Assembly: GCF_003426945.1 (NCBI RefSeq)
Contig: NZ_QURO01000004.1
Coordinates: 1,847,501 to 1,911,500, forward strand
DNA length: 64,000 nucleotides
Reading direction: 5' to 3'
From: Thermus sediminis
GTDB taxonomy: Bacteria > Deinococcota > Deinococci > Deinococcales > Thermaceae
The first letter of the stretch is position 1, and each line of letters begins with the position of its first letter. This document shows, one piece after another, positions 1-64,000 of this stretch. A program made the position numbers and the translations under genes. The notes beneath the pieces were generated by a model. It worked only from the letters and a program-made list of their open reading frames with translations, searched no databases and was not told the origin of the DNA.

Positions 1-1158
1 GGGGCGGACGTCAAAGCGCTCCACCAAGGCCCTGGCGTGGGCCTCCATGGCTCCTTGGTCCAGGAAACCCAGGAAACCGCGGAAGGGGGGGCGGTACTGG
101 TCCCCCAGGATGGCGTTTTCCTTGACGGAGAAGTCCAGGACCAGGCCCCGGGCCAGCCGGTCCTCGGGCACGTGGCTCACTCGAAGTTCCCTCACACCCC
201 GGGCCGAGGAGGGAAGGGGTTTGCCCAGGTAGCGGGCCACCCCCCGGTGGCGGCGAAGGCCGGTGAGGGCCTCCACTAGCTCCGTCTGGCCGTTCCCCTC
301 CACCCCGGCGATGCCCACGATCTCCCCCGCCCGCACGCTAAAGCTCACCCCCTTGAGGCGGGGCGGGGCCTCGAGGCCCTCCACCTCCAAGACCACCTCC
401 CCCGGCCTGGCGGGGCCCTTCTCCACCCTGAGGACCACCTCCCGGCCCACCATCATCCGGGCCAAGGCCTCCACGGAGGTCTCCTGGGTCCTTACCGTGC
501 CCACCACCCTCCCGTCCCGGATCACCGTGATGCGGTCCGAGACCTCCAGGACCTCCTTCAGCTTGTGGCTGATGAAGATGGCGGCGTTCCCCTTGGCCAC
601 ATAGCCGCGGAGGAAGCGGAAGAGCTCCTCCGCCTCCTTGGGGGTGAGGACGGCGGTGGGTTCGTCCAGAATGAGGATCTTGGCCTTTCGGTAGAGGGCC
701 TTCAGGATCTCCACCCGTTGCTGGAGCCCCACGGGGAGGTTTTCCACCCGCTCGTCCAGGGGGACCTGGAAGCCCAGCTCCTCCATGAGCCTCAAGGCCC
801 GCTCCCGGGCCACCTCCAGGTTCAGGAAGAGGGGGCTTCCGGGCTCGAGGCCCAGCACCAGGTTTTCCAAAACGGTGAAGGGCTCCACCAGCATGAAGTG
901 CTGGTGCACCATGCCGATCCCGGCCCGAATGGCGTCCAGTGGGCTTCTGGGCCTGTAGGGCTTCCCGTCTACCCACATCTCCCCCCGATCGGGGGGCTGG
1001 AGGCCGTAGACAATCTTCATCAGGGTGGACTTGCCCGCCCCGTTCTCCCCAACCAGGGCCAACACCTCCCCCCACTCCAGCTCCAGACTTATGCGGTCGT
1101 TGGCCAGGACCAGGGGGAAGCGCTTCGTGATCTCCTTCAGGACCAAGGCCTTGCCCAC
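1..1158 (-). CDS. Nucleoside/simple-sugar ABC importer, ATP-binding protein (partial)
   Basis: ATPase of a BMP-type (nucleoside) ABC importer; the 3' end lies outside the window, leaving 386 residues. The first ABC domain shows Walker [10 protein letters not shown] at residues 37-45, a degenerate signature (LPVGLQQR) and Walker [15 protein letters not shown] second ABC domain begins after about residue 250 with the changed P-loop GVEGNGQTE. Tandem ABC domains with a weak second P-loop are typical of the YufO/RbsA-like family. The GTG start is chosen because a TATACT box (1165-1170) ends 6 bases before it, fitting leaderless initiation. It lies 55 bases downstream of the binding-protein gene on the same strand, so the two very likely serve one transporter. 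The permease genes would follow outside the window. Confidence 0.9.
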
Positions 1159-1164
1159 GGCCGG

Positions 1165-1170
1165 AGTATA
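1165..1170 (-). promoter_or_regulatory. -10 box (TATACT) for the ABC ATPase gene
   Basis: TATACT on the minus strand ends 6 bases before the GTG start, so transcription would begin at or next to the start codon. This suggests the ATPase gene has its own leaderless promoter in addition to read-through from the binding-protein gene. No clear -35 box was seen. Confidence 0.5.
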
Positions 1171-1180
1171 AGGCAAAACC

Positions 1181-1199
1181 CCGGGGGCCGAGGCCCCCA
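1181..1199 (-). terminator. Hairpin between binding-protein and ATPase genes
   Basis: GGGGGCC and GGCCCCC are separated by only two bases (1183-1189 and 1192-1198), so the real loop must open further. On the minus strand it is followed by a short run of four T. It sits just after the stop of the binding-protein gene and probably weakens read-through into the ATPase gene, keeping the binding protein in excess. The T tract is too short for a confident full terminator. Confidence 0.45.
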
Positions 1200-1213
1200 G
1201 GGAGATGGCCGGC

Positions 1214-2338
1214 CTAGCGCCTGTCCGGCACCCGGATTTGGCCGCGGATGATCTGCTGCCTGAGGGCCTCCACCCGGTTGACCAGGCTCGCGGGGATCAG
1301 GGCCCGGTTGTACTCGTCCAGGGCGTACCCTACGCCGTCGTTGTTCAGGCCGAACTCCTGGACCCCGCCCCTGAAGGTCCCCTGCACCACGCTCCGGATG
1401 ACCTCGTAGGTGGCCACGTCCACCCTCTTGACCATGGAGGTGAGGCCGTGGTTCAGGGTGGCGGGGTTGTTGTCCGTGTCCCCTAGGTAGTTCTGGTTGG
1501 CGTCCACGCCGATGAAGAAGAGGGGGGTAACCCGGCTGCCGTCGGTGCCGCAGGTCCGGGTGTACTCGGGGTACTTGGGCACCTGGGCGTAGGGGTCAGC
1601 CCGGCGCACGAAACGGACGTTGCCCCCCTCCCTGAGGCACCGGGTCTGCTTTACGTAGTCGATGAGGCCCACGCCCGAGCCGCCGGCGGCGGCGTAGATG
1701 ATGTCCGCCCCTTGGCGCACCTGGGCGGCGGCGATCTCCCTGGCCCTGGCGGGGTCGTTCCAGGCAGCGGGGGTGTTGCCCACGTAGCCCACCAGCACCC
1801 GGCCCTGGATGTTGTCCTCTCGGAAGGCCAGCTGGGCCCCGGCCCGGAAGCCTGCCTCAAACTTGTGGATGAGGGGGATGTCCATCCCCCCGATGAAGCC
1901 CACCACCCCGGTGCGGGTCATCTTCCCGGCGATGTAGCCCACCAGGAAGCTGCCCTCCTGCTCGCGGAACATGAGGCCCAAGGCGTTGGGAAGCCGCCCC
2001 TCGCCGGGAACGGCGTCGATCACCGCGAAGTTCACCCTGGGGAACTCCCTGGCGGTGGCGGTGATGGGGGGCTCGTTGGCGAAGCCCACCCCGATCACCA
2101 GGTTAAAACCCTCCTGGGCGAAGGTGCGGATCCCCTGCCCCACCTGGGAGGGGTCGGCGGGCTCAAAGTCAAAGACGCGCACCCGGAGCTCCCTGGCCGC
2201 CCTCTGGGCCCCTTCCCAGGCGGACTGGTTGAAGGAGCGGTCAAACTTGCCGCCCGCATCAAAGGCGATCCCCACCCGGACCTGGGCCAGGCTGAAGCCT
2301 AGGGCTATCGCTGCGACAAGCAACAAGGCTCGTTTCAT
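1214..2338 (-). CDS. BMP-family ABC substrate-binding protein
   Basis: Periplasmic binding protein of the BMP/PnrA family, which binds nucleosides (or simple sugars) for an ABC importer. The product is 374 residues. It starts [19 protein letters not shown], a cleavable signal peptide without a lipobox Cys. It is followed by [21 protein letters not shown], the usual start of mature BMP proteins, where the family has a D-x-SFN motif. The ATG at 2338 is preferred over an upstream ATG because GGGAGG lies just before it and the signal peptide begins there. It is first in an operon with the ATPase gene and divergent from ligA. A TATAAT box lies at 2370-2375. The substrate cannot be read from sequence. 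Confidence 0.92.
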
Positions 2339-2369
2339 CTCAACCTCCCGCGGCTCTTCGCCGGGGGCC

Positions 2370-2391
2370 ATTATACCCATCCGGGTAAACT
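2370..2391. promoter_or_regulatory. Divergent -10 boxes for the BMP gene and ligA
   Basis: On the minus strand TATAAT (2370-2375) precedes the binding-protein gene and gives it a short leader with a ribosome site. On the plus strand TAAACT (2386-2391) is followed by TAGGGC and then the ligA ATG, so ligA is probably leaderless. The -35 matches are weak on both strands. Confidence 0.55.
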
Positions 2392-2394
2392 TAG

Positions 2395-5213
<2,819 letters not shown>

Positions 5214-5220
5214 GCCCCTA

Positions 5221-5256
5221 AGTCTACTTGTTTCCCTGCCCTTTCCCCGCTACCCT
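5221..5256. promoter_or_regulatory. Back-to-back promoters for thyX and the trp leader
   Basis: Minus strand: TAGACT at 5221-5226, seven bases before the thyX ATG. Plus strand: TTGTTT (5228-5233), a 17-base spacer and TACCCT (5251-5256), followed by TAGGGC and the ATG at 5263. The two promoters almost touch, so polymerase binding at one could affect the other. Confidence 0.5.
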
Positions 5257-5262
5257 TAGGGC

Positions 5263-5319
5263 ATGCGGGCCAGGACCCCCTTCGCCTTCACGTGGCCCCA
5301 AGGGCGCTACCGAGCCTAG
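5263..5319 (+). CDS. Putative aromatic-rich leader peptide upstream of trpBA
   Basis: An 18-codon ORF, MRARTPFAFTWPQGRYRA, with two Phe, one Trp and one Tyr. It begins exactly 6 bases after a TACCCT box with a TTGTTT -35, so it would be translated from the first base of the trpBA transcript. It ends 72 bases before trpB, and short self-complementary stretches (AGCCTAGGCT and GGCC/GGCC) follow the stop. This is the layout of a ribosome-mediated attenuator, but only one Trp codon is present and no strong terminator hairpin is obvious. Whether it is translated or regulatory is inference. Confidence 0.4.
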   Translation: MRARTPFAFTWPQGRYRA

Positions 5320-5391
5320 GCTTGGCCTTTGGGCCTATTGGGCTTAGAATGGTCGGGCTTTGGGATGCCAGGTGGCTTTTTGGAGAGGAGC

Positions 5392-7382
<1,991 letters not shown>

Positions 7383-7552
7383 GTATCCCCTCCTGGCGGG
7401 GCGCGGGGCCACCCTCTAGGCTCAATCCAAGCCTCCCGCCACGGCGCAAGCCTTGGAGGTCCAAGAAGGGCCCATCCACCACCTGGGCCGGCGTCGGTAT
7501 GGGGCGAAGCTCAAGGCGCGGACGCCAGGGGTATGGCCCAGGTGGGGGGTCC

Positions 7553-8689
7553 TCAGGCCATGGGGAGCTCCAGGGGCGCCTCCAGGATGGCCTTGGGGTC
7601 CGGGTAGCGGAGGATGCGGTAAAGCGGGTCCCTTTCCGCGGGCCGGAACCCCGCATCCACGATGTGGCGCACGATCTCCCGCACCGTGGCGTGGGTGCGC
7701 CCGTGGCCCCCCGCCGCCGAGACCACGTTCTCCTCCAGCATGGTGCTTCCGAAGTCGTCTGCCCCGTAGTAAAGGGCGGCCTGGGCCACCTTGAAGCCCA
7801 GGGTGGGCCAGGAGGCCTGGAAGTGGGCGAAGTTGTCCAGGGCGAGGCGGGCCACGCTCAGGGTCTTCAGGTACTCGTGGGCCGTGGCCCCCGGGGCCTT
7901 CCCCTTGAGGCGGGTGTGCTCCACCTGAAGCGTCCAAAGGGCGAAGGCGGAAAAGCCGTTGCCGTAGCGCTCCAGGGCCCGGTCCTGCTGGGCCCTCAGG
8001 CCCAGGAGGTGGGCGGTGCGCTCCTCCTTCCCCTCCCCGAAGCCGATGACCATGCTGGCCAGGGTGTAGAGGCCCAGGGCCTGGGCGGCGTCCACGATCC
8101 GGTACCAGTCCTGGGTCTTGATGCGGGCAGGGGCTGCCTTGAGCCGCACCTCGTCCACCAGGATCTCCGCCCCCGCCCCCGGCATCCCGTCCAGGCCCGC
8201 CTCCTTGAGCCGCTCCAGCAGGGCCTCGGCCCTGAGCCCGGTGAGCCTCTCCAAGCCCAGGATCTCCTCGGGGCTGAAGGCGTCTATGCGCAGGTCGGGG
8301 AAGCGCCCCTTTAGGTACCGGAGGAGGTCCAGGTACCACTCCAGGGGAAGCTCGGGGTTCACCCCGCCCTGGAGGAGGATCCGCCTTCCCCCCACCCCGT
8401 AGAGCTCCACCACCTTCTCCGCAATCTCCTCAAAGCTTAGGGTGTAGGCATCCTTCTGCCTCTTGGTGCGGTAGAAGGCGCAGAAGGCGCAGGCCACGGT
8501 GCAAATATTGGTGTAGTTGATGTTGCGGTCTATGAGGAAGGTGACCACCTGGGGGTCGGCCTTCCTGAGGCGCACCTCGTGGGCGGCGGCGGCGAGCTCG
8601 GGGAGGGGGAGGTCAAAGAGCCTTAGGACCTCCCCAGCCGAAAGCCTCTCCCCGGCCACGGCCTTCTCCAGGACGTCCATGCCTTGCAT
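7553..8689 (-). CDS. mqnC: Cyclic dehypoxanthinyl futalosine synthase (radical SAM)
   Basis: Radical SAM enzyme of the futalosine route to menaquinone, the quinone of Thermus; it cyclises dehypoxanthine futalosine. The product has 378 residues. The SAM cluster Cys are in NICTVACAFCAF (C63, C67, C70). The stretches GGVNPELPLEWYLDLLRYLK and AGLDGMPGAGAEIL fit MqnC better than its relative MqnE. It starts 4 bases after the chrA stop on the same strand. A second ATG three codons in (8680) is an alternative start. No other mqn gene is in the window. Confidence 0.87.
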   Translation of the reverse strand: MQGMDVLEKAVAGERLSAGEVLRLFDLPLPELAAAAHEVRLRKADPQVVTFLIDRNINYTNICTVACAFCAFYRTKRQKDAYTLSFEEIAEKVVELYGVGGRRILLQGGVNPELPLEWYLDLLRYLKGRFPDLRIDAFSPEEILGLERLTGLRAEALLERLKEAGLDGMPGAGAEILVDEVRLKAAPARIKTQDWYRIVDAAQALGLYTLASMVIGFGEGKEERTAHLLGLRAQQDRALERYGNGFSAFALWTLQVEHTRLKGKAPGATAHEYLKTLSVARLALDNFAHFQASWPTLGFKVAQAALYYGADDFGSTMLEENVVSAAGGHGRTHATVREIVRHIVDAGFRPAERDPLYRILRYPDPKAILEAPLELPMA

Positions 8690-8693
8690 GGTA

Positions 8694-9833
8694 TCAGAGG
8701 AACAAGGCCCCTAGTGTGGCCCCCAGAAGGCCCAAGGACCAGGAGGGGAACCCCAGCCGCAGAAGGCCGTAGAGGAGGAGGGCGAGGGCAAAGTCCATCC
8801 GGCCCCGAACGGCCTCCAGGAAGAGGGGATCGTAGAGGGCGGCGAGGAGGAGGCCCACCACCCCGGCGTTGACCCCCATGAGGGCCCGCCCCAGAAGGAG
8901 GCTTCGCCCCAGGCGGGTCCAAAAGGGGAGGGCGGCCAGGAGGAGGAGGGTCCCCGGCAGGGAAAGGGCGAGGAGGGCCAGGGGGGCGGCGAGGAGGGTG
9001 GGGAGGGGTAGCTCCGCCCTGGCCCCCAGGAAGGCGGCGAAGCTAAAGAGGGGGCCCGGAACCGCCTGGGCCGCCCCATAGCCCACCAGGAAGGAACCGG
9101 CGTCCAGGAAGCCCGGGACCAGGCGGCCTTCCAGAAGGGGCAGGACCACGTGCCCCCCGCCGAAGACCAGGGCCCCTGCGACGTACAGGCCGTGGAGGAA
9201 GCCCCAGACGGGCCCTGAGGGGGCGAGGTGGTGCAAGAGGAGGAGGAGGCCCAAGAAGGCGAGGAGGGCCAGGGCCCCGGCCCTGGGGGAGAGGGCCTGG
9301 GAGGGTGACTGGGGTGGGGGGGATGCCCTCAGGAGGAGGCCCAAGAGGCCGGCCAGGAGGAGGGCGGCAAGCTGCCCCGCAGGCCAGAGGACGAGGAGGA
9401 GGGCGCTTAGGAGGGCCAGGGCAAGGCGGGGCCGGTCGGGGGCTAGGCTCGCCGCCATCTGGGCCACCGCCTGGGCCACCACCGCCAGGGCCAGGAGCCG
9501 AAGCCCCTGGGGGAGCCCCGCAGGTAGGTCCAAGGCCTCCAGGCCCACCCCCACCAGGAAGAGGAGGAGGGCCGAGGGCAGGGTGAAGCCCAGCCAGGCG
9601 AGCACCAGGCCTAGGGGGCCGGCGCGGAGGAGGCCCAAGGCCATCCCCACCTGGGAGCTGGTGGGGCCGGGCAGGGCCTGGCAGAGGGCCACGAGCTGGG
9701 CGTACGCCTCCTCCGAGAGCTAGCCCCGGCGCCGGACCAGGGCCTGGTGGAAGTAGCCAAGGTGGGCCAGGGGCCCGCCGAAGGAGGTGAGGCCCAGCCC
9801 CAAGAAGACCCGAAAGACCTCCAAGGCCCGCAC
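8694..9833 (-). pseudogene. chrA: Chromate transporter ChrA family gene with an in-frame TAG
   Basis: A CHR-family inner-membrane transporter; many members export chromate, others are of unknown role. Both halves are in one frame (380 codons including both stops), but a TAG at 9720-9722 interrupts it after residue 37. The flanks read ...QALVRRRG, stop, LSEEAYAQLVALCQALPGP; other ChrA proteins have Trp here, so one G-to-A change in TGG explains it. The rest is hydrophobic, with the PGPTSSQVG motif. The GTG start at 9833 lies 6 bases after TATACT (9840-9845). It could be a true nonsense mutation, a read error, or a restart downstream. Confidence 0.8.
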
Positions 9834-9839
9834 GGGGCC

Positions 9840-9849
9840 AGTATAAAAT
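9840..9849. promoter_or_regulatory. Overlapping divergent leaderless promoters (chrA / kinase)
   Basis: Minus strand TATACT (9840-9845) and plus strand TAAAAT (9844-9849) overlap by two bases. Each ends 6 bases before its own start codon (GTG 9833, ATG 9856). Only one polymerase can occupy this site at a time, so the two genes are probably expressed in competition. Confidence 0.65.
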
Positions 9850-9855
9850 CGGGGC

Positions 9856-10341
9856 ATGGAACTTAGGGTCGTCCCCATAGAGAAGCCGGAGAACCTGAAC
9901 GTGATCCTGGGCCAGGCCCACTTCATCAAGACGGTGGAGGACCTGCACGAGGCCCTGGTGACCGCCGTCCCCGGCATCCGGTTTGGCCTCGCCTTTTCCG
10001 AGGCCAGCGGCAAGCGCCTCATCCGCCGGTCGGGCACGGACGAGGCCCTGACCGAACTCGCGGTAAAGAACCTCCTTAACCTGGCCTGCGGGCACGCCTT
10101 CCTCATCGTCCTGGGCGAGGGGTTTTACCCCATCAACGTTCTCCATGCGGTGAAGGCCTGCCCGGAGGTGGTCCGGATCTTTGCTGCCACAGCCAACCCC
10201 CTGAAGGTGGTGGTGGCCGAGGAGGGGGAGCAAAGGGCCATCCTGGGGGTGATGGACGGCTTCAAGCCCCTGGGGGTGGAGGACGAGGCCGAGGTGGCCT
10301 GGCGCAAGGACCTCCTCCGCCGCTTCGGCTACAAGCTATAA
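9856..10341 (+). CDS. Adenosine-specific kinase family protein (DUF355)
   Basis: 161 residues, matching along its length the small family known as adenosine-specific kinase (PF04008, type protein PAE2307). Family members are compact single-domain proteins thought to phosphorylate adenosine; the role in Thermus is not established. Recognisable conserved stretches are GIRFGLAFSEASGKRLIRRSG, LNLACGHAFLIVLG and ATANPLKVVV. It is probably leaderless from TAAAAT. Its TAA stop overlaps the first possible bcp start and lies inside the bcp -10 box. Confidence 0.88.
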   Translation: MELRVVPIEKPENLNVILGQAHFIKTVEDLHEALVTAVPGIRFGLAFSEASGKRLIRRSGTDEALTELAVKNLLNLACGHAFLIVLGEGFYPINVLHAVKACPEVVRIFAATANPLKVVVAEEGEQRAILGVMDGFKPLGVEDEAEVAWRKDLLRRFGYKL

Positions 10342-10342
10342 T
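10337..10342 (+). promoter_or_regulatory. -10 box (TATAAT) for bcp
   Basis: A consensus TATAAT ends 7 bases before the ATG at 10350. The TAA stop of the preceding gene is part of the box. It favours the ATG at 10350 over the one at 10341. Confidence 0.55.
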
Positions 10343-10349
10343 GCCGGGC

Positions 10350-10817
10350 ATGGAAGGCACTTTAGCCCCCGAGTTCGCCCTGCCCGACCAGGAAGGCAAG
10401 GTCCACCGTCTTTCCGACTACCGGGGCCGGTGGGTGGTCCTCTACTTCTACCCCAAGGACGACACCCCTGGGTGCACCAAGGAGGCCTGCGGCTTCCGGG
10501 ACCGCATGGGGGACCTTCAGGTCCTTGGGGCCGTGGTGCTGGGGGTTTCCGCCGACGACGTGGAGAGCCACCGCCGCTTCGCCGAGAAGTACGGCCTGAA
10601 CTTCCCCCTCCTCGCCGACCCCGAGCGCCAGGCCATCCTGGCCTACGGGGCTTGGGGGAAGAAGAACCTCTACGGTAAGGAGTACGAGGGGGTGCTGCGC
10701 CAAACCTTCCTTATAGACCCCGAGGGGCAGGTAGCCAAGGTGTGGCGCAAGGTCTCCCCAGAGGGCCACGCGGAGGAGGTGGCTGAGGCCCTCAAGGTCC
10801 TCCAGAAGGGGACGTGA
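10350..10817 (+). CDS. bcp: Thioredoxin-dependent thiol peroxidase (Bcp/PrxQ)
   Basis: Cytoplasmic peroxiredoxin of the PrxQ type that reduces peroxides with thioredoxin. The product has 155 residues from ATG 10350. The peroxidatic Cys is C42 in DDTPGCTKEACGFRD, and the resolving Cys is C47, the +5 spacing of two-Cys PrxQ enzymes. The ATG at 10341 would add three residues and couple it to the previous stop. The TGA stop directly abuts the rpiA GTG, so bcp, rpiA and probably metG form one unit. Confidence 0.95.
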   Translation: MEGTLAPEFALPDQEGKVHRLSDYRGRWVVLYFYPKDDTPGCTKEACGFRDRMGDLQVLGAVVLGVSADDVESHRRFAEKYGLNFPLLADPERQAILAYGAWGKKNLYGKEYEGVLRQTFLIDPEGQVAKVWRKVSPEGHAEEVAEALKVLQKGT

Positions 10818-13371
<2,554 letters not shown>

Positions 13372-13420
13372 AGAGTAAAGAGGCGGGCCGGGAGAGGCCC
13401 AGCCTCCGAAGCCTTTTCCG

Positions 13421-14743
13421 CTACCGCCCGTTTAGCACTTCCAGGGCCTTTCTGAGGATAGCGTCCTCCTCCAGATCCAAGACCGCCCGGCCCCTTTCCT
13501 CGGGCAGGGGGCGCTGGCGCTGGGGCTCGGCGTAGCTGAACTTGCCCTCGGCGTCGGCCTCCATCCTCACCGTCCTGCCGTTCACGGTCACAGTCACCTC
13601 CGCCCCCGGCGGAGCCCCCACCCCCTGGATGGAGAAGGGGGTAGGCAGCCTGGTGTCCTTGACCTCAATGTCCGGCTTCAAGCCTTCCTTGTTGATGGCC
13701 CGGCGCTTGGGCGTGAGCCACTCAAAGGTGACCAGGGTGAGCTCCCCCCCGTTGGCCAGGGTGTAGGGAGTCTGGCCCACCCCTTTGCCGAAGGTCCTCT
13801 CCCCGATCACCTGGGCCCGGCCGTAGTCCTGCAGGGCCCCGGCCACGATCTCGCTAGCGGAAGCGGAGTTCCCGTTCACCAGGACCACCATGGGGCCGTC
13901 CCAGAGGGGCCTGCCCGAGGCCTCGCACCAGACCCGGGTGAGGTTCCGGGTGCGGGTGTAGACGATGGGCCCCTCCCGGAGGAAGGCGCTGGCCACGGCG
14001 CACCCTTGGTCTAGGAGGCCTCCGGAGTTGTCCCGGAGGTCAAAGATGAGCTTCCTGATCCCTTGGGCCTTCAGCTCCTCGATGGCCTTCTTGAGCTGGT
14101 CCTCCACCCTGAAGTTGCCGAAGGTCTCCAGGGCGATGTAGCCCACGTCCCCGATCCTCCCGGTGGAAACGGCGATAATCTCCACCCTCTCCCGGATCAG
14201 CTCAAAGACCAAAGGAGCGGGCACGCCTTCCCGGCGCACCTTGACGGTGACCTTGGTCCCCTCCCGGCCCCGGATGCGGGCCACCACCTCCTGCAGGGGA
14301 AGGCCCGTCACGTCCTCCCCGTCCACCTCGAGGATCACATCCCCTGCCCGCATCCCGGCCCTCTGGGCGGGAAGCCCGCTCATCACCCCGATGATCCTGG
14401 CCCCGGTGCCGTCGGGGTTGGCGGGGGAGAGGGTGGCCCCGATGCCGAAGAACTCCCCCCGGAGGTCCTCTTGACGGAGGCTTGCCCGCTGGGGGGGGGA
14501 GTAACTGGTGAAGGGGTCCTTCAGGGAGGAGATCATACCCCCAATGGCGCCTTCCAGAAGGGCGTTCAACCTTTCCCTAGGCAAGGGCTCCAGGTAGTCC
14601 TGCTGGATCCTTTGGTAGACCTCCAGAAGGGCCTGACCGTTGGCGTTCTGCAGGAGGCTTTCCGCCTGGGGGCGGGGGAGCTGGGCGTAGACTAGGGCGG
14701 CCAGGATCCCCAACCCCGCGATGAGCCACGCGTTCCGCTTCAT
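13421..14743 (-). CDS. C-terminal processing protease (S41, CtpA type)
   Basis: Exported serine protease, probably acting in the periplasm on envelope proteins. The product has 440 residues: an N-terminal signal or anchor (MKRNAWLIAGLGILAALVYA), a PDZ domain (about 105-190, with AGMRAGDVILEVDG) and an S41 domain. The catalytic Ser is in NGNSASASEIVAGAL, the Lys in GERTFGKGVGQ. A basic C-terminal tail follows. The ATG at 14743 is chosen because GGGAGAAG precedes it and the signal starts there. TATAGT at 14765-14770 gives a short leader. In many bacteria a Ctp gene sits beside ftsEX-envC, as here, though with rearranged strands. Confidence 0.93.
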   Translation of the reverse strand: MKRNAWLIAGLGILAALVYAQLPRPQAESLLQNANGQALLEVYQRIQQDYLEPLPRERLNALLEGAIGGMISSLKDPFTSYSPPQRASLRQEDLRGEFFGIGATLSPANPDGTGARIIGVMSGLPAQRAGMRAGDVILEVDGEDVTGLPLQEVVARIRGREGTKVTVKVRREGVPAPLVFELIRERVEIIAVSTGRIGDVGYIALETFGNFRVEDQLKKAIEELKAQGIRKLIFDLRDNSGGLLDQGCAVASAFLREGPIVYTRTRNLTRVWCEASGRPLWDGPMVVLVNGNSASASEIVAGALQDYGRAQVIGERTFGKGVGQTPYTLANGGELTLVTFEWLTPKRRAINKEGLKPDIEVKDTRLPTPFSIQGVGAPPGAEVTVTVNGRTVRMEADAEGKFSYAEPQRQRPLPEERGRAVLDLEEDAILRKALEVLNGR

Positions 14744-14764
14744 CTTCTCCCTCACTCTTAGATC

Positions 14765-14810
14765 ACTATAGCGCCCCTGGGTGAGGGGAAACCGTGACCG
14801 GCTATATAGT
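14765..14810. promoter_or_regulatory. Divergent -10 boxes for the S41 protease gene and ftsE
   Basis: Minus strand TATAGT (14765-14770) lies about 21 bases before the protease ATG. Plus strand TATAGT (14805-14810), within TATATAGT, ends 6 bases before the ftsE ATG, so ftsE is probably leaderless. The -35 boxes are not clear. Confidence 0.55.
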
Positions 14811-14816
14811 GGGGCC

Positions 14817-15545
14817 ATGATCGCCTTCCACCGGGTGAGCCTCGAGTACCCCCGCACGGGGACCAAGGCCCTTTACGGGGTGAGCCTCGAGGTCAGAAAG
14901 GGGGAGTTCGTCTACGTGGTGGGCCACTCCGGGGCGGGGAAGTCCACCCTCCTCGCCATCATCCTTAGGCGGCTCGTGCCCACCCAGGGGGCGGTCTACT
15001 TCGCGGGGCAGAACCTGAAGGCCCTAAGAGGGGACGGGATTGCCCTCCACCGCCGCCGCATCGGCATGGTCTTCCAGGACCACCGCCTCCTTTCGGACAT
15101 GACCGTGGAGGAAAACCTGGCCTTCGTCCTCCAGGTCCAGGGGGTACCCCCAAAGGAGTGGCCGGAACGCATCGCCACCGCTTTGCGCCGGGTGGGCCTG
15201 GTCCACAAGAAGCGGGCCTTCCCCGAGGAGCTTTCCGTGGGGGAGGCCCAGCGGGTGGCCCTGGCCCGGGCCTTCCTCATGGATCCCCCGGTGATCCTGG
15301 CCGACGAGCCCACGGGCAACCTGGACCCCGAAAACGCCCTCCAGGTCTTGGAGATCCTCAAGGCGGCCCACCAGAGAGGGGCCACGGTGGTGGTGGCCAC
15401 CCACAGCCGAGAGCTCTTGGAGGCCTACCCGGCCCGGGTGGTGGTGCTGAGGGCAGGCCAGGTGGTGCGGGACGAGCGTCCCGGAGAAGGTGGTAGCATG
15501 AGGGTAAGGGAAAGCCCTAGCCGGGGCGGAAAGGAGGAGACATGA
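14817..15545 (+). CDS. ftsE: Cell division ATP-binding protein FtsE
   Basis: ATPase of the FtsEX complex, which controls peptidoglycan hydrolases at the division site. The product has 242 residues from the ATG at 14817, chosen because TATAGT ends 6 bases upstream. Walker A is GHSGAGKST (36-44), the Q-loop GMVFQDHRLL, Walker B VILADEPTGNLD, and the signature (ELSVGEAQR) has V where FtsE usually has G. It overlaps the next gene by ATGA. Its partner ftsX is 2 kb away on the opposite strand, so the usual ftsE-ftsX operon is broken. Confidence 0.93.
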   Translation: MIAFHRVSLEYPRTGTKALYGVSLEVRKGEFVYVVGHSGAGKSTLLAIILRRLVPTQGAVYFAGQNLKALRGDGIALHRRRIGMVFQDHRLLSDMTVEENLAFVLQVQGVPPKEWPERIATALRRVGLVHKKRAFPEELSVGEAQRVALARAFLMDPPVILADEPTGNLDPENALQVLEILKAAHQRGATVVVATHSRELLEAYPARVVVLRAGQVVRDERPGEGGSMRVRESPSRGGKEET

Positions 15546-16102
15546 ACGTCTACAAGCTCATCGGCCGCAACCTGGAGATCACCGACGCCATCCGGGGCTA
15601 CGTGGAGAAGAAGCTTTCCCGGCTGGACCGCTACCAAAACGGCGAGCTTATGGCCAAGGTGGTCCTCTCCCTGGCGAATAGCCCTCACGTGGGGCGCAAG
15701 GCCAAGGCCGAGGTCCAGCTGGACCTCCCCGGGGGGCTGGTGCGGGTGGAGGAGGAGGACCAGGACCTCTACGCCGCCATTGACCGCATGGTGGATCGGC
15801 TGGAGACCCAGCTTAAGCGCTTTCGGGAGCGCCGCTTTGTGGGCAAGCGCCACTCCTACCAGGGTCCTCCTCCCCCCGAGGTGCGGGACCTCGAGGCCCT
15901 GCGCAAGCCCGAGGAGGAGGAAGGCCCCCAGATCGTCCGGGTCAAGCGCTTTGAGATGAGGCCCATGGACCCGGAGGAGGCGGTTTTCCAGATGGAGGCC
16001 CTGGGGCACGACTTCTTTGTTTTCCGCAACGCCCAGACCGAGGAGATCAACGTGGTCTACCGCCGGAGGGACGGGAACTACGGCCTCATCGAGCCCGCCT
16101 GA
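15542..16102 (+). CDS. hpf: Ribosome hibernation promoting factor, long form
   Basis: Binds the 30S subunit in stationary phase and promotes 100S dimers. The 186 residues have the two-domain layout of long HPF: an N-terminal S30AE/RaiA domain (1-100) and a C-terminal dimerisation domain (about 125-184, with DPEEAVFQMEALGHDFFVFRN and INVVYRRRDGNYGLI). It overlaps ftsE by ATGA, so the two are co-translated. A strong hairpin follows. Confidence 0.95.
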   Translation: MNVYKLIGRNLEITDAIRGYVEKKLSRLDRYQNGELMAKVVLSLANSPHVGRKAKAEVQLDLPGGLVRVEEEDQDLYAAIDRMVDRLETQLKRFRERRFVGKRHSYQGPPPPEVRDLEALRKPEEEEGPQIVRVKRFEMRPMDPEEAVFQMEALGHDFFVFRNAQTEEINVVYRRRDGNYGLIEPA

Positions 16103-16115
16103 ACCCCTAGGTTTT

Positions 16116-16143
16116 GGGGGAAGGCCTTTAGGGGCCTTCCCCC
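16116..16143. terminator. Convergent hairpin between hpf and the EnvC-like gene
   Basis: GGGGGAAGGCC (16116-16126) pairs perfectly with GGCCTTCCCCC (16133-16143): 11 pairs with a six-base loop. It lies between two convergent genes and can serve both strands. Neither side has a long T tract. Confidence 0.7.
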
Positions 16144-16149
16144 AGGCTT

Positions 16150-17427
16150 TCAGTAGTAGGCTGAGGGGTCCACAAAGCGGGTTTCCCCGCCCACCCGCAC
16201 CGCTACCCGGAACTCCAGCTCCTCGGGGCGGATGAGGAGGCCGCCCCCAGTGTGGCCCAGAAGCTGGCCTCGGCTCACCCGCTGCCCCTCGGCCACCAGG
16301 GGTTCCTGCAGGTTGGTGTAGACGGTGGATAGCCTTTCCGTGTGCACCAGCATCACCGTGTACCCCAGGTTGGGCAGGAAGAGGATGCCGGCCACATACC
16401 CTTCGGCGGCCGCCTGCACCGGGCTGCCTGGTCCCGGCCCGGCGATCACCTGGAAGGCCCCCTCTTGACCGTAGGGCACGGCCACCCTCCCCCCGGGTAC
16501 GGGGAAGGCCAGGCGGCCCACGGCGGCGGGGAGGGGAGGGGGAGGGATCACCACCTGGGGGGGCCTCAGGGCGGCCTGCCGCCGCCTCTGCTCCTCCTGG
16601 CGCCGCCTTTCCTCCTCCTGCCGCCTGAGTTCCTGGAGGCGTTGCCTTTCCGCCAGGACCCGGGCCTGCATCTGGGCCAGGGCGCCTTGCAGGCGTTCCC
16701 GCTCGCTTAGGGCGGCCCGTAGGAGGGCTCTATTGCCCTCCTCTTCCCGGCGCAAGGCCGCCAGGGTAGAAAGCAGATTCCCCCGCTCCCCTTCCAGCCT
16801 GGCCTGGGTTTGCCCCAGGCTCCTCTCCTTGGCCGAGAGGTCGGCAAGGAGGAGGCGAAGGCGCTCCCTCTCCTCTGTCAGGGCCTTGAGGGTGGCCTGG
16901 AAGCGGCGCACCAGGTCGGCGTCCTGCTGGGAGATGTACCCCACCCACCTGGCCCGCACGGCCAGGTCGGTGAAGGACTCGGCCCGGAGGAGGGGAAGGT
17001 AGCGCCCAGCCCGCTCCCGGTGGAGGCTTCGCATGAGGCCCTCGAGGCGCTTCTTGAGCGCGGCCAGATCCCCCTCTAGCTTCTGGATGCGGGCCTCGAC
17101 CTCGCGCACCGCCCCCTCCAGGCGGGCGATCTCCCGGCGGAGGTCCGCCCGTTCCCTCTCCAGACGGGCGATCTCCCCTTCCAGGCGCTCCTTTTCCCGG
17201 AGGAGGTTCTCTACCCTTTGGGAGAGGCGGGCCAGCTCCCGGTTGAGCGCCTGGATGCGGGCTTGGGCCTCCCTCTCCAGCCTCTGTGCCCGGGCGATCT
17301 CGGCCTCGAGGTCCCGCACCCGCCTCTCCTGGGCGGGAAGGTCCTGCCCCACGGCCAGATGGCCCATCTGGGGGCAGAGGCCTCCGGAGAGGGCGAGGAT
17401 AAGGACAAGCCAGCGGCTGCGTTTCAT
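16150..17427 (-). CDS. EnvC-like coiled-coil protein with degenerate LytM domain
   Basis: Periplasmic partner of FtsX that probably activates a cell-wall amidase. The 425 residues comprise a signal peptide (1-27), a very long coiled coil (about 30-295, rich in LE/RE heptads and ending in RRQEEQRRRQ), a Pro-rich linker and a LytM/M23 domain (about 310-425). The zinc ligands of active M23 enzymes look lost: the final HxH region reads LEFRVAV. This supports an activator role like EnvC rather than a hydrolase. The ATG follows the ftsX TAG by one base, with AAAGGAGG inside the end of ftsX, so the two are coupled. Confidence 0.9.
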   Translation of the reverse strand: MKRSRWLVLILALSGGLCPQMGHLAVGQDLPAQERRVRDLEAEIARAQRLEREAQARIQALNRELARLSQRVENLLREKERLEGEIARLERERADLRREIARLEGAVREVEARIQKLEGDLAALKKRLEGLMRSLHRERAGRYLPLLRAESFTDLAVRARWVGYISQQDADLVRRFQATLKALTEERERLRLLLADLSAKERSLGQTQARLEGERGNLLSTLAALRREEEGNRALLRAALSERERLQGALAQMQARVLAERQRLQELRRQEEERRRQEEQRRRQAALRPPQVVIPPPPLPAAVGRLAFPVPGGRVAVPYGQEGAFQVIAGPGPGSPVQAAAEGYVAGILFLPNLGYTVMLVHTERLSTVYTNLQEPLVAEGQRVSRGQLLGHTGGGLLIRPEELEFRVAVRVGGETRFVDPSAYY

Positions 17428-17428
17428 C

Positions 17429-18283
17429 CTAGACCTCCTTTAGGTGGGCCCGGCTGGCCATGTAGGCCCCGCCCGCCCCCAAAAGGGTGGCTAGCAAGAA
17501 GACCAGGAGGGCGGTCCGCAGGAGGTCCTCCTGGCCCAGCACGGGCAGGAAGGGGAGGAGGCCTTGGAGGGCCCGGGCCAGGCCCAGGTAGAGCCCTCCC
17601 CCCGCCAGCACCGCCAGCACGCCGGCGGTTAGGGTGAGGAGGACCCCTTCCAGGACAAAGGGGGCCTGGACGAAGCGCCGGGTGGCCCCCACCAGGAGCA
17701 TGATGCCCAGGGCCTCCTTGCGGCTTTCCAAGGAGAGGCGGATCGCCCCCATCACGCTGAAGAAGGTGTTGAGGAGGAGTAGCCCCACCAGGAGGGCCAT
17801 GGCCAGGCGGCTCCCCGAGAGCACCTGCACCAGGCGCTCGGTGAGCTCTCCCCCATACTCTACTCCCTCCACCCCGGGAAGGGCCCTGAGGCGCTGGGCC
17901 ACGTCCCGCACCGCCTCGGGGGTGTTGAGCCGCAGGCGCAGGGTGTCGGGGAGGGGGTTTTCCACCAGATCCTTGGCCTCGGCCAGGTAGGAGTAGTCCA
18001 GGACCAGCTGGGCCAGGGCCTCCTCCTTGGTCTGCAGGCGGACCGCACTCACCTCGGGCCAGGCCTGGATCTCCGCGAGGAGGGCCTCCACATCGGCGTT
18101 CGGTCGCAGGAAGGACGCCACCTCCAGCTCCCTTTCCAACCCCTGCACCACCCTTTCCAGGTTCCAGAGGAGCAGGCCCAGGAAGTAGAGGAGGGCGAAG
18201 GAGACCAAGGCGGTGAAAAAGGTGGCGAGGCTGGCCGTGGGGTGGCGGAGGATCTGCCTCAGGGCCTCGCGGAGGGCGTACAC
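17429..18283 (-). CDS. ftsX: Cell division protein FtsX
   Basis: Permease-like half of FtsEX. The 284 residues have the FtsX order: a short N-terminal cytoplasmic helix, TM1 (about 22-42), a periplasmic domain (about 45-150) that binds the EnvC-like protein, and three C-terminal TM segments with LESRKEALGIMLLVGATRRFV between TM2 and TM3. The start is GTG at 18283, seven bases after TAAGAT (18291-18296), so it may have its own leaderless promoter. It is followed at once by the EnvC-like gene. Its ATPase ftsE is on the opposite strand. Confidence 0.95.
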   Translation of the reverse strand: MYALREALRQILRHPTASLATFFTALVSFALLYFLGLLLWNLERVVQGLERELEVASFLRPNADVEALLAEIQAWPEVSAVRLQTKEEALAQLVLDYSYLAEAKDLVENPLPDTLRLRLNTPEAVRDVAQRLRALPGVEGVEYGGELTERLVQVLSGSRLAMALLVGLLLLNTFFSVMGAIRLSLESRKEALGIMLLVGATRRFVQAPFVLEGVLLTLTAGVLAVLAGGGLYLGLARALQGLLPFLPVLGQEDLLRTALLVFLLATLLGAGGAYMASRAHLKEV

Positions 18284-18318
18284 GCCCTACATCTTAAGGC
18301 CCTTGGATGAGAGGCCCC

Positions 18319-18804
18319 CTAGCGGACCCTTTCCTGGAGATAGGCGAGGACGGTGTCCGCGTCCTGGAAGGGGTTGACACCTCGCCAGATCCGCTCTATG
18401 CGCCCTTCCGGGTTGATGAGGATGGTGTCCCGGCTGTAAAAGCCGAAGAGGCTCCGGACCCCGTAGGCCCTGGCCAGGCGGCCATCGCGGTCGGGGATCA
18501 TCCCCCCCTTGAGGGAGAGCTTCTCCACGAATTCGCACTGCTCCTTGGCGGGGTCGTGGCTCACCCCGTAGATCCGGGCTCCCAGGCGGGCGAAGGCCTC
18601 ATGGAGCTCGGAGTAGCGCTTGGCCTGGGCGGTGCACCCGGGGCTCTTGGCCTTGGGGTAGAACCAGAGGACCACGTAGCTTCCCCTGAAGTCCACGGGG
18701 CGGCCGTAGCTGTCCTGGGCCTCGAGGATGGGAGCCCTGTCCCCGGGGGCGAGGGCCGCTGCCTTCAGGAACCCCAGAAAGAGGAGAACGGTGACGCCGC
18801 GCAT
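18319..18804 (-). CDS. Exported peroxiredoxin (Bcp/PrxQ type)
   Basis: Second PrxQ-like protein in the window, 161 residues, with an N-terminal signal (MRGVTVLLFLGFLKAAALA) that suggests export. The peroxidatic Cys is C57 in KSPGCTAQA. The +5 resolving Cys of cytoplasmic PrxQ is absent; another Cys (KEQCEF) is further on, so it may work as a one-Cys or atypical enzyme. TAGGCT (18811-18816) then TAGGGC precede the ATG, fitting leaderless initiation. It is 35 bases upstream of ftsX on the same strand. Confidence 0.88.
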   Translation of the reverse strand: MRGVTVLLFLGFLKAAALAPGDRAPILEAQDSYGRPVDFRGSYVVLWFYPKAKSPGCTAQAKRYSELHEAFARLGARIYGVSHDPAKEQCEFVEKLSLKGGMIPDRDGRLARAYGVRSLFGFYSRDTILINPEGRIERIWRGVNPFQDADTVLAYLQERVR

Positions 18805-18810
18805 GCCCTA

Positions 18811-18816
18811 AGCCTA
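18811..18816 (-). promoter_or_regulatory. -10 box (TAGGCT) for the exported peroxiredoxin
   Basis: TAGGCT-TAGGGC-ATG on the minus strand. The same string TTAGGGCATG follows the -10 box at ligA and at the trp leader ORF. Confidence 0.5.
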
Positions 18817-18967
18817 GGGGAAGATGGCGTGGGGAAAAGTGGGGCAGTAAGGACTTTGCCTAACCCCTTTCCTGCCCTTCAGGAGAGGCGCCGGCCCCCC
18901 CTTTGGCGTCGGCCCCAACGTGCCTGGGGCTACCCTCTTTTTCCACCTCGGGAACCAAAATGGGTCT

Positions 18968-19975
18968 ATGCGCAGACTGTGGGGTTTGCTCCTCCTCGTG
19001 CCCCTGCTCCTGGCCCTGAACGCCCTCCTCACCAGGGGCCCTTCCGTCCTCTGGGCCGAGCCCGCCCAGGCGAACCCGGAGGTCCTCCAGAGGGTCTATG
19101 CCCGGGCCCACCCCGCCGTGCTCCGCATAGAGGGCCCTGAGGGGGGGCGGGGCACGGGCTTCTTCTACGCCCCGGGCCTGGTCCTCACCGCCTACCACGT
19201 GGTGGCGGAGGGGGAACCCTTCACCCTCCTTCTGGCCAACCGCACCCGGGCGGAGGCCCGCCTCCTGGGCTTCGCCGAGCCCTTGGACCTGGCGGTCCTG
19301 GCCACGGGGGCCACCCCGCCCGCCTCTCCCCTTCCCCTGGAGACGGCAAGGCGGCCGCAGGTGGGGGAGGCCCTCCTCCACATCGGCAACGGCCGGGGCC
19401 AGTTCATCGCTCCCCGCTACGGCCGGGTCGTCGGCCTCGAGGTGAGCCCCTCCGCCTTCCTCCCCCAGGGGCTGGTGGAGACCTCCCTCCCCCTGGCCCC
19501 CGGGGACTCCGGGGGGCCGCTCCTGGATGCGGAGGGCAGGGTGCTGGGCGTGGCCGTGGCCATCGGCCAGACGGAGGCGGGCTTCCGTAGCTACTTTACC
19601 CCCCTCTTCGGCCGGGGGGAGGTCCTTTCGGCCCTGGAGAGGGGGGAGCGGACCTACTGGCCCTACCTGGGCCTCCGGGGCCCCAGGGCCCTGACCCCCG
19701 AGCTCGCCCGGGACCTGGGCCTTCCCCCTGGGGGGGTGGTGGTGGGGGAGGTGGTCCCGGGCGGGGCCGCCCAGAAGGCGGGGCTAAGGGGCCTGGAGTC
19801 CGGCGGGGTGCCCGACGTGATCCTCGAGGTGAACGGCGTTTCGGTGAACGGCTTTGAGGACCTCCTTCGGGAGGTACGCCGCTACCAGGTGGGGGACCGG
19901 GTCACCCTCACCGTGCGCCGGGGGGCGGAGGTCTTCCAGGTGGAGGCCCTCCTAAGCCCCTTCCCCGGCCGCTAG
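18968..19975 (+). CDS. HtrA/DegP-like serine protease with PDZ domain
   Basis: Envelope quality-control protease of the trypsin fold. The product has 335 residues from ATG 18968: a signal anchor (MRRLWGLLLLVPLLLALNALL), a protease domain with the triad His77 (TAYHVV), Asp107 (EPLDLAVL) and Ser181 (APGDSGGPLL), and one PDZ domain (about 235-330). The start is chosen because CAAAAT (18956-18961) ends 6 bases upstream and the membrane segment begins there; an earlier in-frame start would add 16 residues. Its 3' end overlaps the convergent hydrolase gene by 24 bases. Confidence 0.93.
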   Translation: MRRLWGLLLLVPLLLALNALLTRGPSVLWAEPAQANPEVLQRVYARAHPAVLRIEGPEGGRGTGFFYAPGLVLTAYHVVAEGEPFTLLLANRTRAEARLLGFAEPLDLAVLATGATPPASPLPLETARRPQVGEALLHIGNGRGQFIAPRYGRVVGLEVSPSAFLPQGLVETSLPLAPGDSGGPLLDAEGRVLGVAVAIGQTEAGFRSYFTPLFGRGEVLSALERGERTYWPYLGLRGPRALTPELARDLGLPPGGVVVGEVVPGGAAQKAGLRGLESGGVPDVILEVNGVSVNGFEDLLREVRRYQVGDRVTLTVRRGAEVFQVEALLSPFPGR

Positions 19976-20932
19976 CGCCCGGTAGGTGGGAAGGCCCAGC
20001 CCCTCCGCCAGGAGGACCGCCCGGGCGATGGCCCGGGCCAGGGCGTCGGCCCCGTAGGCCCCGAGGCGGAGGAGGAGGGGAAGCCCCACCCCTTGCCCGC
20101 CCCCTAGGGCCAAGGCGAAGACCAGGTCCCCGTCCAGGGGGGTGTGGGCGGGCCTTATGGCCCGAGCGATCCCGTCCTGGGCCATCATGGCCAGGCGCCT
20201 GGCCTGGGCCTTGCTGAGGGGGGCGTCCGTGACCACGAGGCCTAAGGTGGTGTTCTGCCCGGGGAGGAAGGGGTAGCGGTAGTCCTCAGGGAAGCCCCGG
20301 TAGCGGGAGAGGTCCGGGAGGAGGGCCTGCTCCTCCCCGAGGAGGGCCTCGGCGTAGAGCCTCCCCGTCAGGGGGTCAAAGGGGCGGCCCAGGCTGTTCA
20401 CCGCCACCAGGGCCCAGATCCCATACCCCTCCTCCAGACGAAAGCCCGCCACCCCCACTCCCCCCTTCACCCCGCCCGAAAGGGCCCCGGTCCCCGCCCC
20501 CACGCTCCCCTCGGCCACCGCCTCCCCCGCGGCCAGGGCGGCCCGGTACCCCGCCTCGCCATCGGGTGGGCGGAAAACCCTCCCCCGCCCCAGGTCGTAG
20601 AGCACGGCGGCGGGGACGATGGGCACCGGCCCCGCGGGGGTGGGAAACCCTTGGCCCCTCTCCCGGAGGTAGCGCACCACCCCCTCGGCCGCTCCCAGCC
20701 CGAAGGCGCTTCCCCCGGTGAGGAGGAGGGCCTGGACCCTCTCCACCGTGTTTTCCGGGGCCAGGAGGTCCGTCTCCCGGGTCCCCGGGGCCGCCCCCCG
20801 CACGTCCACCGCCGCGATGGCTCCTTCCTCCAGGAGGAGCACCGTGCACCCCGTGAGGGCCTCGCGGTCGGTGAAGTGCCCTACCCTTAGGCCGGAGAAG
20901 GGTACCCTTCCCGAGGATAAAGCTTCCGCCAT
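19952..20932 (-). CDS. P1/S58 family peptidase (DmpA-like aminopeptidase/esterase)
   Basis: A 326-residue member of the S58 (DmpA/L-aminopeptidase D-esterase) family, N-terminal-nucleophile hydrolases that cleave themselves into two chains. Family stretches include LRVGHFTDREALTGCTVLL, LLTGGSAFGLGAAEGVVRYL and, near the likely nucleophile, AHTPLDGDLVFALALGG. The exact cleavage site is not certain. The ATG is preceded by CATACT (20939-20944) at 6 bases. The substrate is unknown. It is divergent from the aldolase-like gene. Confidence 0.88.
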   Translation of the reverse strand: MAEALSSGRVPFSGLRVGHFTDREALTGCTVLLLEEGAIAAVDVRGAAPGTRETDLLAPENTVERVQALLLTGGSAFGLGAAEGVVRYLRERGQGFPTPAGPVPIVPAAVLYDLGRGRVFRPPDGEAGYRAALAAGEAVAEGSVGAGTGALSGGVKGGVGVAGFRLEEGYGIWALVAVNSLGRPFDPLTGRLYAEALLGEEQALLPDLSRYRGFPEDYRYPFLPGQNTTLGLVVTDAPLSKAQARRLAMMAQDGIARAIRPAHTPLDGDLVFALALGGGQGVGLPLLLRLGAYGADALARAIARAVLLAEGLGLPTYRALAAGEGA

Positions 20933-20976
20933 GGGCCCAGTATGCGGTAGGCTTACGGGCAGGACAAGGAGGCGTC

Positions 20977-22038
20977 ATGTGGGAATACCTGGTCTACGGC
21001 GAGCCGACACCCAAGGTCCGAGGGCTTCTGGAGGGGGTGGGGAGGGCCCTCGAGGCCCAGGGCTTCCGCTTGAACCCTGAGGCCGAGGCCCCCAACCTGG
21101 TCCTGAACGCCATCGCCCCGGAAGCCCCTAAACCCTACAGGCGCAAGGCCCAGGCCACCTTCGTGGCCTCGGTGCTGGAGCTTCCCTGGTTCCCCGAGGA
21201 CCCCCTTAGGGAGCTCTACCCCTACCTGGTCCGGGCCCTTTCCAACGTCCTCCTGGCCTACGTGCCCGGGGAGGGGGTGGCCTTCCTCACCCTGGAGCTG
21301 GGCCACTACCGGGAGAGGGAGGGGGAGGGCTTCCACGAGCGGGTGGCGGCCCGCCTTAGGCCCATCGCCTGTAGCCGCCTGGTCATCAACAACCTTTTCC
21401 TGCCCGACCTGGAGCCCGAGCTCTGGGGAGGAGACGAGCTTACGGAGAGCATGTACCGGGCTGGGAGGAAGCTCAAGGCCTGGGACCTCCTCCCCGCGCC
21501 CTTCCCCATAGAGGAGATCCTCTCCCCCGAGGACCTCCGCCACGTGAAGCGGCTTTACGGCATCGGGGGGCTCTCCTACGGCAACCTCTCCGTGCGCAAG
21601 GACGAGAGGCGCTTTTGGATGTCGGCGAGCGGGGTGGACAAGGCGAACCTCAAGGAGGTGGGCCGGGACATCCTCATGGTGAAGGACTACGACCCCGAGA
21701 AAAACGCCATCCTCCTCTCCGTCCCCCCCCACGTGGAGCCCAGGCGGGTCAGCGTGGACGCCATTGAGCACTGGATGATCTACCGGGAGCACCCGGGGGT
21801 GGGGGCCATCCTCCACGTCCACGCCTGGATGGAAGGGGTCCCCGCCACCCCCTTCAACTACCCCTGCGGCACCTACGAGCTCGCCCAGGCGGTGGCGGAA
21901 AAGGTGCGGGAGGCCCCCGACCCCACCCGGGCCGTGGTGGGCCTCAAGAACCACGGCCTCACCATCACCGGCCGCAGCCTGGACGAGATCCTGGAGCGGA
22001 TTGAGGGCCGGCTCATCCGCACCGTGCCCATGGCATGA
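20977..22038 (+). CDS. Class II aldolase/adducin-domain protein with extra N-terminal domain
   Basis: A 353-residue protein in two parts. The C-terminal half (about 175-350) is a class II aldolase/adducin domain with the metal-binding HVHAW and a later His in LKNHGLTITG; GNLSVRK and SASGVDK match the phosphate-binding region of L-fuculose-phosphate aldolase relatives. The N-terminal 170 residues (LVLNAIAPEAPKPYRRKAQ, SRLVINNLF) are not recognised. AAGGAGG lies 6 bases before the ATG. It overlaps the alcohol dehydrogenase gene by ATGA. Substrate unknown. Confidence 0.85.
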   Translation: MWEYLVYGEPTPKVRGLLEGVGRALEAQGFRLNPEAEAPNLVLNAIAPEAPKPYRRKAQATFVASVLELPWFPEDPLRELYPYLVRALSNVLLAYVPGEGVAFLTLELGHYREREGEGFHERVAARLRPIACSRLVINNLFLPDLEPELWGGDELTESMYRAGRKLKAWDLLPAPFPIEEILSPEDLRHVKRLYGIGGLSYGNLSVRKDERRFWMSASGVDKANLKEVGRDILMVKDYDPEKNAILLSVPPHVEPRRVSVDAIEHWMIYREHPGVGAILHVHAWMEGVPATPFNYPCGTYELAQAVAEKVREAPDPTRAVVGLKNHGLTITGRSLDEILERIEGRLIRTVPMA

Positions 22039-23134
22039 GGGCCCTCCGCTACGCCCCTCCCTCCCCCGCTTCCTCGGGGCCAGGCTCCTGGGGAAACGGT
22101 TTCCCCCGGGGCTCCTTCCCCTGAGGCTAGAGGAGGTGCCCCTCCCCGAAAGACCCGGCTTCCATAAGGTCCGGGTCCGCCTCGCTGGGGTCTGCGGCTC
22201 GGACCTGGCCCTCCTCTACGGGAAAAGCCCCCCCACGATAAGCCCCTTCTTCTCCTTCCCCGCCGTCCTCGGCCACGAGATCCTGGGGGAGGTAGAGGGG
22301 ACGCGGGTAGCGGTGAACCCCCTCCTGGCCTGCGCCGACCGGGGCCTCCCTCCCTGCCCCATGTGCCAGCGGGGGGAGGAGGGGCTCTGCCAGAACGTGG
22401 CCGAGGGCCCTTTGGCCCCGGGGATGCTGGGCTACAACCGGGACCTCCCCGGGGGGTGGGGGGAGTGGGTCCTGGCCCGGGAGGAGCGCCTCTACCCCAT
22501 CCCGGACGGGGTTCCGGACGAGCGGGGGGTCCTGGCCGAGCCCCTGGCCGTGGTCCTCCGGGGGCTTAGGAAGCTCGGGCCTTGGCCGGAGGAGGTCCTC
22601 GTCCTCGGCATGGGCACCATCGGCCTCATGGCGGCCCACCTCCTCCGCGCCCTGGGGTTTTCGGGGAGGGTCCACGCCGTGGCCAAGTACCGCCACCAGG
22701 GGGAAAGGGCCAGGGCCTTCGGGGCGGACCGGGTCTATGGGAGCGCCAGGGAGGCCCTACGGGAAAGGGCCAGGCGCTACCGCTACCTCCTCTTTGAGGG
22801 CCACCGGGGAGGGTTTCCGGCGGTGGTGGAGGCCTCAGGGAGCGGGAAGGGCTTCCGCGAGGCCCTGGCCCTGGCGGAGGAGGGGGGAAGGGTTCTCCTC
22901 CTCGGGGCCCCTGGGCTGGAATGGGCCGACCTCTCCCCCTTCTGGTTCAAGGAGGTGGGCCTCCTGGGGAGCTACACCTACACCCGGGAGGAGTTCAAGG
23001 AGGCCGTGGCCCTCCTCCCGGGGTTAGGGGGCCTCGAGGGCCTCGTGGGGGGGATCTTCCCCCTGGAGGCCTGGGGGGAGGCCCTGGGGGCCCGGGGGAA
23101 GGCCCTCTTCCGGCCGGGCGGACCCCGGGGGTAG
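22035..23134 (+). CDS. Zinc-dependent alcohol dehydrogenase (MDR), probable N-terminal frameshift
   Basis: Medium-chain zinc dehydrogenase. Catalytic-zinc motifs AGVCGSDLALL and LGHEILGE, the structural-zinc Cys cluster (CADRGLPPCPMC and GLCQN) and the NAD fold motif GMGTIGL are all present. The natural start looks like the ATG at 22035, which overlaps the aldolase stop and reads MRALRYAP. That frame closes soon, while the body of the protein (from SLPRFLGARLLGKRF) is one frame away. One extra C in the CCCC run at about 22054-22057 would restore 366 residues. Without it, the only in-frame start is a TTG at 22001 giving an unusual N-terminus. The substrate is unknown. Confidence 0.82.
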
Positions 23135-23206
23135 GAAGGCCCTGGAGGAGAAGCGGCATGGGTTTGGGCCCACCGAGGCGGCCTGGGAGGCCCTCGCGCG
23201 AAGTTC

Positions 23207-25174
23207 CTAAGCCTTGGGGGGGCCGTCTAGGCCTAGGCGCAGGGGCCTTCCCGCCACCATCAGGTAGACCTCGGCCTCCTGGGCCAGGAGGGCGTTCACC
23301 TCCCCCAGGAGGTCCCGGTAGCGTCGGGCCAGGGGGTTTTCGGGGACGATGCCCAGGCCCACCTCGTTGGAGACCAGGATCACCCGCTTGCCGCTTTCCC
23401 GGGCGGCCTGGAGGAACCTCCGGGCCTCGGCCAGGGGGTCCAGGCCCCTTTCCAGGAGGTTCGCCACCCAGAGGGTGAGGCAGTCCACCACCGCCGTGGG
23501 GTGGCGGGCCCTCTCCAGGGCCCCTACCAGGTCTAGGGGCTCCTCCAGGGTCTCCCAGGTGGGGGGGCGCTCGGCCCGGTGGCGGGCGATGCGCGCCGCC
23601 ATCTCCTCGTCCCTGGCCTCGGCGGTGGCGATGAGGGTGGCGAAGGGCCCGGCGAGCCGTTGGGCGAAGCGGCTCTTGCCGCTCCTCGCCCCCCCCAGGA
23701 CGAGGACCAGGCCGGGCTTTGGCGGGGGGTCTGGGGGCTTGGGGGCGGGGCTCGGGTGGACCCTTCCCGTGAGGCCCAGGGCCCGGTGGAGGGCCTTCAG
23801 GTCCAGGTGCCGCTCCAGAGCGTCCGCCAGGGCGTCCAGGGCCTTCTCCAGGCCCCTCGCCTCCCTGCCGAAGAGGGCCCGTTGCACCCCCGGGTCCTCC
23901 AGGAGGCCGTGGAGCCAGGTGGTGAGGAGGCTTCCCTCCTGGTGGAGGAGGGGGAGCCCCTCCCCGTGGTGGATCTCGTACCCCTCCGCCTCGAGGCCGT
24001 TGAGCCTCCCCCAGTACCCCGAAAGCCCCTCCAGGCGCACCCGCCGCCTCAGGACCGTCTTCTCCGGGCGCATCCGGACCCTGTAGGGCAGGAGGCCGAG
24101 CCCGGGGAAGACCCCCTTTTCCTCCACCCCCTCCTCGTCCACGAGGGTCTCCGAGAGCATCTCTGCCCCGCCGCAGACGGCGAGGAGGGGCTTGCCCGCC
24201 TCCAGGTGCCCGCGGATCACGGGGAGGAAGGCCCGAAGCCAGGGGAGGTCCCGGGCCGGGAGGCGGCTTCCCGGGAGGATGAGGAGGTCCGCCCCCTCGG
24301 CCTCTTTGGGGTCTTGGGCGTAGCGGGGCCGGGCCACCTCCCCCAGGGGCCAGAACTCGTCCAGGTTGGCCGCGTGGGGGTAGCGGAGGATGGCCACCTT
24401 CGGGCCCTCTCCCCCTTCCAGGCGGTGGCGGAACCCGTCCTCCTCGGGGAGGGAGAGGGGGAGCATAGGCAGGGTGCCCAGGACCCCCACCCCGGTCCAG
24501 TCCCGGAGGAGGCCGTAGGCGGGCTCAAGGAGCCCCAGGTCCCCCCGGAACTTGTTGAAGACGAAGCCCAAAAGCCTCTCCCGGTGCTCCCCGAGGAGGG
24601 CCCAGGTGCCGTAGAGCGCCGCCAGGGCCCCGCCCTGGTCCACGTCCGCCACCAGGAGGGCCTGGGCCTCCGCCCACTGGGCCACCTTGAGGTTGGGGAG
24701 GTCGGGCCAAAGGTTGCGCTCCACCGGGCTCCCCGCCCCCTCGAGGACCAGGAGCTCGTACTCCGAAAGGAGCCCCTCCAGCGCCTCCCGGATGGGGGCC
24801 TCGAGGTGGGCCCTGCGCTCCTTCCAGGAAAGCCCCGAGAGGAAGGGGTCCACCTTTCCCAGGACCACCACCTGGGCCCCCCGCTCCCCAAAGGGCTTGA
24901 CCAAAACGGGGTTCATCCGCACCTCGGGCTCGGCCCCCGCGGCCAGGGCCTGGAGCCACTGGGCGCTCGCCATCTCCCCCCCAAGGCCAATCCGGGCGTG
25001 GTTGGCCATGTTCTGGGCCTTGAAGGGGGCGGCCCGGACCCCAAGCCTCCTGAAGTGGCGGAGGAGACCCGCCGCGAGGAGGCTTTTCCCCACGCCGCTT
25101 CCCGTGCCCCAGACGATGAGGGCCCTAGCCCTGCCCAAGGCGCACCTCCACGGCCTCCAGGATGGCCTGGGCAT
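23207..25174 (-). CDS. cobQ-cobU: Fused adenosylcobyric acid synthase (CobQ) and adenosylcobinamide kinase/guanylyltransferase (CobU)
   Basis: One 655-residue frame holding two cobalamin enzymes. Residues about 17-470 are CobQ: the P-loop VWGTGSGVGKS, then a class I glutamine amidotransferase with Cys in LLAVCGGAEML and His in TWLHGLLED; it amidates side chains of cobyrinic acid. A Pro-rich linker (about 475-495, KPPDPPPKP) leads to CobU with P-loop LGGARSGKS, ARIARHRAERPPTW and VSNEVGLGIVPENPLAR. CobU phosphorylates and GMP-activates cobinamide. The reading frame is unbroken across the linker. The ATG at 25174 lies well inside the upstream gene; a TTG at 25138 is the more likely start. It is last in a three-gene minus-strand unit. 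Confidence 0.92.
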   Translation of the reverse strand: MPRPSWRPWRCALGRARALIVWGTGSGVGKSLLAAGLLRHFRRLGVRAAPFKAQNMANHARIGLGGEMASAQWLQALAAGAEPEVRMNPVLVKPFGERGAQVVVLGKVDPFLSGLSWKERRAHLEAPIREALEGLLSEYELLVLEGAGSPVERNLWPDLPNLKVAQWAEAQALLVADVDQGGALAALYGTWALLGEHRERLLGFVFNKFRGDLGLLEPAYGLLRDWTGVGVLGTLPMLPLSLPEEDGFRHRLEGGEGPKVAILRYPHAANLDEFWPLGEVARPRYAQDPKEAEGADLLILPGSRLPARDLPWLRAFLPVIRGHLEAGKPLLAVCGGAEMLSETLVDEEGVEEKGVFPGLGLLPYRVRMRPEKTVLRRRVRLEGLSGYWGRLNGLEAEGYEIHHGEGLPLLHQEGSLLTTWLHGLLEDPGVQRALFGREARGLEKALDALADALERHLDLKALHRALGLTGRVHPSPAPKPPDPPPKPGLVLVLGGARSGKSRFAQRLAGPFATLIATAEARDEEMAARIARHRAERPPTWETLEEPLDLVGALERARHPTAVVDCLTLWVANLLERGLDPLAEARRFLQAARESGKRVILVSNEVGLGIVPENPLARRYRDLLGEVNALLAQEAEVYLMVAGRPLRLGLDGPPKA

Positions 25175-25583
25175 CCTCTAGGGCCTTCCTTGCCCCTTCC
25201 TCCGTATAGGCCTCCTGGGGCGTGAGCCCCGGGAGGGCATCGGGGTAGCGGGTGGGGATGTGGAGCTTGTCCAGGGCCTGGGGCAGGAGGCTCTTCAGGT
25301 AGGGGGCCTCTTCCTCAGGGAGGCCCCGTCTCTCCAAAAGCTCCTCCGGGGTCAGGACGATGGCCTCCACGGGGAGGGGTGCATCCCTGAGGAGTTCCAG
25401 AACCAAGCCGATCCGCGCCAACGGGGGGAGGGGGGTCCTGGCCACCACCGGGAGGTCCAGGTCCGAGCGGGGGTCTGCCGTGCCCCGGGCGTGGGAGCCG
25501 AAGGGGTAGAGGGCCTCGAGGTCCAGAGCACCCCTAAGCCGCGCTGCGGCTTCCTCCGGGTAGGCCTTCAGGCCGGCCTCCAC
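25125..25583 (-). CDS. Nucleotidyltransferase (MNT) joined to the C-terminal half of a HEPN domain
   Basis: 152 residues. The first 80 contain the minimal nucleotidyltransferase pattern GSHARG...SDLDLPVV (GS then DxD). The last 55 (from about YLKSLLPQALDKL, then HIPTRYPDALPG and YTEEGARKALEDAQAIL) resemble the end of HEPN-domain proteins, which usually are separate neighbours of MNT genes in toxin-antitoxin pairs. The N-terminal half of HEPN is absent, so this may be a deletion fusion of the two genes. The start is GTG. It sits between two cobalamin genes, overlapping cobQ-cobU, with no obvious link to B12. Confidence 0.7.
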   Translation of the reverse strand: MEAGLKAYPEEAAARLRGALDLEALYPFGSHARGTADPRSDLDLPVVARTPLPPLARIGLVLELLRDAPLPVEAIVLTPEELLERRGLPEEEAPYLKSLLPQALDKLHIPTRYPDALPGLTPQEAYTEEGARKALEDAQAILEAVEVRLGQG

Positions 25584-25587
25584 CCCC

Positions 25588-26586
25588 TCAGTCTACCCCG
25601 ACCCCGGCGAGAACCTCCTCTAGGGCCTCCAGGAGGGCCTGTGTGGCCTCCTCCCGCTGGGCGGAGAGCCTGAGCCACTCCGGAAGGCCGAAGCTGGTGG
25701 CGTCCCGCACCCGGATGCCCCGCTCCCTCAGGGCCCGGGCCACCTGGGTGGCCTTGCCCACCCGCACCAGGAGGAAGTTGGCGGGGCTTTCCCGCACCTC
25801 CAGCCCAAGCCCCCTAAGCCCCTTGGCCAGAAGCCGCCTCAGGCGTTGGAGGTCTTTGCGGCTCGCCTCGAGCCAGGCCCGGGCCAAGGGGTCTAGGTGC
25901 CCCCGAAGGAGGGCCTCCCCGTAGGCGGAGACCGGCCAGCTAGGGGCCAGGTTCCTGAAGTGGGTGAGGTCCAAAGGGGCCACCAGATACCCCGACCGCA
26001 CCCCGGTGAGGCCGTGGGCCTTGTTGGGGCTGTAGAGCTGGAAGGCCTTTGGGGGGAGGGGGACGGGCTCCTCCAGGAGGTCGTGGTAGGCCAGGTCCAG
26101 GACCAGGGCCCCTCCAGCCCTCCGGGCTGCCTCCTCCAGGAAGGGGTAGACCTCTCCCGTGGGGTTGTTGGGGACGCAGAGAAAGGCCAGGGAGCTTCGG
26201 GGGAGCAACTCCAGGAACTCCCTGGGGCTTCGCGCCTCCCAGAGGGGGAGGTCCAGGGCCCGGGCTGCCCGGGCGTACTCGCTGAAGGTGGGGGGGAGGA
26301 GGAGGATGGGGCCCCGGAGGTAGGTCCAGCGGGCCAGGCGGTGGATGAGCTCGCTGGTGCCCGTGCCCACGGCCACCTGGTTCTCGGCCACCCCGTGGGC
26401 CTGGGCCAGGAGACGGTGGGTTTCCCGGTAGAGGGGGTCGGGGTAGCGGCTGGGGTCCACCTGCCGTAAACGGTCCAGAATAACTGGATTCGGGCCCAGG
26501 GCGTTGGCGTTGGTGGAGAAGTCGTAAAGGGGTTCGGGCCCTCCGTCGGGGCCTCCGTGGATGGGCCTGAGCACGTCGTCCAGCAT
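25588..26586 (-). CDS. PLP-dependent threonine-phosphate decarboxylase-like enzyme (CobD/CobC)
   Basis: A 332-residue class I/II aminotransferase-fold protein related to histidinol-phosphate aminotransferase. In B12 clusters such proteins make (R)-1-amino-2-propanol phosphate from L-threonine phosphate. Typical features are YDFSTNANALGPNP at the N-terminus, GTGTSELIHRLA, CVPNNPTGEVYPF and the PLP lysine in YSPNKAHGLTGVRSGYLVAP. Context with cobQ-cobU supports the cobalamin assignment over HisC. The ATG at 26586 begins the recognisable protein and lies 6 bases after CAGAAT (26593-26598). It is divergent from ppdK. Confidence 0.82.
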   Translation of the reverse strand: MLDDVLRPIHGGPDGGPEPLYDFSTNANALGPNPVILDRLRQVDPSRYPDPLYRETHRLLAQAHGVAENQVAVGTGTSELIHRLARWTYLRGPILLLPPTFSEYARAARALDLPLWEARSPREFLELLPRSSLAFLCVPNNPTGEVYPFLEEAARRAGGALVLDLAYHDLLEEPVPLPPKAFQLYSPNKAHGLTGVRSGYLVAPLDLTHFRNLAPSWPVSAYGEALLRGHLDPLARAWLEASRKDLQRLRRLLAKGLRGLGLEVRESPANFLLVRVGKATQVARALRERGIRVRDATSFGLPEWLRLSAQREEATQALLEALEEVLAGVGVD

Positions 26587-26739
26587 ACCCCCATTCTGGG
26601 CCCCTCGTCCTTTGGGATTGGGGCCCAGGCTAAAGGTTCCGCCGCACCCTGGGGGCTCCGGGGGCTTCTGGCCCAAACGGTGTACGCCTGCCCGCATTAC
26701 ACTTTTCCACGCTTCCAAGGCCCTGAGCACACTGGCCCT

Positions 26740-29337
26740 ATGAACCTTTGGGTCTACCTGTTGGAGGAGGCGGAGGGCCTATCCAAGGACCTCCTAGGAG
26801 GGAAGGGGTTTGGCCTAGTGGCCATGCGAAAGGCGGGGCTTCCCGTGCCCCCGGCCTTCGTCATCACCACCGAGGCCTGCCGCCAGTACCTGCGTGCGGG
26901 GGAGGTGGAGGGGCTAGGGGAGGAGGTACGGGCCAAGATGGCGGCCCTGGAGGGCCTAACGGGCAAGCGCTTTGGCCTAGGGGAGGGGGGTAGCCCTCCC
27001 CTTCTCGTTTCCGTGCGGAGCGGGGCCCCGGTCTCCATGCCGGGGATGATGGACACCATCCTCAACCTGGGCCTCACCCTGGAGGGGGTGGAGGCCCTGG
27101 CCCGGGCCACGGGCAACCCCCGCTTCGCCTGGGATAGCTTCCGGAGGCTCCTCGCCATGTACGGGGAGGTGGTCTTAGGGGAGAGGCCTGAGGCCTTTGC
27201 GGAGAGGCTTTCCGCCCTCAAGGAGGAGCGAGGGGCCAGGACGGACGCCGACCTCACGGCCGAGGACCTGGAGGGGCTTTCCCACGCCTACCTGGCCCAC
27301 CTGGGGGCCCGGGGTACCCCCTTCCCCCTGGACCCTTGGGCCCAGCTCCAGGGGGCCATCCTGGCGGTCTTCCGGAGCTGGCAGAACCCCCGGGCCAGGA
27401 CCTACCGCCGCATCTACGGCATCCCCGAGGACCTGGGCACGGCGGTGGTGGTCCAGGCCATGGTCTTCGGCAACCTGGGGGAGGACTCGGGGACCGGGGT
27501 GGGCTTCACCCGCAACCCCGCCACCGGGGAGAAGGGGCTCTACGGGGAGTACCTGAGGAACGCCCAGGGAGAGGACGTGGTGGCGGGGGTAAGGACCCCG
27601 GAGCCCTTAGAGCGCCTCCGGGACTACGCCCCGGAGCTTTACGGGGAGCTCCTTAGGGTGGCGGAGCGCCTCGAGGGCCACTTCCGGGACATGCAGGACT
27701 TTGAGTTCACCGTGGAGCGGGGGAGGCTCTTCCTCCTCCAGACCCGCTCGGGCAAGCGCACGGCCCAGGCGGCGGTGCGCATCGCCGTGGAGATGGCCGA
27801 GGAGGGCCTCATCACCAAGGAGGAGGCCATCCTCCGGGTGGAGGCCAACGCCCTCCCTGGCCTCCTCCGGCCCGCGGTGGACCGCCAAAGGGCCCCCAGG
27901 CCCATCCTCAAGGGCCTTCCCGCAAGCCCTGGGGCCGCTTTCGGCCACGCCGCCTTCAGCAACGAGGGGGTGGAGCGCTTCCGGGCCCAGGGGCTCCCCG
28001 TCATCCTCGTCCGCCCCGAGACCACCCCCGAGGACATCACCGGGATGTACCTGGCCCAGGGGATCCTCACCGCCCGGGGGGGCCTCACCTCCCACGCCGC
28101 CGTGGTGGCCCGGGGCCTGGCGGTGCCCGCGGTGGTGGGCGCCGAGGCCCTAAAGGTCCTCCCCGAGGAGGGGCGGGCGGTGGCGGAGGGGATGGCGATA
28201 AGGGAGGGGGACCTCCTCACCCTGGATGGGGGGACGGGGGAGGTCTACCTGGGTCCCGTTCCCCTGGTGGAGGCCGCTGGGGAGGCCCTTCTCGCCAAGC
28301 TCCTCTCCTGGGCCGAGCCCCACCGGAAGCTGGGCGTAAGGGCCAACGCCGACACCCCCGAGGACGCCAGGCGGGCCCGGGAGCTGGGGGCCGAGGGGAT
28401 CGGGCTTTGCCGCACGGAGCACATGTTCTTTGGGGAGGAAAGGCTTCCCTGGGTGCGCCGCCTCATCCTGGCGGCCACAGAAGAGGAGGAAGCGGAGGCC
28501 CTCGAGGCCCTCTTCCGCTTCCAGAAGGAGGACTTCAAGGGGATCCTCAGGGCCATGGACGGCCTCCCCGTCACCGTGCGCCTCCTGGACCCGCCCCTCC
28601 ACGAGTTCCTGCCCCCCTTGGAGGAGCTCCGGGGAAGGGCCCAGGATGGGGACGGGGAGGCCCGGCGCCTTCTAGAGCGGGCGGAAGCCCTGAGGGAGGT
28701 GAACCCCATGCTGGGCTTCCGGGGGGTGAGGCTCCTCCTCCTGAGGCCGGGGATCCTCCGCATGCAGCTCAGGGCCCTCCTCGAAGCGGCCCAGGAGCTT
28801 AGGGCGGAGGGCTTGGACCCCAGGCCCGAGGTCATGGTCCCCCTGGTGGCCGACCCCAAAGAGGTGGAAAGGGCCAAGGCCCTGGCGGAGGAGCTCTTCC
28901 TTGAGTACGGCCCCATCCCCTTCGGTACCATGATCGAGACCCCTCGGGCCGCCCTCCTGGCGGCGGAGATCGCCCCCATAGTGGACTTCTTCAGCTTCGG
29001 CACCAACGACCTCACCCAGATGGCCTTCGGCCTCTCCCGGGACGATGCGGGCAAGTTCCTGCCCCGGTACGTGGAGGAGGGCCTCTTCCCCTTTGACCCC
29101 ACGGAGCGCCTGGACGAGAGGGGGGTGGGCCGGCTTCTCCGCCTGGCGGCGGAGGAGGGGAGGCGGGCCAACCCCCGCCTCAAGCTGGGCCTCTGCGGGG
29201 AGCACGGGGGGGAGGCGGGGAGCGTGCGCTTCGTGGCCGACCTCCTGGACTACACCTCCGCGAGCCCCTTCCGGGTCCTCACCGCCAGGCTCGCTGCCGC
29301 CCAGGCGGGGCTGGCCCGGGACCAGGCGCCCGTGTAG
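26740..29337 (+). CDS. ppdK: Pyruvate phosphate dikinase
   Basis: Interconverts pyruvate + ATP + Pi with PEP + AMP + PPi. The 865 residues have the usual three domains: an N-terminal ATP-grasp (starting VYLLEEAEGLSKDLLGGKGFGL), the central phosphohistidine domain with the catalytic His in GGLTSHAAVVARGLAVPAVVG, and the C-terminal PEP-binding barrel with GTNDLTQMAFGLSRDD and the catalytic Cys in LGLCGEHGGE. The ATG at 26740 follows the weak -10 box CACACT at 6 bases; upstream in-frame sequence does not look like protein. A strong hairpin follows. Confidence 0.96.
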   Translation: MNLWVYLLEEAEGLSKDLLGGKGFGLVAMRKAGLPVPPAFVITTEACRQYLRAGEVEGLGEEVRAKMAALEGLTGKRFGLGEGGSPPLLVSVRSGAPVSMPGMMDTILNLGLTLEGVEALARATGNPRFAWDSFRRLLAMYGEVVLGERPEAFAERLSALKEERGARTDADLTAEDLEGLSHAYLAHLGARGTPFPLDPWAQLQGAILAVFRSWQNPRARTYRRIYGIPEDLGTAVVVQAMVFGNLGEDSGTGVGFTRNPATGEKGLYGEYLRNAQGEDVVAGVRTPEPLERLRDYAPELYGELLRVAERLEGHFRDMQDFEFTVERGRLFLLQTRSGKRTAQAAVRIAVEMAEEGLITKEEAILRVEANALPGLLRPAVDRQRAPRPILKGLPASPGAAFGHAAFSNEGVERFRAQGLPVILVRPETTPEDITGMYLAQGILTARGGLTSHAAVVARGLAVPAVVGAEALKVLPEEGRAVAEGMAIREGDLLTLDGGTGEVYLGPVPLVEAAGEALLAKLLSWAEPHRKLGVRANADTPEDARRARELGAEGIGLCRTEHMFFGEERLPWVRRLILAATEEEEAEALEALFRFQKEDFKGILRAMDGLPVTVRLLDPPLHEFLPPLEELRGRAQDGDGEARRLLERAEALREVNPMLGFRGVRLLLLRPGILRMQLRALLEAAQELRAEGLDPRPEVMVPLVADPKEVERAKALAEELFLEYGPIPFGTMIETPRAALLAAEIAPIVDFFSFGTNDLTQMAFGLSRDDAGKFLPRYVEEGLFPFDPTERLDERGVGRLLRLAAEEGRRANPRLKLGLCGEHGGEAGSVRFVADLLDYTSASPFRVLTARLAAAQAGLARDQAPV

Positions 29338-29369
29338 GGGACCTTTGCTTTGGGAGGACTCTTTTGGGG

Positions 29370-29397
29370 CCCCCCCGCGGCGAAAGCCGCGGTGGGG
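29370..29397. terminator. Bidirectional hairpin between ppdK and cbiB
   Basis: CGCGGC and GCCGCG close a GAAA loop (29376-29391), extended by a C-rich arm pairing with GTGGGG. It ends the convergent ppdK and cbiB transcripts. No T tract follows. A shortened relative of this segment occurs at about 45255-45289. Confidence 0.75.
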
Positions 29398-29400
29398 TGC

Positions 29401-30255
29401 TTAGCCTCCTCCCAAGGCGGCGAAGGCCGCCAGGAGAAGCCCCACCCCGTACCCCAGCCCCCCCGCCCACAGGAGGGCTCTTTCCACGTGCGCCGGTCCT
29501 GGGGAGGGAGCCTCGGGGTTCAGGGCGTAAGCCCCCCGCTTCCTCAAGCGCACCCCGAGCCTCAAGGCCAGGGCGGCCATGGGGAAGCCGGCGTTGGGGG
29601 AGGGGGTCTTCCGGGCTTCCCCAAGGAGCCTCCCCCAGAGCCTGGGGGGGCAGAAGAGGAGGCCCGTGAGCCTGGCCGGGAGGAGGTTCAGGAGGTCGTC
29701 GGCCCAGGCGGCGAAGAGGCCCCGCGCCCCGTGCTCGGGGTAGGCCCACATGGCGTCGGCGGTGTTGGCGTAGCGGTAGAGGGCCGCTCCCCCAAGCCCG
29801 AAGAGGGCGTAGTAGAGGAGGGGGGCGAGGAGGCTATCCGAGAGGTTTTCCGCGAGGCTTTCCAAAGCGGCCTCCCGCACCTCCTCCTCGGAGAGATCTC
29901 CAGTCTTCCGGCTCACGATCCGGCTAAGCCTAGTCCTGGCGATCTCCAAGCCTTTTCCTAAGGCCTTTTCCACGGCAAAGACCTCCTCTAGGAGCATGCG
30001 CAGGCTGAAGAGGGGCTTGAGGAGGAGGCCGAGGAGCACCCACCCTAGGGCCAGGGGCCTTAGGAGGAGGTCCAGGAGGACGGCGGGGAAGGCGAAGAGG
30101 AAAGCTCCCAAAGCCCAGTAGAGGGCGCCTGACCAAAGGCCCCTCACCCGCGGCCAGGCCCAGGCCAGGTACCGCCCCATCCAGACCACGGGGTGGAGCT
30201 TCTCTGGGGGCTCCCCCAGGAGGGCGTCCAGGAGGAGGGCGAGGAGGAGGCTCAA
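29401..30255 (-). CDS. cbiB: Adenosylcobinamide-phosphate synthase CbiB
   Basis: Integral membrane enzyme joining aminopropanol (phosphate) to adenosylcobyric acid. The 284 residues have several TM segments and the CbiB stretches LLGEPPEKLHPVVWMGR, SLAENLSDSLLAPLLYYALFG and RYANTADAMWAYPEHGARGLFAAWADDLLN. The start is TTG, whose last two bases are part of the cobA TGA, so translation is coupled. It is the last gene of the cbi operon that starts at hoxN. Confidence 0.95.
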   Translation of the reverse strand: MSLLLALLLDALLGEPPEKLHPVVWMGRYLAWAWPRVRGLWSGALYWALGAFLFAFPAVLLDLLLRPLALGWVLLGLLLKPLFSLRMLLEEVFAVEKALGKGLEIARTRLSRIVSRKTGDLSEEEVREAALESLAENLSDSLLAPLLYYALFGLGGAALYRYANTADAMWAYPEHGARGLFAAWADDLLNLLPARLTGLLFCPPRLWGRLLGEARKTPSPNAGFPMAALALRLGVRLRKRGAYALNPEAPSPGPAHVERALLWAGGLGYGVGLLLAAFAALGGG

Positions 30256-30947
30256 CTTCCGAGGATTTCTCTGTAGAGCCCCACCATTCTTCCGACCACC
30301 AGGAGGGCTGGGGAGGGAAGGCCCTCCCCGAGGCCTGGGAGGTCAGTGAGGCTTCCCAGGCGCACCTCCTCCCCGGGCCACCCCACCCGGGCGAGGAGGG
30401 CCAGGGGGGTTTCCGGGGAAAAGCGCTCCAGGAGCCTGGTCTTTAGGGCCTCTAGGGCGTGGAGGGGCATGAGGAGGACCAGGGCGTCCGCCTGGGGGAG
30501 GGGGAGGGTTGGGTCGTGCCCCGTGGCCACGGCGAAGCTTCGGGCCAGGCCCCGAAAGGTGAGGGGGAGGCCCAGGCTGGATAAGGCCCCCACGGCGCTC
30601 GTCACCCCAGGGATCACTTCGTAGGGGATGCCCGCCCGCCTTAGGGCTAAGACCTCCTCCCCCCCGCGGCCGAAGACCATGGCATCCCCCCCATGGAGGC
30701 GGGCCACCGCCCTTCCCTCCCGGGCCAGGGCCACCAGGAGACGGTGGATCTCCTCCTGGGGGGTCTTCCGGCCGTACCCCTCCTTGCCCACGGGGACGAG
30801 CTCCCCCTTGGCCAGGGCCAGGACCCCGGGGTGGACCAGCCGGTCGTGGAGGACCACCTCCGCCTCCTCCAAGACCCTGAGGGCCCTGAGGGTGAGGTGC
30901 TCGGGGCCCCCGAAGCCTGCCCCCACCAGGAAGACCCGGCCCCTCAT
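30252..30947 (-). CDS. cobA: Uroporphyrinogen-III C-methyltransferase
   Basis: Methylates uroporphyrinogen III twice to precorrin-2, the entry to cobalamin and sirohaem. The product has 231 residues with SUMT motifs FLVGAGFGGPEHLTLRALRVL, VGKEGYGRKTPQEEIHRLL, RLHGGDAMVFGRGGEE and PGVTSAVGALSSLGLPLT. The GGDP motif has Ala instead of Pro. It overlaps DUF3209 (ATGA) upstream and cbiB downstream. Confidence 0.95.
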   Translation of the reverse strand: MRGRVFLVGAGFGGPEHLTLRALRVLEEAEVVLHDRLVHPGVLALAKGELVPVGKEGYGRKTPQEEIHRLLVALAREGRAVARLHGGDAMVFGRGGEEVLALRRAGIPYEVIPGVTSAVGALSSLGLPLTFRGLARSFAVATGHDPTLPLPQADALVLLMPLHALEALKTRLLERFSPETPLALLARVGWPGEEVRLGSLTDLPGLGEGLPSPALLVVGRMVGLYREILGS

Positions 30948-31303
30948 GCCCGCTTGCGGGGGAAGAGGCGGTGGAGACGATGGTGGAGGAGGTCCACCTC
31001 CTGGAAGAGCCTTTCGGCCTCCGCCTCCAGGGCCCTAAGCCTCTGGAGGGCGGCCTCTGTGGCCAGGAGGAGGCCCCGGTGGTAGGGCTCGTCCCCGGGG
31101 TCGGTGGCCTCGAGGTGGGCCAGGGCCACCTCCAGCTGCCGCCGGATCCCGGGCAGGGTCCTCTCCTCGGTGAGGGCCTTGAGCTCGGGCCGCCCCTCTA
31201 GGGCGGGGGCCAGCTCCTCCCGCTCGTGGAGGAGGTCGTGGGCCTCCTTTTCCAGAAGTTCTCCTAAAGCGATCCTTAGGGCCGAGAGCTCGTGGCATGC
31301 CAT
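30944..31303 (-). CDS. DUF3209 family protein
   Basis: A 119-residue, almost all-helical charged protein starting MACHELSALRIALG. From memory, this start and the overall pattern match DUF3209 proteins, known mainly from haloarchaeal cobalamin clusters next to cbiX; the biochemical role is unknown. The Cys-His pair at residues 3-4 could bind metal or take part in cobalt handling, which is inference. It begins one base after the cbiX stop and overlaps cobA by four bases, so it is translated as part of the pathway. Confidence 0.8.
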   Translation of the reverse strand: MACHELSALRIALGELLEKEAHDLLHEREELAPALEGRPELKALTEERTLPGIRRQLEVALAHLEATDPGDEPYHRGLLLATEAALQRLRALEAEAERLFQEVDLLHHRLHRLFPRKRA

Positions 31304-31304
31304 C

Positions 31305-32411
31305 CTAGATCACCTCCAAAAGCTTTTCTCGGTAGATCTCGCCCCCCTCGAGGTGGACCCGCCTCAGGGGGGCGAGGTCGCCTGGGCCCAGCCCCCCGTA
31401 GACCACCCCCTCGGGGTAGGCCATGAGGATGGGGCCCTTACCGCACCGCCCCAGGCAGGGGGTGGGGGTGAGCTGGACCACCCCCTTTAGGTCGGCCAGG
31501 GCCTCCTCTAGCCCCCTCAGGACCCCCAGGGCCCCCGCCTCCCGGCAGCTCTCCCCGGTGCAGAGGAGGAGGTGGGTGAAGGCCCCGTGGGGGTGGCGCC
31601 CCGGGGCGAAGAGGGCGTGGCGCAGGGCCCGGAGACCGGCGATCTGGGCCTCCCGCCTGGGGGCGTACCGCCCTATGGGAAAGCGGAAGCGGCAGGTGTC
31701 GCAGGGGGCTCCTCCCCCCTCCAAGGCCTCCCGGTACCGTTCCTGAAGGGCCCTCAGGAGGGCAGGGTGGCCCATGAGGGGAGGGAGGACCTCCACGGGG
31801 AAGCGCAAGGCCCTGGCCTCCACCCGTCCCTCCACCACCCCTCGGAAGAAGAGGTGGGGGAGGAGGAAGGCCCGCCGCGGCCGGTAGGCCCCCAGGCGGG
31901 CCAGGGCCTCCTGGGGGTTGGGGCGGGCCCGGCTGGCGTAGGCGGGGAGGACGGGGAGGCCTAGCCGCTCCTCCAGGAGCCGGGCCAGGGCGGCCCCCTC
32001 CGCGTTGGCCCCCGGGTCCGTGCCCCCCCGGAGGACCAGGACCGCCCCGTCCTCCCCCGTGGCCCCCCGCCGGGCGAGCCTCTCCGCCCAGAGGTCCACC
32101 AGGGCGGGGTGAAGGCCCAGGGGGCGGGCGAGACGCAGAGAGGCCTCGGGGTATTCCCCCTGGGCCACCTCCAGGGCCAGGGGGAGGTCCGCCTTCAGGT
32201 GCCCTCCCCCGAAGAGGAGGAGGGGGAGGACCACCCCGCCCCCGGAGCGGGCCAGGGCCAGGGCCCCCTCGAGGAGGGTAGGGGGTTGGTGCTCGATGAA
32301 GCCCAGGAAGACCCTCACCCCTAGGGCGCGCTCTAGCCCCTTCCTCAGGCCTAGAGGTAAGGCCCGCGCCCGGGGGTCCGGGGAGCCGTGGGCCACCAGG
32401 AGGACGTTCAC
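31305..32411 (-). CDS. cbiX: Sirohydrochlorin cobaltochelatase CbiX fused to a 2Fe-2S ferredoxin domain
   Basis: Inserts Co2+ into sirohydrochlorin in the anaerobic (early cobalt) route. The 368 residues carry two CbiX halves: LLVAHGSPDPRA at the start and FLLPHLFFRGVVEGRV in the second. A middle Cys motif CDTCRFRFPIGRYAP follows, then a C-terminal thioredoxin-like [2Fe-2S] domain with CTGESC and CLGRCGKGP. The start is GTG overlapping the cbiG stop (GTGA). The fused ferredoxin may supply electrons for cobalt reduction, which is inference. Confidence 0.92.
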   Translation of the reverse strand: MNVLLVAHGSPDPRARALPLGLRKGLERALGVRVFLGFIEHQPPTLLEGALALARSGGGVVLPLLLFGGGHLKADLPLALEVAQGEYPEASLRLARPLGLHPALVDLWAERLARRGATGEDGAVLVLRGGTDPGANAEGAALARLLEERLGLPVLPAYASRARPNPQEALARLGAYRPRRAFLLPHLFFRGVVEGRVEARALRFPVEVLPPLMGHPALLRALQERYREALEGGGAPCDTCRFRFPIGRYAPRREAQIAGLRALRHALFAPGRHPHGAFTHLLLCTGESCREAGALGVLRGLEEALADLKGVVQLTPTPCLGRCGKGPILMAYPEGVVYGGLGPGDLAPLRRVHLEGGEIYREKLLEVI

Positions 32412-33490
32412 GGCAAGGCCTCCTCCGGGATCCCCAAGGTGAGGACCCCCGCGGCCAGGGTCAGGTTCCCCCGCTTGGTCTTCTCCACTAGAAGCCTCGC
32501 CCCCTCCGCCAAGACCGCAGCCTCGGCCACCCCGAGGAGGCCCGTGTGGCGGAAGACCACCTCCGAGGGGTTGGGGATGGGCTGGGCGTTCAGGACCTGG
32601 GCCGGGTGGAAGCGTAGGGGAAGGCCCGTCTCCTCGGCGAAGGCGAGGAGGCCCGCCTCGTCCCGCTTCAGCTCGGCGGTGGCCATCCTTGCGAGGCTCT
32701 CCCAGGCGAGGCCCCTCTCCTCCAGGAAGGCGCGAACCTCCCGCCGGATCTCCTCCAAGGGGGTGCCCCGGTTGCAGCCGAGGCCGAGGACCAGGGCGGG
32801 GGGATGGGCGAAGAGGGCGGGGACGGGGAGAGGGAAGGGCCTCCGCACCGTGAAGAGGACCATCCCCTCCACCCCCTCGGGGTCTGGGGCCTCCAGGACC
32901 CGCACCATGGGGTAGCGCAGGAGGGGGGTCAGGTCCACGCAGTCCGCGTAGAAGCCCACGGGCCTCCCGTCCACCAGGAGGGCCGAGACCGCCTTGAGGG
33001 GGCCCCAGTCGGGCACCCGGGCCCCGAGGGCCTTGGCCAGGAGGTCGGGGGCCGGGGCCCCCACGGCGTCCGTCCCCGTGGTGAGGACCGCCTCCCCTCC
33101 CAGGGCCTCTGCCAGGTGGCGGGCCAGGGGGTTCGCCCCCCCGAGGTGGCCGGCGAGCAGGGGGACGAAGTAGCGGCCCTTCAGGTCCACCACCAGGACG
33201 GCGGGGTCCACCCGCTTGTCCAGAAGAAGGGGAGCGATGGCCCTCAGGACGATCCCCGAGGCCATGACGAAGACGTGGCCGTCGTGGAGGGCCCAGGTCC
33301 TTTGGACCAGGTCCCGGATGGGCTCGGCGAAGGGGACCGCCCCTTCGGGGGCCAAGGGGCGGTACCTCTCCGCCACGTAGAGGCGGCTCCCCGGGAGGGC
33401 CCGGTGGATCCGCTCCGCCACGGCCAGCCCGGGGAGGGTGAGGGTGTAGACGGCCACCCGCTCGGGTCTGAGGGGCCCAAGCTCAGGCAT
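32408..33490 (-). CDS. cbiG: Cobalt-precorrin-5A hydrolase CbiG
   Basis: Opens the lactone ring of cobalt-precorrin-5A, releasing acetaldehyde. The product has 360 residues. Recognised parts are RVAVYTLTLPGLAVAERI, HDGHVFVMASGIVLRAIAPLL, DLKGRYFVPLLAGHLGGAN and the C-terminal GLGCNRGTPLEEI with ELKRDEAGL. The ATG at 33490 is preceded by GGAGGGGAG and overlaps the cbiH stop by eight bases. Confidence 0.95.
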   Translation of the reverse strand: MPELGPLRPERVAVYTLTLPGLAVAERIHRALPGSRLYVAERYRPLAPEGAVPFAEPIRDLVQRTWALHDGHVFVMASGIVLRAIAPLLLDKRVDPAVLVVDLKGRYFVPLLAGHLGGANPLARHLAEALGGEAVLTTGTDAVGAPAPDLLAKALGARVPDWGPLKAVSALLVDGRPVGFYADCVDLTPLLRYPMVRVLEAPDPEGVEGMVLFTVRRPFPLPVPALFAHPPALVLGLGCNRGTPLEEIRREVRAFLEERGLAWESLARMATAELKRDEAGLLAFAEETGLPLRFHPAQVLNAQPIPNPSEVVFRHTGLLGVAEAAVLAEGARLLVEKTKRGNLTLAAGVLTLGIPEEALP

Positions 33491-34346
33491 CTCCCCTCCG
33501 CAAAGGGAGGCCCGGGGTCTCCCCAGGAAGGGCCTCCTTGGTCTCCAGGTCGTACTTGAGGGCGTAGCCCCTGGGGGTGAGGAAGGTCCCCTCGTAGAGG
33601 CGGCTTTGGCTGTTGCCGATGACCACGGTGGTGAGCATTCCCGCCTCGGCCTCCAGGAGGCCCTCCAGCGTGGTGAGGACCACCTCCTGGCGCCTGCGGT
33701 AGGCCCCCTTGACCAGGGCGGCCGGGGTCTCCTTAGGGCGGTACTGGAGGAGGATCTCGGCGCTCCGCCTGAGCTGCCAGTGCCGCCGCTTGCTCTGGGG
33801 GTTGTAGAGGACCACCACGAAGTCCCCCTGCCCCGCGGCGTGGAGCCTCCGCTGGATGAGGGGCCAGGGGGTGAGGAGGTCGGAGAGGCTGAGGAGGCAG
33901 GTGTCGTGGGCCATGGGGCTCCCCAGGAGGCTGGCCACGGCGTTGGCCGCCGTGACCCCGGGCACCACCTCCAGCCAGACCTCCCCTTCCCCCAGGCGGA
34001 AGCGCCCCGGGAGGCCCACCCCCCCGTCGGCCCGCCGGAACCCCCGCTCCTCCATGAGCTCCAGAAGGGGCGCGGCCATGCCGTAGACCCCGGGGTCCCC
34101 CCCGGAGACCAGGGCCACCCGCTCCCCACCGAGGGCCCTCTCCAAGGCCTCCTCCGCCCGGTCTAGCTCCTCCGTCATCCCCTTGCGCACCACCCCCTTG
34201 CCCTCCAGGAGGCCCATCTCCTCCAGGAGGCCGATGTAGGTGCTGTAGCCGATCACGGTTCCCGCCCTCCCCAGGACCTCCTGGGCCCTAAGGGTAAGGC
34301 CCTCCAGGTTTCCCGGACCCATGCCCACCAGGTAGAGTTCGCCCAT
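33483..34346 (-). CDS. cbiH: Cobalt-precorrin-3 C17-methyltransferase CbiH
   Basis: SAM-dependent ring-contraction methyltransferase. The product has 287 residues with LYLVGMGPGNLEGLTLRA at the N-terminus, ALVSGGDPGVYGMAAP, EVVPGVTAANAVASLLGSPM and FVVVLYNPQSKRR, all typical of the CobJ/CbiH group. It starts three bases after the cbiF stop and overlaps cbiG. Confidence 0.96.
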   Translation of the reverse strand: MGELYLVGMGPGNLEGLTLRAQEVLGRAGTVIGYSTYIGLLEEMGLLEGKGVVRKGMTEELDRAEEALERALGGERVALVSGGDPGVYGMAAPLLELMEERGFRRADGGVGLPGRFRLGEGEVWLEVVPGVTAANAVASLLGSPMAHDTCLLSLSDLLTPWPLIQRRLHAAGQGDFVVVLYNPQSKRRHWQLRRSAEILLQYRPKETPAALVKGAYRRRQEVVLTTLEGLLEAEAGMLTTVVIGNSQSRLYEGTFLTPRGYALKYDLETKEALPGETPGLPLRRGDA

Positions 34347-34349
34347 GCC

Positions 34350-35093
34350 TCACCTCCTGAAGCGGTGCCGGAAGCTGGGGTCGTAGAGCCGGCTCCTCAG
34401 GCCCCTGGCCCTCAGGGCCTCCCCCACGAGGAAGACCGTGGTGTCCCGCGGGGGGAGAAGGGAGAGGCCCTCCAGGTCTGTCAGCCCCACCTCCTCCCCC
34501 GGCTGGCCCACCCGGTGGCCGTAGAGGACGGGGGTATCCCCGGGGAGGCCCGCCTCCAGGAGCTCCCGCGAGAGCCTCCTCGGGTGCATGCCGGAGAGGT
34601 AGAGGGCCAGGGTAAGGCCCCTCCTGGCCAGGCTCCTCGGGTCCTGGCCCTCGGGGACGGGGGTCCTCACCCCAAGCCGCGTGAAGGCCACGGCCTGGGC
34701 CACCTCGGGGGCGGTGAGGGGGACCCCGGCCCGGGCGGCCAGGGCGAAGGCCGCGGTGACCCCGGGGACCACGGCCACCTCCACCCCCAGGGCCTCCAGG
34801 GCCTCCTTCTCCTCCAGGAGGGTGCCGTAAAGCCCCGGGTCCCCGGAGTGGAGCCGCACCACCACGCCCCCCTTGCCGGCCTCCCCGGCAAGGAGGAGGG
34901 CGATCTCCTCCAGGACCATCCCCTTGGAGTCCCGAAGCTCCGCCCTTGGGGCAAGCCCCTTTAGGGCCTCCTCGGGGAAGAGGCTTCCCGTGTAGAGGAC
35001 GAACCGGGCCTCGGCCAAAAGCCTCGCCCCCTTCACCGTGAGGAGCTCGGGGTCTCCCGGCCCCCCGCCCACCACGTGCACCACGGGCCTCAT
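34350..35093 (-). CDS. cbiF: Cobalt-precorrin-4 C11-methyltransferase CbiF
   Basis: Methylates C11 of cobalt-precorrin-4. The product has 247 residues from ATG 35093, which overlaps the cbiL stop (ATGA); a longer frame from 35105 is less likely. Motifs: VHVVGGGPGDPELLTVKGARLL, LYTGSLFPEEAL, VRLHSGDPGLYG and VVPGVTAAFALAARAGVPLT. Confidence 0.96.
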   Translation of the reverse strand: MRPVVHVVGGGPGDPELLTVKGARLLAEARFVLYTGSLFPEEALKGLAPRAELRDSKGMVLEEIALLLAGEAGKGGVVVRLHSGDPGLYGTLLEEKEALEALGVEVAVVPGVTAAFALAARAGVPLTAPEVAQAVAFTRLGVRTPVPEGQDPRSLARRGLTLALYLSGMHPRRLSRELLEAGLPGDTPVLYGHRVGQPGEEVGLTDLEGLSLLPPRDTTVFLVGEALRARGLRSRLYDPSFRHRFRR

Positions 35094-35749
35094 CCCTCCC
35101 TCCAAAGCCCCAAGAGGGTCCAGTAGTCCCTCGGCCCCTCGAAGGCCTCCAAGGGGAGGACCGCCTCCCCCGGCATCCCAAGCCGCAGGAAGACGAGGCC
35201 CCGCCAGCCAGGGAAGGCCTCGCCTAGGGCCTTAGGGTCCTTGGCCTTGTAGAGGAAGACGCTCCGGAAGCGGCCTAGCCCCTCGGGGTCCACCCCCTTG
35301 AGCCCCGTGAGGACCGCAAACCCCTCCTCCCCCATGGCCAGGGGCCTTTTGGCCCTGGCGGCCGCCACCTGGTGGGCGCTGATCCCGGGGACCGGCACCA
35401 CCTCCACCCCTTCCAGGTGGGGGAGGAGGTTCCAGGGGGAGGCGTAGAGGAGGCTGTCCCCCAGGACCAGGTACCCCCCTTCCCCGTAACGGGCCAGGGC
35501 CTCCCTCAGGACCCTGGCCGCCTCCCGCCTGGCCTCCTCCCGCCTTTCCCCCTCGCTCCCCGTGAAGAGGGGAAGGGGGAGGAGGGGCTTGCCCTCGGGG
35601 ATGTGGGCCCGGGCGATGCGGAGGGCGAGGGGTTCCCGGTCCGCCTCCTTGGGGTAGAAGAGGACGGGGAGGCTCTGGATGAGCCTGAGGGCCTTCAGGG
35701 TGAGGAGTTCCGGGTCCCCCGGGCCCACGCCAATCAGGTAGAGCCGCAT
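35090..35749 (-). CDS. cbiL: Cobalt-precorrin-2 C20-methyltransferase CbiL
   Basis: Methylates C20 of cobalt-precorrin-2. The 219 residues start MRLYLIGVGPGDPELLTLKALRL, the CbiL/CobI start; YLVLGDSLLYASPWNLLPHL and VPVPGISAHQVAAA follow. It overlaps the cbiET gene by 16 bases and cbiF by four, so all are coupled. Confidence 0.95.
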   Translation of the reverse strand: MRLYLIGVGPGDPELLTLKALRLIQSLPVLFYPKEADREPLALRIARAHIPEGKPLLPLPLFTGSEGERREEARREAARVLREALARYGEGGYLVLGDSLLYASPWNLLPHLEGVEVVPVPGISAHQVAAARAKRPLAMGEEGFAVLTGLKGVDPEGLGRFRSVFLYKAKDPKALGEAFPGWRGLVFLRLGMPGEAVLPLEAFEGPRDYWTLLGLWREG

Positions 35750-36966
35750 CCCGCCTCCTTCCGCACCGCGAGGAGCGTGGTGGGGTTTTGCGCCTCCAGG
35801 CGGTGGTAGCCCAGGAGGGGCACCACCCGGCTCGCCTGCACCTGGAAGCCCTCCAAGGGGAGGCCCGTTCCCTTGAGGAAGGCGTAGGCGGCGGCCAGGT
35901 TTTCCAGGGTGATGGCGGCCACTACCAGCCTTCCCCCGGGCCTCAGGGCCTCCAGGCTCCTCTCCAGGATGGCGGGGAGCTCCCCCCCGCTTCCTCCCAC
36001 GAAGACCGCGTCCGGGGCGGGCAGGCCCTCCAGGGCCCCGGGGGCCTCCCCCCGGACCAGGGTGAGGTTGTGGGCCCCGTGGCGGCGGGCGTTCTCCAGG
36101 ATGTGGGGCCAGGACTCCGGGTTCTTCTCCACGGCGTAGACCTGGCCCAAGGGGGCGAGCCTCGCCGCCTCGATCCCCACGCTCCCCGTTCCCGCCCCGA
36201 TGTCCCAGAGCACCCCGTCCGGGGGAAGGCCCAGGAGGCCCAGGGCCAGGAGGCGCACCTCCCGCTTGGTGATGAGGCCCTTTTTGGGCATGCGCCGCTC
36301 GAAGGCCTCGTCGGGGAAGAAGCCGAGGCGGGAGGGCAGGGGCCCTTTGGCCTCCAGGATGAGGACGTTGGGGTCCAGGAAGGCCTCCCGGGCCAGGGCC
36401 TCGAGGCCCTCGAAGCTCCGCACCCTCTCCTCCGCCTCCCCCAGGCGCTCGGCCACATGGGCCCGGAAAGGCCCCGCCCCCATCTGCAAAAGGGCCTCGG
36501 CGATGCGGTTTGGGCTGTTCTCGGGGTCGGTGTAGACCACGGAGAGGGGGGAGAGGGCGATCTCCAGGAGCGTCCCCCCCAGGGGCCTCCCGTGGAGGGA
36601 GAAGAGCCGGGCTCCGTCCCAGGGTAGCCCGAGCCTCGCGAAGGCCTCCTGGAAGGCCGTGGGGGCGGGGTGGACCTCAGCCTCGGGGAAGCGCTCCAAG
36701 ACCCTCTTGCCGATGCCGTAGAAGAGGGGGTCCCCCGAGGCCAGGAAGGCCACCGCCCTCCCCTCCCGCGCCCGGGCCTCCGCCAGGTCCAGGAGGGGCT
36801 CCAAGGGGCCCCGGATGGCCACCCTCTCCCCCTGGTGCTCGGGGAAGTGGGCCAGGTGCCTCGCCCCTCCGATGAGGACCTCCGCCTCCGCCACCCGCCT
36901 CAGGGCGGCGAGGCTTAAGGCCTCCCTGCCCCTCGCCCCCAGGCCGATGAGGTAGACCCTGCCCAT
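35734..36966 (-). CDS. cbiET: Fused precorrin-6Y/7 methyltransferase CbiET (CobL type)
   Basis: 410 residues with two methyltransferases. CbiE (about 1-205) has VYLIGLGARGREALSLAAL, FLASGDPLFYGIGKRVL and ALSPLSVVYTDPENSPNRIA; it methylates C5. CbiT (about 225-400) has the Rossmann motif LWDIGAGTGSVGIEAARLAP and PDAVFVGGSGGELP; it methylates C15 and decarboxylates. Fusion of the two is known as CobL. It starts directly after the cbiC stop and overlaps cbiL. Confidence 0.95.
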   Translation of the reverse strand: MGRVYLIGLGARGREALSLAALRRVAEAEVLIGGARHLAHFPEHQGERVAIRGPLEPLLDLAEARAREGRAVAFLASGDPLFYGIGKRVLERFPEAEVHPAPTAFQEAFARLGLPWDGARLFSLHGRPLGGTLLEIALSPLSVVYTDPENSPNRIAEALLQMGAGPFRAHVAERLGEAEERVRSFEGLEALAREAFLDPNVLILEAKGPLPSRLGFFPDEAFERRMPKKGLITKREVRLLALGLLGLPPDGVLWDIGAGTGSVGIEAARLAPLGQVYAVEKNPESWPHILENARRHGAHNLTLVRGEAPGALEGLPAPDAVFVGGSGGELPAILERSLEALRPGGRLVVAAITLENLAAAYAFLKGTGLPLEGFQVQASRVVPLLGYHRLEAQNPTTLLAVRKEAGCGST

Positions 36967-37665
36967 CTAGCCCTCCCTCCCCGCCCCAGAGGTGTCCACG
37001 CCCCCGTCTGCGGCCAGGCGGATGAGGGCGTGGAGGGCGGCCACCACCAGCGTGGACCCTCCCTTCCGCCCCAGGGTGACGATCCAGGGCACGCCCGAAG
37101 CCATGAGGGCCTCCTTGGCCTCCAGCACGTTCACGAAGCCCACGGGCATCCCCAGGACCAGGGCGGGCTGGGCCCCCCGCCCTATGGCCCCCACCAGGGC
37201 CAGGAGGAAGGTGGGGGCGTTCCCCACCCCCACGATGGCCCCCTCCAGGAGTCCCTGCTCCTCGGCGTAGTCCACGGCGGCCTCGGCCCGGGTTCCCCCC
37301 GTGGCCTTGGCCCTTTGGACCACCTCGGGGTGGGAGAGGAGCTCCACCACCTCGTTGCCGAAGAGGGCGAGCCTCTCTGGGTTCAGGCCGCAGGCGATCA
37401 TCCGGGCGTCCACCAGGATGCGGGCGCCCCCCTTCAGGGCCTCAAGCCCCGCCTCCACCGCCCCTGGGCTGAAGCGGGTGAGCTCCTTGAACTGGAAGTC
37501 GGCGGTGGCGTGGATCATCCGGCGCACCACGGGCCACTCCAAGGGCGAGAAGCCGTGGGGCCCGGCCTCCTCGTCCACCATGCGGAAGCTCGCCTCCTCT
37601 ATGGCCCGCCCCTTGGCCGTCATCTGGTGGGCGGGGTTTTTCTGGGACTGGATCAGGTCATCCAC
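36967..37665 (-). CDS. cbiC: Cobalt-precorrin-8 methylmutase CbiC
   Basis: Moves the C11 methyl group to C12, forming cobyrinate. The product has 232 residues from GTG 37665 (overlapping the cbiD stop by eight bases); a longer frame from 37713 would run further into cbiD. Motifs: the catalytic His in VRRMIHATADF, ILVDARMIACGL, AIVGVGNAPTFLLAL and GMPVGFVNVLEAKEAL. Confidence 0.95.
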   Translation of the reverse strand: MDDLIQSQKNPAHQMTAKGRAIEEASFRMVDEEAGPHGFSPLEWPVVRRMIHATADFQFKELTRFSPGAVEAGLEALKGGARILVDARMIACGLNPERLALFGNEVVELLSHPEVVQRAKATGGTRAEAAVDYAEEQGLLEGAIVGVGNAPTFLLALVGAIGRGAQPALVLGMPVGFVNVLEAKEALMASGVPWIVTLGRKGGSTLVVAALHALIRLAADGGVDTSGAGREG

Positions 37666-38758
37666 GGTAGGCCTCCCGGTCCGGCCAGGCGGCAAGGCAC
37701 CGCCCCTCATCAAAGTCCGTGAGGGCCACGCTCACCGCGGGCCTCTCCCCGATGTAGGCCTGGAGCCTCTCCTGGGCCAGCCGGACCAGATTCACAAAGA
37801 AGGGCTCCAACCCCTCCTCCAAGGCAAGCTCCAGGAAGCGGCGGGCGGTGGTGGCCCCTTCCGCTTCCCGCAAGGCCCTGGGGCTCGCCCCGGCCTCCCG
37901 GAGGAGCCTCTGGAGGAGGTCCCGGTTCACCTCGCCCCCGGCGGCGTGGGTCATCGTCTTCCCGTCGGCCATCTTGGAGATCTTGCCGATCATGCCCACG
38001 ATCCGCACCAGGGCGATCCCCACCTTCCTCGCCGCCTTGAGGACGTCCCCCACGAAGTCCCCCATCTCGATGAAGGCCATCTCCGGCAGGTGGGGGAGGA
38101 GCCTCTGGGCGAAGCGCTCGCTCTTGCCCCCGGTGGTGGCGGCGATCTCCAGGAGGCCGTTTGCCCGGGCCACCCCCACGGCCTGGACCACGCTCATGCG
38201 GAAGGCGCTGGTGGAGTAGGGCTTCACCACCCCTGTGGTCCCCAGGACGGAGAGCCCCCCGAGAACCCCAAGCCTGGGGTTGAGGGTCCTTTTGGCCAGC
38301 TCCTCCCCCCCGGGGATGGCGATGGTGATGGCGAGGGGTCTCGCCGTCACCTCCCGCACCGCCTCCCAGATCATGCGCCGGGGCACGGGGTTGATGGCGG
38401 GCTCCCCCACGGGAACCCCGAGGCCCGGTTTGGTCACGACCCCTACCCCCTCGCCCCCCTCCAGCCGGTCCTCGCTGGCCGGGCGCACGAAGGCCTGGAT
38501 CTCCGCCCCGTGGGTCACGTCGGGGTCGTCCCCTGCGTCTTTGATCATCCCCACCAGGACCCCGTCCCCCTTCCTCTCCAGGCGGAACACGGAAAAGGGC
38601 TGCCGCCAGCCTGCGGGGAGCCAGATGTCCACCTCCTTGGGGGCCTCCCCCAGCAGGGCCAGGGCGGCGGCCTTGGCCGCAGCGGCGGCGTTGGCCCCGG
38701 TGGTGAAGCCGATGCGGCTTCCCCTCTTGTCCCGGGGCGGGGGGTAGGGGTGGCTCAT
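37658..38758 (-). CDS. cbiD: Cobalt-precorrin-5B C1-methyltransferase CbiD
   Basis: Methylates C1 after CbiG action. The 366 residues carry the CbiD N-terminal RIGFTTGANAAAAAKAA (usually GFTTGTCA), VTKPGLGVPVGEPAINPVPR, GTTGVVKPYSTSAF and GMIGKISKMADGKTMTHAAGG. CbiD is specific to the cobalt-early route, consistent with cbiX and cbiG. Its ATG overlaps the hoxN stop by four bases. Confidence 0.96.
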   Translation of the reverse strand: MSHPYPPPRDKRGSRIGFTTGANAAAAAKAAALALLGEAPKEVDIWLPAGWRQPFSVFRLERKGDGVLVGMIKDAGDDPDVTHGAEIQAFVRPASEDRLEGGEGVGVVTKPGLGVPVGEPAINPVPRRMIWEAVREVTARPLAITIAIPGGEELAKRTLNPRLGVLGGLSVLGTTGVVKPYSTSAFRMSVVQAVGVARANGLLEIAATTGGKSERFAQRLLPHLPEMAFIEMGDFVGDVLKAARKVGIALVRIVGMIGKISKMADGKTMTHAAGGEVNRDLLQRLLREAGASPRALREAEGATTARRFLELALEEGLEPFFVNLVRLAQERLQAYIGERPAVSVALTDFDEGRCLAAWPDREAYRG

Positions 38759-39423
38759 GCCGGCCTCAACGCGTAGGCCCTAAGGCCCAGGAGGAAGAGG
38801 AAGAGGCCTAGGCCCAGGGGCAGGGCCAGGGCCTCGAGGTCCAGGGCCACGAGCTCCGCCAGGGCCAGGCCCAGGCTCAGGAAGACCACCGCCCACCCCA
38901 GGGCGCGGCTTGCCCTTTGGGCCCGCCTCGAGTCCCGGGCCAGGTTCTGCAGGCGGCTCGCCAGGAGCCCGTCCACCCCGTCCACGAGCAGCATCCCCAG
39001 GGTGAAGAGGAGGCCCAGGCGCAGGGGGGAGAGCTCGGCGGCGAGGGCCAGGGCGGAGAGCTGGCTCGCCGTCTCAAACCCCAGGCCAAAGAGGACCCCG
39101 AGGAGGAGGGGGTTGAGGAGGGGAAGGCGGGGAGGGGGGGGCTTCCCCACGGCCCCTTCCCTTAGGAGGCGGTGGAGGTTTAGCCCCGCCACCAGGAGGA
39201 GGAGAAGGGCAGGGAGGTGGAGGGCCTCCAGGTCCACCCGTTGGAGGAGGGCCGCTGCCGGGAAGGCCAGGAGGGTGACGATGGCCCCATGCCCCAGGGC
39301 GAAGAGAAGGCCCACATAGGGGGAAGGGCGCACCCGGGCCAGGCCGTCCACCGCCGCCAGGTGGTCGGGGTCTACCCCGTGGCGCATCCCCAGGGCCACG
39401 GCCAGGAGGTCTAGCCCGCTCAT
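38755..39423 (-). CDS. HoxN/NixA-type nickel/cobalt transporter
   Basis: Cobalt (or nickel) permease feeding the B12 pathway. The 222 residues contain about six to seven TM segments. The metal motif reads GMRHGVDPDHLAAVD (usually RHAVDADHI), followed by LFALGHGAIV, GLGFETASQL and GMLLVDGVDG in the expected order. It is shorter than classical NiCoT proteins. The ATG at 39423 overlaps the stop of the 20-codon leader ORF. It is the first pathway gene after the cobalamin riboswitch, so B12 should shut off cobalt uptake and the cbi genes together. Confidence 0.9.
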   Translation of the reverse strand: MSGLDLLAVALGMRHGVDPDHLAAVDGLARVRPSPYVGLLFALGHGAIVTLLAFPAAALLQRVDLEALHLPALLLLLVAGLNLHRLLREGAVGKPPPPRLPLLNPLLLGVLFGLGFETASQLSALALAAELSPLRLGLLFTLGMLLVDGVDGLLASRLQNLARDSRRAQRASRALGWAVVFLSLGLALAELVALDLEALALPLGLGLFLFLLGLRAYALRPA

Positions 39424-39482
39424 GGGGTACCTGCCTTTGGGGCTGAGAGGATAGGCTCTAACCGGAAACCGGCTCCTTTCAT
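39420..39482 (-). CDS. 20-codon leader ORF between riboswitch and transporter
   Basis: MKGAGFRLEPILSAPKAGTP, with a near-perfect ribosome site (AAAGGAGG, 6 bases before the ATG). Its TGA overlaps the transporter ATG as ATGA. The transporter has no good ribosome site of its own, so ribosomes ending this peptide may re-start on it. The riboswitch could therefore act by hiding this ribosome site. The peptide is not recognised; translation is inferred from the layout. Confidence 0.55.
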   Translation of the reverse strand: MKGAGFRLEPILSAPKAGTP

Positions 39483-39524
39483 CCTTGCCTCCTTTCGCCC
39501 CTGCTCGGGGGCAGGTGAGGCGCG

Positions 39525-39665
39525 CGCCGGGGCGGGCATTCGGGCTTCCGGCCAAGAGGCTAGGGCCTGGCGTTGGGGCCGGTTACCGTTGCGGCACAGC
39601 GCCGGACTTTCACCGGTCTTCCCCCTTTGTTGCCCCAGGGCATCCGGGCCCTGGGGCACCCCGGC
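39525..39665 (-). ncRNA. Cobalamin (AdoCbl) riboswitch of the cbi operon
   Basis: On the minus strand the core reads GGTGCCC, then AAGACCGGTGAAAGTCCGGC, GCTGTGCCGCAACGGTAA, GGCCGGAAGCCCGA and TGCCCGCC, the conserved order of the B12-box riboswitch class. After it, CCTGC/GCAGG can form a small hairpin just before the AAAGGAGG of the leader ORF, so control is probably at translation start. It directly precedes the cobalt transporter and the cbi genes. Limits of P1 are approximate. Confidence 0.93.
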
Positions 39666-39699
39666 CGCGTGGGCCCCTCTGGGGGGCTTGGCCCTCTTT

Positions 39700-40239
39700 C
39701 TACTCCTGGCCTGCGCCCCTGTCAACCCCGGGGCCGAGCCGGTCCAGGACCCGCCTGGGCCAGTCCACCACCAGGGCGCTCCCCAAAGGGACTAGGCCGT
39801 CCTCCCCCAGGGCCCGAAGGACGGCCCGGATCACCCCGCCGTGGGTGAAGAGGAGGGCAGGGGCCTGAAGGCTTTCCAAGAAGAGGAAAACCCGCTCCTG
39901 AAAGGCGGAAAGGCTTTCCCCTCCCGGGGGAGAGAAACCTTGGAAGCGGAGCATGGCCTCCTTGTGGACGGGGTCCAGCCCTTCCCAGAGGGCCCCCTCG
40001 AGGGCCCCGAAGTGGATCTCCCTGAGGGCCCGGGTGGCCTCTGGGCGGAAGCCCGCAAGCTCCGCCGTCAGGAGGGCCCGCCTGAGGTCGGAGCTGTAGG
40101 CGGGGAGGGGCGGGAGGAGGCCCTTTAGGGCCCGGGCCTGGGCCTCGCCCTCGGGGGTAAGGGGGAGGTCCGTCCAGCCGAGAAGCCTCCCCTCCCGATT
40201 CCAAAGGGTCTCCCCGTGGCGCACGAGCCAAAGCTCCAT
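39700..40239 (-). CDS. cobC: Histidine phosphatase, probable alpha-ribazole phosphatase
   Basis: 179 residues of the phosphoglycerate-mutase-like superfamily: catalytic RHG in LWLVRHGETLWN, and FTHGGVIRAVLRAL near the C-terminus. Placement between the cbi operon and cobT suggests alpha-ribazole-5-phosphate phosphatase, the last step of lower-ligand attachment; from sequence alone a general phosphatase is possible. The ATG at 40239 follows TAGGCT (40246-40251) by 6 bases; an ATG six bases earlier is within that spacer. It ends just upstream of the riboswitch. Confidence 0.82.
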   Translation of the reverse strand: MELWLVRHGETLWNREGRLLGWTDLPLTPEGEAQARALKGLLPPLPAYSSDLRRALLTAELAGFRPEATRALREIHFGALEGALWEGLDPVHKEAMLRFQGFSPPGGESLSAFQERVFLFLESLQAPALLFTHGGVIRAVLRALGEDGLVPLGSALVVDWPRRVLDRLGPGVDRGAGQE

Positions 40240-40403
40240 GCCCATAGCCTACCCCACCTGGCCGGGGCCTCGGGCCTCCGGCTCCCGAAGCGCCCCGGGG
40301 GCCCCAAGCGGGAGGGAGGAGGGGCGGGTCTACCCTACCCAGGGCCCTTGCCCCCTAGAGGCGGGCCCGGACATGGAGGGGCGCTATGTTAATATAGGCC
40401 TTC

Positions 40404-41426
40404 ATGGAACGCCCAAGGGTTCCAGTGGAGCTTCCAGAGGCCCAGGCCCGCATGGACCAGCTCACCAAGCCTCCCCGCTCCCTGGGCTTCCTGGAGGAGG
40501 TGGCCCTCCGCCTCGCCGCCATCCAGGGCCGGGTGAAGCCGGAGCTTGGCCCTGGGGCCGTGGTGGTCTGCGCCGCCGACCACGGGGTGGTGGCCGAGGG
40601 GGTCTCCGCCTACCCCCAGGAGGTGACCCGGCAGATGGTCCTGAACTTCCTCCAAGGAGGGGCCGCCATCAACCAGTTCGCCCGGGTGGCGGACTGCGAG
40701 GTCTACGTGCTGGACGTGGGGGTCATGGGGGAGCTTCCCGACCACCCCAGGCTCCTTAAGGCCAAGGTGCGGGAGGGGACCGCCAACCTGGCCCAGGGCC
40801 CCGCCATGGCCCCGGAGGAGGCGGAAAGGGCCCTCCTGGCGGGCCGGGAGGCGGCCAGGCGGGCCCTGGAGGCGGGGGCCACCGTGCTGGCCGCGGGGGA
40901 CATGGGCATCGGCAACACCACCGCGGCTTCCGCCCTGACGGCCGCCCTTCTCGGCCTCCCTCCCGAGGCCGTGGTGGGCCGGGGGACGGGGGTGGGGGAG
41001 GAGGGCTTAAGGCGGAAGCGGGAGGCGGTGGCGAGGGCCCTGGCCCGCCTCCGGCCTGGGATGGGGCCCCTCGAGGTGGCCAGCGAGGTGGGGGGGCTGG
41101 AGCTTTTGGCCATCGCCGGGATCTACCTGGAAGGGGCGGAGTGGGGGGTGCCCCTGGTCCTGGACGGCTTTCCCGTCTCCGCGGGCTTCCTCCTGGCGAG
41201 CCGCCTAGACCCCAGGGTCCTCCCCTACGCCTTCGCCGGCCACCTCTCCCGGGAGCCCGGGCACCGGGCGGTCCTGGAGGCCCTGGGCCTCAGGCCCCTC
41301 TTGGACCTGGACCTGGCCCTGGGGGAGGGGACGGGGGCGGTCCTGGCCATGCCCCTCCTCCGGGCGGCGGCCCGGATCCTCCACATGGCCACCTTCACCG
41401 AGGCGGGGGTGAGCCCCGGGAGCTGA
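40404..41426 (+). CDS. cobT: Nicotinate-nucleotide-dimethylbenzimidazole phosphoribosyltransferase
   Basis: Makes alpha-ribazole phosphate from dimethylbenzimidazole and nicotinate mononucleotide. The 340 residues show QLTKPPRSLGFLEEVALRLA, CAADHGVVAEGVSAYP, GDMGIGNTTAASAL and the catalytic Glu in ATFTEAGVSPGS near the end. TAATAT (40390-40395) lies eight bases before the ATG, so the leader is almost absent. It is divergent from the phosphatase gene, and no riboswitch precedes it. Confidence 0.96.
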   Translation: MERPRVPVELPEAQARMDQLTKPPRSLGFLEEVALRLAAIQGRVKPELGPGAVVVCAADHGVVAEGVSAYPQEVTRQMVLNFLQGGAAINQFARVADCEVYVLDVGVMGELPDHPRLLKAKVREGTANLAQGPAMAPEEAERALLAGREAARRALEAGATVLAAGDMGIGNTTAASALTAALLGLPPEAVVGRGTGVGEEGLRRKREAVARALARLRPGMGPLEVASEVGGLELLAIAGIYLEGAEWGVPLVLDGFPVSAGFLLASRLDPRVLPYAFAGHLSREPGHRAVLEALGLRPLLDLDLALGEGTGAVLAMPLLRAAARILHMATFTEAGVSPGS

Positions 41427-41456
41427 TGCCTTTTCTTCCCGTTTCCCTCGCTTGCC

Positions 41457-41521
41457 GGCTCAGAAAAACCTCCCGGGAACCCTTTGCCGGGGCCCCCATG
41501 CTGGCTTGGGCCAGCATGGGG
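41457..41521 (+). repeat. 65-bp dispersed repeat, copy 1, with 12-bp hairpin
   Basis: CCCCATGCTGGC (41494-41505) and GCCAGCATGGGG (41510-41521) form a perfect stem with loop TTGG. The 37 bases before it also match the copy at 53674-53740, which lies in inverted orientation. By hand, 57 of 65 bases agree. It lies between cobT and the oxidase operon. Confidence 0.75.
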
Positions 41522-41613
41522 CGGCGTGACGCCCCCCAAAGCCCCAACCCAGGTATCCTGCGCTCTAAAAGCTGGACGTGGGCCCTTGGCTGGTGGCCGG
41601 GGCGGGATGGAAG

Positions 41614-41639
41614 GGGGCCCGGGCGCTAGCCCGGGCCCC
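41614..41639 (-). terminator. Strong hairpin after the oxidase operon
   Basis: GGGGCCCGGGC (41614-41624) and GCCCGGGCCCC (41629-41639) form 11 perfect G-C pairs with a four-base loop, 14 bases after the subunit II stop. No T tract follows. It probably ends the oxidase transcript and may also stop read-through from cobT. Confidence 0.7.
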
Positions 41640-41653
41640 AAGGGGAATACCCC

Positions 41654-42835
41654 CTAGAGGTTCCGCACCACCACGAAGAGCCCTAGGGCGAAGTAGAAGA
41701 GGAACCACCCCACCAGGAGCCGGACCCCGAGGTCGCCGAACCGCTCCACTCCTGCCGAGGGGTCAGCCCCTTGGGGCTTCTGGCCGGAGGCGTAGAGGAC
41801 CTGGGCCAGGTAGACGATGACGGGGACCGCGGCGATCCCGGTGGCCACGAAGAAGAGGATGGAGCCCCAGTCCCAAACGTACGGATAACCCATGGCGGAG
41901 TAGCCCAGCCGGCCCAGGGCCGAGGCCCGCATGCCCTCCCGGAGGACACCCACCACTAGGAGGGCCAGCAGGTAGAGGCCCAGGGTTCCCAAGGCCCCCT
42001 CCATCCGGGCCCTGGCGCTATGCCCGTAGAAGACCAGGGCCACGGCCGCCACCACCAGGAGGATGGGAAGGGTGAGGCCCACCTCGGCGCCCTGGGTGAG
42101 GGCCCAGAGGGCGCCCAGGAGCCCGAAGAGGAGGGCCCCAAGGCGCAGGGCCCCCTTCGCCTGGCCCTCCACAAAGGCCAGGAAGTCCCTGGGCACGTCC
42201 TCCCGCCTGCGGAAGTACCAGGCGAAGAGGAGGAGCATGACTCCCAGGGAGAGGGCCGCCTGCCCGAAGAGCAGGGCCCCAAACCTGGGGAGGTTGGAGC
42301 CGTGGAAGGCCAGGCCCCGGGTGTCCGCCACGCCGCCCGGGGCGTACCACTCCACCCACCGGGAGGGGTAGAGGCCGTAGCTCGCCAGGTTGTGCATGAT
42401 CCAGCCCGCCAGCAGTAGGAGCGCTAAGGAGACGTACCCCACCCCGGCCAGGTTGCCCCGCAGGTAGAGGACGTAGAGGAGGAAGTAGCCGATGGCGACG
42501 ACGGGGATGAAGAGGGTGGTCCAAAGCCCCATGGTGGTGGTGGCCGAGTACCAGGCGGGGTCGTAGATCACCTGGACGAAGAGGAGGGGGGCGATGCCCA
42601 TGGTGATGCCGAGGCCCGTGGACTGTACGGCCAGGCGGATGGATACCTGGGCCAGGCGCCGCCAGTTCTCTTCGGACCGCCTGAGGCCGTAAAGCCCCAG
42701 GGTCAGGCCGCCGATGGCGGTGGTCACGAAGAGGATGTGCAGGACGTAGGTCACCACCAGGAGGATCTGCAGGGGCAGGGGGTGGATGGGGGCTCCCAGG
42801 GGGTCCCGCATGGACAGAAGGGCTTCGGGCGTCAT
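41654..42835 (-). CDS. Cytochrome bd-related oxidase, subunit II-like membrane protein
   Basis: 393 residues with about nine TM segments, the second subunit of a bd-type oxidase-like complex. It has no Cys-haem motif. PLQILLVVTYVLHILFVTTAIGG and GIAPLLFVQVIYDPAWYSATTTMG resemble segments of CydA-type proteins, and it is not a standard CydB. The ATG overlaps the subunit I stop (ATGA), so the two are made together. A strong hairpin follows. Confidence 0.75.
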   Translation of the reverse strand: MTPEALLSMRDPLGAPIHPLPLQILLVVTYVLHILFVTTAIGGLTLGLYGLRRSEENWRRLAQVSIRLAVQSTGLGITMGIAPLLFVQVIYDPAWYSATTTMGLWTTLFIPVVAIGYFLLYVLYLRGNLAGVGYVSLALLLLAGWIMHNLASYGLYPSRWVEWYAPGGVADTRGLAFHGSNLPRFGALLFGQAALSLGVMLLLFAWYFRRREDVPRDFLAFVEGQAKGALRLGALLFGLLGALWALTQGAEVGLTLPILLVVAAVALVFYGHSARARMEGALGTLGLYLLALLVVGVLREGMRASALGRLGYSAMGYPYVWDWGSILFFVATGIAAVPVIVYLAQVLYASGQKPQGADPSAGVERFGDLGVRLLVGWFLFYFALGLFVVVRNL

Positions 42836-44220
42836 TGGGCACCTCCTTCAGCCTTGAGCTCGGGGAAGAACTCCTTGACCATCCTCTCCAGGTAGAGGGC
42901 CATGTACTCCCGCTCCTCGGGGGTACCCACCGTGGGGTGCATGTAGGGGAAGCCTCCGATGGCCTCCAGGTAGGCCCGGATGGCGGGGGCGGTGGTCATC
43001 CCACGCCTCTTCAGGAGGGCGGGCAGGGGCCGCAGACCCCCCAGGAAGGCCGTGTTCTTGCTGACGGTGTGGCAGCTGGAGCACTGCAACGCCACCAGGG
43101 CCCGACCCGCCTCCACGGGGTCCAGGCCGGCCGTGGGCCCCGCTCCCTTAGCCCCCGGCGCCACGGCGAAGGGCATCCGTCCGAGGATCCCTTCCTCGTT
43201 CAGCCGGGGGGCTTCGGCCTTCACCCCTCGAGGCGCCTTTTCGGCATAGATGATCTGGTTGGAGGCCATGTAGCCGTAGATGACGTCGGGCTTGCGCAGC
43301 ACCTCCCGGGTCCGCTCGGCGCCGAAAAGCCCCAGGAAGGCCAGGGCGAGGGCCAGATAGCCCAAGGGGGCGCCCACCCTCCTGGGGGCCAGGAGGGCTA
43401 GGAGGAGAACCAGGCCTGTGGCGATCACCCCCACCGCCATCTTGATGTAGAAGACGGGCTGGATGGCCTGGGGGAGGCGGAGCATGGTCTTGGCGTGCTC
43501 GTGCAGGCTGGGCACGTACCAGAAGACCACCAGGGCCACGCCGAGGGCCAGGCCCACAAGCCCCACCTTGCCCGCCAGGGGCATGACCTCCTGCCGGGCC
43601 GGGTGGTCCTTGGGAAGGCTACCCGCCACCACGAGGGCGTAGAGGGCGGTCAGGGCGAACATCAGGGCGAAGCGGGCCAGGAGCATGGGCCAGAAGGACG
43701 GGTTGTAGAAGCCGTCCAGGCTGAGCCCGGTCTCAAGCCAGGCCCCAGGGGTGAGCTTGAAGCCCAGGATGCCCACGATGATGGCCAGGGTCCCGCTGGC
43801 CGCCAGGGCCAGGATCAGCCCGATGCGGGCGTGGGTCTTGGGGCTTACCCGGCCGAAGGTGTAGTAGTAGACGGCGATGCCGAAGACGTCAATGATGAAC
43901 CAGAACCACTCAGCGGCCCAGTAGAAGACGAAGTTGTGGATGAGGGTGGAGATGCTCCTGGGGTTGCTGGCGGTGACGGAGAACCAGATGCCCACCCCGA
44001 ACATGGCCCCTAGGGTGTAGGCCAGCATGAGGAGCCGTAGGGCGGAGGCCTTCAGGTAGTCCTGTAGGTAAGGCTTGTTCTCCACAAGGGCCTTCCGCTC
44101 CACCCACCAGTTGAACCAGGTGGCGGCCACGGTCACGTGGGAAAAGAGCACGTGGGCCACGGCGATGATGCCCACCACCATGGCCGAGTGGATCAGGAAA
44201 CCTTCCCAGACCGGGTACAT
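42832..44220 (-). CDS. Cytochrome bd-related oxidase subunit I with C-terminal cytochrome c domain
   Basis: 462 residues. The N-terminal 330 form about nine TM helices of the CydA superfamily, with His-rich helix 1 (IIAVAHVLFSHVTVAA) and an acidic helix (WAAEWFWFIIDVFGIAVYYYTFG). The long quinol loop of CydA is not apparent. From about residue 340 a soluble domain carries one haem c site, CSSCH at 380-384. Haem c at the C-terminus of a CydA-like protein defines the poorly studied OR-C group of the bd superfamily. It would take electrons from a cytochrome c or copper protein rather than quinol, which is inference. ATG 44220 has AAGGAGGTGAGG before it. Confidence 0.82.
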   Translation of the reverse strand: MYPVWEGFLIHSAMVVGIIAVAHVLFSHVTVAATWFNWWVERKALVENKPYLQDYLKASALRLLMLAYTLGAMFGVGIWFSVTASNPRSISTLIHNFVFYWAAEWFWFIIDVFGIAVYYYTFGRVSPKTHARIGLILALAASGTLAIIVGILGFKLTPGAWLETGLSLDGFYNPSFWPMLLARFALMFALTALYALVVAGSLPKDHPARQEVMPLAGKVGLVGLALGVALVVFWYVPSLHEHAKTMLRLPQAIQPVFYIKMAVGVIATGLVLLLALLAPRRVGAPLGYLALALAFLGLFGAERTREVLRKPDVIYGYMASNQIIYAEKAPRGVKAEAPRLNEEGILGRMPFAVAPGAKGAGPTAGLDPVEAGRALVALQCSSCHTVSKNTAFLGGLRPLPALLKRRGMTTAPAIRAYLEAIGGFPYMHPTVGTPEEREYMALYLERMVKEFFPELKAEGGAQ

Positions 44221-44345
44221 CCTCACCTCCTTGCGGGCCCCTTTCAAGGCCTACCCTCAAGGTAGCGGGGGTGCCAAGGCCAGCCTTCCTCCCCTTAGGA
44301 GAGTACGAACGTCCCTTGCCCGGCGCTACCTTAGGGAGGTAAAGG

Positions 44346-45242
44346 ATGGGGGTTAAAGGTCCCCAAAGGCTTCTCCTGGCGGGGCTCTACCTGGCCCTCA
44401 CCCTGGCGGCCTCCACCGGGGTGGTCCTGCAGATGTACCTCATGCAGGTGCAAAACCCCTCCCTGAGGGCCGACCTCTGCCAGGCCTCGGGGGAGGAGAG
44501 GCCCCCCGAGCACTCCCCCCTCTGCGGCCTCCAGGTGGCCTCGGGGGCCCTGGTCCTGGAGGAGCCCGCTCCCCCAAGCCCCCTGGAGGTCCTGTGGGTC
44601 CGCCCCACGCCTCACAAGGGGTATCCCCAGCCCCCGGCGGCCCTCTTTGCGCCCCGGGCCCCTCCCGCCGCACAGACCGGAAAGGCGGCCTATGGCTCTG
44701 GTTTTGGGCGAAGGGAGGTGGTGCGTTTGCAGGTGGTGCTCTACACCAAGGAGATTGAGCTTTATGCTTTGGTCTTCGCCGCCCTGGAGGGGCGGGGAAT
44801 CCGGGTTTCCCTGATGGGGGGAAGCGGCATCAGGCTGGCGGATCTGGAACACATGGAGCTGGGCCAAAGGGTGATCTGGCGCACCCCGGCGGGGGTCCGG
44901 GCCTGGGACCCCAGGTCCTGGACCTTCCTTACCCGCAGGGATGATCCCCAAACCCTGGCGGAGGGCCTTATGGGGCGGGGGGGGCTTGGCCTGAGGCCCG
45001 GGGAAAGGGCGGTCTTCAGGGCCGTGGGAGCCCTGGGCACGCTCCGAACCTTTCCCCTCGCTCAGGCCACGGGCCTGGAGGGGTACCAGGTGCGCTACCA
45101 CCTTAGGGGGCTTCGCAATAAGTTTGGCCTCTCCGACCTGGACTTTCTGCGCCTAGCCCGGTATAGCCTGAGGCTTGCCGGGCATGGGACAGCCCCCCTC
45201 GAGGAGGGGGGGAGGGCCCTGAGGGCGGGGGTGGGGCCCTAG
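44346..45242 (+). CDS. Exported protein of unknown function, two-part
   Basis: 298 residues, not recognised as a whole. The first 25 form a signal anchor. Residues about 30-70 (LRADLCQASGEE and HSPLCGLQ) loosely resemble DUF2946, a family often near copper/cobalt genes; this is a weak match. From about residue 120 a second part begins (RLQVVLYTKEIELYALVFAALEGRG) with helical and basic stretches up to LRNKFGLSDLDFLRLARYSLRLA. A GGGAGGTGGTGC before a TTG inside the frame (about 44728) could start a separate protein, so the single long frame may be two genes joined. AGGGAGGT precedes the ATG. Confidence 0.5.
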   Translation: MGVKGPQRLLLAGLYLALTLAASTGVVLQMYLMQVQNPSLRADLCQASGEERPPEHSPLCGLQVASGALVLEEPAPPSPLEVLWVRPTPHKGYPQPPAALFAPRAPPAAQTGKAAYGSGFGRREVVRLQVVLYTKEIELYALVFAALEGRGIRVSLMGGSGIRLADLEHMELGQRVIWRTPAGVRAWDPRSWTFLTRRDDPQTLAEGLMGRGGLGLRPGERAVFRAVGALGTLRTFPLAQATGLEGYQVRYHLRGLRNKFGLSDLDFLRLARYSLRLAGHGTAPLEEGGRALRAGVGP

Positions 45243-45254
45243 GCCCGGGTCAGG

Positions 45255-45289
45255 CCCTTTTGGGGCCCCCGCCGCTGTGGGGTACTTAG
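45255..45289 (-). terminator. Shortened relative of the ppdK/cbiB terminator segment
   Basis: CTTTTGGGGCCCCC, then GCCGC, GTGGGGT and CTTAGCC, the same order as at 29360-29406 but lacking about 11 bases that form the left stem arm there. It overlaps the stop of the monooxygenase gene. The remaining palindrome GGGGCCCC is weak as a terminator. Confidence 0.4.
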
Positions 45290-45597
45290 CCCGCCTCCGA
45301 ATCCAGGACCACGGCGTAGGCTTCCAGCCGGCTGGGCTCGAGGAAGGCCTCCTTGGGGAGGGTGCCCCTGGCGTGCCCCTCGCGGAAGGCGGGGCTTTGG
45401 GTCCAGGCCAGGAAGGCGGCCTCGCTCTCCCAGAAGGTCAGGACGATGTAGGGGTCCCCGGGGTCCTTGGGCCTGAGGACCAGGTTGCGCAGGAACCCCG
45501 GCGCCTGGTCCACCAGACGGGCCCTTTGGCGGAAGGCCTCCTCAAACCTCTCCCGGTACTCCGGCCGCACGGGGATGCGGTTCATGGTCACGAACAC
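45286..45597 (-). CDS. ABM-family monooxygenase, haem-degrading type (copy 1)
   Basis: 103-residue antibiotic-biosynthesis-monooxygenase fold protein, close to IsdG/HmoB-like haem oxygenases. Family stretches: [36 protein letters not shown] and YIVLTFWESEAAFLAW. Nearly identical to the gene at 61701: over the first 87 residues only one differs. The GTG start has GGAGGTGAAGG before it and lies 56 bases inside the 3' end of the BtuF-like gene. It may degrade haem or act on a corrin; the duplicate in the hmu operon favours haem. Confidence 0.85.
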   Translation of the reverse strand: MFVTMNRIPVRPEYRERFEEAFRQRARLVDQAPGFLRNLVLRPKDPGDPYIVLTFWESEAAFLAWTQSPAFREGHARGTLPKEAFLEPSRLEAYAVVLDSEAG

Positions 45598-46468
45598 CCT
45601 TCACCTCCAAAGGGGCGGCGCTTCCCGGGTCCAGGCCCCCCTCCCCCCGGAGGAGCCGGGCCAGGAGGCCCACCCCCTCCACCGTGAGGGGCGTGAGGGC
45701 CTGGAAGGGGGCAGCGTCCAGGAGATAGGCCCTCCTCCCCTCCAGGTACTCCCCCAGCCACCCGCCCCGGGCCAGGTGGCGGGCCACCGCCTCCCGGGCC
45801 TCCCCCAGGCCGTAGCCGCAGAAGGCCAGGAGGACCACCTCGGCCTCGGGGAGTTCCTTTGGGGACACCCTCCGGCTCGCCTCCCCGGGGCCTGGGCCCA
45901 GGTAGGCCCCGCCCGCCAGGGCCACCACCTCCGGCACCCAGTGCCCCCCCAGGTACGGGGGGTCCAGCCACTCCAGGAAGACCACCCGGGGCCTGGGGGA
46001 GGGGGGTGGGGGGAGGGCCGCCAGCCTCCCCTTCAGGGCCTCCGCCAGGGCCAGGGCCTCGCCCTCCCTCCCCAGGGCCCGGCCCAGGGCCTCCAGGTCC
46101 TGGAAGAGGTCCCCCAGGCGCCTTCCCCGAAGCTCCAGCACCCTGGGCGCCCTAGCCAGGAAGTCCAAGGCCAGGCCCACCTCCTTGGGGGTGGGGGCGC
46201 AGACCTCGCAGACCCCCTGGGTCACCAGCAGGTCGGGGGCCAGGGCGGAGAGCACCTCCCCCCGCACCTGGTAGAGGGAAAGCCCCTGCCGGTAGGCCTC
46301 CCGCACCCTCCGGTCTATCTCCTCCTGGGAGAGCCCTTCGGGGATCAGGCTTTCCGTGAGCACGGGGAGGCCCTGGGGGTTAGGGCAGCTATGGCTCACC
46401 CCCACGGGCTCCACCCCTAGGGCCCGGAGCATGAGGGTCCCGGAGGGGACCAGGCTCGCCACCCGCAT
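45542..46468 (-). CDS. BtuF-like cobalamin-binding protein
   Basis: 308 residues of the periplasmic-binding fold of haem/B12/siderophore systems, but without a signal peptide. It begins [34 protein letters not shown] and has [14 protein letters not shown], the Cys pattern of small cobalamin-binding-like proteins. The last 30 residues run through the monooxygenase gene and look unnatural, so the true end may have been replaced. ATG 46468 lies 6 bases after GATAAT (46475-46480). No permease or ATPase is next to it. Its role may be cytoplasmic. Confidence 0.75.
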
Positions 46469-46474
46469 GCCTCC

Positions 46475-46480
46475 ATTATC
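46475..46480 (-). promoter_or_regulatory. -10 box (GATAAT) for the BtuF-like gene
   Basis: GATAAT ends 6 bases before the ATG at 46468, which supports that start over the longer frame from 46522. Confidence 0.5.
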
Positions 46481-46542
46481 CCTCCTGGTTTCCTCGGGAA
46501 AGGTGTGATAACCTCTTCTCAAATGGCCGGGGAGGTTCCGCC

Positions 46543-47472
46543 ATGGCCTTAGGTGAAAGGGGAAGGGACGGGCGCGTCCCCGTGACCCTGATTACGGGTT
46601 TTCTAGGAAGCGGCAAGACCACCCTGGTGAACCGCCTCCTCCGGGAGCGGCCCGGGATGGCGGTGCTGGTCAACGATTTTGGAGAGGTACCCCTGGACGG
46701 GGACCTGATCCCCGGGGAAAGGGTGGTTCCCCTGGCGGATGGGTGTGTGTGCTGCGGGCGTTCCCAGGACCTGGTCTGGGCCCTAGCCCGCCTGGCCCGG
46801 GGGGAGCCTCCCGGCCACCTCCTGCTGGAGACCAGCGGGCTGGCCCACCCCGGCCCCGTGCTGGCCACCCTGGCCTCCCCGGGGGTCAAGGAGGCCTACC
46901 GGCTGGCGGGGGTGGTGGCCCTGGCGGATGCCCTCCACCTCGAGGCCCACCTCGCCTACCCGGAGGCCGGGGCCCAGCTGGCCCTGGCCGACCTGATCCT
47001 CCTTTCCAAGGTGGACCTGGCCCCTGGAGGGGAGGAGGCCTTGGACCGGCTCAAGGCCTTGAACCCCACGGCCCAGGTTCGGCCCATCGTCCGGGGGGAG
47101 GGGGTGGGGGTGGAGGAGGTCCTTTTCCCGCCCCGGAGCCTACGCATCCTCCCCCCTGGGGTCCACCTCCACGCCCACGCCCGAGTGGAGTCCTTGAGCC
47201 TGGTCCTCCCAGGGGAGGCCTCCCTGGGGGACCTCGAGGCCTGGCTCAAAGGGGTTCTCCTCCTGCACGGCTCCCGTCTCCTCCGGGGCAAGGGGGTGGT
47301 CCGTCTCCGGGAGGCCCCCAAGCCCCTGGTCTTCCACTTGGTCCTGGGCCACCTGGAACTGGGTTTTGCCGAGGCCAGGGACGGCCTGAACCGCCTGGTC
47401 TTCATCGGGGAGGGGCTGGACCGCAGGGCCCTAGAGGAAGGGGCCAGGTGGGTCTTCGGAGGTGGGACGTGA
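46543..47472 (+). CDS. COG0523 (CobW/P47K) family GTPase metallochaperone
   Basis: 309-residue G3E GTPase thought to deliver metals (Zn, Co or others) to target proteins. Walker [18 protein letters not shown], the metal motif GCVCC (around residue 67-71), the switch stretch [14 protein letters not shown] and SKVDL (base recognition) are present, followed by a C-terminal CobW domain. GGGGAGGTT precedes the ATG. It overlaps mogA by GTGA. Nearby B12, zinc and molybdopterin genes leave the metal open. Confidence 0.9.
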
Positions 47473-47993
47473 AGGGAAAACCCTTGCTTAGGGTGGGCGT
47501 CCTGACCGTTTCCGACCGGGCCAGCCAGGGGGTCTACGAGGACCTTTCCGGACCCGCGGTGCGGGCCTACCTGGAAGACGCCCTCCCCTACCGCCTGGAG
47601 TTCCGCTACCTGCTGGTCCCCGACGAGGTGGAGGCTATCCAGGGGGCCATCCTGGAACTGGCCGCCTCCTCGGGCTTCGTGGTGACCACGGGGGGCACGG
47701 GGCCTGCCCCCAGGGACGTGACCCCGGAAGCCACCCTTCCCCTCCTGGAAAAGCCCATGCCCGGCCTACCCGAGGCCATCCGGGCGGCAAGCCTCCAGGA
47801 CACGCCCACGGCCATCCTCTACCGGGGGGTAGCGGGGGTGCGGGGGCGGAGCCTCATCCTCAACCTGCCGGGCAACCCCAAGGCCATCCCCACCTGCCTG
47901 GGGGCCGTGCTCCCAGCCCTGCCCGCCCTCTTCCGCCTCATCGGGGCGCTAGAGGAAGGCCCCGGCCTGGAGCCGGGGCCCCCTTGGGGTTAG
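47469..47993 (+). CDS. Molybdopterin adenylyltransferase (MogA/MoaB)
   Basis: 174 residues from GTG 47469, which overlaps the GTPase stop. Adenylates molybdopterin before metal insertion. Motifs: [22 protein letters not shown] at the N-terminus, [18 protein letters not shown] and [16 protein letters not shown]. No other molybdenum cofactor gene is in the window. It is convergent with the DsrE-like gene, four bases apart. Confidence 0.92.
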
Positions 47994-47997
47994 GGCA

Positions 47998-48399
47998 CTA
48001 GAGGGTGATTACCTGGTCCACCTTTCCCGCCAAGGCGGCGTAGAGGTCCGGGAAGCACCCCACTTCTACCCCCTCCACCACGTGGGGGGCCACCCAGCAG
48101 GTCCCGGGCTCCCTCCGGCCCTCCCCTTCCAGGGAGCACCACCGGGGCTCCCCCATGGCCAGGCCCCGCTCCAGGGCGCAGAGGTCGCACATCATGAGGA
48201 GGAGGCCCTTCTCCCGGGCCAGGCGGGAGAGCCTTTCGCCGATGGGGTTCCCCCTCTGGAGGATCAGGGTGTTGTCGTCAAAGAAGAAGATCCCCACCAC
48301 CTCCACCCCGTGGGTCCCCGCCTCCAGCTGGGGGAGGATCATCTGGCCCAGCTTATGGCTGGCGGCCCGGGGGCTAGAGAGGATGTAGGCTACCCTCAT
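47998..48399 (-). CDS. DsrE-like small protein with Cys motif
   Basis: 133 residues starting MRVAYILSSPRAASHKLGQMILPQLE. The flavodoxin-like DsrE fold is suggested by VEVVGIFFFDDNTLILQ and the conserved MMCDLCALERG, with two more Cys further on (WCSLEG, GTCWV). Related proteins occur in sulfur and metal handling; the function here is not known. It follows the AztD-like gene by ten bases and is the last gene of the zinc operon, so it may help with thiol or metal transfer. The ATG at 48399 follows AAAGGGGGCGG. Confidence 0.65.
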   Translation of the reverse strand: MRVAYILSSPRAASHKLGQMILPQLEAGTHGVEVVGIFFFDDNTLILQRGNPIGERLSRLAREKGLLLMMCDLCALERGLAMGEPRWCSLEGEGRREPGTCWVAPHVVEGVEVGCFPDLYAALAGKVDQVITL

Positions 48400-48409
48400 T
48401 CCGCCCCCT

Positions 48410-49612
48410 TTAGTGCTCCACGCCCACCACCTGGAAGAGGGCGATGCCGGAGGGCGCGCCCCCAACTTGCAGGCGGGCCCCCACCTTCCCCTCCTTCAGG
48501 TCCACCCGGACCACCTCCCCCTTCTGGGGGTCGGTGAGGTAGGCCACCCCATGGCCTACGGCCAGGCCGGACGCGGGGGCGCCCTGGGCCCTGGGGCTTA
48601 CGGCCTCTAGGCTCCAGACCACCCTCCGGGTCCCGGGGTCCAGGCGGTGGAGGCGGCCGTCCTCGGTGAGGACGTAAAGCCCCTCCCCCTCCGGGTCAAA
48701 GGCGAAGCGCCAGGGCCTGGCGGGAAGGGGGAGGACCTCGAGCCTCCCCTCCTTTGGGTGGACCAGGGCCAGGCCCTGGCCGAAGTTGCCCACGAGGAAG
48801 GGGTGGGCGGGGTGGGCCGTGAGGGTGCCCACCCGGGTCCCATCGGGGGTTCCGGGCGGGTTGGGGAGCTTGCGCCCCAGGAAGCCCCGGCCCTGGCGCT
48901 GGACCAGGAGAACCCCGTCCGCGCAACCGAAGGCCGCCCAGTCCCCTAGGACCGCCTGGCCGTGAAGCCGGGGGCAGGCCTGGGGGAGGGTGAGCACCCT
49001 CTGGCCCCCCGGGGTGTAGACCTCGAGGCGGCCCCCTTCTACCCCTCCTGCCAGGACGCTCTCCCCCACCACGGCCACCGAGCCGTGGTCCGCGCCCCCG
49101 GTGGCGACGAGCCTGGGGGTGAAGTCCAAGCCCAGCCGCCTCAGGTCAAAGAGGGCCACGGTGCCGTCCCCATCGTGGAACACCGCCGCCCAGCGGTCGT
49201 CCACGAAGACGTGGGTGGGCCTAGGGCCGGTGCGCAGGGTGGCGGCCACGTAGGGGTTCTCGGGCTTCACGTCCTGGTGGTCCCCGTGGTCCTCCAGGCG
49301 CAGGCCGCCCCAGAGGAAGCCCACAGCGTTCCCCGCCCGGTGCACCATGAGGACGTACTGCCCCCCGGGCAGGGGGTAGAGGGCGGCGGGGGAGGGGACG
49401 GTGAAGCGGGCAAGCTCCTTCCCCTCCTCCTCCAGGACCAGGACCAGGGGGCTTCGGGCATCGGCCACGGCGATGCGGGTGAAGAGCTTTTCCTCATCGT
49501 GATGGTGGCCGTGGGCCCCGTGCTTGGAGTGGGCGGTCTCGTGGCCGCTGTGGGCCAGGGCTAGACCTAAAACCGCCACGCCTAAAACCTGCCTAACCGT
49601 TGTCGTCCACAT
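48410..49612 (-). CDS. Periplasmic zinc metallochaperone, AztD-like beta-propeller
   Basis: 400 residues with a signal peptide (MWTTTVRQVLGVAVLGLALA) and then a His-rich stretch (residues about 21-40: HSGHETAHSKHGAHGHHH) followed by repeated beta-propeller blades (DGTVALFDLRRLGLDF, DPEGEGLYVLTEDGRLHRLDPGTR). This layout matches AztD, the chaperone that loads zinc onto the binding protein AztC, whose gene is directly upstream here. ATG 49612 is preceded by AAAGGAGG; the stop of aztC (TAG) is part of the same segment. Confidence 0.85.
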   Translation of the reverse strand: MWTTTVRQVLGVAVLGLALAHSGHETAHSKHGAHGHHHDEEKLFTRIAVADARSPLVLVLEEEGKELARFTVPSPAALYPLPGGQYVLMVHRAGNAVGFLWGGLRLEDHGDHQDVKPENPYVAATLRTGPRPTHVFVDDRWAAVFHDGDGTVALFDLRRLGLDFTPRLVATGGADHGSVAVVGESVLAGGVEGGRLEVYTPGGQRVLTLPQACPRLHGQAVLGDWAAFGCADGVLLVQRQGRGFLGRKLPNPPGTPDGTRVGTLTAHPAHPFLVGNFGQGLALVHPKEGRLEVLPLPARPWRFAFDPEGEGLYVLTEDGRLHRLDPGTRRVVWSLEAVSPRAQGAPASGLAVGHGVAYLTDPQKGEVVRVDLKEGKVGARLQVGGAPSGIALFQVVGVEH

Positions 49613-49614
49613 GC

Positions 49615-50502
49615 CTAACCTCCTTTCACCACTTCGCAGAGCCTTTCCCGGTTCCAACGGAGGAGCTCCAGGTAGCTCGGCACCCTCCGGTCCAGGACAT
49701 CCGTGTACAGGACCACCATCCTGGCCCCCAGTTCCTGGGCCAGGAGGCGCATGGGGGCGGGGTCGTACTGGGGCTCGGCCACCACCAGGTCCACGCCCCT
49801 GAGCTCCGCCTCCCGGATGAGGGCGATGCGGGCCCGCACCCCCTCGTCCCGCCCGTGGGTGTCCCGGAGGGCCCCCAGGATCTCCATGCCGTGGCGGCGG
49901 GCCAGGTAGGAGAGGGAGAGGTGGGCCACCACCACCCGAAGGCGCGTTTCTCCCAAGCAGGCGCGGAGTCTGGCGTCCTCCTCGAGGGCCCTTCTGCGGA
50001 AGGAATCCACGTTCCTAAGGAAGGCCTCCCTCCCCTGGGGGTCCAGCCTGGAGAGCTCCTGGGCCATCTCCTCGGCGTAGCGCACGCCGTAGGTGGGGTC
50101 CAGCCACATGTGGGGGTCGCAGTCCCCGTGGAGGTGGACCCCCTTCTCCCTGAGGCCCAGGAGGCCGCAGATGGGGTCCGGCATCCTGGGGGCCAGCTCC
50201 ACCACCCGGGCCCCCCGGGGGAGGAGGTTCTTAAGCCTCGGCAGGTAGGGCTCGAGGCCCAGTCCGTTGGCGAAGAGGAGCCTGGCCCGGGAGAGCTCCA
50301 TGGCGGTGGAGGGCCGGAGGTCAAAGACGTGGGGGTCCGCCCCCATGGGCACCACGCTCCCCACCCGGAACCGCCCTCCCGCCACCTCCCCTGCGATGCT
50401 GGCCAGGACCGGGGTGGTGGCCACCACCGGGGCCTGGGCCAGGGCTAGGCCCTGGGCCAAGGCCAGGCCGAGGAAAAGGACCAAACTAGAGAACTTCCGC
50501 AC
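49615..50502 (-). CDS. Zinc ABC transporter substrate-binding protein (AztC/ZnuA type)
   Basis: 295 residues of the cluster A-I metal-binding family. A signal peptide (1-23) is followed by VVATTPVLASIAGEVAGG. Likely zinc ligands are His in GADPHVFDLRP, His in HLHGDCDPHMWLDPTYG, His in VVAHLSLSYL and an acidic residue in AEPQYDP. The start is GTG with AGGAGG before it. Context with an AztD-like chaperone supports zinc over manganese. No permease or ATPase gene is in the operon, so these must be elsewhere. Confidence 0.88.
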   Translation of the reverse strand: MRKFSSLVLFLGLALAQGLALAQAPVVATTPVLASIAGEVAGGRFRVGSVVPMGADPHVFDLRPSTAMELSRARLLFANGLGLEPYLPRLKNLLPRGARVVELAPRMPDPICGLLGLREKGVHLHGDCDPHMWLDPTYGVRYAEEMAQELSRLDPQGREAFLRNVDSFRRRALEEDARLRACLGETRLRVVVAHLSLSYLARRHGMEILGALRDTHGRDEGVRARIALIREAELRGVDLVVAEPQYDPAPMRLLAQELGARMVVLYTDVLDRRVPSYLELLRWNRERLCEVVKGG

Positions 50503-50504
50503 GC

Positions 50505-50930
50505 CTAACCTCCTATATGGGGCCCTCCCAGGAGGGCCTTCCAGTCCTTGAGGTGCCGCTTGGCCCCGGGGGGAAGCCGCCTGAGGTACCGCCCCCGCCC
50601 CTCTCCCCGGAGCCGGATCACGGCGGCCTCGTATTCCTTGAGGAAGGGGAGGAAGTGCCGAAGCCCCTCCCGGAAGTCCAGGGGCTCGGCCTCGGGGTGG
50701 ACCGCCGGGGGGTAAGGGGGGATGGGGGCCCGGTAGAAGCGCTCCTTGGGCCTCAGGTAGAGGACCCCCCGGTACCAGAGGCCGGTGGAGTGGAGGAGGG
50801 TCTCCTCCCGGAGGTAGAGGCTAGAGCCTATCCCCTCGGGGTGGGGCCTCTTGGCGAAGCCCAGGGCGGTGAGGAGGCCGTGTTCCGCCTCGAGGCCCAT
50901 CAGGTACATGACCACGGGCATGGGGTTCAT
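50505..50930 (-). CDS. Uncharacterised protein in the zinc operon
   Basis: 141 residues, not recognised. It has no signal peptide; the middle is rich in Pro, Tyr and Arg (RAPIPPYPPAVHPEAEPL) and the end is basic (KRHLKDWKALL). The ATG overlaps the stop of the upstream propeller gene (ATGA), and its end carries the ribosome site for aztC, so it is translated with the zinc genes. Possibly a regulator or accessory factor, but nothing in the sequence shows this. Confidence 0.65.
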   Translation of the reverse strand: MNPMPVVMYLMGLEAEHGLLTALGFAKRPHPEGIGSSLYLREETLLHSTGLWYRGVLYLRPKERFYRAPIPPYPPAVHPEAEPLDFREGLRHFLPFLKEYEAAVIRLRGEGRGRYLRRLPPGAKRHLKDWKALLGGPHIGG

Positions 50931-52104
50931 GGCCGCACCAGGACCAGGCGGGTGGGGCTACCCCCCGTGCGCAGGTAGCGGAGGACCCGCCCCCGCTCCC
51001 CGTCCACCTCGGCCACCAGGCCCAGGTGGGGAAGGCTCACATAGACGAGCCTCTTCTCGGGCCAGGGGGCCAGGTCGGGGTAGATGGCCCCGCCCGTGTC
51101 CTCATCGGCCTCTGGGAAGGGCCTCGGAGCCACCCGGACCTCCCTGAGGAGCCCTCCCTCCCGGGCCTCCCGCACCTGGAGCCTGCCGTCACTGAGGAGG
51201 ACGTAAAGCCGCTTCCCGTCCGACTTCCCCCTGAGGAAGACCCCTCCCAAGGGGATGGGGGTGAGGCTCAGGGCCTCAGGGTCCAGGCGCTGGAGGTGCT
51301 TCACCCCGTCCGAGTAGCCGAAGAAGGCCCCTTCCCCCTCCAGGAAGGCCCCGATCCGCTCCCCGGCCACGGGGTAGGCCAGGCGGGCCCGCTCCTGGCC
51401 TCTTTCCAGAACCAGGACATCCCGGGCGCAGGCGAAGAAGCTCCGGCCGGTCTCCTTGTGGAAGGCCTCCCCGTGCTCAATGGGGCAGGGGAAGCGCCCC
51501 CCTCCTCCCCCCCGAGGCCCTGGGGGTAGAGGACCACCTGCCCCCGGCCCAGGAGGGTGAGGTAGACCCCCTCCGGGGCCTCCACCACGTGGTAGTGGTC
51601 GGGGTTGGGAAGCCGTAGCCTTTCCGCCTGGAAGGCGGCCTCGGGGGCTAGGCTTTCCTCAGGGAAGAGGAAGGCCACGGCATCCCGCTCGGCGAAGGCC
51701 AGAAGCCGCCCCCCGTGGGTGTAGGCCTCCTGCCCGTGGCCGATGTTCCACCCCCGGCCCAGGAGAAGGCTTTTGGCGATCACGGGCCGGCTCCACCGCC
51801 CCTCCTCCTTTCCCGTCCAGACGGCGGTGAGCCACTGCCGGTCCGTGTCCCGCCCCCGGGAGACCAGGAGGTACCGGCCCGAGGGGGTGGCCACCAGGCT
51901 CATCCCCATGGGGGGGAGGCTAAGCTCGGCCACCGCCTTGCCCCCGGGTAGGTCCAGGGCCAGGAGGCGGCTATGGCCCGGGCGGTTGTCCAGGGCGAAG
52001 AGCCGCGCCTCGGCCTGGTAGGCCTCCTTCACCTCAGGGACAGCCCTGTGGGCCAAGCCTGCTCCCAACAGGGCTATCAAGAGAAGCGTTGTCGCGCTTC
52101 GCAT
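50927..52104 (-). pseudogene. Second AztD-like beta-propeller gene, frameshifted
   Basis: Exported propeller protein split by a single-base shift. The signal peptide (MRSATTLLLIALLGAGLAHRA) and first 200 residues are intact up to QGLGGEEGG. The continuation (RFPCPIEHGEAFHK, then ERIGAFLEGEGAFFGYSDGV to the end) is one frame away. One more G in the six-G run at about 51500-51505 would restore 392 residues, close to the intact AztD-like protein. It is the first gene after the zinc-type promoter, with GGAGGTG before the ATG. It may be a true mutation or a homopolymer read error. Confidence 0.78.
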
Positions 52105-52123
52105 CCGCGCACCTCCGGGCAAA

Positions 52124-52152
52124 ATAGTATTGAAAATGCATTATCATGTCAA
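52124..52152 (-). promoter_or_regulatory. Strong promoter with internal Zur/Fur-like palindrome
   Basis: TTGACA (52147-52152), a 17-base spacer and TACTAT (52124-52129). The spacer holds TGATAATGCATTTTCA (52131-52146), an inverted repeat matching at seven of eight pairs and resembling Fur-family operators. A repressor bound there would block polymerase. The downstream zinc operon suggests Zur; the assignment is inference. Confidence 0.75.
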
Positions 52153-52375
52153 TCCCCCATGAGGTGAGGCCAACCCTTACCCTCAAGGGCCCATCCCGAA
52201 GCTCTGCGGCGTAAACGCCCCACTTGAAGCGTCTTCCCGATGCCCCGGTCCCCTGGCTAGTCGGCCTCGAGTGGGGTTCAACCCGCTTCCCCATTTCTCC
52301 CCCAGCTCATAAGGGGGGAGGGAGTTTTCCCTTTGGCTAGAGTCTAGGACCGGATGCTGCGAGACCTCGGGCCCC

Positions 52376-53170
52376 CTAGAAGGATACTTGGGAAGCCTCG
52401 GGGGACAGTCCCTTTCTGCGACGCTTCTCTCGGTACATCCTCTGGTCGGCCAGGTCCAGAAGGGCTTCTCCCTGGGCCTCTTCGGGGAGGGCTGTCCCCA
52501 CGCTTACGGGAAACGCCTGGAGGGTCTCGAGGGCCTCTTTGAGGGCTTCCCTGGGGAGGATGAGGGCGAACTCGTCCCCCCCTAGGCGGAAGGCCTTCCC
52601 CCCGTGGGTTTGGGCCAGCCCCTGGAGGAGGGAGGCGAAGGACTTGAGGAGAGCATCCCCTGCCAGGTGTCCTTCCTGGTCGTTGACCGCTTTTAGGCCG
52701 TCCAGGTCCATGAGGAGGAAGGCTGTCCCTAGGGGGAGGCCTCTCCTTAGGACGCGCTCCAGGGCCCTACGGTTGGCCAGGCCTGTGAGCCAGTCCGTAC
52801 GGGCTTGCCGCTCCAGCTCATCCCGGTATCCAGCCCCCTTCAGGGCGGCAAGGAGGTGGTCCAGGAAGAGGGCTGCCAGGCGCAACTCCTGAACCTCCTC
52901 TACCTGGGGGTAGTCCAGGAAAAGGTAGAAAGGGTTCGGGGGGCCAGGGAAGTAGGCCCCATAGCCCACCTTTCCCGCCAAACGCGCCAGGCCTCGCTCC
53001 GGCTGGCCCCTGCCTTCCTCTTGGGAGAGCACCCGGAGCCTGGCGCCGGGGAAGATCCAGCCCACACCCTCCTCCGCTCGCCGCAGCACCTCGGTGAACC
53101 CTGCTTCGGGAAACCGGCTGGTCACCTCGTGCAGGAGGAGCAGGCGGAGGAGTAGGGCCTCTACGTTCAC
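52376..53170 (-). CDS. Diguanylate cyclase (GGDEF) with N-terminal sensory domain
   Basis: 264 residues. The C-terminal 150 form a GGDEF domain with DWLTGLANRRALE at its start, LLMDLDGLKAVND and the active motif RLGGDEFALI, so it should make cyclic di-GMP. The N-terminal 110 residues resemble a GAF-like sensor but are not clearly assigned. No membrane segment. The start is GTG overlapping the stop of the CMD gene (GTGA), so the two are co-translated. Confidence 0.9.
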   Translation of the reverse strand: MNVEALLLRLLLLHEVTSRFPEAGFTEVLRRAEEGVGWIFPGARLRVLSQEEGRGQPERGLARLAGKVGYGAYFPGPPNPFYLFLDYPQVEEVQELRLAALFLDHLLAALKGAGYRDELERQARTDWLTGLANRRALERVLRRGLPLGTAFLLMDLDGLKAVNDQEGHLAGDALLKSFASLLQGLAQTHGGKAFRLGGDEFALILPREALKEALETLQAFPVSVGTALPEEAQGEALLDLADQRMYREKRRRKGLSPEASQVSF

Positions 53171-53655
53171 ACCGCATCCACTGGGATGGTCAGGAGGTCG
53201 GTCCAGGCGTTCACCATCCGGAAAAGGCCCAGGGTGGCCACGGCCTCCTTGACCTCGGCCTCCGTGAGGCCTGCCTCCCGAAGAGGAGCCAGTAGGGCTG
53301 GGTCGTGGGGGTGGGGGGCTGCGCTGTGGGCGAAGTGGAGGAGGCCCGCTACCTTGGGGGGAAGGCCCTCTGGGACCTCCCCCCGCTCCAGCGCCCGCAG
53401 GAGGGGCTCCTCCACCCCCTGGAGCATGAGGGCGTGCAGGTGAACCCGGGCCGCGTACTCGGAGCCCACCCGCTTTGAGGCCACCACCCCCATCATCTCC
53501 TTGACGGTCCGGGGCAGGGTCCCCCGGAGGATCACGTGCCGGAAGGCCTTCCAGAGAGCGGTCTGGACCTCGGGAACCTCACTAGCCCAGGCGAAAGCGT
53601 TGGGCACAAGGCCGAGGCCCAGCTCCGCCACGATCTCCCGCTCGGTTTCTCCCAT
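53167..53655 (-). CDS. Carboxymuconolactone decarboxylase (AhpD-like) family protein without redox Cys
   Basis: 162 residues of the CMD fold: GLVPNAFAWASEVPEVQTALWKA, VKEMMGVVASKRVGSEYAARVHLHAL and the helical end. The CxxC or CxxxxxxH redox site of AhpD is replaced by YAARVHLH, so peroxidase activity is doubtful. The ATG at 53655 follows a consensus TATAAT (53662-53667) by 6 bases. The dispersed hairpin repeat lies directly upstream of this promoter. Coupled to the GGDEF gene, so it may act in the same signalling path. Confidence 0.8.
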   Translation of the reverse strand: MGETEREIVAELGLGLVPNAFAWASEVPEVQTALWKAFRHVILRGTLPRTVKEMMGVVASKRVGSEYAARVHLHALMLQGVEEPLLRALERGEVPEGLPPKVAGLLHFAHSAAPHPHDPALLAPLREAGLTEAEVKEAVATLGLFRMVNAWTDLLTIPVDAV

Positions 53656-53661
53656 AGGAGC

Positions 53662-53667
53662 ATTATA
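53662..53667 (-). promoter_or_regulatory. -10 box (TATAAT) for the CMD/GGDEF operon
   Basis: TATAAT ends 6 bases before the ATG. The -35 position (about 53685-53690) falls inside the 12-bp hairpin of the dispersed repeat, so the repeat may shape this promoter. Confidence 0.6.
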
Positions 53668-53673
53668 GTACCA

Positions 53674-53740
53674 CCCCATGCTGGCCTAAGCCAGCATGGG
53701 GGCCCCGGCAGAAGGTGTCCAGGAGGCTTTTCTGAGCTGG
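53674..53740 (-). repeat. 65-bp dispersed repeat, copy 2, with 12-bp hairpin
   Basis: The same 12-bp stem as copy 1 (CCCCATGCTGGC and GCCAGCATGGGG, 53674-53685 and 53690-53701) plus the flanking bases up to about 53738, in the opposite orientation. Differences from copy 1 lie mostly outside the stem. Confidence 0.75.
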
Positions 53741-53773
53741 TAGAACGAAGGAACCAGGAAGAAAGGGTATAAC

Positions 53774-53795
53774 AGGCCCCCCGGCCGGGGGGCCT
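53774..53795 (-). terminator. Hairpin after the ferritin-like remnant
   Basis: AGGCCCCCC and GGGGGGCCT form nine pairs around GGCC, followed on the minus strand by GTTAT. It lies just after the stop of the truncated ferritin-like frame and probably ended its transcript. Confidence 0.65.
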
Positions 53796-53800
53796 GAGGG

Positions 53801-54190
53801 TTACCTGATCTGGCCGTTCAGGCCCTGCGGGAAGAAGCCACCGGGTTGCTTCTTTGGGTTCAGGTAGACGATCTTCAGAACCCCATCCGTGGTGCGGCTG
53901 AAGACCACGCCGTTTGGGTCGGCCGGGACGATGTTGGGCGTGCCCATCTTGGTAAGGGGCTCATCCCCGCCTCCTGCCAGGGTATTCCGCGCGTTGGCGA
54001 TGGCGTTGGCCAGGGCTTCCACCGTGAGGCCGGTGCCGGGTACAGGCTGGTTGCGGATCGTGCTCAAGTACTGGCGGACCGCGCCCGCGTGGTAGGCCTC
54101 GGCCGCCAGGATGCCCGCCGCGGGGGCCAGGACGTTCTGCTTGTCGGTGATGAGGGGGGCGGCCCCGTTGTGACAGTTGGATGCGGCAAG
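53801..54190 (-). pseudogene. 5'-truncated ferritin-like (PCC13-62 type) gene
   Basis: An open frame without a proper start. It reads GAAPLITDKQNVLAPAAGILAAEAYHAGAVRQYL, the C-terminal part of ferritin-like proteins related to desiccation protein PCC13-62, and continues to a stop at 53801. The N-terminal two thirds with the first metal ligands are missing: the frame abuts a terminator hairpin and an in-frame TGA. A TTG at about 54067 could start an 88-residue peptide. It is probably the remnant of a deletion. Confidence 0.65.
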
Positions 54191-54214
54191 GGGGGCAGGG
54201 TTGCCCCTGCCCCC
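54191..54214 (-). terminator. Terminator after the CHRD gene
   Basis: GGGGGCAGGG (54191-54200) pairs perfectly with CCCTGCCCCC (54205-54214) around a four-base loop, GCAA on the minus strand. It lies 14 bases after the CHRD stop and is followed by CTTG, not a T tract. Confidence 0.75.
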
Positions 54215-54228
54215 TCATGGCCTCGGAC

Positions 54229-54723
54229 CTAGATCAGGATCTGCCCCCGGACCTCGCCCCCCCGGAAGGCGGTGGTATGGATGTCAAAGTAGAGCTCCCC
54301 CCGGCGCAGGCGGGCTAGGTCCTCGAGGCCAAGCTCAATCCGGTCCCGGAAGGCCGCGCTCCGCCCATCGGGCCCGGGCTCCACCCTGAGGGCCTGGAGG
54401 AGCGGGCCGTTCGCCCCCCTGGGCCCCCGGTGGAGGTGGACGGCGCTGGTGAGGCGGGCGTTCAGGGCGGGGTCGTCCACGGGGTCCAGGCGGTAGTCCC
54501 GGAAGGGGCCCTGGAGGTTGGCCACCGCCCCGAGGATGTCCAGGACCCGGCCCTCCACCCTGAGGCTCACCACGGCCACAGCGGGGCTCGGGGTAGGGTT
54601 TGGCACCACCTCCTTCCCGGTAAGGACCACGGAGCGGACCACCGCCGGGGTTGCCTGCGCCTGCGAACGGGTTAGGGCAGGCAGGGCCAGGGCGGCCAAG
54701 GCCAGGAACTGCCGCCGCCGCAC
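54229..54723 (-). CDS. CHRD-domain exported protein
   Basis: 164 residues. The N-terminus MRRRQFLALAALALPAL is a likely Tat signal (RRQFL). The rest is a single CHRD domain, a beta-rich fold named from chordin, with HLHRGPRGANGPLLQAL and GELYFDIHTTAFRGGEVRGQI. The family is common in secreted proteins but its function is unknown. The start is GTG, with GGAGGT before it; that segment is also the end of the ferritin-like gene, so the two are coupled. Confidence 0.9.
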   Translation of the reverse strand: MRRRQFLALAALALPALTRSQAQATPAVVRSVVLTGKEVVPNPTPSPAVAVVSLRVEGRVLDILGAVANLQGPFRDYRLDPVDDPALNARLTSAVHLHRGPRGANGPLLQALRVEPGPDGRSAAFRDRIELGLEDLARLRRGELYFDIHTTAFRGGEVRGQILI

Positions 54724-54725
54724 GC

Positions 54726-55358
54726 CTACCTCCGGATGAAGCCCCCCACCGCCCGCTGGGCCTCCTCAGGGGTGATGGCCACCTCAAAGGCCCGGTCCGC
54801 GGGGGAGCGGGGTCCGGGGAGCTCCCTGTCCCCGAGGAGGATGCGGGAGGCCCGCACCGTGGCCCGGTGGGCCGCCTCGTTGCCCAGGATGGCCCCGGCG
54901 GCCTTTAGGATCTCCTTGTTGCCGATGAGGGGGAGGGCCCCCAGGTAGGCCCCCACGAAGGCGTCCTCCAGGGCGTTGAGGAGGCGGAGGATGGCCAGCT
55001 GGTTCCGGGGCAGGAACTCCACGGGGTAGGTGAAGTTGGGCCGCTCCACGGGCCTTGCGCCCAAGGAGGTGATGGTGTCCCGCAGGGCCTTCACGTGGGC
55101 CTCCTCCTGCTCCTGGGCAGCCTCCAGGTAGTCCTTCACCAGGCCCTCAAACCCCCCGAAGCGGCTGCGGGCGTAGGCGTCGGCGGCCAGGTACTCCGCG
55201 GTGAGGGCCAGCTGCAGGATGTCCAGGTCCGAGGGGCCCCGCCCGGCCTGGGCCAGGGCCCGCCCCACCAGGTGCCCGGCGAAGGCCGAGGAGAGGCCCA
55301 CGGCCGTCAAGACCTTCACGAACTGCCTGCGCGCCAGGTTGCGCTCCAGCTTCTCCAT
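54726..55358 (-). CDS. Ferritin-like domain protein with Tat signal
   Basis: 210 residues. The Tat-like signal RRQFVKVLTAVGLSSAFA is followed by a four-helix ferritin-like domain: LALTAEYLAADAYARSRF, AAQEQEEAHVKALRD (Glu/His metal ligands) and AAGAILGNEAAHRATVRA. It may bind iron or act in oxidative or desiccation defence in the periplasm. AAAGGAGG precedes the ATG. It is divergent from the PATAN-peroxiredoxin gene and upstream of the CHRD gene. Confidence 0.85.
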   Translation of the reverse strand: MEKLERNLARRQFVKVLTAVGLSSAFAGHLVGRALAQAGRGPSDLDILQLALTAEYLAADAYARSRFGGFEGLVKDYLEAAQEQEEAHVKALRDTITSLGARPVERPNFTYPVEFLPRNQLAILRLLNALEDAFVGAYLGALPLIGNKEILKAAGAILGNEAAHRATVRASRILLGDRELPGPRSPADRAFEVAITPEEAQRAVGGFIRR

Positions 55359-55470
55359 ACTTCCCTCCTTTGGAGGGCCCTTGCCGTCCCTCCACCCCTC
55401 CCTACGGCCACTGGGGGAGCTTTGGATGTGGGCATCCGCATCCCCCGCCCCGGCCGTAAGGAGGGGCAGG

Positions 55471-56676
55471 ATGCCCACGTTGACCACTCCCCCTTGGACG
55501 ACAGGCGCCACCCCCAGGGACCTCCTGGGGTTCCTGGCCCGCCACGGGCACACGGGCCGCCTCACCTTGGTCTTCGCCCCCGGCCTCGGCCTCAGCCTGG
55601 ACCTAGCCCAAGGCCGGCTGGTGGCTCTGGGCGGCCCCCTAGCCCCCCGGATTGCCTTGGCCCTCGAGGCCCTGGGTCTTTCCCCCCAGAGGATCGCCGC
55701 CTGGAGGAGGGTTTTGGCCACGGGCTTGCGACCCGCCGCCCTCCCCGAGGGCCCTCGGGTCCAGAGGCTCCGCTTCGTGGTCGCCCTAAGCCCCCTTCTG
55801 GACCGGGAGGCAGCCTTCCGCTTCCAGGGGAAGGGGCTGCCCGCGGAGGGGCCTCCCGTGGAGGCCCTCCTGGAGGAGGCGGAAGGGGAGGCCCATCCCC
55901 CAGGGCCCCCTCTGGACCCCTTGGCCCGTTTCCGCGTCCCCCAGGACCTTGGGGAGGCGGGCCCCAGGCTTCTGGCTCTAGAGGCCCAGGACCTCCGCCT
56001 CCTGGGCCTCCTCGCTGGGGGAGCCCCCTTGGCCCTGGCCGCCAGCCAGGGGCTTTACCCCTGGCGGGCCTTCGTGCTGCGCCTGAGGGTTCTGGAGGCC
56101 CTGGGCCTCGTGGAGGTGGCCCACGACCCCGGTCCCGCCCTCCTCCCCGGGGACCCCGCCCCCCAGTTCACCTTGGTCGCCCTGGACGGGCGGCGCTTCA
56201 GCCTAGGAGAGAGGCGGGGTGGGAAGACCCTTCTCGCCTTTTTCCGCCACGGGGGGTGCCCCTTCTGCAACCGCCGGGTCCAAGAGCTAAAGGCCGCCTA
56301 CCCCAGGCTCAAGGCCCTGGGGGTGGAGGTGGTGGGGGTCTTCGGCTCCCCACGGGCGACCCTCCTGGGCCGGGTGGGGCGGCAGAACCCCCCCTTCCCC
56401 ATCCTGGCCGACCCCGAGGACCGGGTCCACGCCCTTTACCGGACCCGCAACTCCCTCCTGGGCCTTCTGGACCCCCGGGCCATCCCCTACTATCTGGAGG
56501 GGCTCCGCCTGGGCATCCCCCACGGGTCCACGGACGGGGAGCTCCTGCGCATGCCCGCGGAGTTCCTCATCGGCGAGGACCTACGCATCGCCAGGGCCCA
56601 CTACGGGCGGAATGGGGCTGACCGGCTCCCCTTAGAGGCGGTGGTGGCCTGGGCCCAAGGGGGGGATGTCCCCTAG
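55471..56676 (+). CDS. PATAN/DUF4388-like domain fused to a peroxiredoxin
   Basis: 401 residues. The first 60 (TPRDLLGFLARHGHTGRLTLVF, LDLAQGRLVALGG) look like a PATAN/DUF4388 signalling domain. A middle region of about 160 residues is not recognised (helical, Leu-rich). From about 225 an AhpC/TSA-like domain follows (PGDPAPQFTLVALDGRRFSLGE, CPFCNRRVQELKAAYP, GVFGSPRATLL). The redox motif is CPFC. ATG 55471 has AAGGAGG before it. Its stop overlaps that of the anti-sigma gene. Sensor plus redox domain suggests a link between signalling and oxidative state. Confidence 0.78.
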   Translation: MPTLTTPPWTTGATPRDLLGFLARHGHTGRLTLVFAPGLGLSLDLAQGRLVALGGPLAPRIALALEALGLSPQRIAAWRRVLATGLRPAALPEGPRVQRLRFVVALSPLLDREAAFRFQGKGLPAEGPPVEALLEEAEGEAHPPGPPLDPLARFRVPQDLGEAGPRLLALEAQDLRLLGLLAGGAPLALAASQGLYPWRAFVLRLRVLEALGLVEVAHDPGPALLPGDPAPQFTLVALDGRRFSLGERRGGKTLLAFFRHGGCPFCNRRVQELKAAYPRLKALGVEVVGVFGSPRATLLGRVGRQNPPFPILADPEDRVHALYRTRNSLLGLLDPRAIPYYLEGLRLGIPHGSTDGELLRMPAEFLIGEDLRIARAHYGRNGADRLPLEAVVAWAQGGDVP

Positions 56677-57284
56677 GGCTTGGGCAGGCCAATGATCTCC
56701 GTGGGGCTCGGGCTTCCCCCGGGGGGTTCCAGGGAGACGGCGAGGGCCCTGGCCTCCGGAGGCAGACGCAGGGTCTTAAGGGGCAGGCGGAAGGTGGAGA
56801 GGGGAATGGGAGCCCCCTCCCCCAGTCCCCAGGCCTGGTAGACCCGGCCGGAGGGCCGGGGGGCCTTCAGGACCACCAGGGCCCTTCCGTCCCCTAGGAT
56901 GACGGCCCGGCCCGCGGGGGCCCCCTCAGGGCTCACCAGCCCCAGGACCTGGGTGGAGGCCTCCCTCAGGGCCAGGGTCCAGGAGAGGCCAAAGTAGGCG
57001 CCGTAGCCCAGGGCCAAGAAGGCCAGGACGGCGGCCGCCCGCAGGAGGAGTGGCCAGGCCCTGGGGCGGCGCACGCGGCGGAGGACCCTCTCCTCTAGGC
57101 CTGGGGGCACGGGCTCCGGCGGCAGGTCCTGGGCCAGGCTGGCCGCGGCCTCGAGGAGGGCCTTGGCCTCGGGCCAGAGCTCCGGGTAGCGCCTCAAGGC
57201 CTCCTCCACCCGGGCCCGCTCCTCCGGGGATAGGGCGCCCAGGGCGTAGAGGGGCAGGAGCTCCCGGGCCTCCTCAAGGCTCAC
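56673..57284 (-). CDS. Anti-sigma factor, RskA-like
   Basis: 203 residues. The N-terminal cytoplasmic part (1-70, LLPLYALGALSPEERARVEEALRRYPEL) is the sigma-binding anti-sigma domain without a zinc motif. One TM segment follows (about 77-98, WPLLLRAAAVLAFLALGYGAYFGL), then a periplasmic RskA-type domain (RPSGRVYQAWGLGEGAPIPLS). The start is GTG, overlapping the sigma gene by 11 bases, so both are made together. Confidence 0.92.
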   Translation of the reverse strand: MSLEEARELLPLYALGALSPEERARVEEALRRYPELWPEAKALLEAAASLAQDLPPEPVPPGLEERVLRRVRRPRAWPLLLRAAAVLAFLALGYGAYFGLSWTLALREASTQVLGLVSPEGAPAGRAVILGDGRALVVLKAPRPSGRVYQAWGLGEGAPIPLSTFRLPLKTLRLPPEARALAVSLEPPGGSPSPTEIIGLPKP

Positions 57285-57837
57285 GGAGCACCTCCTTAAG
57301 CTTCAGGAGCGCCCTCCTGGCCCAGGTCTTCAGGGTGCCCAGGGGAACCCCAAGGAGCCTGGCCGCCTCCTGGTGGGTGTGGCCTTGGTAGTAGAGGACC
57401 TGGACCACCCGCCGCTCCTCCGGGGAAAGGAATTTCAGGGCCGATCCCAGCCGGGACCGGTCCAGGTGTCCCTCCTCGTCCAGGCCCGGACCCGGGAGGT
57501 CAAACCCCTCCTCCTCGGGGTCTGGTTCCAGGGGCTTGGGGCGCGCCGCCCGGCGGCGCACCTCGTCCACCGCGGCGCGGTGGCCCAAGGTGAGGAGAAA
57601 AGCCCGGGCGCTTCCCCGCCTGGGATCAAACTCCTTGGCCTTTTCCCAGACCCGTACCATGGCTTCTTGCACCACATCCTCCCCTGCCGCCCCATCCAGA
57701 CCCATCCGCCGGGCCAGGGCCAGGAAGCTCCCCGCGTAGCGGCGGAACAGGGTGCGGAAGGCCTCCTCGTCGCCGCGGGCCACCAAGGCCAGAAGGGCCT
57801 CATCGGAGAGGGCCTCGGTGGGGCTACGGGAGTCCAT
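57274..57837 (-). CDS. ECF-type RNA polymerase sigma factor
   Basis: 187 residues with sigma regions 2 (FRTLFRRYAGSFLALARRMG, DVVQEAMVRVWEKAKEFDP) and 4 (LSPEERRVVQVLYYQGHTHQEAARLLGVPLGTLKTWARRALLKL), resembling SigK/SigW-type factors paired with RskA. The ATG at 57837 follows TAGCTT (57845-57850) by seven bases; an upstream in-frame start would add 30 unlikely residues. Target genes could include the nearby stress genes, which is inference. Confidence 0.93.
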   Translation of the reverse strand: MDSRSPTEALSDEALLALVARGDEEAFRTLFRRYAGSFLALARRMGLDGAAGEDVVQEAMVRVWEKAKEFDPRRGSARAFLLTLGHRAAVDEVRRRAARPKPLEPDPEEEGFDLPGPGLDEEGHLDRSRLGSALKFLSPEERRVVQVLYYQGHTHQEAARLLGVPLGTLKTWARRALLKLKEVLREP

Positions 57838-57850
57838 CGCCCCTAAGCTA

Positions 57851-58209
57851 CCATACGCTCCTCGGCCCGCAGCGGATTCACCCTGGGTAGGCCCGGTGGC
57901 CCTGGCCCGCCGGGCGAAATGGCCCAAGCGGAAGAGCTCCTGCCCGGGCTTTCCACCTTGAACCCCAAACTGGCCGTGCGCCCGAGGCGCCCCCAGAGTA
58001 GACCCCTCCGGTGGGAGGATGTTGGAAAGGAGGGGCTCCTAGCCTAGGCTGGAATTCCTACTCTGGCCCAGGAAGGCGAAAGCCCCCATGGCCTAGGCCC
58101 CAGGTCCCCTCGCCTGAAACCCCCTTCTCGTGGGCGTCCGCACGGATCTCCTACCCGTTTTGCCCCCTCCCCCGGCTAGCTGGGAGAAGGAGGGCTGCGG
58201 ATGCCCGGT
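57851..58209. other. About 360 bases without a recognisable gene
   Basis: Lies upstream of the sigma gene and downstream of the haem ATPase gene, both leading away or ending here. No frame with good ribosome site, codon bias or known motif was seen. It contains short palindromes (AGCCTAGGCT) and a CTCCC/GGGAG hairpin near 58180 that may end the haem transcript. It probably holds the upstream part of the sigma promoter. Confidence 0.4.
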
Positions 58210-59061
58210 TCAGCGCCCGCGTCCCTCGCTTTCGGGGGTCTGGGGCGGGGGAGGGGTTGGCCCCAGGGGCAGGCCCTTAGGGGAGGACGCCGACCGGGGG
58301 GCCTTGGGCGTGGGGAAGAGCAAGGGCGGTCCCTCCCCCCGGGCCGCGGCGGTAAAGGCCACCCCGTAGACGGGTTCCAGGACCTCGGGTCTCAGGACCG
58401 CTTCCGGCGGTCCGAAGGCCCGCGCCGTCCCCCCTTCCAGGAGGAGCACACGGTCTGCAAAGAGGCCGGCCAGGTTCAGGTCGTGCAGTACGGCCACCAC
58501 CCCCTTGCCCTCCAGGGTCAGGGCCCGGAAGAGGAGGAGGAGCTCTAGGGCATACCGCGGGTCCAGGTGGTTGGTGGGCTCGTCCAAGAGGAGGAGCCGG
58601 GGTTCCTGGCTGAGGAGCCGGGCGGCCTCCACCCGCATGGCCTCTCCTCCAGATAGGCTTGGGAAGAGGCGCTCGCCGAGGCCACGGGCCTGAGCCTGCT
58701 CCAGGGCCTCGAGGGTCTTCCGGTGGTCCTCCGGGGTCTCCCTCCCCCGGATGTGGGGGAGCCGGCCCAGGAAGGCCACCTCGTAGGCGGTGAAGGGAAA
58801 GCTCAGCTGGCGGCTTTGCGAAAGGACGGCCCGTCTGCGGGCTAGGGCCTCAGGGGTATAGGCAGGGAGGGGTTTCCCGAAGAGGCGCACCTCCCCCTCG
58901 CTGGGGGCCAGCTCCCCTGCCAGGATGCGGAGCAGGGTGGTCTTGCCGCTGCCGTTGGGCCCCAGGACCGCCAAAAACTCGCCCTCCCCCAGGGCCAGGT
59001 CCACTCTCCTCAGGATCCAGCGCCCCCCGGCCAGATAGCCGACGCCTTGGGCCTCAAGCAC
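58210..59061 (-). CDS. hmuV: Haem ABC transporter ATP-binding protein
   Basis: 283 residues. Walker A LGPNGSGKTTLLRIL, the signature LSGGEAMRVEAAR (slightly changed from LSGGEQQR), Walker B RLLLLDEPTNHLDP and the switch His (VAVLHDLNLA) are present. The FecE/HmuV-type start EAQGVGYLAGGRWILRRVDL supports haem, B12 or siderophore import. A Pro-rich tail follows the domain. The start is GTG, overlapping the permease gene by eight bases. Last gene of the haem operon. Confidence 0.88.
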   Translation of the reverse strand: MLEAQGVGYLAGGRWILRRVDLALGEGEFLAVLGPNGSGKTTLLRILAGELAPSEGEVRLFGKPLPAYTPEALARRRAVLSQSRQLSFPFTAYEVAFLGRLPHIRGRETPEDHRKTLEALEQAQARGLGERLFPSLSGGEAMRVEAARLLSQEPRLLLLDEPTNHLDPRYALELLLLFRALTLEGKGVVAVLHDLNLAGLFADRVLLLEGGTARAFGPPEAVLRPEVLEPVYGVAFTAAARGEGPPLLFPTPKAPRSASSPKGLPLGPTPPPPQTPESEGRGR

Positions 59062-60085
59062 GGTACACCTCCCGCTTGTACCGCAGGACCAGGTAGAGAA
59101 AAAAGGGACCGCCCAGGAGGGCTGTCACCACGCCTACGGGTACCTCCGCAGGGGCTGCCACGGTTCTGGCCAAGAGGTCGGCGAGGACGGCCAAGGTAGC
59201 CCCCAGGAGGGCGGCCCCCGGCAGGAGGTAGCGGTGGTCCGGCCCCGCCAGGAGGCGGAAGAGGTGGGGGGCCACCAGGCCGATAAACCCCACACCCCCC
59301 GCCAAGGCCACCGCCACACCCACCCCCAGGGCCGCCCCGGCCACGGCCCGCCGCTTGAAGGTCTCTAGCTCCGTCCCCAGGTGGAAGGCCTCCCGTTCCC
59401 CAAGGGCCAGAGCGTTGAGGGAACGGGCCAGGGGGAGGAGGAGGCCCAGGGCTAGGAAGGCCAGGGGGAGGCCTGAGAGTAGGACTGCCCAGGTGACGGC
59501 GGAGAACCCCCCGAGGGTCCAGAAGGTGAGGCTCCGGAGCTGCTCCTCTGTGGCCAGGAAGGTGAGGAGGCCGATGGCCGCCCCCACCAGGGCGTTAAGG
59601 GCGATGCCCGAAAGGAGTAGGACGAGCACCTGCGTGCCCAGGGGTGTGCGCGCGATCCGCCACAGGACCTGGGTGGCCAGAAGCCCCCCCAAGAAGGCAA
59701 AGAGGGGGAGGGCGTAGACCTCCAAGGGGCCGGCACCGGGGAGGAGAACGATAAAGATAGCCGCCCCCAGAGCGGCTCCGGAGGTAACCCCGATGAGGCC
59801 GGGGTCCACTAGGGGGTTGCGGAAGAGTCCCTGGAGCACCGCCCCGGCGAGGGCCAGCAGGCCCCCCACCAGGGCTGCTCCCAGGACCCTTGGTAGGCGG
59901 AGGACCGTGAGGACTTGGTACTCCACCCCCTCCCCGCGGAGGAGGATCTGGGGGATGGCCAAGGGGGGAAGGGGATAGGCGCCCAGGGCTAGGCCGAGGA
60001 GCAAGGCCAAGGGCAGGAGCAAGGCCAAGAAGAAAAGGGCCTTGCGGTAACGCTGAAGGTGGTGGGGTACGGTAGCTGAGGTCAT
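59054..60085 (-). CDS. hmuU: Haem ABC transporter permease (FecCD/BtuC family)
   Basis: 343 residues with about nine to ten TM segments. Conserved FecCD stretches: LRLPRVLGAALVGGLLALAGAVLQGLFRNPLVDPGLIGV, GGVGFIGLVAPHLFRLLAGPDHRYLLP and EVPVGVVTALLGGPFFLYLV. The ATG at 60085 overlaps the stop of the 30-codon ORF (ATGA). The substrate is assigned from the neighbouring haem-type genes. Confidence 0.9.
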   Translation of the reverse strand: MTSATVPHHLQRYRKALFFLALLLPLALLLGLALGAYPLPPLAIPQILLRGEGVEYQVLTVLRLPRVLGAALVGGLLALAGAVLQGLFRNPLVDPGLIGVTSGAALGAAIFIVLLPGAGPLEVYALPLFAFLGGLLATQVLWRIARTPLGTQVLVLLLSGIALNALVGAAIGLLTFLATEEQLRSLTFWTLGGFSAVTWAVLLSGLPLAFLALGLLLPLARSLNALALGEREAFHLGTELETFKRRAVAGAALGVGVAVALAGGVGFIGLVAPHLFRLLAGPDHRYLLPGAALLGATLAVLADLLARTVAAPAEVPVGVVTALLGGPFFLYLVLRYKREVYRA

Positions 60086-60174
60086 TGGATTGCCTTGAAG
60101 ACGGCTTCTAGCCCCTCGGGCGCAGGCTTGCCCAAGAGGAAGGGCAAGAGGATGCCTTTGAGGTAGGACCTCAC
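60082..60174 (-). CDS. 30-codon ORF bridging hmuT and hmuU
   Basis: MRSYLKGILLPFLLGKPAPEGLEAVFKAIQ, with GTG start. It overlaps the hmuT stop by GTGA and the hmuU start by ATGA, filling the gap exactly. The first half is hydrophobic with positive charge, the second amphipathic. The two four-base overlaps suggest it is translated, either to couple the permease or as a small membrane subunit. No known family is recognised. Confidence 0.45.
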   Translation of the reverse strand: MRSYLKGILLPFLLGKPAPEGLEAVFKAIQ

Positions 60175-61079
60175 GGTGCCACCTCCACAAATCCCTCCTG
60201 AAGGTAAGCGGCCCGGAACAGGTCTAGGGCCGCCTTGCCTGCCCTGGGGCCGAAGGAGCCCAGGTAGAGGTCGTCCATGGCCACCACCTTCCCTCTCTGC
60301 CCTGCAGGGGTTTGCGCGATCCCAGGGAGGCGAAGGAGACCCGAAAGGCCCCCAACGGAATCCAGGCCCTTCTTGAAGGTGACGATGACGTCTGGCCTCG
60401 CCGCCACCACGCTTTCTGGGGTCATAGGCCGGCACTCCCGGATTCCCTTGGCCGCGTTTTCCAAGCCTGCTAGGATCATCATGCCCACGGGCGTAGCCCC
60501 CTCCCCGCATACGAAGAGCGTCTGGGGACCCCGCATGTAGAGGAAAAGGGCTCGCAACTTGCCCTTGGGGGCCTGCTGGGCCTTGAAGGCCTCGAGGGCT
60601 AGGAGGTCCCGCTCCAACCTCCGCACGAGCTCCTCCCCCCGGGTTCCCCGGCCCACGGCCTGGGCCACCACGCGGATCTTGGCCTTGGCCCCCTGGACGG
60701 TGGGCTCGGTGGGAACCAGGACCACGCTCACCCCCGTAGCCCTGAGTTGCTCCACCACCTGGGGTGGTCGGACGTCCTCCCGGCCGATGACTAAGGTGGG
60801 TCGTAAGGAGAGGATCCCTTCGGCGGAAAGGCGGAACTGGTAGCCCACACTGGGCCGCTGGAGCACCTCCGGGGGGTAGTAGCTGGAGTCGTCCCGCCCC
60901 ACCACCTGGTCCCCAACCCCCACGGCGAAGAGGATCTCCGTGGTGATGCCGTCCAGACTGACGATGCGCTGCGTGGAAGGCACCACCACCTCCCTGCCCG
61001 TGGCGTCCACCACCCGGTAGGGTTGGGCCCAGGCCAAGGTGGCCAAGGCCGCCAAAAGTCCGAAAGCCTTGCGCTTCAT
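60171..61079 (-). CDS. hmuT: Haem ABC transporter substrate-binding protein
   Basis: 302 residues: signal peptide (MKRKAFGLLAALATLAWAQ), then VVDATGREVVVPSTQRIVSLDGITTEILFAVGVGDQVVGRDDSSYYP, the start of HmuT-type proteins. The second lobe contains RPDVIVTFKKGLDSVGG. The Tyr of YYP may help bind haem iron. The ATG at 61079 overlaps the DUF3386 stop (ATGA). No lipobox Cys is seen. Confidence 0.88.
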   Translation of the reverse strand: MKRKAFGLLAALATLAWAQPYRVVDATGREVVVPSTQRIVSLDGITTEILFAVGVGDQVVGRDDSSYYPPEVLQRPSVGYQFRLSAEGILSLRPTLVIGREDVRPPQVVEQLRATGVSVVLVPTEPTVQGAKAKIRVVAQAVGRGTRGEELVRRLERDLLALEAFKAQQAPKGKLRALFLYMRGPQTLFVCGEGATPVGMMILAGLENAAKGIRECRPMTPESVVAARPDVIVTFKKGLDSVGGLSGLLRLPGIAQTPAGQRGKVVAMDDLYLGSFGPRAGKAALDLFRAAYLQEGFVEVAP

Positions 61080-61708
61080 CCTCGCACCTCCATTTCCTCC
61101 ATACGCAGGACTAGGCTGTCTAGGCCTTCCCCCTCCGCCACCACCTCCCGCTCCCTGGGCAGCCAGTAGGGGCCCACCAAGGCGTACTCGTCCCGGTAAA
61201 CTCCCACCCGGCAAACCCGTCCCCGGAGGTCTTGGTGGACGCGGAGGAAGCGGTGGGGCAGAAGCCGCCCGTCATCGGTTTCTCTCCAAGAGAGCAGGTG
61301 GATGCGGAGGATCTCCCCATCCAGGTGCCGCTGGATGAGGGCGATGCGCCCATTCCTAACCCAAAGCTGCGAACGGAAGGGATCCTCCAGGGCGATCCGC
61401 GCCCCCAAGGGCCCCTCCTCCACAAGCCGCATGGGCCACCTTCCCTCCCCCTGGTCAAAGGGGATGGGGCGACGGTGGCCCAAGAGGGAAGCCAGTTCCC
61501 TCTCAGCCAAGGATTTGGCGTTGGCCGTGAGGTGCACCTCTGGGGCGAAGCCCCAAGCCGCCACCTCGCCCCACTGCCAGATACCCTGCCAGTGGAAGGC
61601 CAGCCTGGCCCGGAAGCCAGGGAAGTCCGGGGGAAGGGTGTAGATGCGCTCCCGGGCTTCCCTGAGGAGGGCCCAGGCGGGGGGCGCCTCCGGGGGTGGC
61701 TTAGGCAT
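61076..61708 (-). CDS. DUF3386 family protein
   Basis: 210 residues whose order of motifs matches DUF3386 from memory: LLREARERIYTLPPDFPGFRARL at the N-terminus, LASLLGHRRPIPFDQGEG in the middle, LIQRHLDGEILRIHLLSW, LLPHRFLRVHQDLRGRV and VGPYWLPREREVV. The family is known mainly from cyanobacteria and has no assigned role. Here it lies between a haem monooxygenase-like gene and hmuT, overlapping both, so a part in haem handling is likely. No signal peptide. Confidence 0.78.
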   Translation of the reverse strand: MPKPPPEAPPAWALLREARERIYTLPPDFPGFRARLAFHWQGIWQWGEVAAWGFAPEVHLTANAKSLAERELASLLGHRRPIPFDQGEGRWPMRLVEEGPLGARIALEDPFRSQLWVRNGRIALIQRHLDGEILRIHLLSWRETDDGRLLPHRFLRVHQDLRGRVCRVGVYRDEYALVGPYWLPREREVVAEGEGLDSLVLRMEEMEVRG

Positions 61709-62018
61709 CCTGCACCTCCGAGTCCAGAATGGCGGTGAAAGCCTCCAGCCGGCTGGGCCCGAGGAAGGCCTCCTTGGGGAGGGTGCCCCTGGCGTGCCCC
61801 TCGCGGAAGGCGGGGCTTTGGGTCCAGGCCAGGAAGGCGGCCTCGCTCTCCCAGAAGGTCAGGACGATGTAGGGGTCCCCGGGGTCCTTGGGCCTAAGGA
61901 CCAGGTTGCGCAGGAACCCCGGCGCCTGGTCCACCAGGCGGGCCCTTTGGCGGAAGGCCTCCTCAAAGCTCTCCCGGTACTCCGGCCTGACGGGGATGCG
62001 GTTCATGGTCACGAACAC
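61701..62018 (-). CDS. ABM-family monooxygenase, haem-degrading type (copy 2)
   Basis: 105 residues, nearly identical to the gene at 45286; the two differ mainly in the last 12 residues. As the first gene of the hmu operon it is well placed to open haem brought in by HmuTUV and free iron. The GTG start has AGGAGGTGAGG before it. This copy has its own strong promoter, the other does not, so this is probably the parent. Confidence 0.87.
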   Translation of the reverse strand: MFVTMNRIPVRPEYRESFEEAFRQRARLVDQAPGFLRNLVLRPKDPGDPYIVLTFWESEAAFLAWTQSPAFREGHARGTLPKEAFLGPSRLEAFTAILDSEVQDA

Positions 62019-62037
62019 CCCTCACCTCCTGGACCCC

Positions 62038-62066
62038 AGGGTAGGGCAGGGGGGCAAAAATGTCAA
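62038..62066 (-). promoter_or_regulatory. Promoter of the haem operon
   Basis: TTGACA (62061-62066), a 17-base spacer and TACCCT (62038-62043). The transcript would have a short leader with AGGAGGTGAGG. No clear Fur-type palindrome overlaps it, though AT-rich bases (TACTTGACATTTTT) surround the -35. Confidence 0.7.
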
Positions 62067-62227
62067 GTATCCCGGTCGGATTTTACAAGATTGAGAGGGA
62101 TAACTAGTCCCACTTTCGCGGAGGACCAAGCCCCCCATCCCTGCCTGGGGCCACCTGGGGGCCCTGGGGGTTTTGCCGGTCCGCTTCCCCAGCCCAGGCA
62201 CTAGGTTGGCGGGGGGGAGGGGGGGCG

Positions 62228-62257
62228 TTGACAGGTGGCCCCAAGGGGTTGTAGCCT
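62228..62257 (+). promoter_or_regulatory. Promoter of the riboswitch/nrd transcript
   Basis: TTGACA (62228-62233), an 18-base spacer and TAGCCT (62252-62257). Transcription would start near 62264, just before the cobalamin riboswitch. Confidence 0.55.
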
Positions 62258-62269
62258 CACCCCCAGGAC

Positions 62270-62412
62270 GCCCAAGACCTGGGGTGTCCTGGCCGCGGGG
62301 CCAGGCCGACAGGCCTGGACGCCTCTGGCGGCGGGGGAAGTCCGGTGAGAGTCCGGCGCTGTCCCGCAACGGTAACCGGCCCCAGGCCGGAAGCCCGAGT
62401 ACCCGCCTCGCG
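62270..62412 (+). ncRNA. Cobalamin (AdoCbl) riboswitch upstream of the nrd operon
   Basis: The conserved core AAGTCCGGTGAGAGTCCGGC, GCTGTCCCGCAACGGTAA, then GGCCGGAAGCCCGAGTACCCGCC is almost the same as in the copy at 39.5 kb. Downstream, AGGCC/GGCCT (62498-62510) closes a short hairpin followed by TTGGCTT, and the ribosome site AAGGAGG lies at 62539-62545; either could be the switch. The genes after it are a thioesterase, nrdB and nrdA. Outer limits are approximate. Confidence 0.93.
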
Positions 62413-62550
62413 GTCCTGCCCCGTAGCCCTCGAGGCAAGGGTGAAGGTGGTGATGCCTGTGGGACCTTAGGACCAAGCTTCCCCAACAAGCGGCGTTAGG
62501 CCTTCGGCCTTTGGCTTAGGAGAGGCGCTTTGCCCCTTAAGGAGGTTTGT

Positions 62551-62943
62551 GTGCGGGAAACGCGCATGGTCTACCCCGTATTCCCTGGGGAGACCAACCA
62601 CTACGGAACGCTCTTCGGCGGCACGGTCCTGGCCTGGATGGACCAGGCGGCCTTCGTGGCCGCTACCCGCCACGCCAAGAGGAAGGTGGTGACGGTGCAC
62701 GCGGACGCAGTGGACTTCAAGCGCCCTGTCCCCCTAGGCTCCATCGTGGAGCTGGTGGCCCGGGTGGTGGGGGTGGGGCGCACCTCCATGCGGGTGGAGG
62801 TGGAGATGTGGGTGGAGCCGGTCTCCGAGAGGGAGGCTTCCTATTTGGCGGCCAAGGGGGGTTTCGTCCTCGTAGCCCTGGACGAGGCGGGAAGACCTGC
62901 CCCGGTGCCGCCCCTGGAGGTGGGGGATGCTCACGGAGCCTAG
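62551..62943 (+). CDS. Hotdog-fold acyl-CoA thioesterase (YciA-like)
   Basis: 130 residues. The hotdog motif HYGTLFGGTVLAWMDQAAFVAATRHAKRKVVTVHADAVDF is the acyl-CoA thioesterase pattern with the catalytic Asp in WMDQAA. GTG 62551 is chosen because AAGGAGG lies 5 bases upstream; a TTG at 62530 is possible. It overlaps nrdB by 17 bases. Why it is transcribed behind a B12 riboswitch with ribonucleotide reductase genes is unclear. Confidence 0.85.
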   Translation: MRETRMVYPVFPGETNHYGTLFGGTVLAWMDQAAFVAATRHAKRKVVTVHADAVDFKRPVPLGSIVELVARVVGVGRTSMRVEVEMWVEPVSEREASYLAAKGGFVLVALDEAGRPAPVPPLEVGDAHGA

Positions 62944-63898
62944 GCGGGCCTACCGCCCTTACGAGTACCCGGGGCTTCTGCGCTTCCGGGACGCCATCCG
63001 CCACAGCTACTGGGTCCACACCGAGTTCAGCTACAGCGCCGATGTCCAGGACTACGCCCTCTCCGATCCCCCGGTGCGGGGCCTGGTGGAGCGCTCCCTC
63101 CTCGCCATCGCCCAGGTGGAGCTCTCTGTGAAGCTCTTCTGGGCCCGCCTGTACGAGCGCTTCCCCAAGCCCGAGGTGGCCGAGGTGGGCATGACCTTCG
63201 CCGAGAGCGAGGTGCGCCACGCCAACGCCTACGCCCACCTCTTGGACCTCCTGGGCCTGGGGGATCTGTTCAGCCGGTACCTGGAAGAGGCTCCTCCCCT
63301 AAGGGAACGGGCGGGGGCCCTGGAGGGGGTCCTGGCCCGTTCCAGGAACGCCTCCCTAGGGGAGTACGCCCTTTCCCTCCTCCTCTTCTCCGCCTTCGTG
63401 GAGCACATCTCCCTCTTCTCCCAGTTCTACGCCCTTATGGCCCTAAACCGCCGCGGCAACCGCTTCAAGGGCATCGCCAACGCGGTGGAGGCCACCAGCA
63501 AAGAGGAGAACATCCACGGGCTTTTCGGGGTAGAGCTCCTCCGCCTCCTCAAGGAGGAGCGGCCCGAGGTCTTCGGGGAGGGGTTTGCCGAGGAGGCCCT
63601 CCGGGCAGCAGAAGGGCTTTTTCGCGCCGAAGAGGCCCTTTTGGACTGGATCTTCGCCAGGGGGGATGTGCCTTGGGTTCGGGGGGAGGAGGTTTTGGAG
63701 TTCGTCAAGGACCGGTACAACCAGGTTCTGGCCCTCCACGGGCTTCCCCCGCCCTTCCGGGTGCGCCAGGACCTCCTGCGGGACGTGGAGTGGTTTGCCC
63801 TGGAACTTCTTTCGGACAAAGACGTGGACTTCTTCAACAAGCGCAGTGTGGCCTACGCCAGGAGGGTGAAGGCCTTTGATCCCGAAGAGCTCTTCTAG
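62927..63898 (+). CDS. nrdB: Ribonucleotide reductase beta subunit (class I)
   Basis: Holds the metal centre and tyrosyl radical for B12-independent deoxynucleotide synthesis. The 323 residues carry the metal ligands E in QVELSVKLFWARLYE, ExxH in ESEVRHANAYAHLL and, in the second half, E in AFVEHISLFSQF and EEN-IH in EATSKEENIHGL. The Tyr in HANAY is at the usual radical position. It starts inside the thioesterase gene. nrdA follows ten bases after the stop. The operon is under a cobalamin riboswitch. Confidence 0.95.
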   Translation: MLTEPRRAYRPYEYPGLLRFRDAIRHSYWVHTEFSYSADVQDYALSDPPVRGLVERSLLAIAQVELSVKLFWARLYERFPKPEVAEVGMTFAESEVRHANAYAHLLDLLGLGDLFSRYLEEAPPLRERAGALEGVLARSRNASLGEYALSLLLFSAFVEHISLFSQFYALMALNRRGNRFKGIANAVEATSKEENIHGLFGVELLRLLKEERPEVFGEGFAEEALRAAEGLFRAEEALLDWIFARGDVPWVRGEEVLEFVKDRYNQVLALHGLPPPFRVRQDLLRDVEWFALELLSDKDVDFFNKRSVAYARRVKAFDPEELF

Positions 63899-63908
63899 GA
63901 GGAATCCA

Positions 63909-64000
63909 TGAAAGCTACCTTGCGCAAAGGGTACGAACCCTGGTACTGGGCCAACGAGCACACCCGGGTCTACATGGCCCGGGGTTACCTCCTCCCCGGG
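63909..64000 (+). CDS. nrdA: Ribonucleotide reductase alpha subunit (partial start)
   Basis: Only the first 30 codons are in the window: MKATLRKGYEPWYWANEHTR then VYMARGYLLPG, resembling the start of class I NrdA, where a long helix ends in GYLLPG. AGGAGGAATCC lies before the ATG. Its position directly after nrdB supports the assignment. Confidence 0.75.

Follow-up and report, generated by a model that had tools for sequence, protein, structure and literature searches.

A cobalamin riboswitch precedes a hotdog thioesterase and a class Id ribonucleotide reductase in a predicted B12-shortage operon of Thermus

In a Thermus-like bacterium, a cobalamin riboswitch is followed by a gene for a hotdog acyl-CoA thioesterase (hereafter TE) and by nrdB and nrdA, which code for a ribonucleotide reductase (RNR) that its residues place in class Id. 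We read this arrangement, with a probability of roughly 0.72, as an operon that would be used when vitamin B12 is in short supply. The reductase part of this reading applies textbook logic to a setting that is new, namely a class Id enzyme in Thermus. The new point is that no other protein accompanies the riboswitch as constantly as TE, which stays in place while the reductase is exchanged and occurs also where there is no reductase.

The window is the whole stretch of DNA analyzed, 64,000 nucleotides from genome G000 (2.16 Mb, Thermus-like; C4:1847501-1911500). Positions beyond its end are given in locus L004, where window position equals L004 position + 58500. The features of the operon and its leader are as follows.

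62228 to 62257, + strand: promoter-like element (TTGACA at 62228-62233, 18-base spacer, TAGCCT at 62252-62257)
62266 to 62289, + strand: leader hairpin 5' of the aptamer (GGACGCCC / GGGTGTCC, 8-base loop)
62309 to 62452, + strand: cobalamin (AdoCbl) riboswitch aptamer, Rfam RF01482
62453 to 62550, + strand: expression platform, including the Shine-Dalgarno sequence AGGAGG at 62540-62545
62551 to 62943, + strand: hotdog acyl-CoA thioesterase (TE), 130 aa, GTG start at 62551 behind AGGAGG, Pfam 4HBT
62927 to 63898, + strand: nrdB, class Id (NrdBi) radical-generating subunit, 323 aa, PF00268 E 1.1e-39
63908 to 64000 and past the window end, + strand: nrdA, class Id catalytic subunit, 560 aa, complete in G000:C4:1911408-1913090 (L004 5408-7090)

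The riboswitch leader and the thioesterase gene

A preliminary description of this DNA had named a B12 riboswitch core with a promoter before it and a hotdog thioesterase gene first after it, and each of these elements is borne out. The AdoCbl model RF01482, whose gathering score is 50, matches 62309-62452 on the + strand with 52.5 bits (E 9.3e-7 in 64 kb), and RF00174 gives 35.7 bits on the same leader against a threshold of 31.5. The riboswitch core is nearly invariant across 23 distinct Thermus leaders. The element in front of it is best called promoter-like: a sigma-70 consensus scan did not report the TTGACA/TAGCCT pair before the riboswitch, though TTGAC and TAGnnT recur at the equivalent place of the alignment in several Thermus leaders. 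Between promoter-like element and aptamer lies a hairpin whose 8 pairs all persist in every distinct Thermus leader that extends over it (18/18), with pair-keeping exchanges of A-T to G-C and among C-G, T-G and T-A.

The expression platform contains neither an intrinsic terminator nor a run of four or more U residues between 62453 and 62550, which leaves translation control or Rho as the means of regulation. Nor does the platform show a clear conserved hairpin that would sequester the ribosome site; over the 60 bases directly upstream of the start the mean z is -0.5.

TE matches Pfam 4HBT (PF03061) with 79.9 bits against a gathering score of 20.6 (E 1.7e-22). The open-reading-frame list places its start at 62530, which is less likely than the GTG at 62551 because the ribosome-binding site would then fall inside the frame. 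Against the YciA equivalog model (NF007970) TE scores 70.2 bits where the curated cut-off is 162, and we therefore treat it as a relative that is not to be filed as YciA. The best solved relative is 2EIS (E 9.6e-73), the structure of TTHB207 of T. thermophilus HB8; this ortholog, encoded on pTT27, likewise lies between a cobalamin riboswitch and nrdBA, and a search of freely available papers found no functional study of it. A second thioesterase, 45-50% identical to TE, is encoded elsewhere in Thermaceae genomes.

A whole-genome search of G000 found three cobalamin riboswitches, of which the one described above is the first. The second, at window positions 39526-39665 on the - strand (36.3 bits), precedes a gene for a cobalt/nickel-transporter-like membrane protein (38755-39555), and the genes after it look by eye like cobalamin biosynthesis genes (cbiD-like, cobH/cbiC-like and cbiE/T-like). 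The third, at C4:139929-140087, is upstream of a BtuF/C/D-like operon.

Residues of the reductase point to class Id

The preliminary description had likened the reductase genes to Streptomyces nrdABS, which are of the Ia kind and under a B12 riboswitch. A class I nrdBA does stand behind the riboswitch, as it claimed; the subclass is Id by residues, and not Ia. NrdA matches TIGR02510 (NrdE-prime) over its full length with 938.8 bits against a cut-off of 602, is short (560 aa) and without an ATP-cone, and has 6DQX and 6DQW as its closest solved structures. Those closest to NrdB are 8DQ3, 6SF4, 5OLK and 6CWO, the last three of which are the dimanganese class Id proteins of Facklamia, Leeuwenhoekiella and Flavobacterium, respectively.

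Two published sets of residues define the class. One is a Tyr/Glu pairing at the metal site, with Glu replacing the Asp of classes Ia and Ib (PMC8463856), and the other is a conserved Trp with a Lys three residues before it and a Thr that holds the Tyr (PMC6754362). The first corresponds to E65 and Y102 of NrdB and the second to K69, W72 and T190, and these residues, together with E95, H98, E159, E194 and H197, are conserved at all 34 loci (34/34). On this evidence the enzyme is of class Id, the dimanganese type, and would carry an Mn2(IV,III) cofactor. The ortholog of this reductase was labeled class Ia in the T. aquaticus genome paper, a label that should be revised because the class Id residues are present.

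The class Id enzymes of Flavobacterium johnsoniae, Facklamia ignava and Leeuwenhoekiella blandensis (PMC6754362, PMC8463856) share with the enzyme described here both the NrdB signature (the Glu ligand, the Tyr, the Thr, and the Lys that precedes Trp by three residues) and a short NrdA without an ATP-cone. The NrdB encoded in the window differs from theirs in carrying no ATP-cone or glutaredoxin domain. In genome G041, nrdA (L027 6246-7324) contains an in-frame insert of ~1.1 kb that is probably an intein.

The remainder of the operon and the other B12 enzymes

The gene order TE-nrdB-nrdA given earlier holds for all three genes, and the operon is longer than was described. Past nrdA follow cobS, cobO (which codes for cob(I)yrinic acid adenosyltransferase), a protoglobin gene and cobB, all closely spaced and on the same strand (L004). 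The preliminary description was also right that B12 synthesis genes lie nearby. The protoglobin gene occupies L004 8425-9024, between cobO and cobB, and a TPP riboswitch at L004 10393 opens a thiamine gene cluster after cobB. This cob continuation is peculiar to G000; in other Thermus the cob genes are elsewhere or divergent.

The preliminary description had proposed a genome search for a class II nrdJ, and such a gene is present in G000 at L050 4844-8986 (G000:C4:902843-906985). Its product of 1381 aa matches TIGR02504 with 622 bits against a cut-off of 400, and the match is broken by an intein-like insert that holds a LAGLIDADG domain. In other Thermus the NrdJ frames are 1374-2325 aa long, and inserts of varied size are likely. 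NrdJ-type matches were found in all 50 Thermaceae genomes (50/50). About 20 other Thermus genomes, and G041 at L051 4810-6573, encode a third protein of reductase type, which is ~589 aa long, has a complete barrel domain and is absent from G000.

Because NrdJ is encoded in the same genome as the riboswitch and nrdBA, the arrangement fits the logic by which B12 represses a B12-free isozyme. Very probably, AdoCbl lowers expression of the operon. When plentiful, adenosylcobalamin would bind the leader RNA and turn the operon down, and NrdJ would supply the dNTPs. Under scarcity of the cofactor, the leader would become permissive and the manganese enzyme NrdBA would replace NrdJ, with the downstream cobS, cobO and cobB helping to restore the cofactor during the shortage.

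MetH, recognized by its B12-binding domain, is likewise present in 50/50 Thermaceae, the one weak case being an incomplete genome. The gene metE, which codes for the cobalamin-independent methionine synthase and is B12-riboswitch-controlled, follows the same isozyme-replacement logic. It occurs in 16 of the 50 Thermaceae, mostly within the riboswitch-TE-RNR module, and in 9 other Thermus genomes an intact copy lies in the same operon, between TE and nrdB. A search of G000 found no metE, either in the operon or elsewhere in the genome. Since MetH is kept and metE is lacking, the window's organism stays B12-dependent for methionine, and the operon cannot make the cell B12-independent. Remnants of metE lie between TE and nrdB at L026 3829-4384 and L080 7408-7539, which suggests that some lineages are losing the gene.

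Reports of B12-free reductases under B12 control go back to the early 2000s and include nrdDG of Desulfovibrio and Desulfuromonas (PMC545781). In those cases, as in Streptomyces, a cobalamin riboswitch stands before the B12-free isozyme and NrdJ is encoded elsewhere in the genome, as in Thermus. The Thermus case differs in that the isozyme is of class Id, a thioesterase comes first and, in G000, cob genes come after.

A divergent operon at window positions 58210-62018 (- strand) codes for an ABM-domain (HmuQ-like) protein, a DUF3386 protein, a substrate-binding protein, a permease and an ATPase. We considered its ABC transporter as a B12 importer and rejected this assignment on account of the neighbor that resembles the heme-degrading HmuQ; the operon probably serves heme uptake and use. 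A heme-type operon also adjoins the module on T. aquaticus pTA78, and the T. aquaticus genome paper names the same cluster heme transport.

Conservation of the unit across Deinococcota

Among the loci of Thermus and its sister genus that have the upstream region present, all 27 (27/27) carry a riboswitch 221-293 bases before TE, followed by nrdB and nrdA. Named examples are T. thermophilus HB8 pTT27, T. aquaticus pTA78 and T. oshimai pTHEOS01. Two diverged copies of riboswitch-TE-nrdBA are found in each of four Thermus genomes (L020 and L033, L014 and L031, L017 and L032, L024 and L038). One copy of the module is nearly identical in G024, G028, G043, G046 and G047, which suggests recent spread with a plasmid as a possible carrier.

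Farther away, the partner reductase changes. The Meiothermus group has a cobalamin riboswitch, a class Ib nrdI-nrdE-nrdF set and TE, with metE in some members. On D. radiodurans pMP1 a riboswitch-like element precedes TE, nrdI, nrdE, nrdF and a thioredoxin gene, again class Ib; the element is of the AdoCbl-II type and scores 25.2 bits, below threshold (L062 6630-6860). Behind the element come GTGCCCAGCTGTGGGCAC and a T-rich stretch that together resemble a terminator, and this class Ib reductase may thus be under a B12 switch acting on transcription. In two more families of the order, a riboswitch-like core and TE are followed by an NrdE_NrdA (Ia-like) reductase (L144, L146), and one has class Id genes (L145). 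TE is first in Thermus and Deinococcus and last in the Meiothermus group. By gene order, the riboswitch-TE-RNR unit is kept across Deinococcota while the reductase type varies among Id, Ib and Ia-like.

Of 50 Thermaceae genomes, 43 have a class I RNR, and 42 of these encode TE; the other 7 genomes all lack TE. The corresponding Fisher p of 8e-8 overstates the association, because the genes are linked and the genomes related.

The thioesterase behind riboswitches in other phyla

With TE as the sole query against one genome per species, 80 loci were obtained, which were thus chosen regardless of any riboswitch; the cobalamin riboswitches named next were confirmed with Rfam. In Chloroflexota, two loci (L064, L067) have one before TE, both with metE. 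In Rhodothermota, a riboswitch of 46 bits precedes TE and then only a DUF4286 gene (L065), and another cobalamin riboswitch is followed by TE and class Id nrdBA (L122). Bacteroidota provide a riboswitch of 106 bits before TE alone (L091) and a cobalamin riboswitch before TE with an nrdA-type gene and metE (L141). Bdellovibrionota provide a riboswitch of 60 bits before TE alone (L101), and in Lysobacter a cobalamin riboswitch precedes TE with nrdAB (L073). In Bacteroidota and Bdellovibrionota, the taxa with TE directly behind its own riboswitch and no nrd genes are Chitinophaga and a Bdellovibrionales MAG. A Bipolaricaulota MAG (L089) was not counted as a further phylum; its module, with TE 84% and NrdA 82% identical to those of the window, probably lies on a misbinned Thermus contig.

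Mapped on a tree of TE sequences, the riboswitch label changes 6 times at the least, whereas shuffled labels need 38 changes on average. L091, L101 and L073 fall outside the main riboswitch clade, and their placement suggests separate recruitments, although the tree was built on 122 columns and has long branches.

The preliminary description saw no clear reason for B12 control of the thioesterase, a view that these comparisons do not support: in Deinococcota the riboswitch has no steadier partner than TE, which also recurs behind cobalamin riboswitches in other phyla, sometimes alone. Its recurrence as a B12-controlled gene in several phyla indicates a role in coping with B12 shortage, and we consider it probable, by about three chances in four, that TE is a working member of this response. 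The alternative is that TE is a passenger with no such role, held between riboswitch and nrd genes by history and perhaps aiding translational coupling into nrdB. The 17-base overlap of TE and nrdB in the window would suit coupling, and most loci come from one phylum and share ancestry. Nevertheless, a passenger would not be expected to change position and outlast the replacement of the reductase, to stand alone behind strong riboswitches (L091, L101) or to accompany metE (L064, L067, L141), and we regard this alternative as unlikely.

A proposed role for the thioesterase

The main uses of B12 are in NrdJ, in MetH and in AdoCbl-dependent acyl-CoA mutases, the third widespread class of B12 enzymes. 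The genes beside TE replace NrdJ and MetH, and a thioesterase that releases CoA would fit the third class. We therefore propose, tentatively and at a little under even odds, that TE hydrolyses short-chain acyl-CoAs that pile up when these mutases, of the methylmalonyl-CoA or isobutyryl-CoA type, lack their cofactor, thereby freeing CoA. The operon would then answer three uses of B12, with a class I RNR for NrdJ, MetE (where present) for MetH and TE as relief for a stalled mutase.

The distribution of the mutases is compatible with this proposal and is confounded by ancestry. Acyl-CoA mutase (PF01642) is present in 50/50 Thermaceae and in 13/13 tested genomes elsewhere with a riboswitch-linked TE (counting L090, whose riboswitch was not seen), and in 0/18 gammaproteobacteria with a TE relative and no visible riboswitch. 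On independent pairs, the association of mutase with riboswitch-TE is not significant (1 for, 0 against, 2 without difference). Two Chloroflexota (L066, L071) have TE and mutase with no visible riboswitch at TE. Because mutases are universal in Thermaceae, the absence of TE from 8 genomes is not explained by a missing mutase.

Instead of serving as a general relief valve, TE could take part in a B12-independent propionate bypass, for example as the hydrolase for 3-hydroxypropionyl-CoA in a shunt that resembles beta-oxidation. Such a shunt is documented in an animal, C. elegans, which switches it on at low B12 (PMC4951191), and TE belongs to a CoA-thioesterase family; no other shunt gene was seen in the TE operons, however, and this role seems improbable. 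The C. elegans shunt relieves a block at methylmalonyl-CoA mutase by the logic proposed here for TE, but it operates in an animal, under transcriptional control and with several enzymes, and only the logic is comparable (PMC4951191). That the riboswitch mainly governs TE and the cob genes, with nrdBA on its own constitutive promoter inside TE, is very improbable: cobS, cobO and cobB do follow nrdA in G000, but only there, whereas riboswitch-TE-nrdBA is conserved, TE and nrdB overlap, and no promoter-like site was found between riboswitch and nrdA.

Implications for B12 regulons

Our search of freely available papers found neither a thioesterase described as part of a B12 regulon nor a class Id reductase described under a riboswitch, and nothing relevant on a thioesterase with methylmalonyl-CoA, B12 and riboswitch. 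The thioesterase therefore appears to be new as a member of B12 regulons. A broader possibility, to which we also give somewhat less than an even chance, is that this family of hotdog acyl-CoA thioesterases has gone unrecognized as a part of the bacterial regulons for B12 shortage, in which it would be a third arm next to MetE and the B12-free RNRs. Its members would have come under riboswitch control more than once (in Deinococcota, Chloroflexota, Bacteroidota/Rhodothermota, Bdellovibrionota and Lysobacter), and would relieve CoA trapping at stalled mutases. The predicted situation would be a bacterial counterpart of the methylmalonate problem in human B12 deficiency. This prediction can be tested in model strains such as T. 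thermophilus HB8, for whose thioesterase TTHB207 a crystal structure is available.
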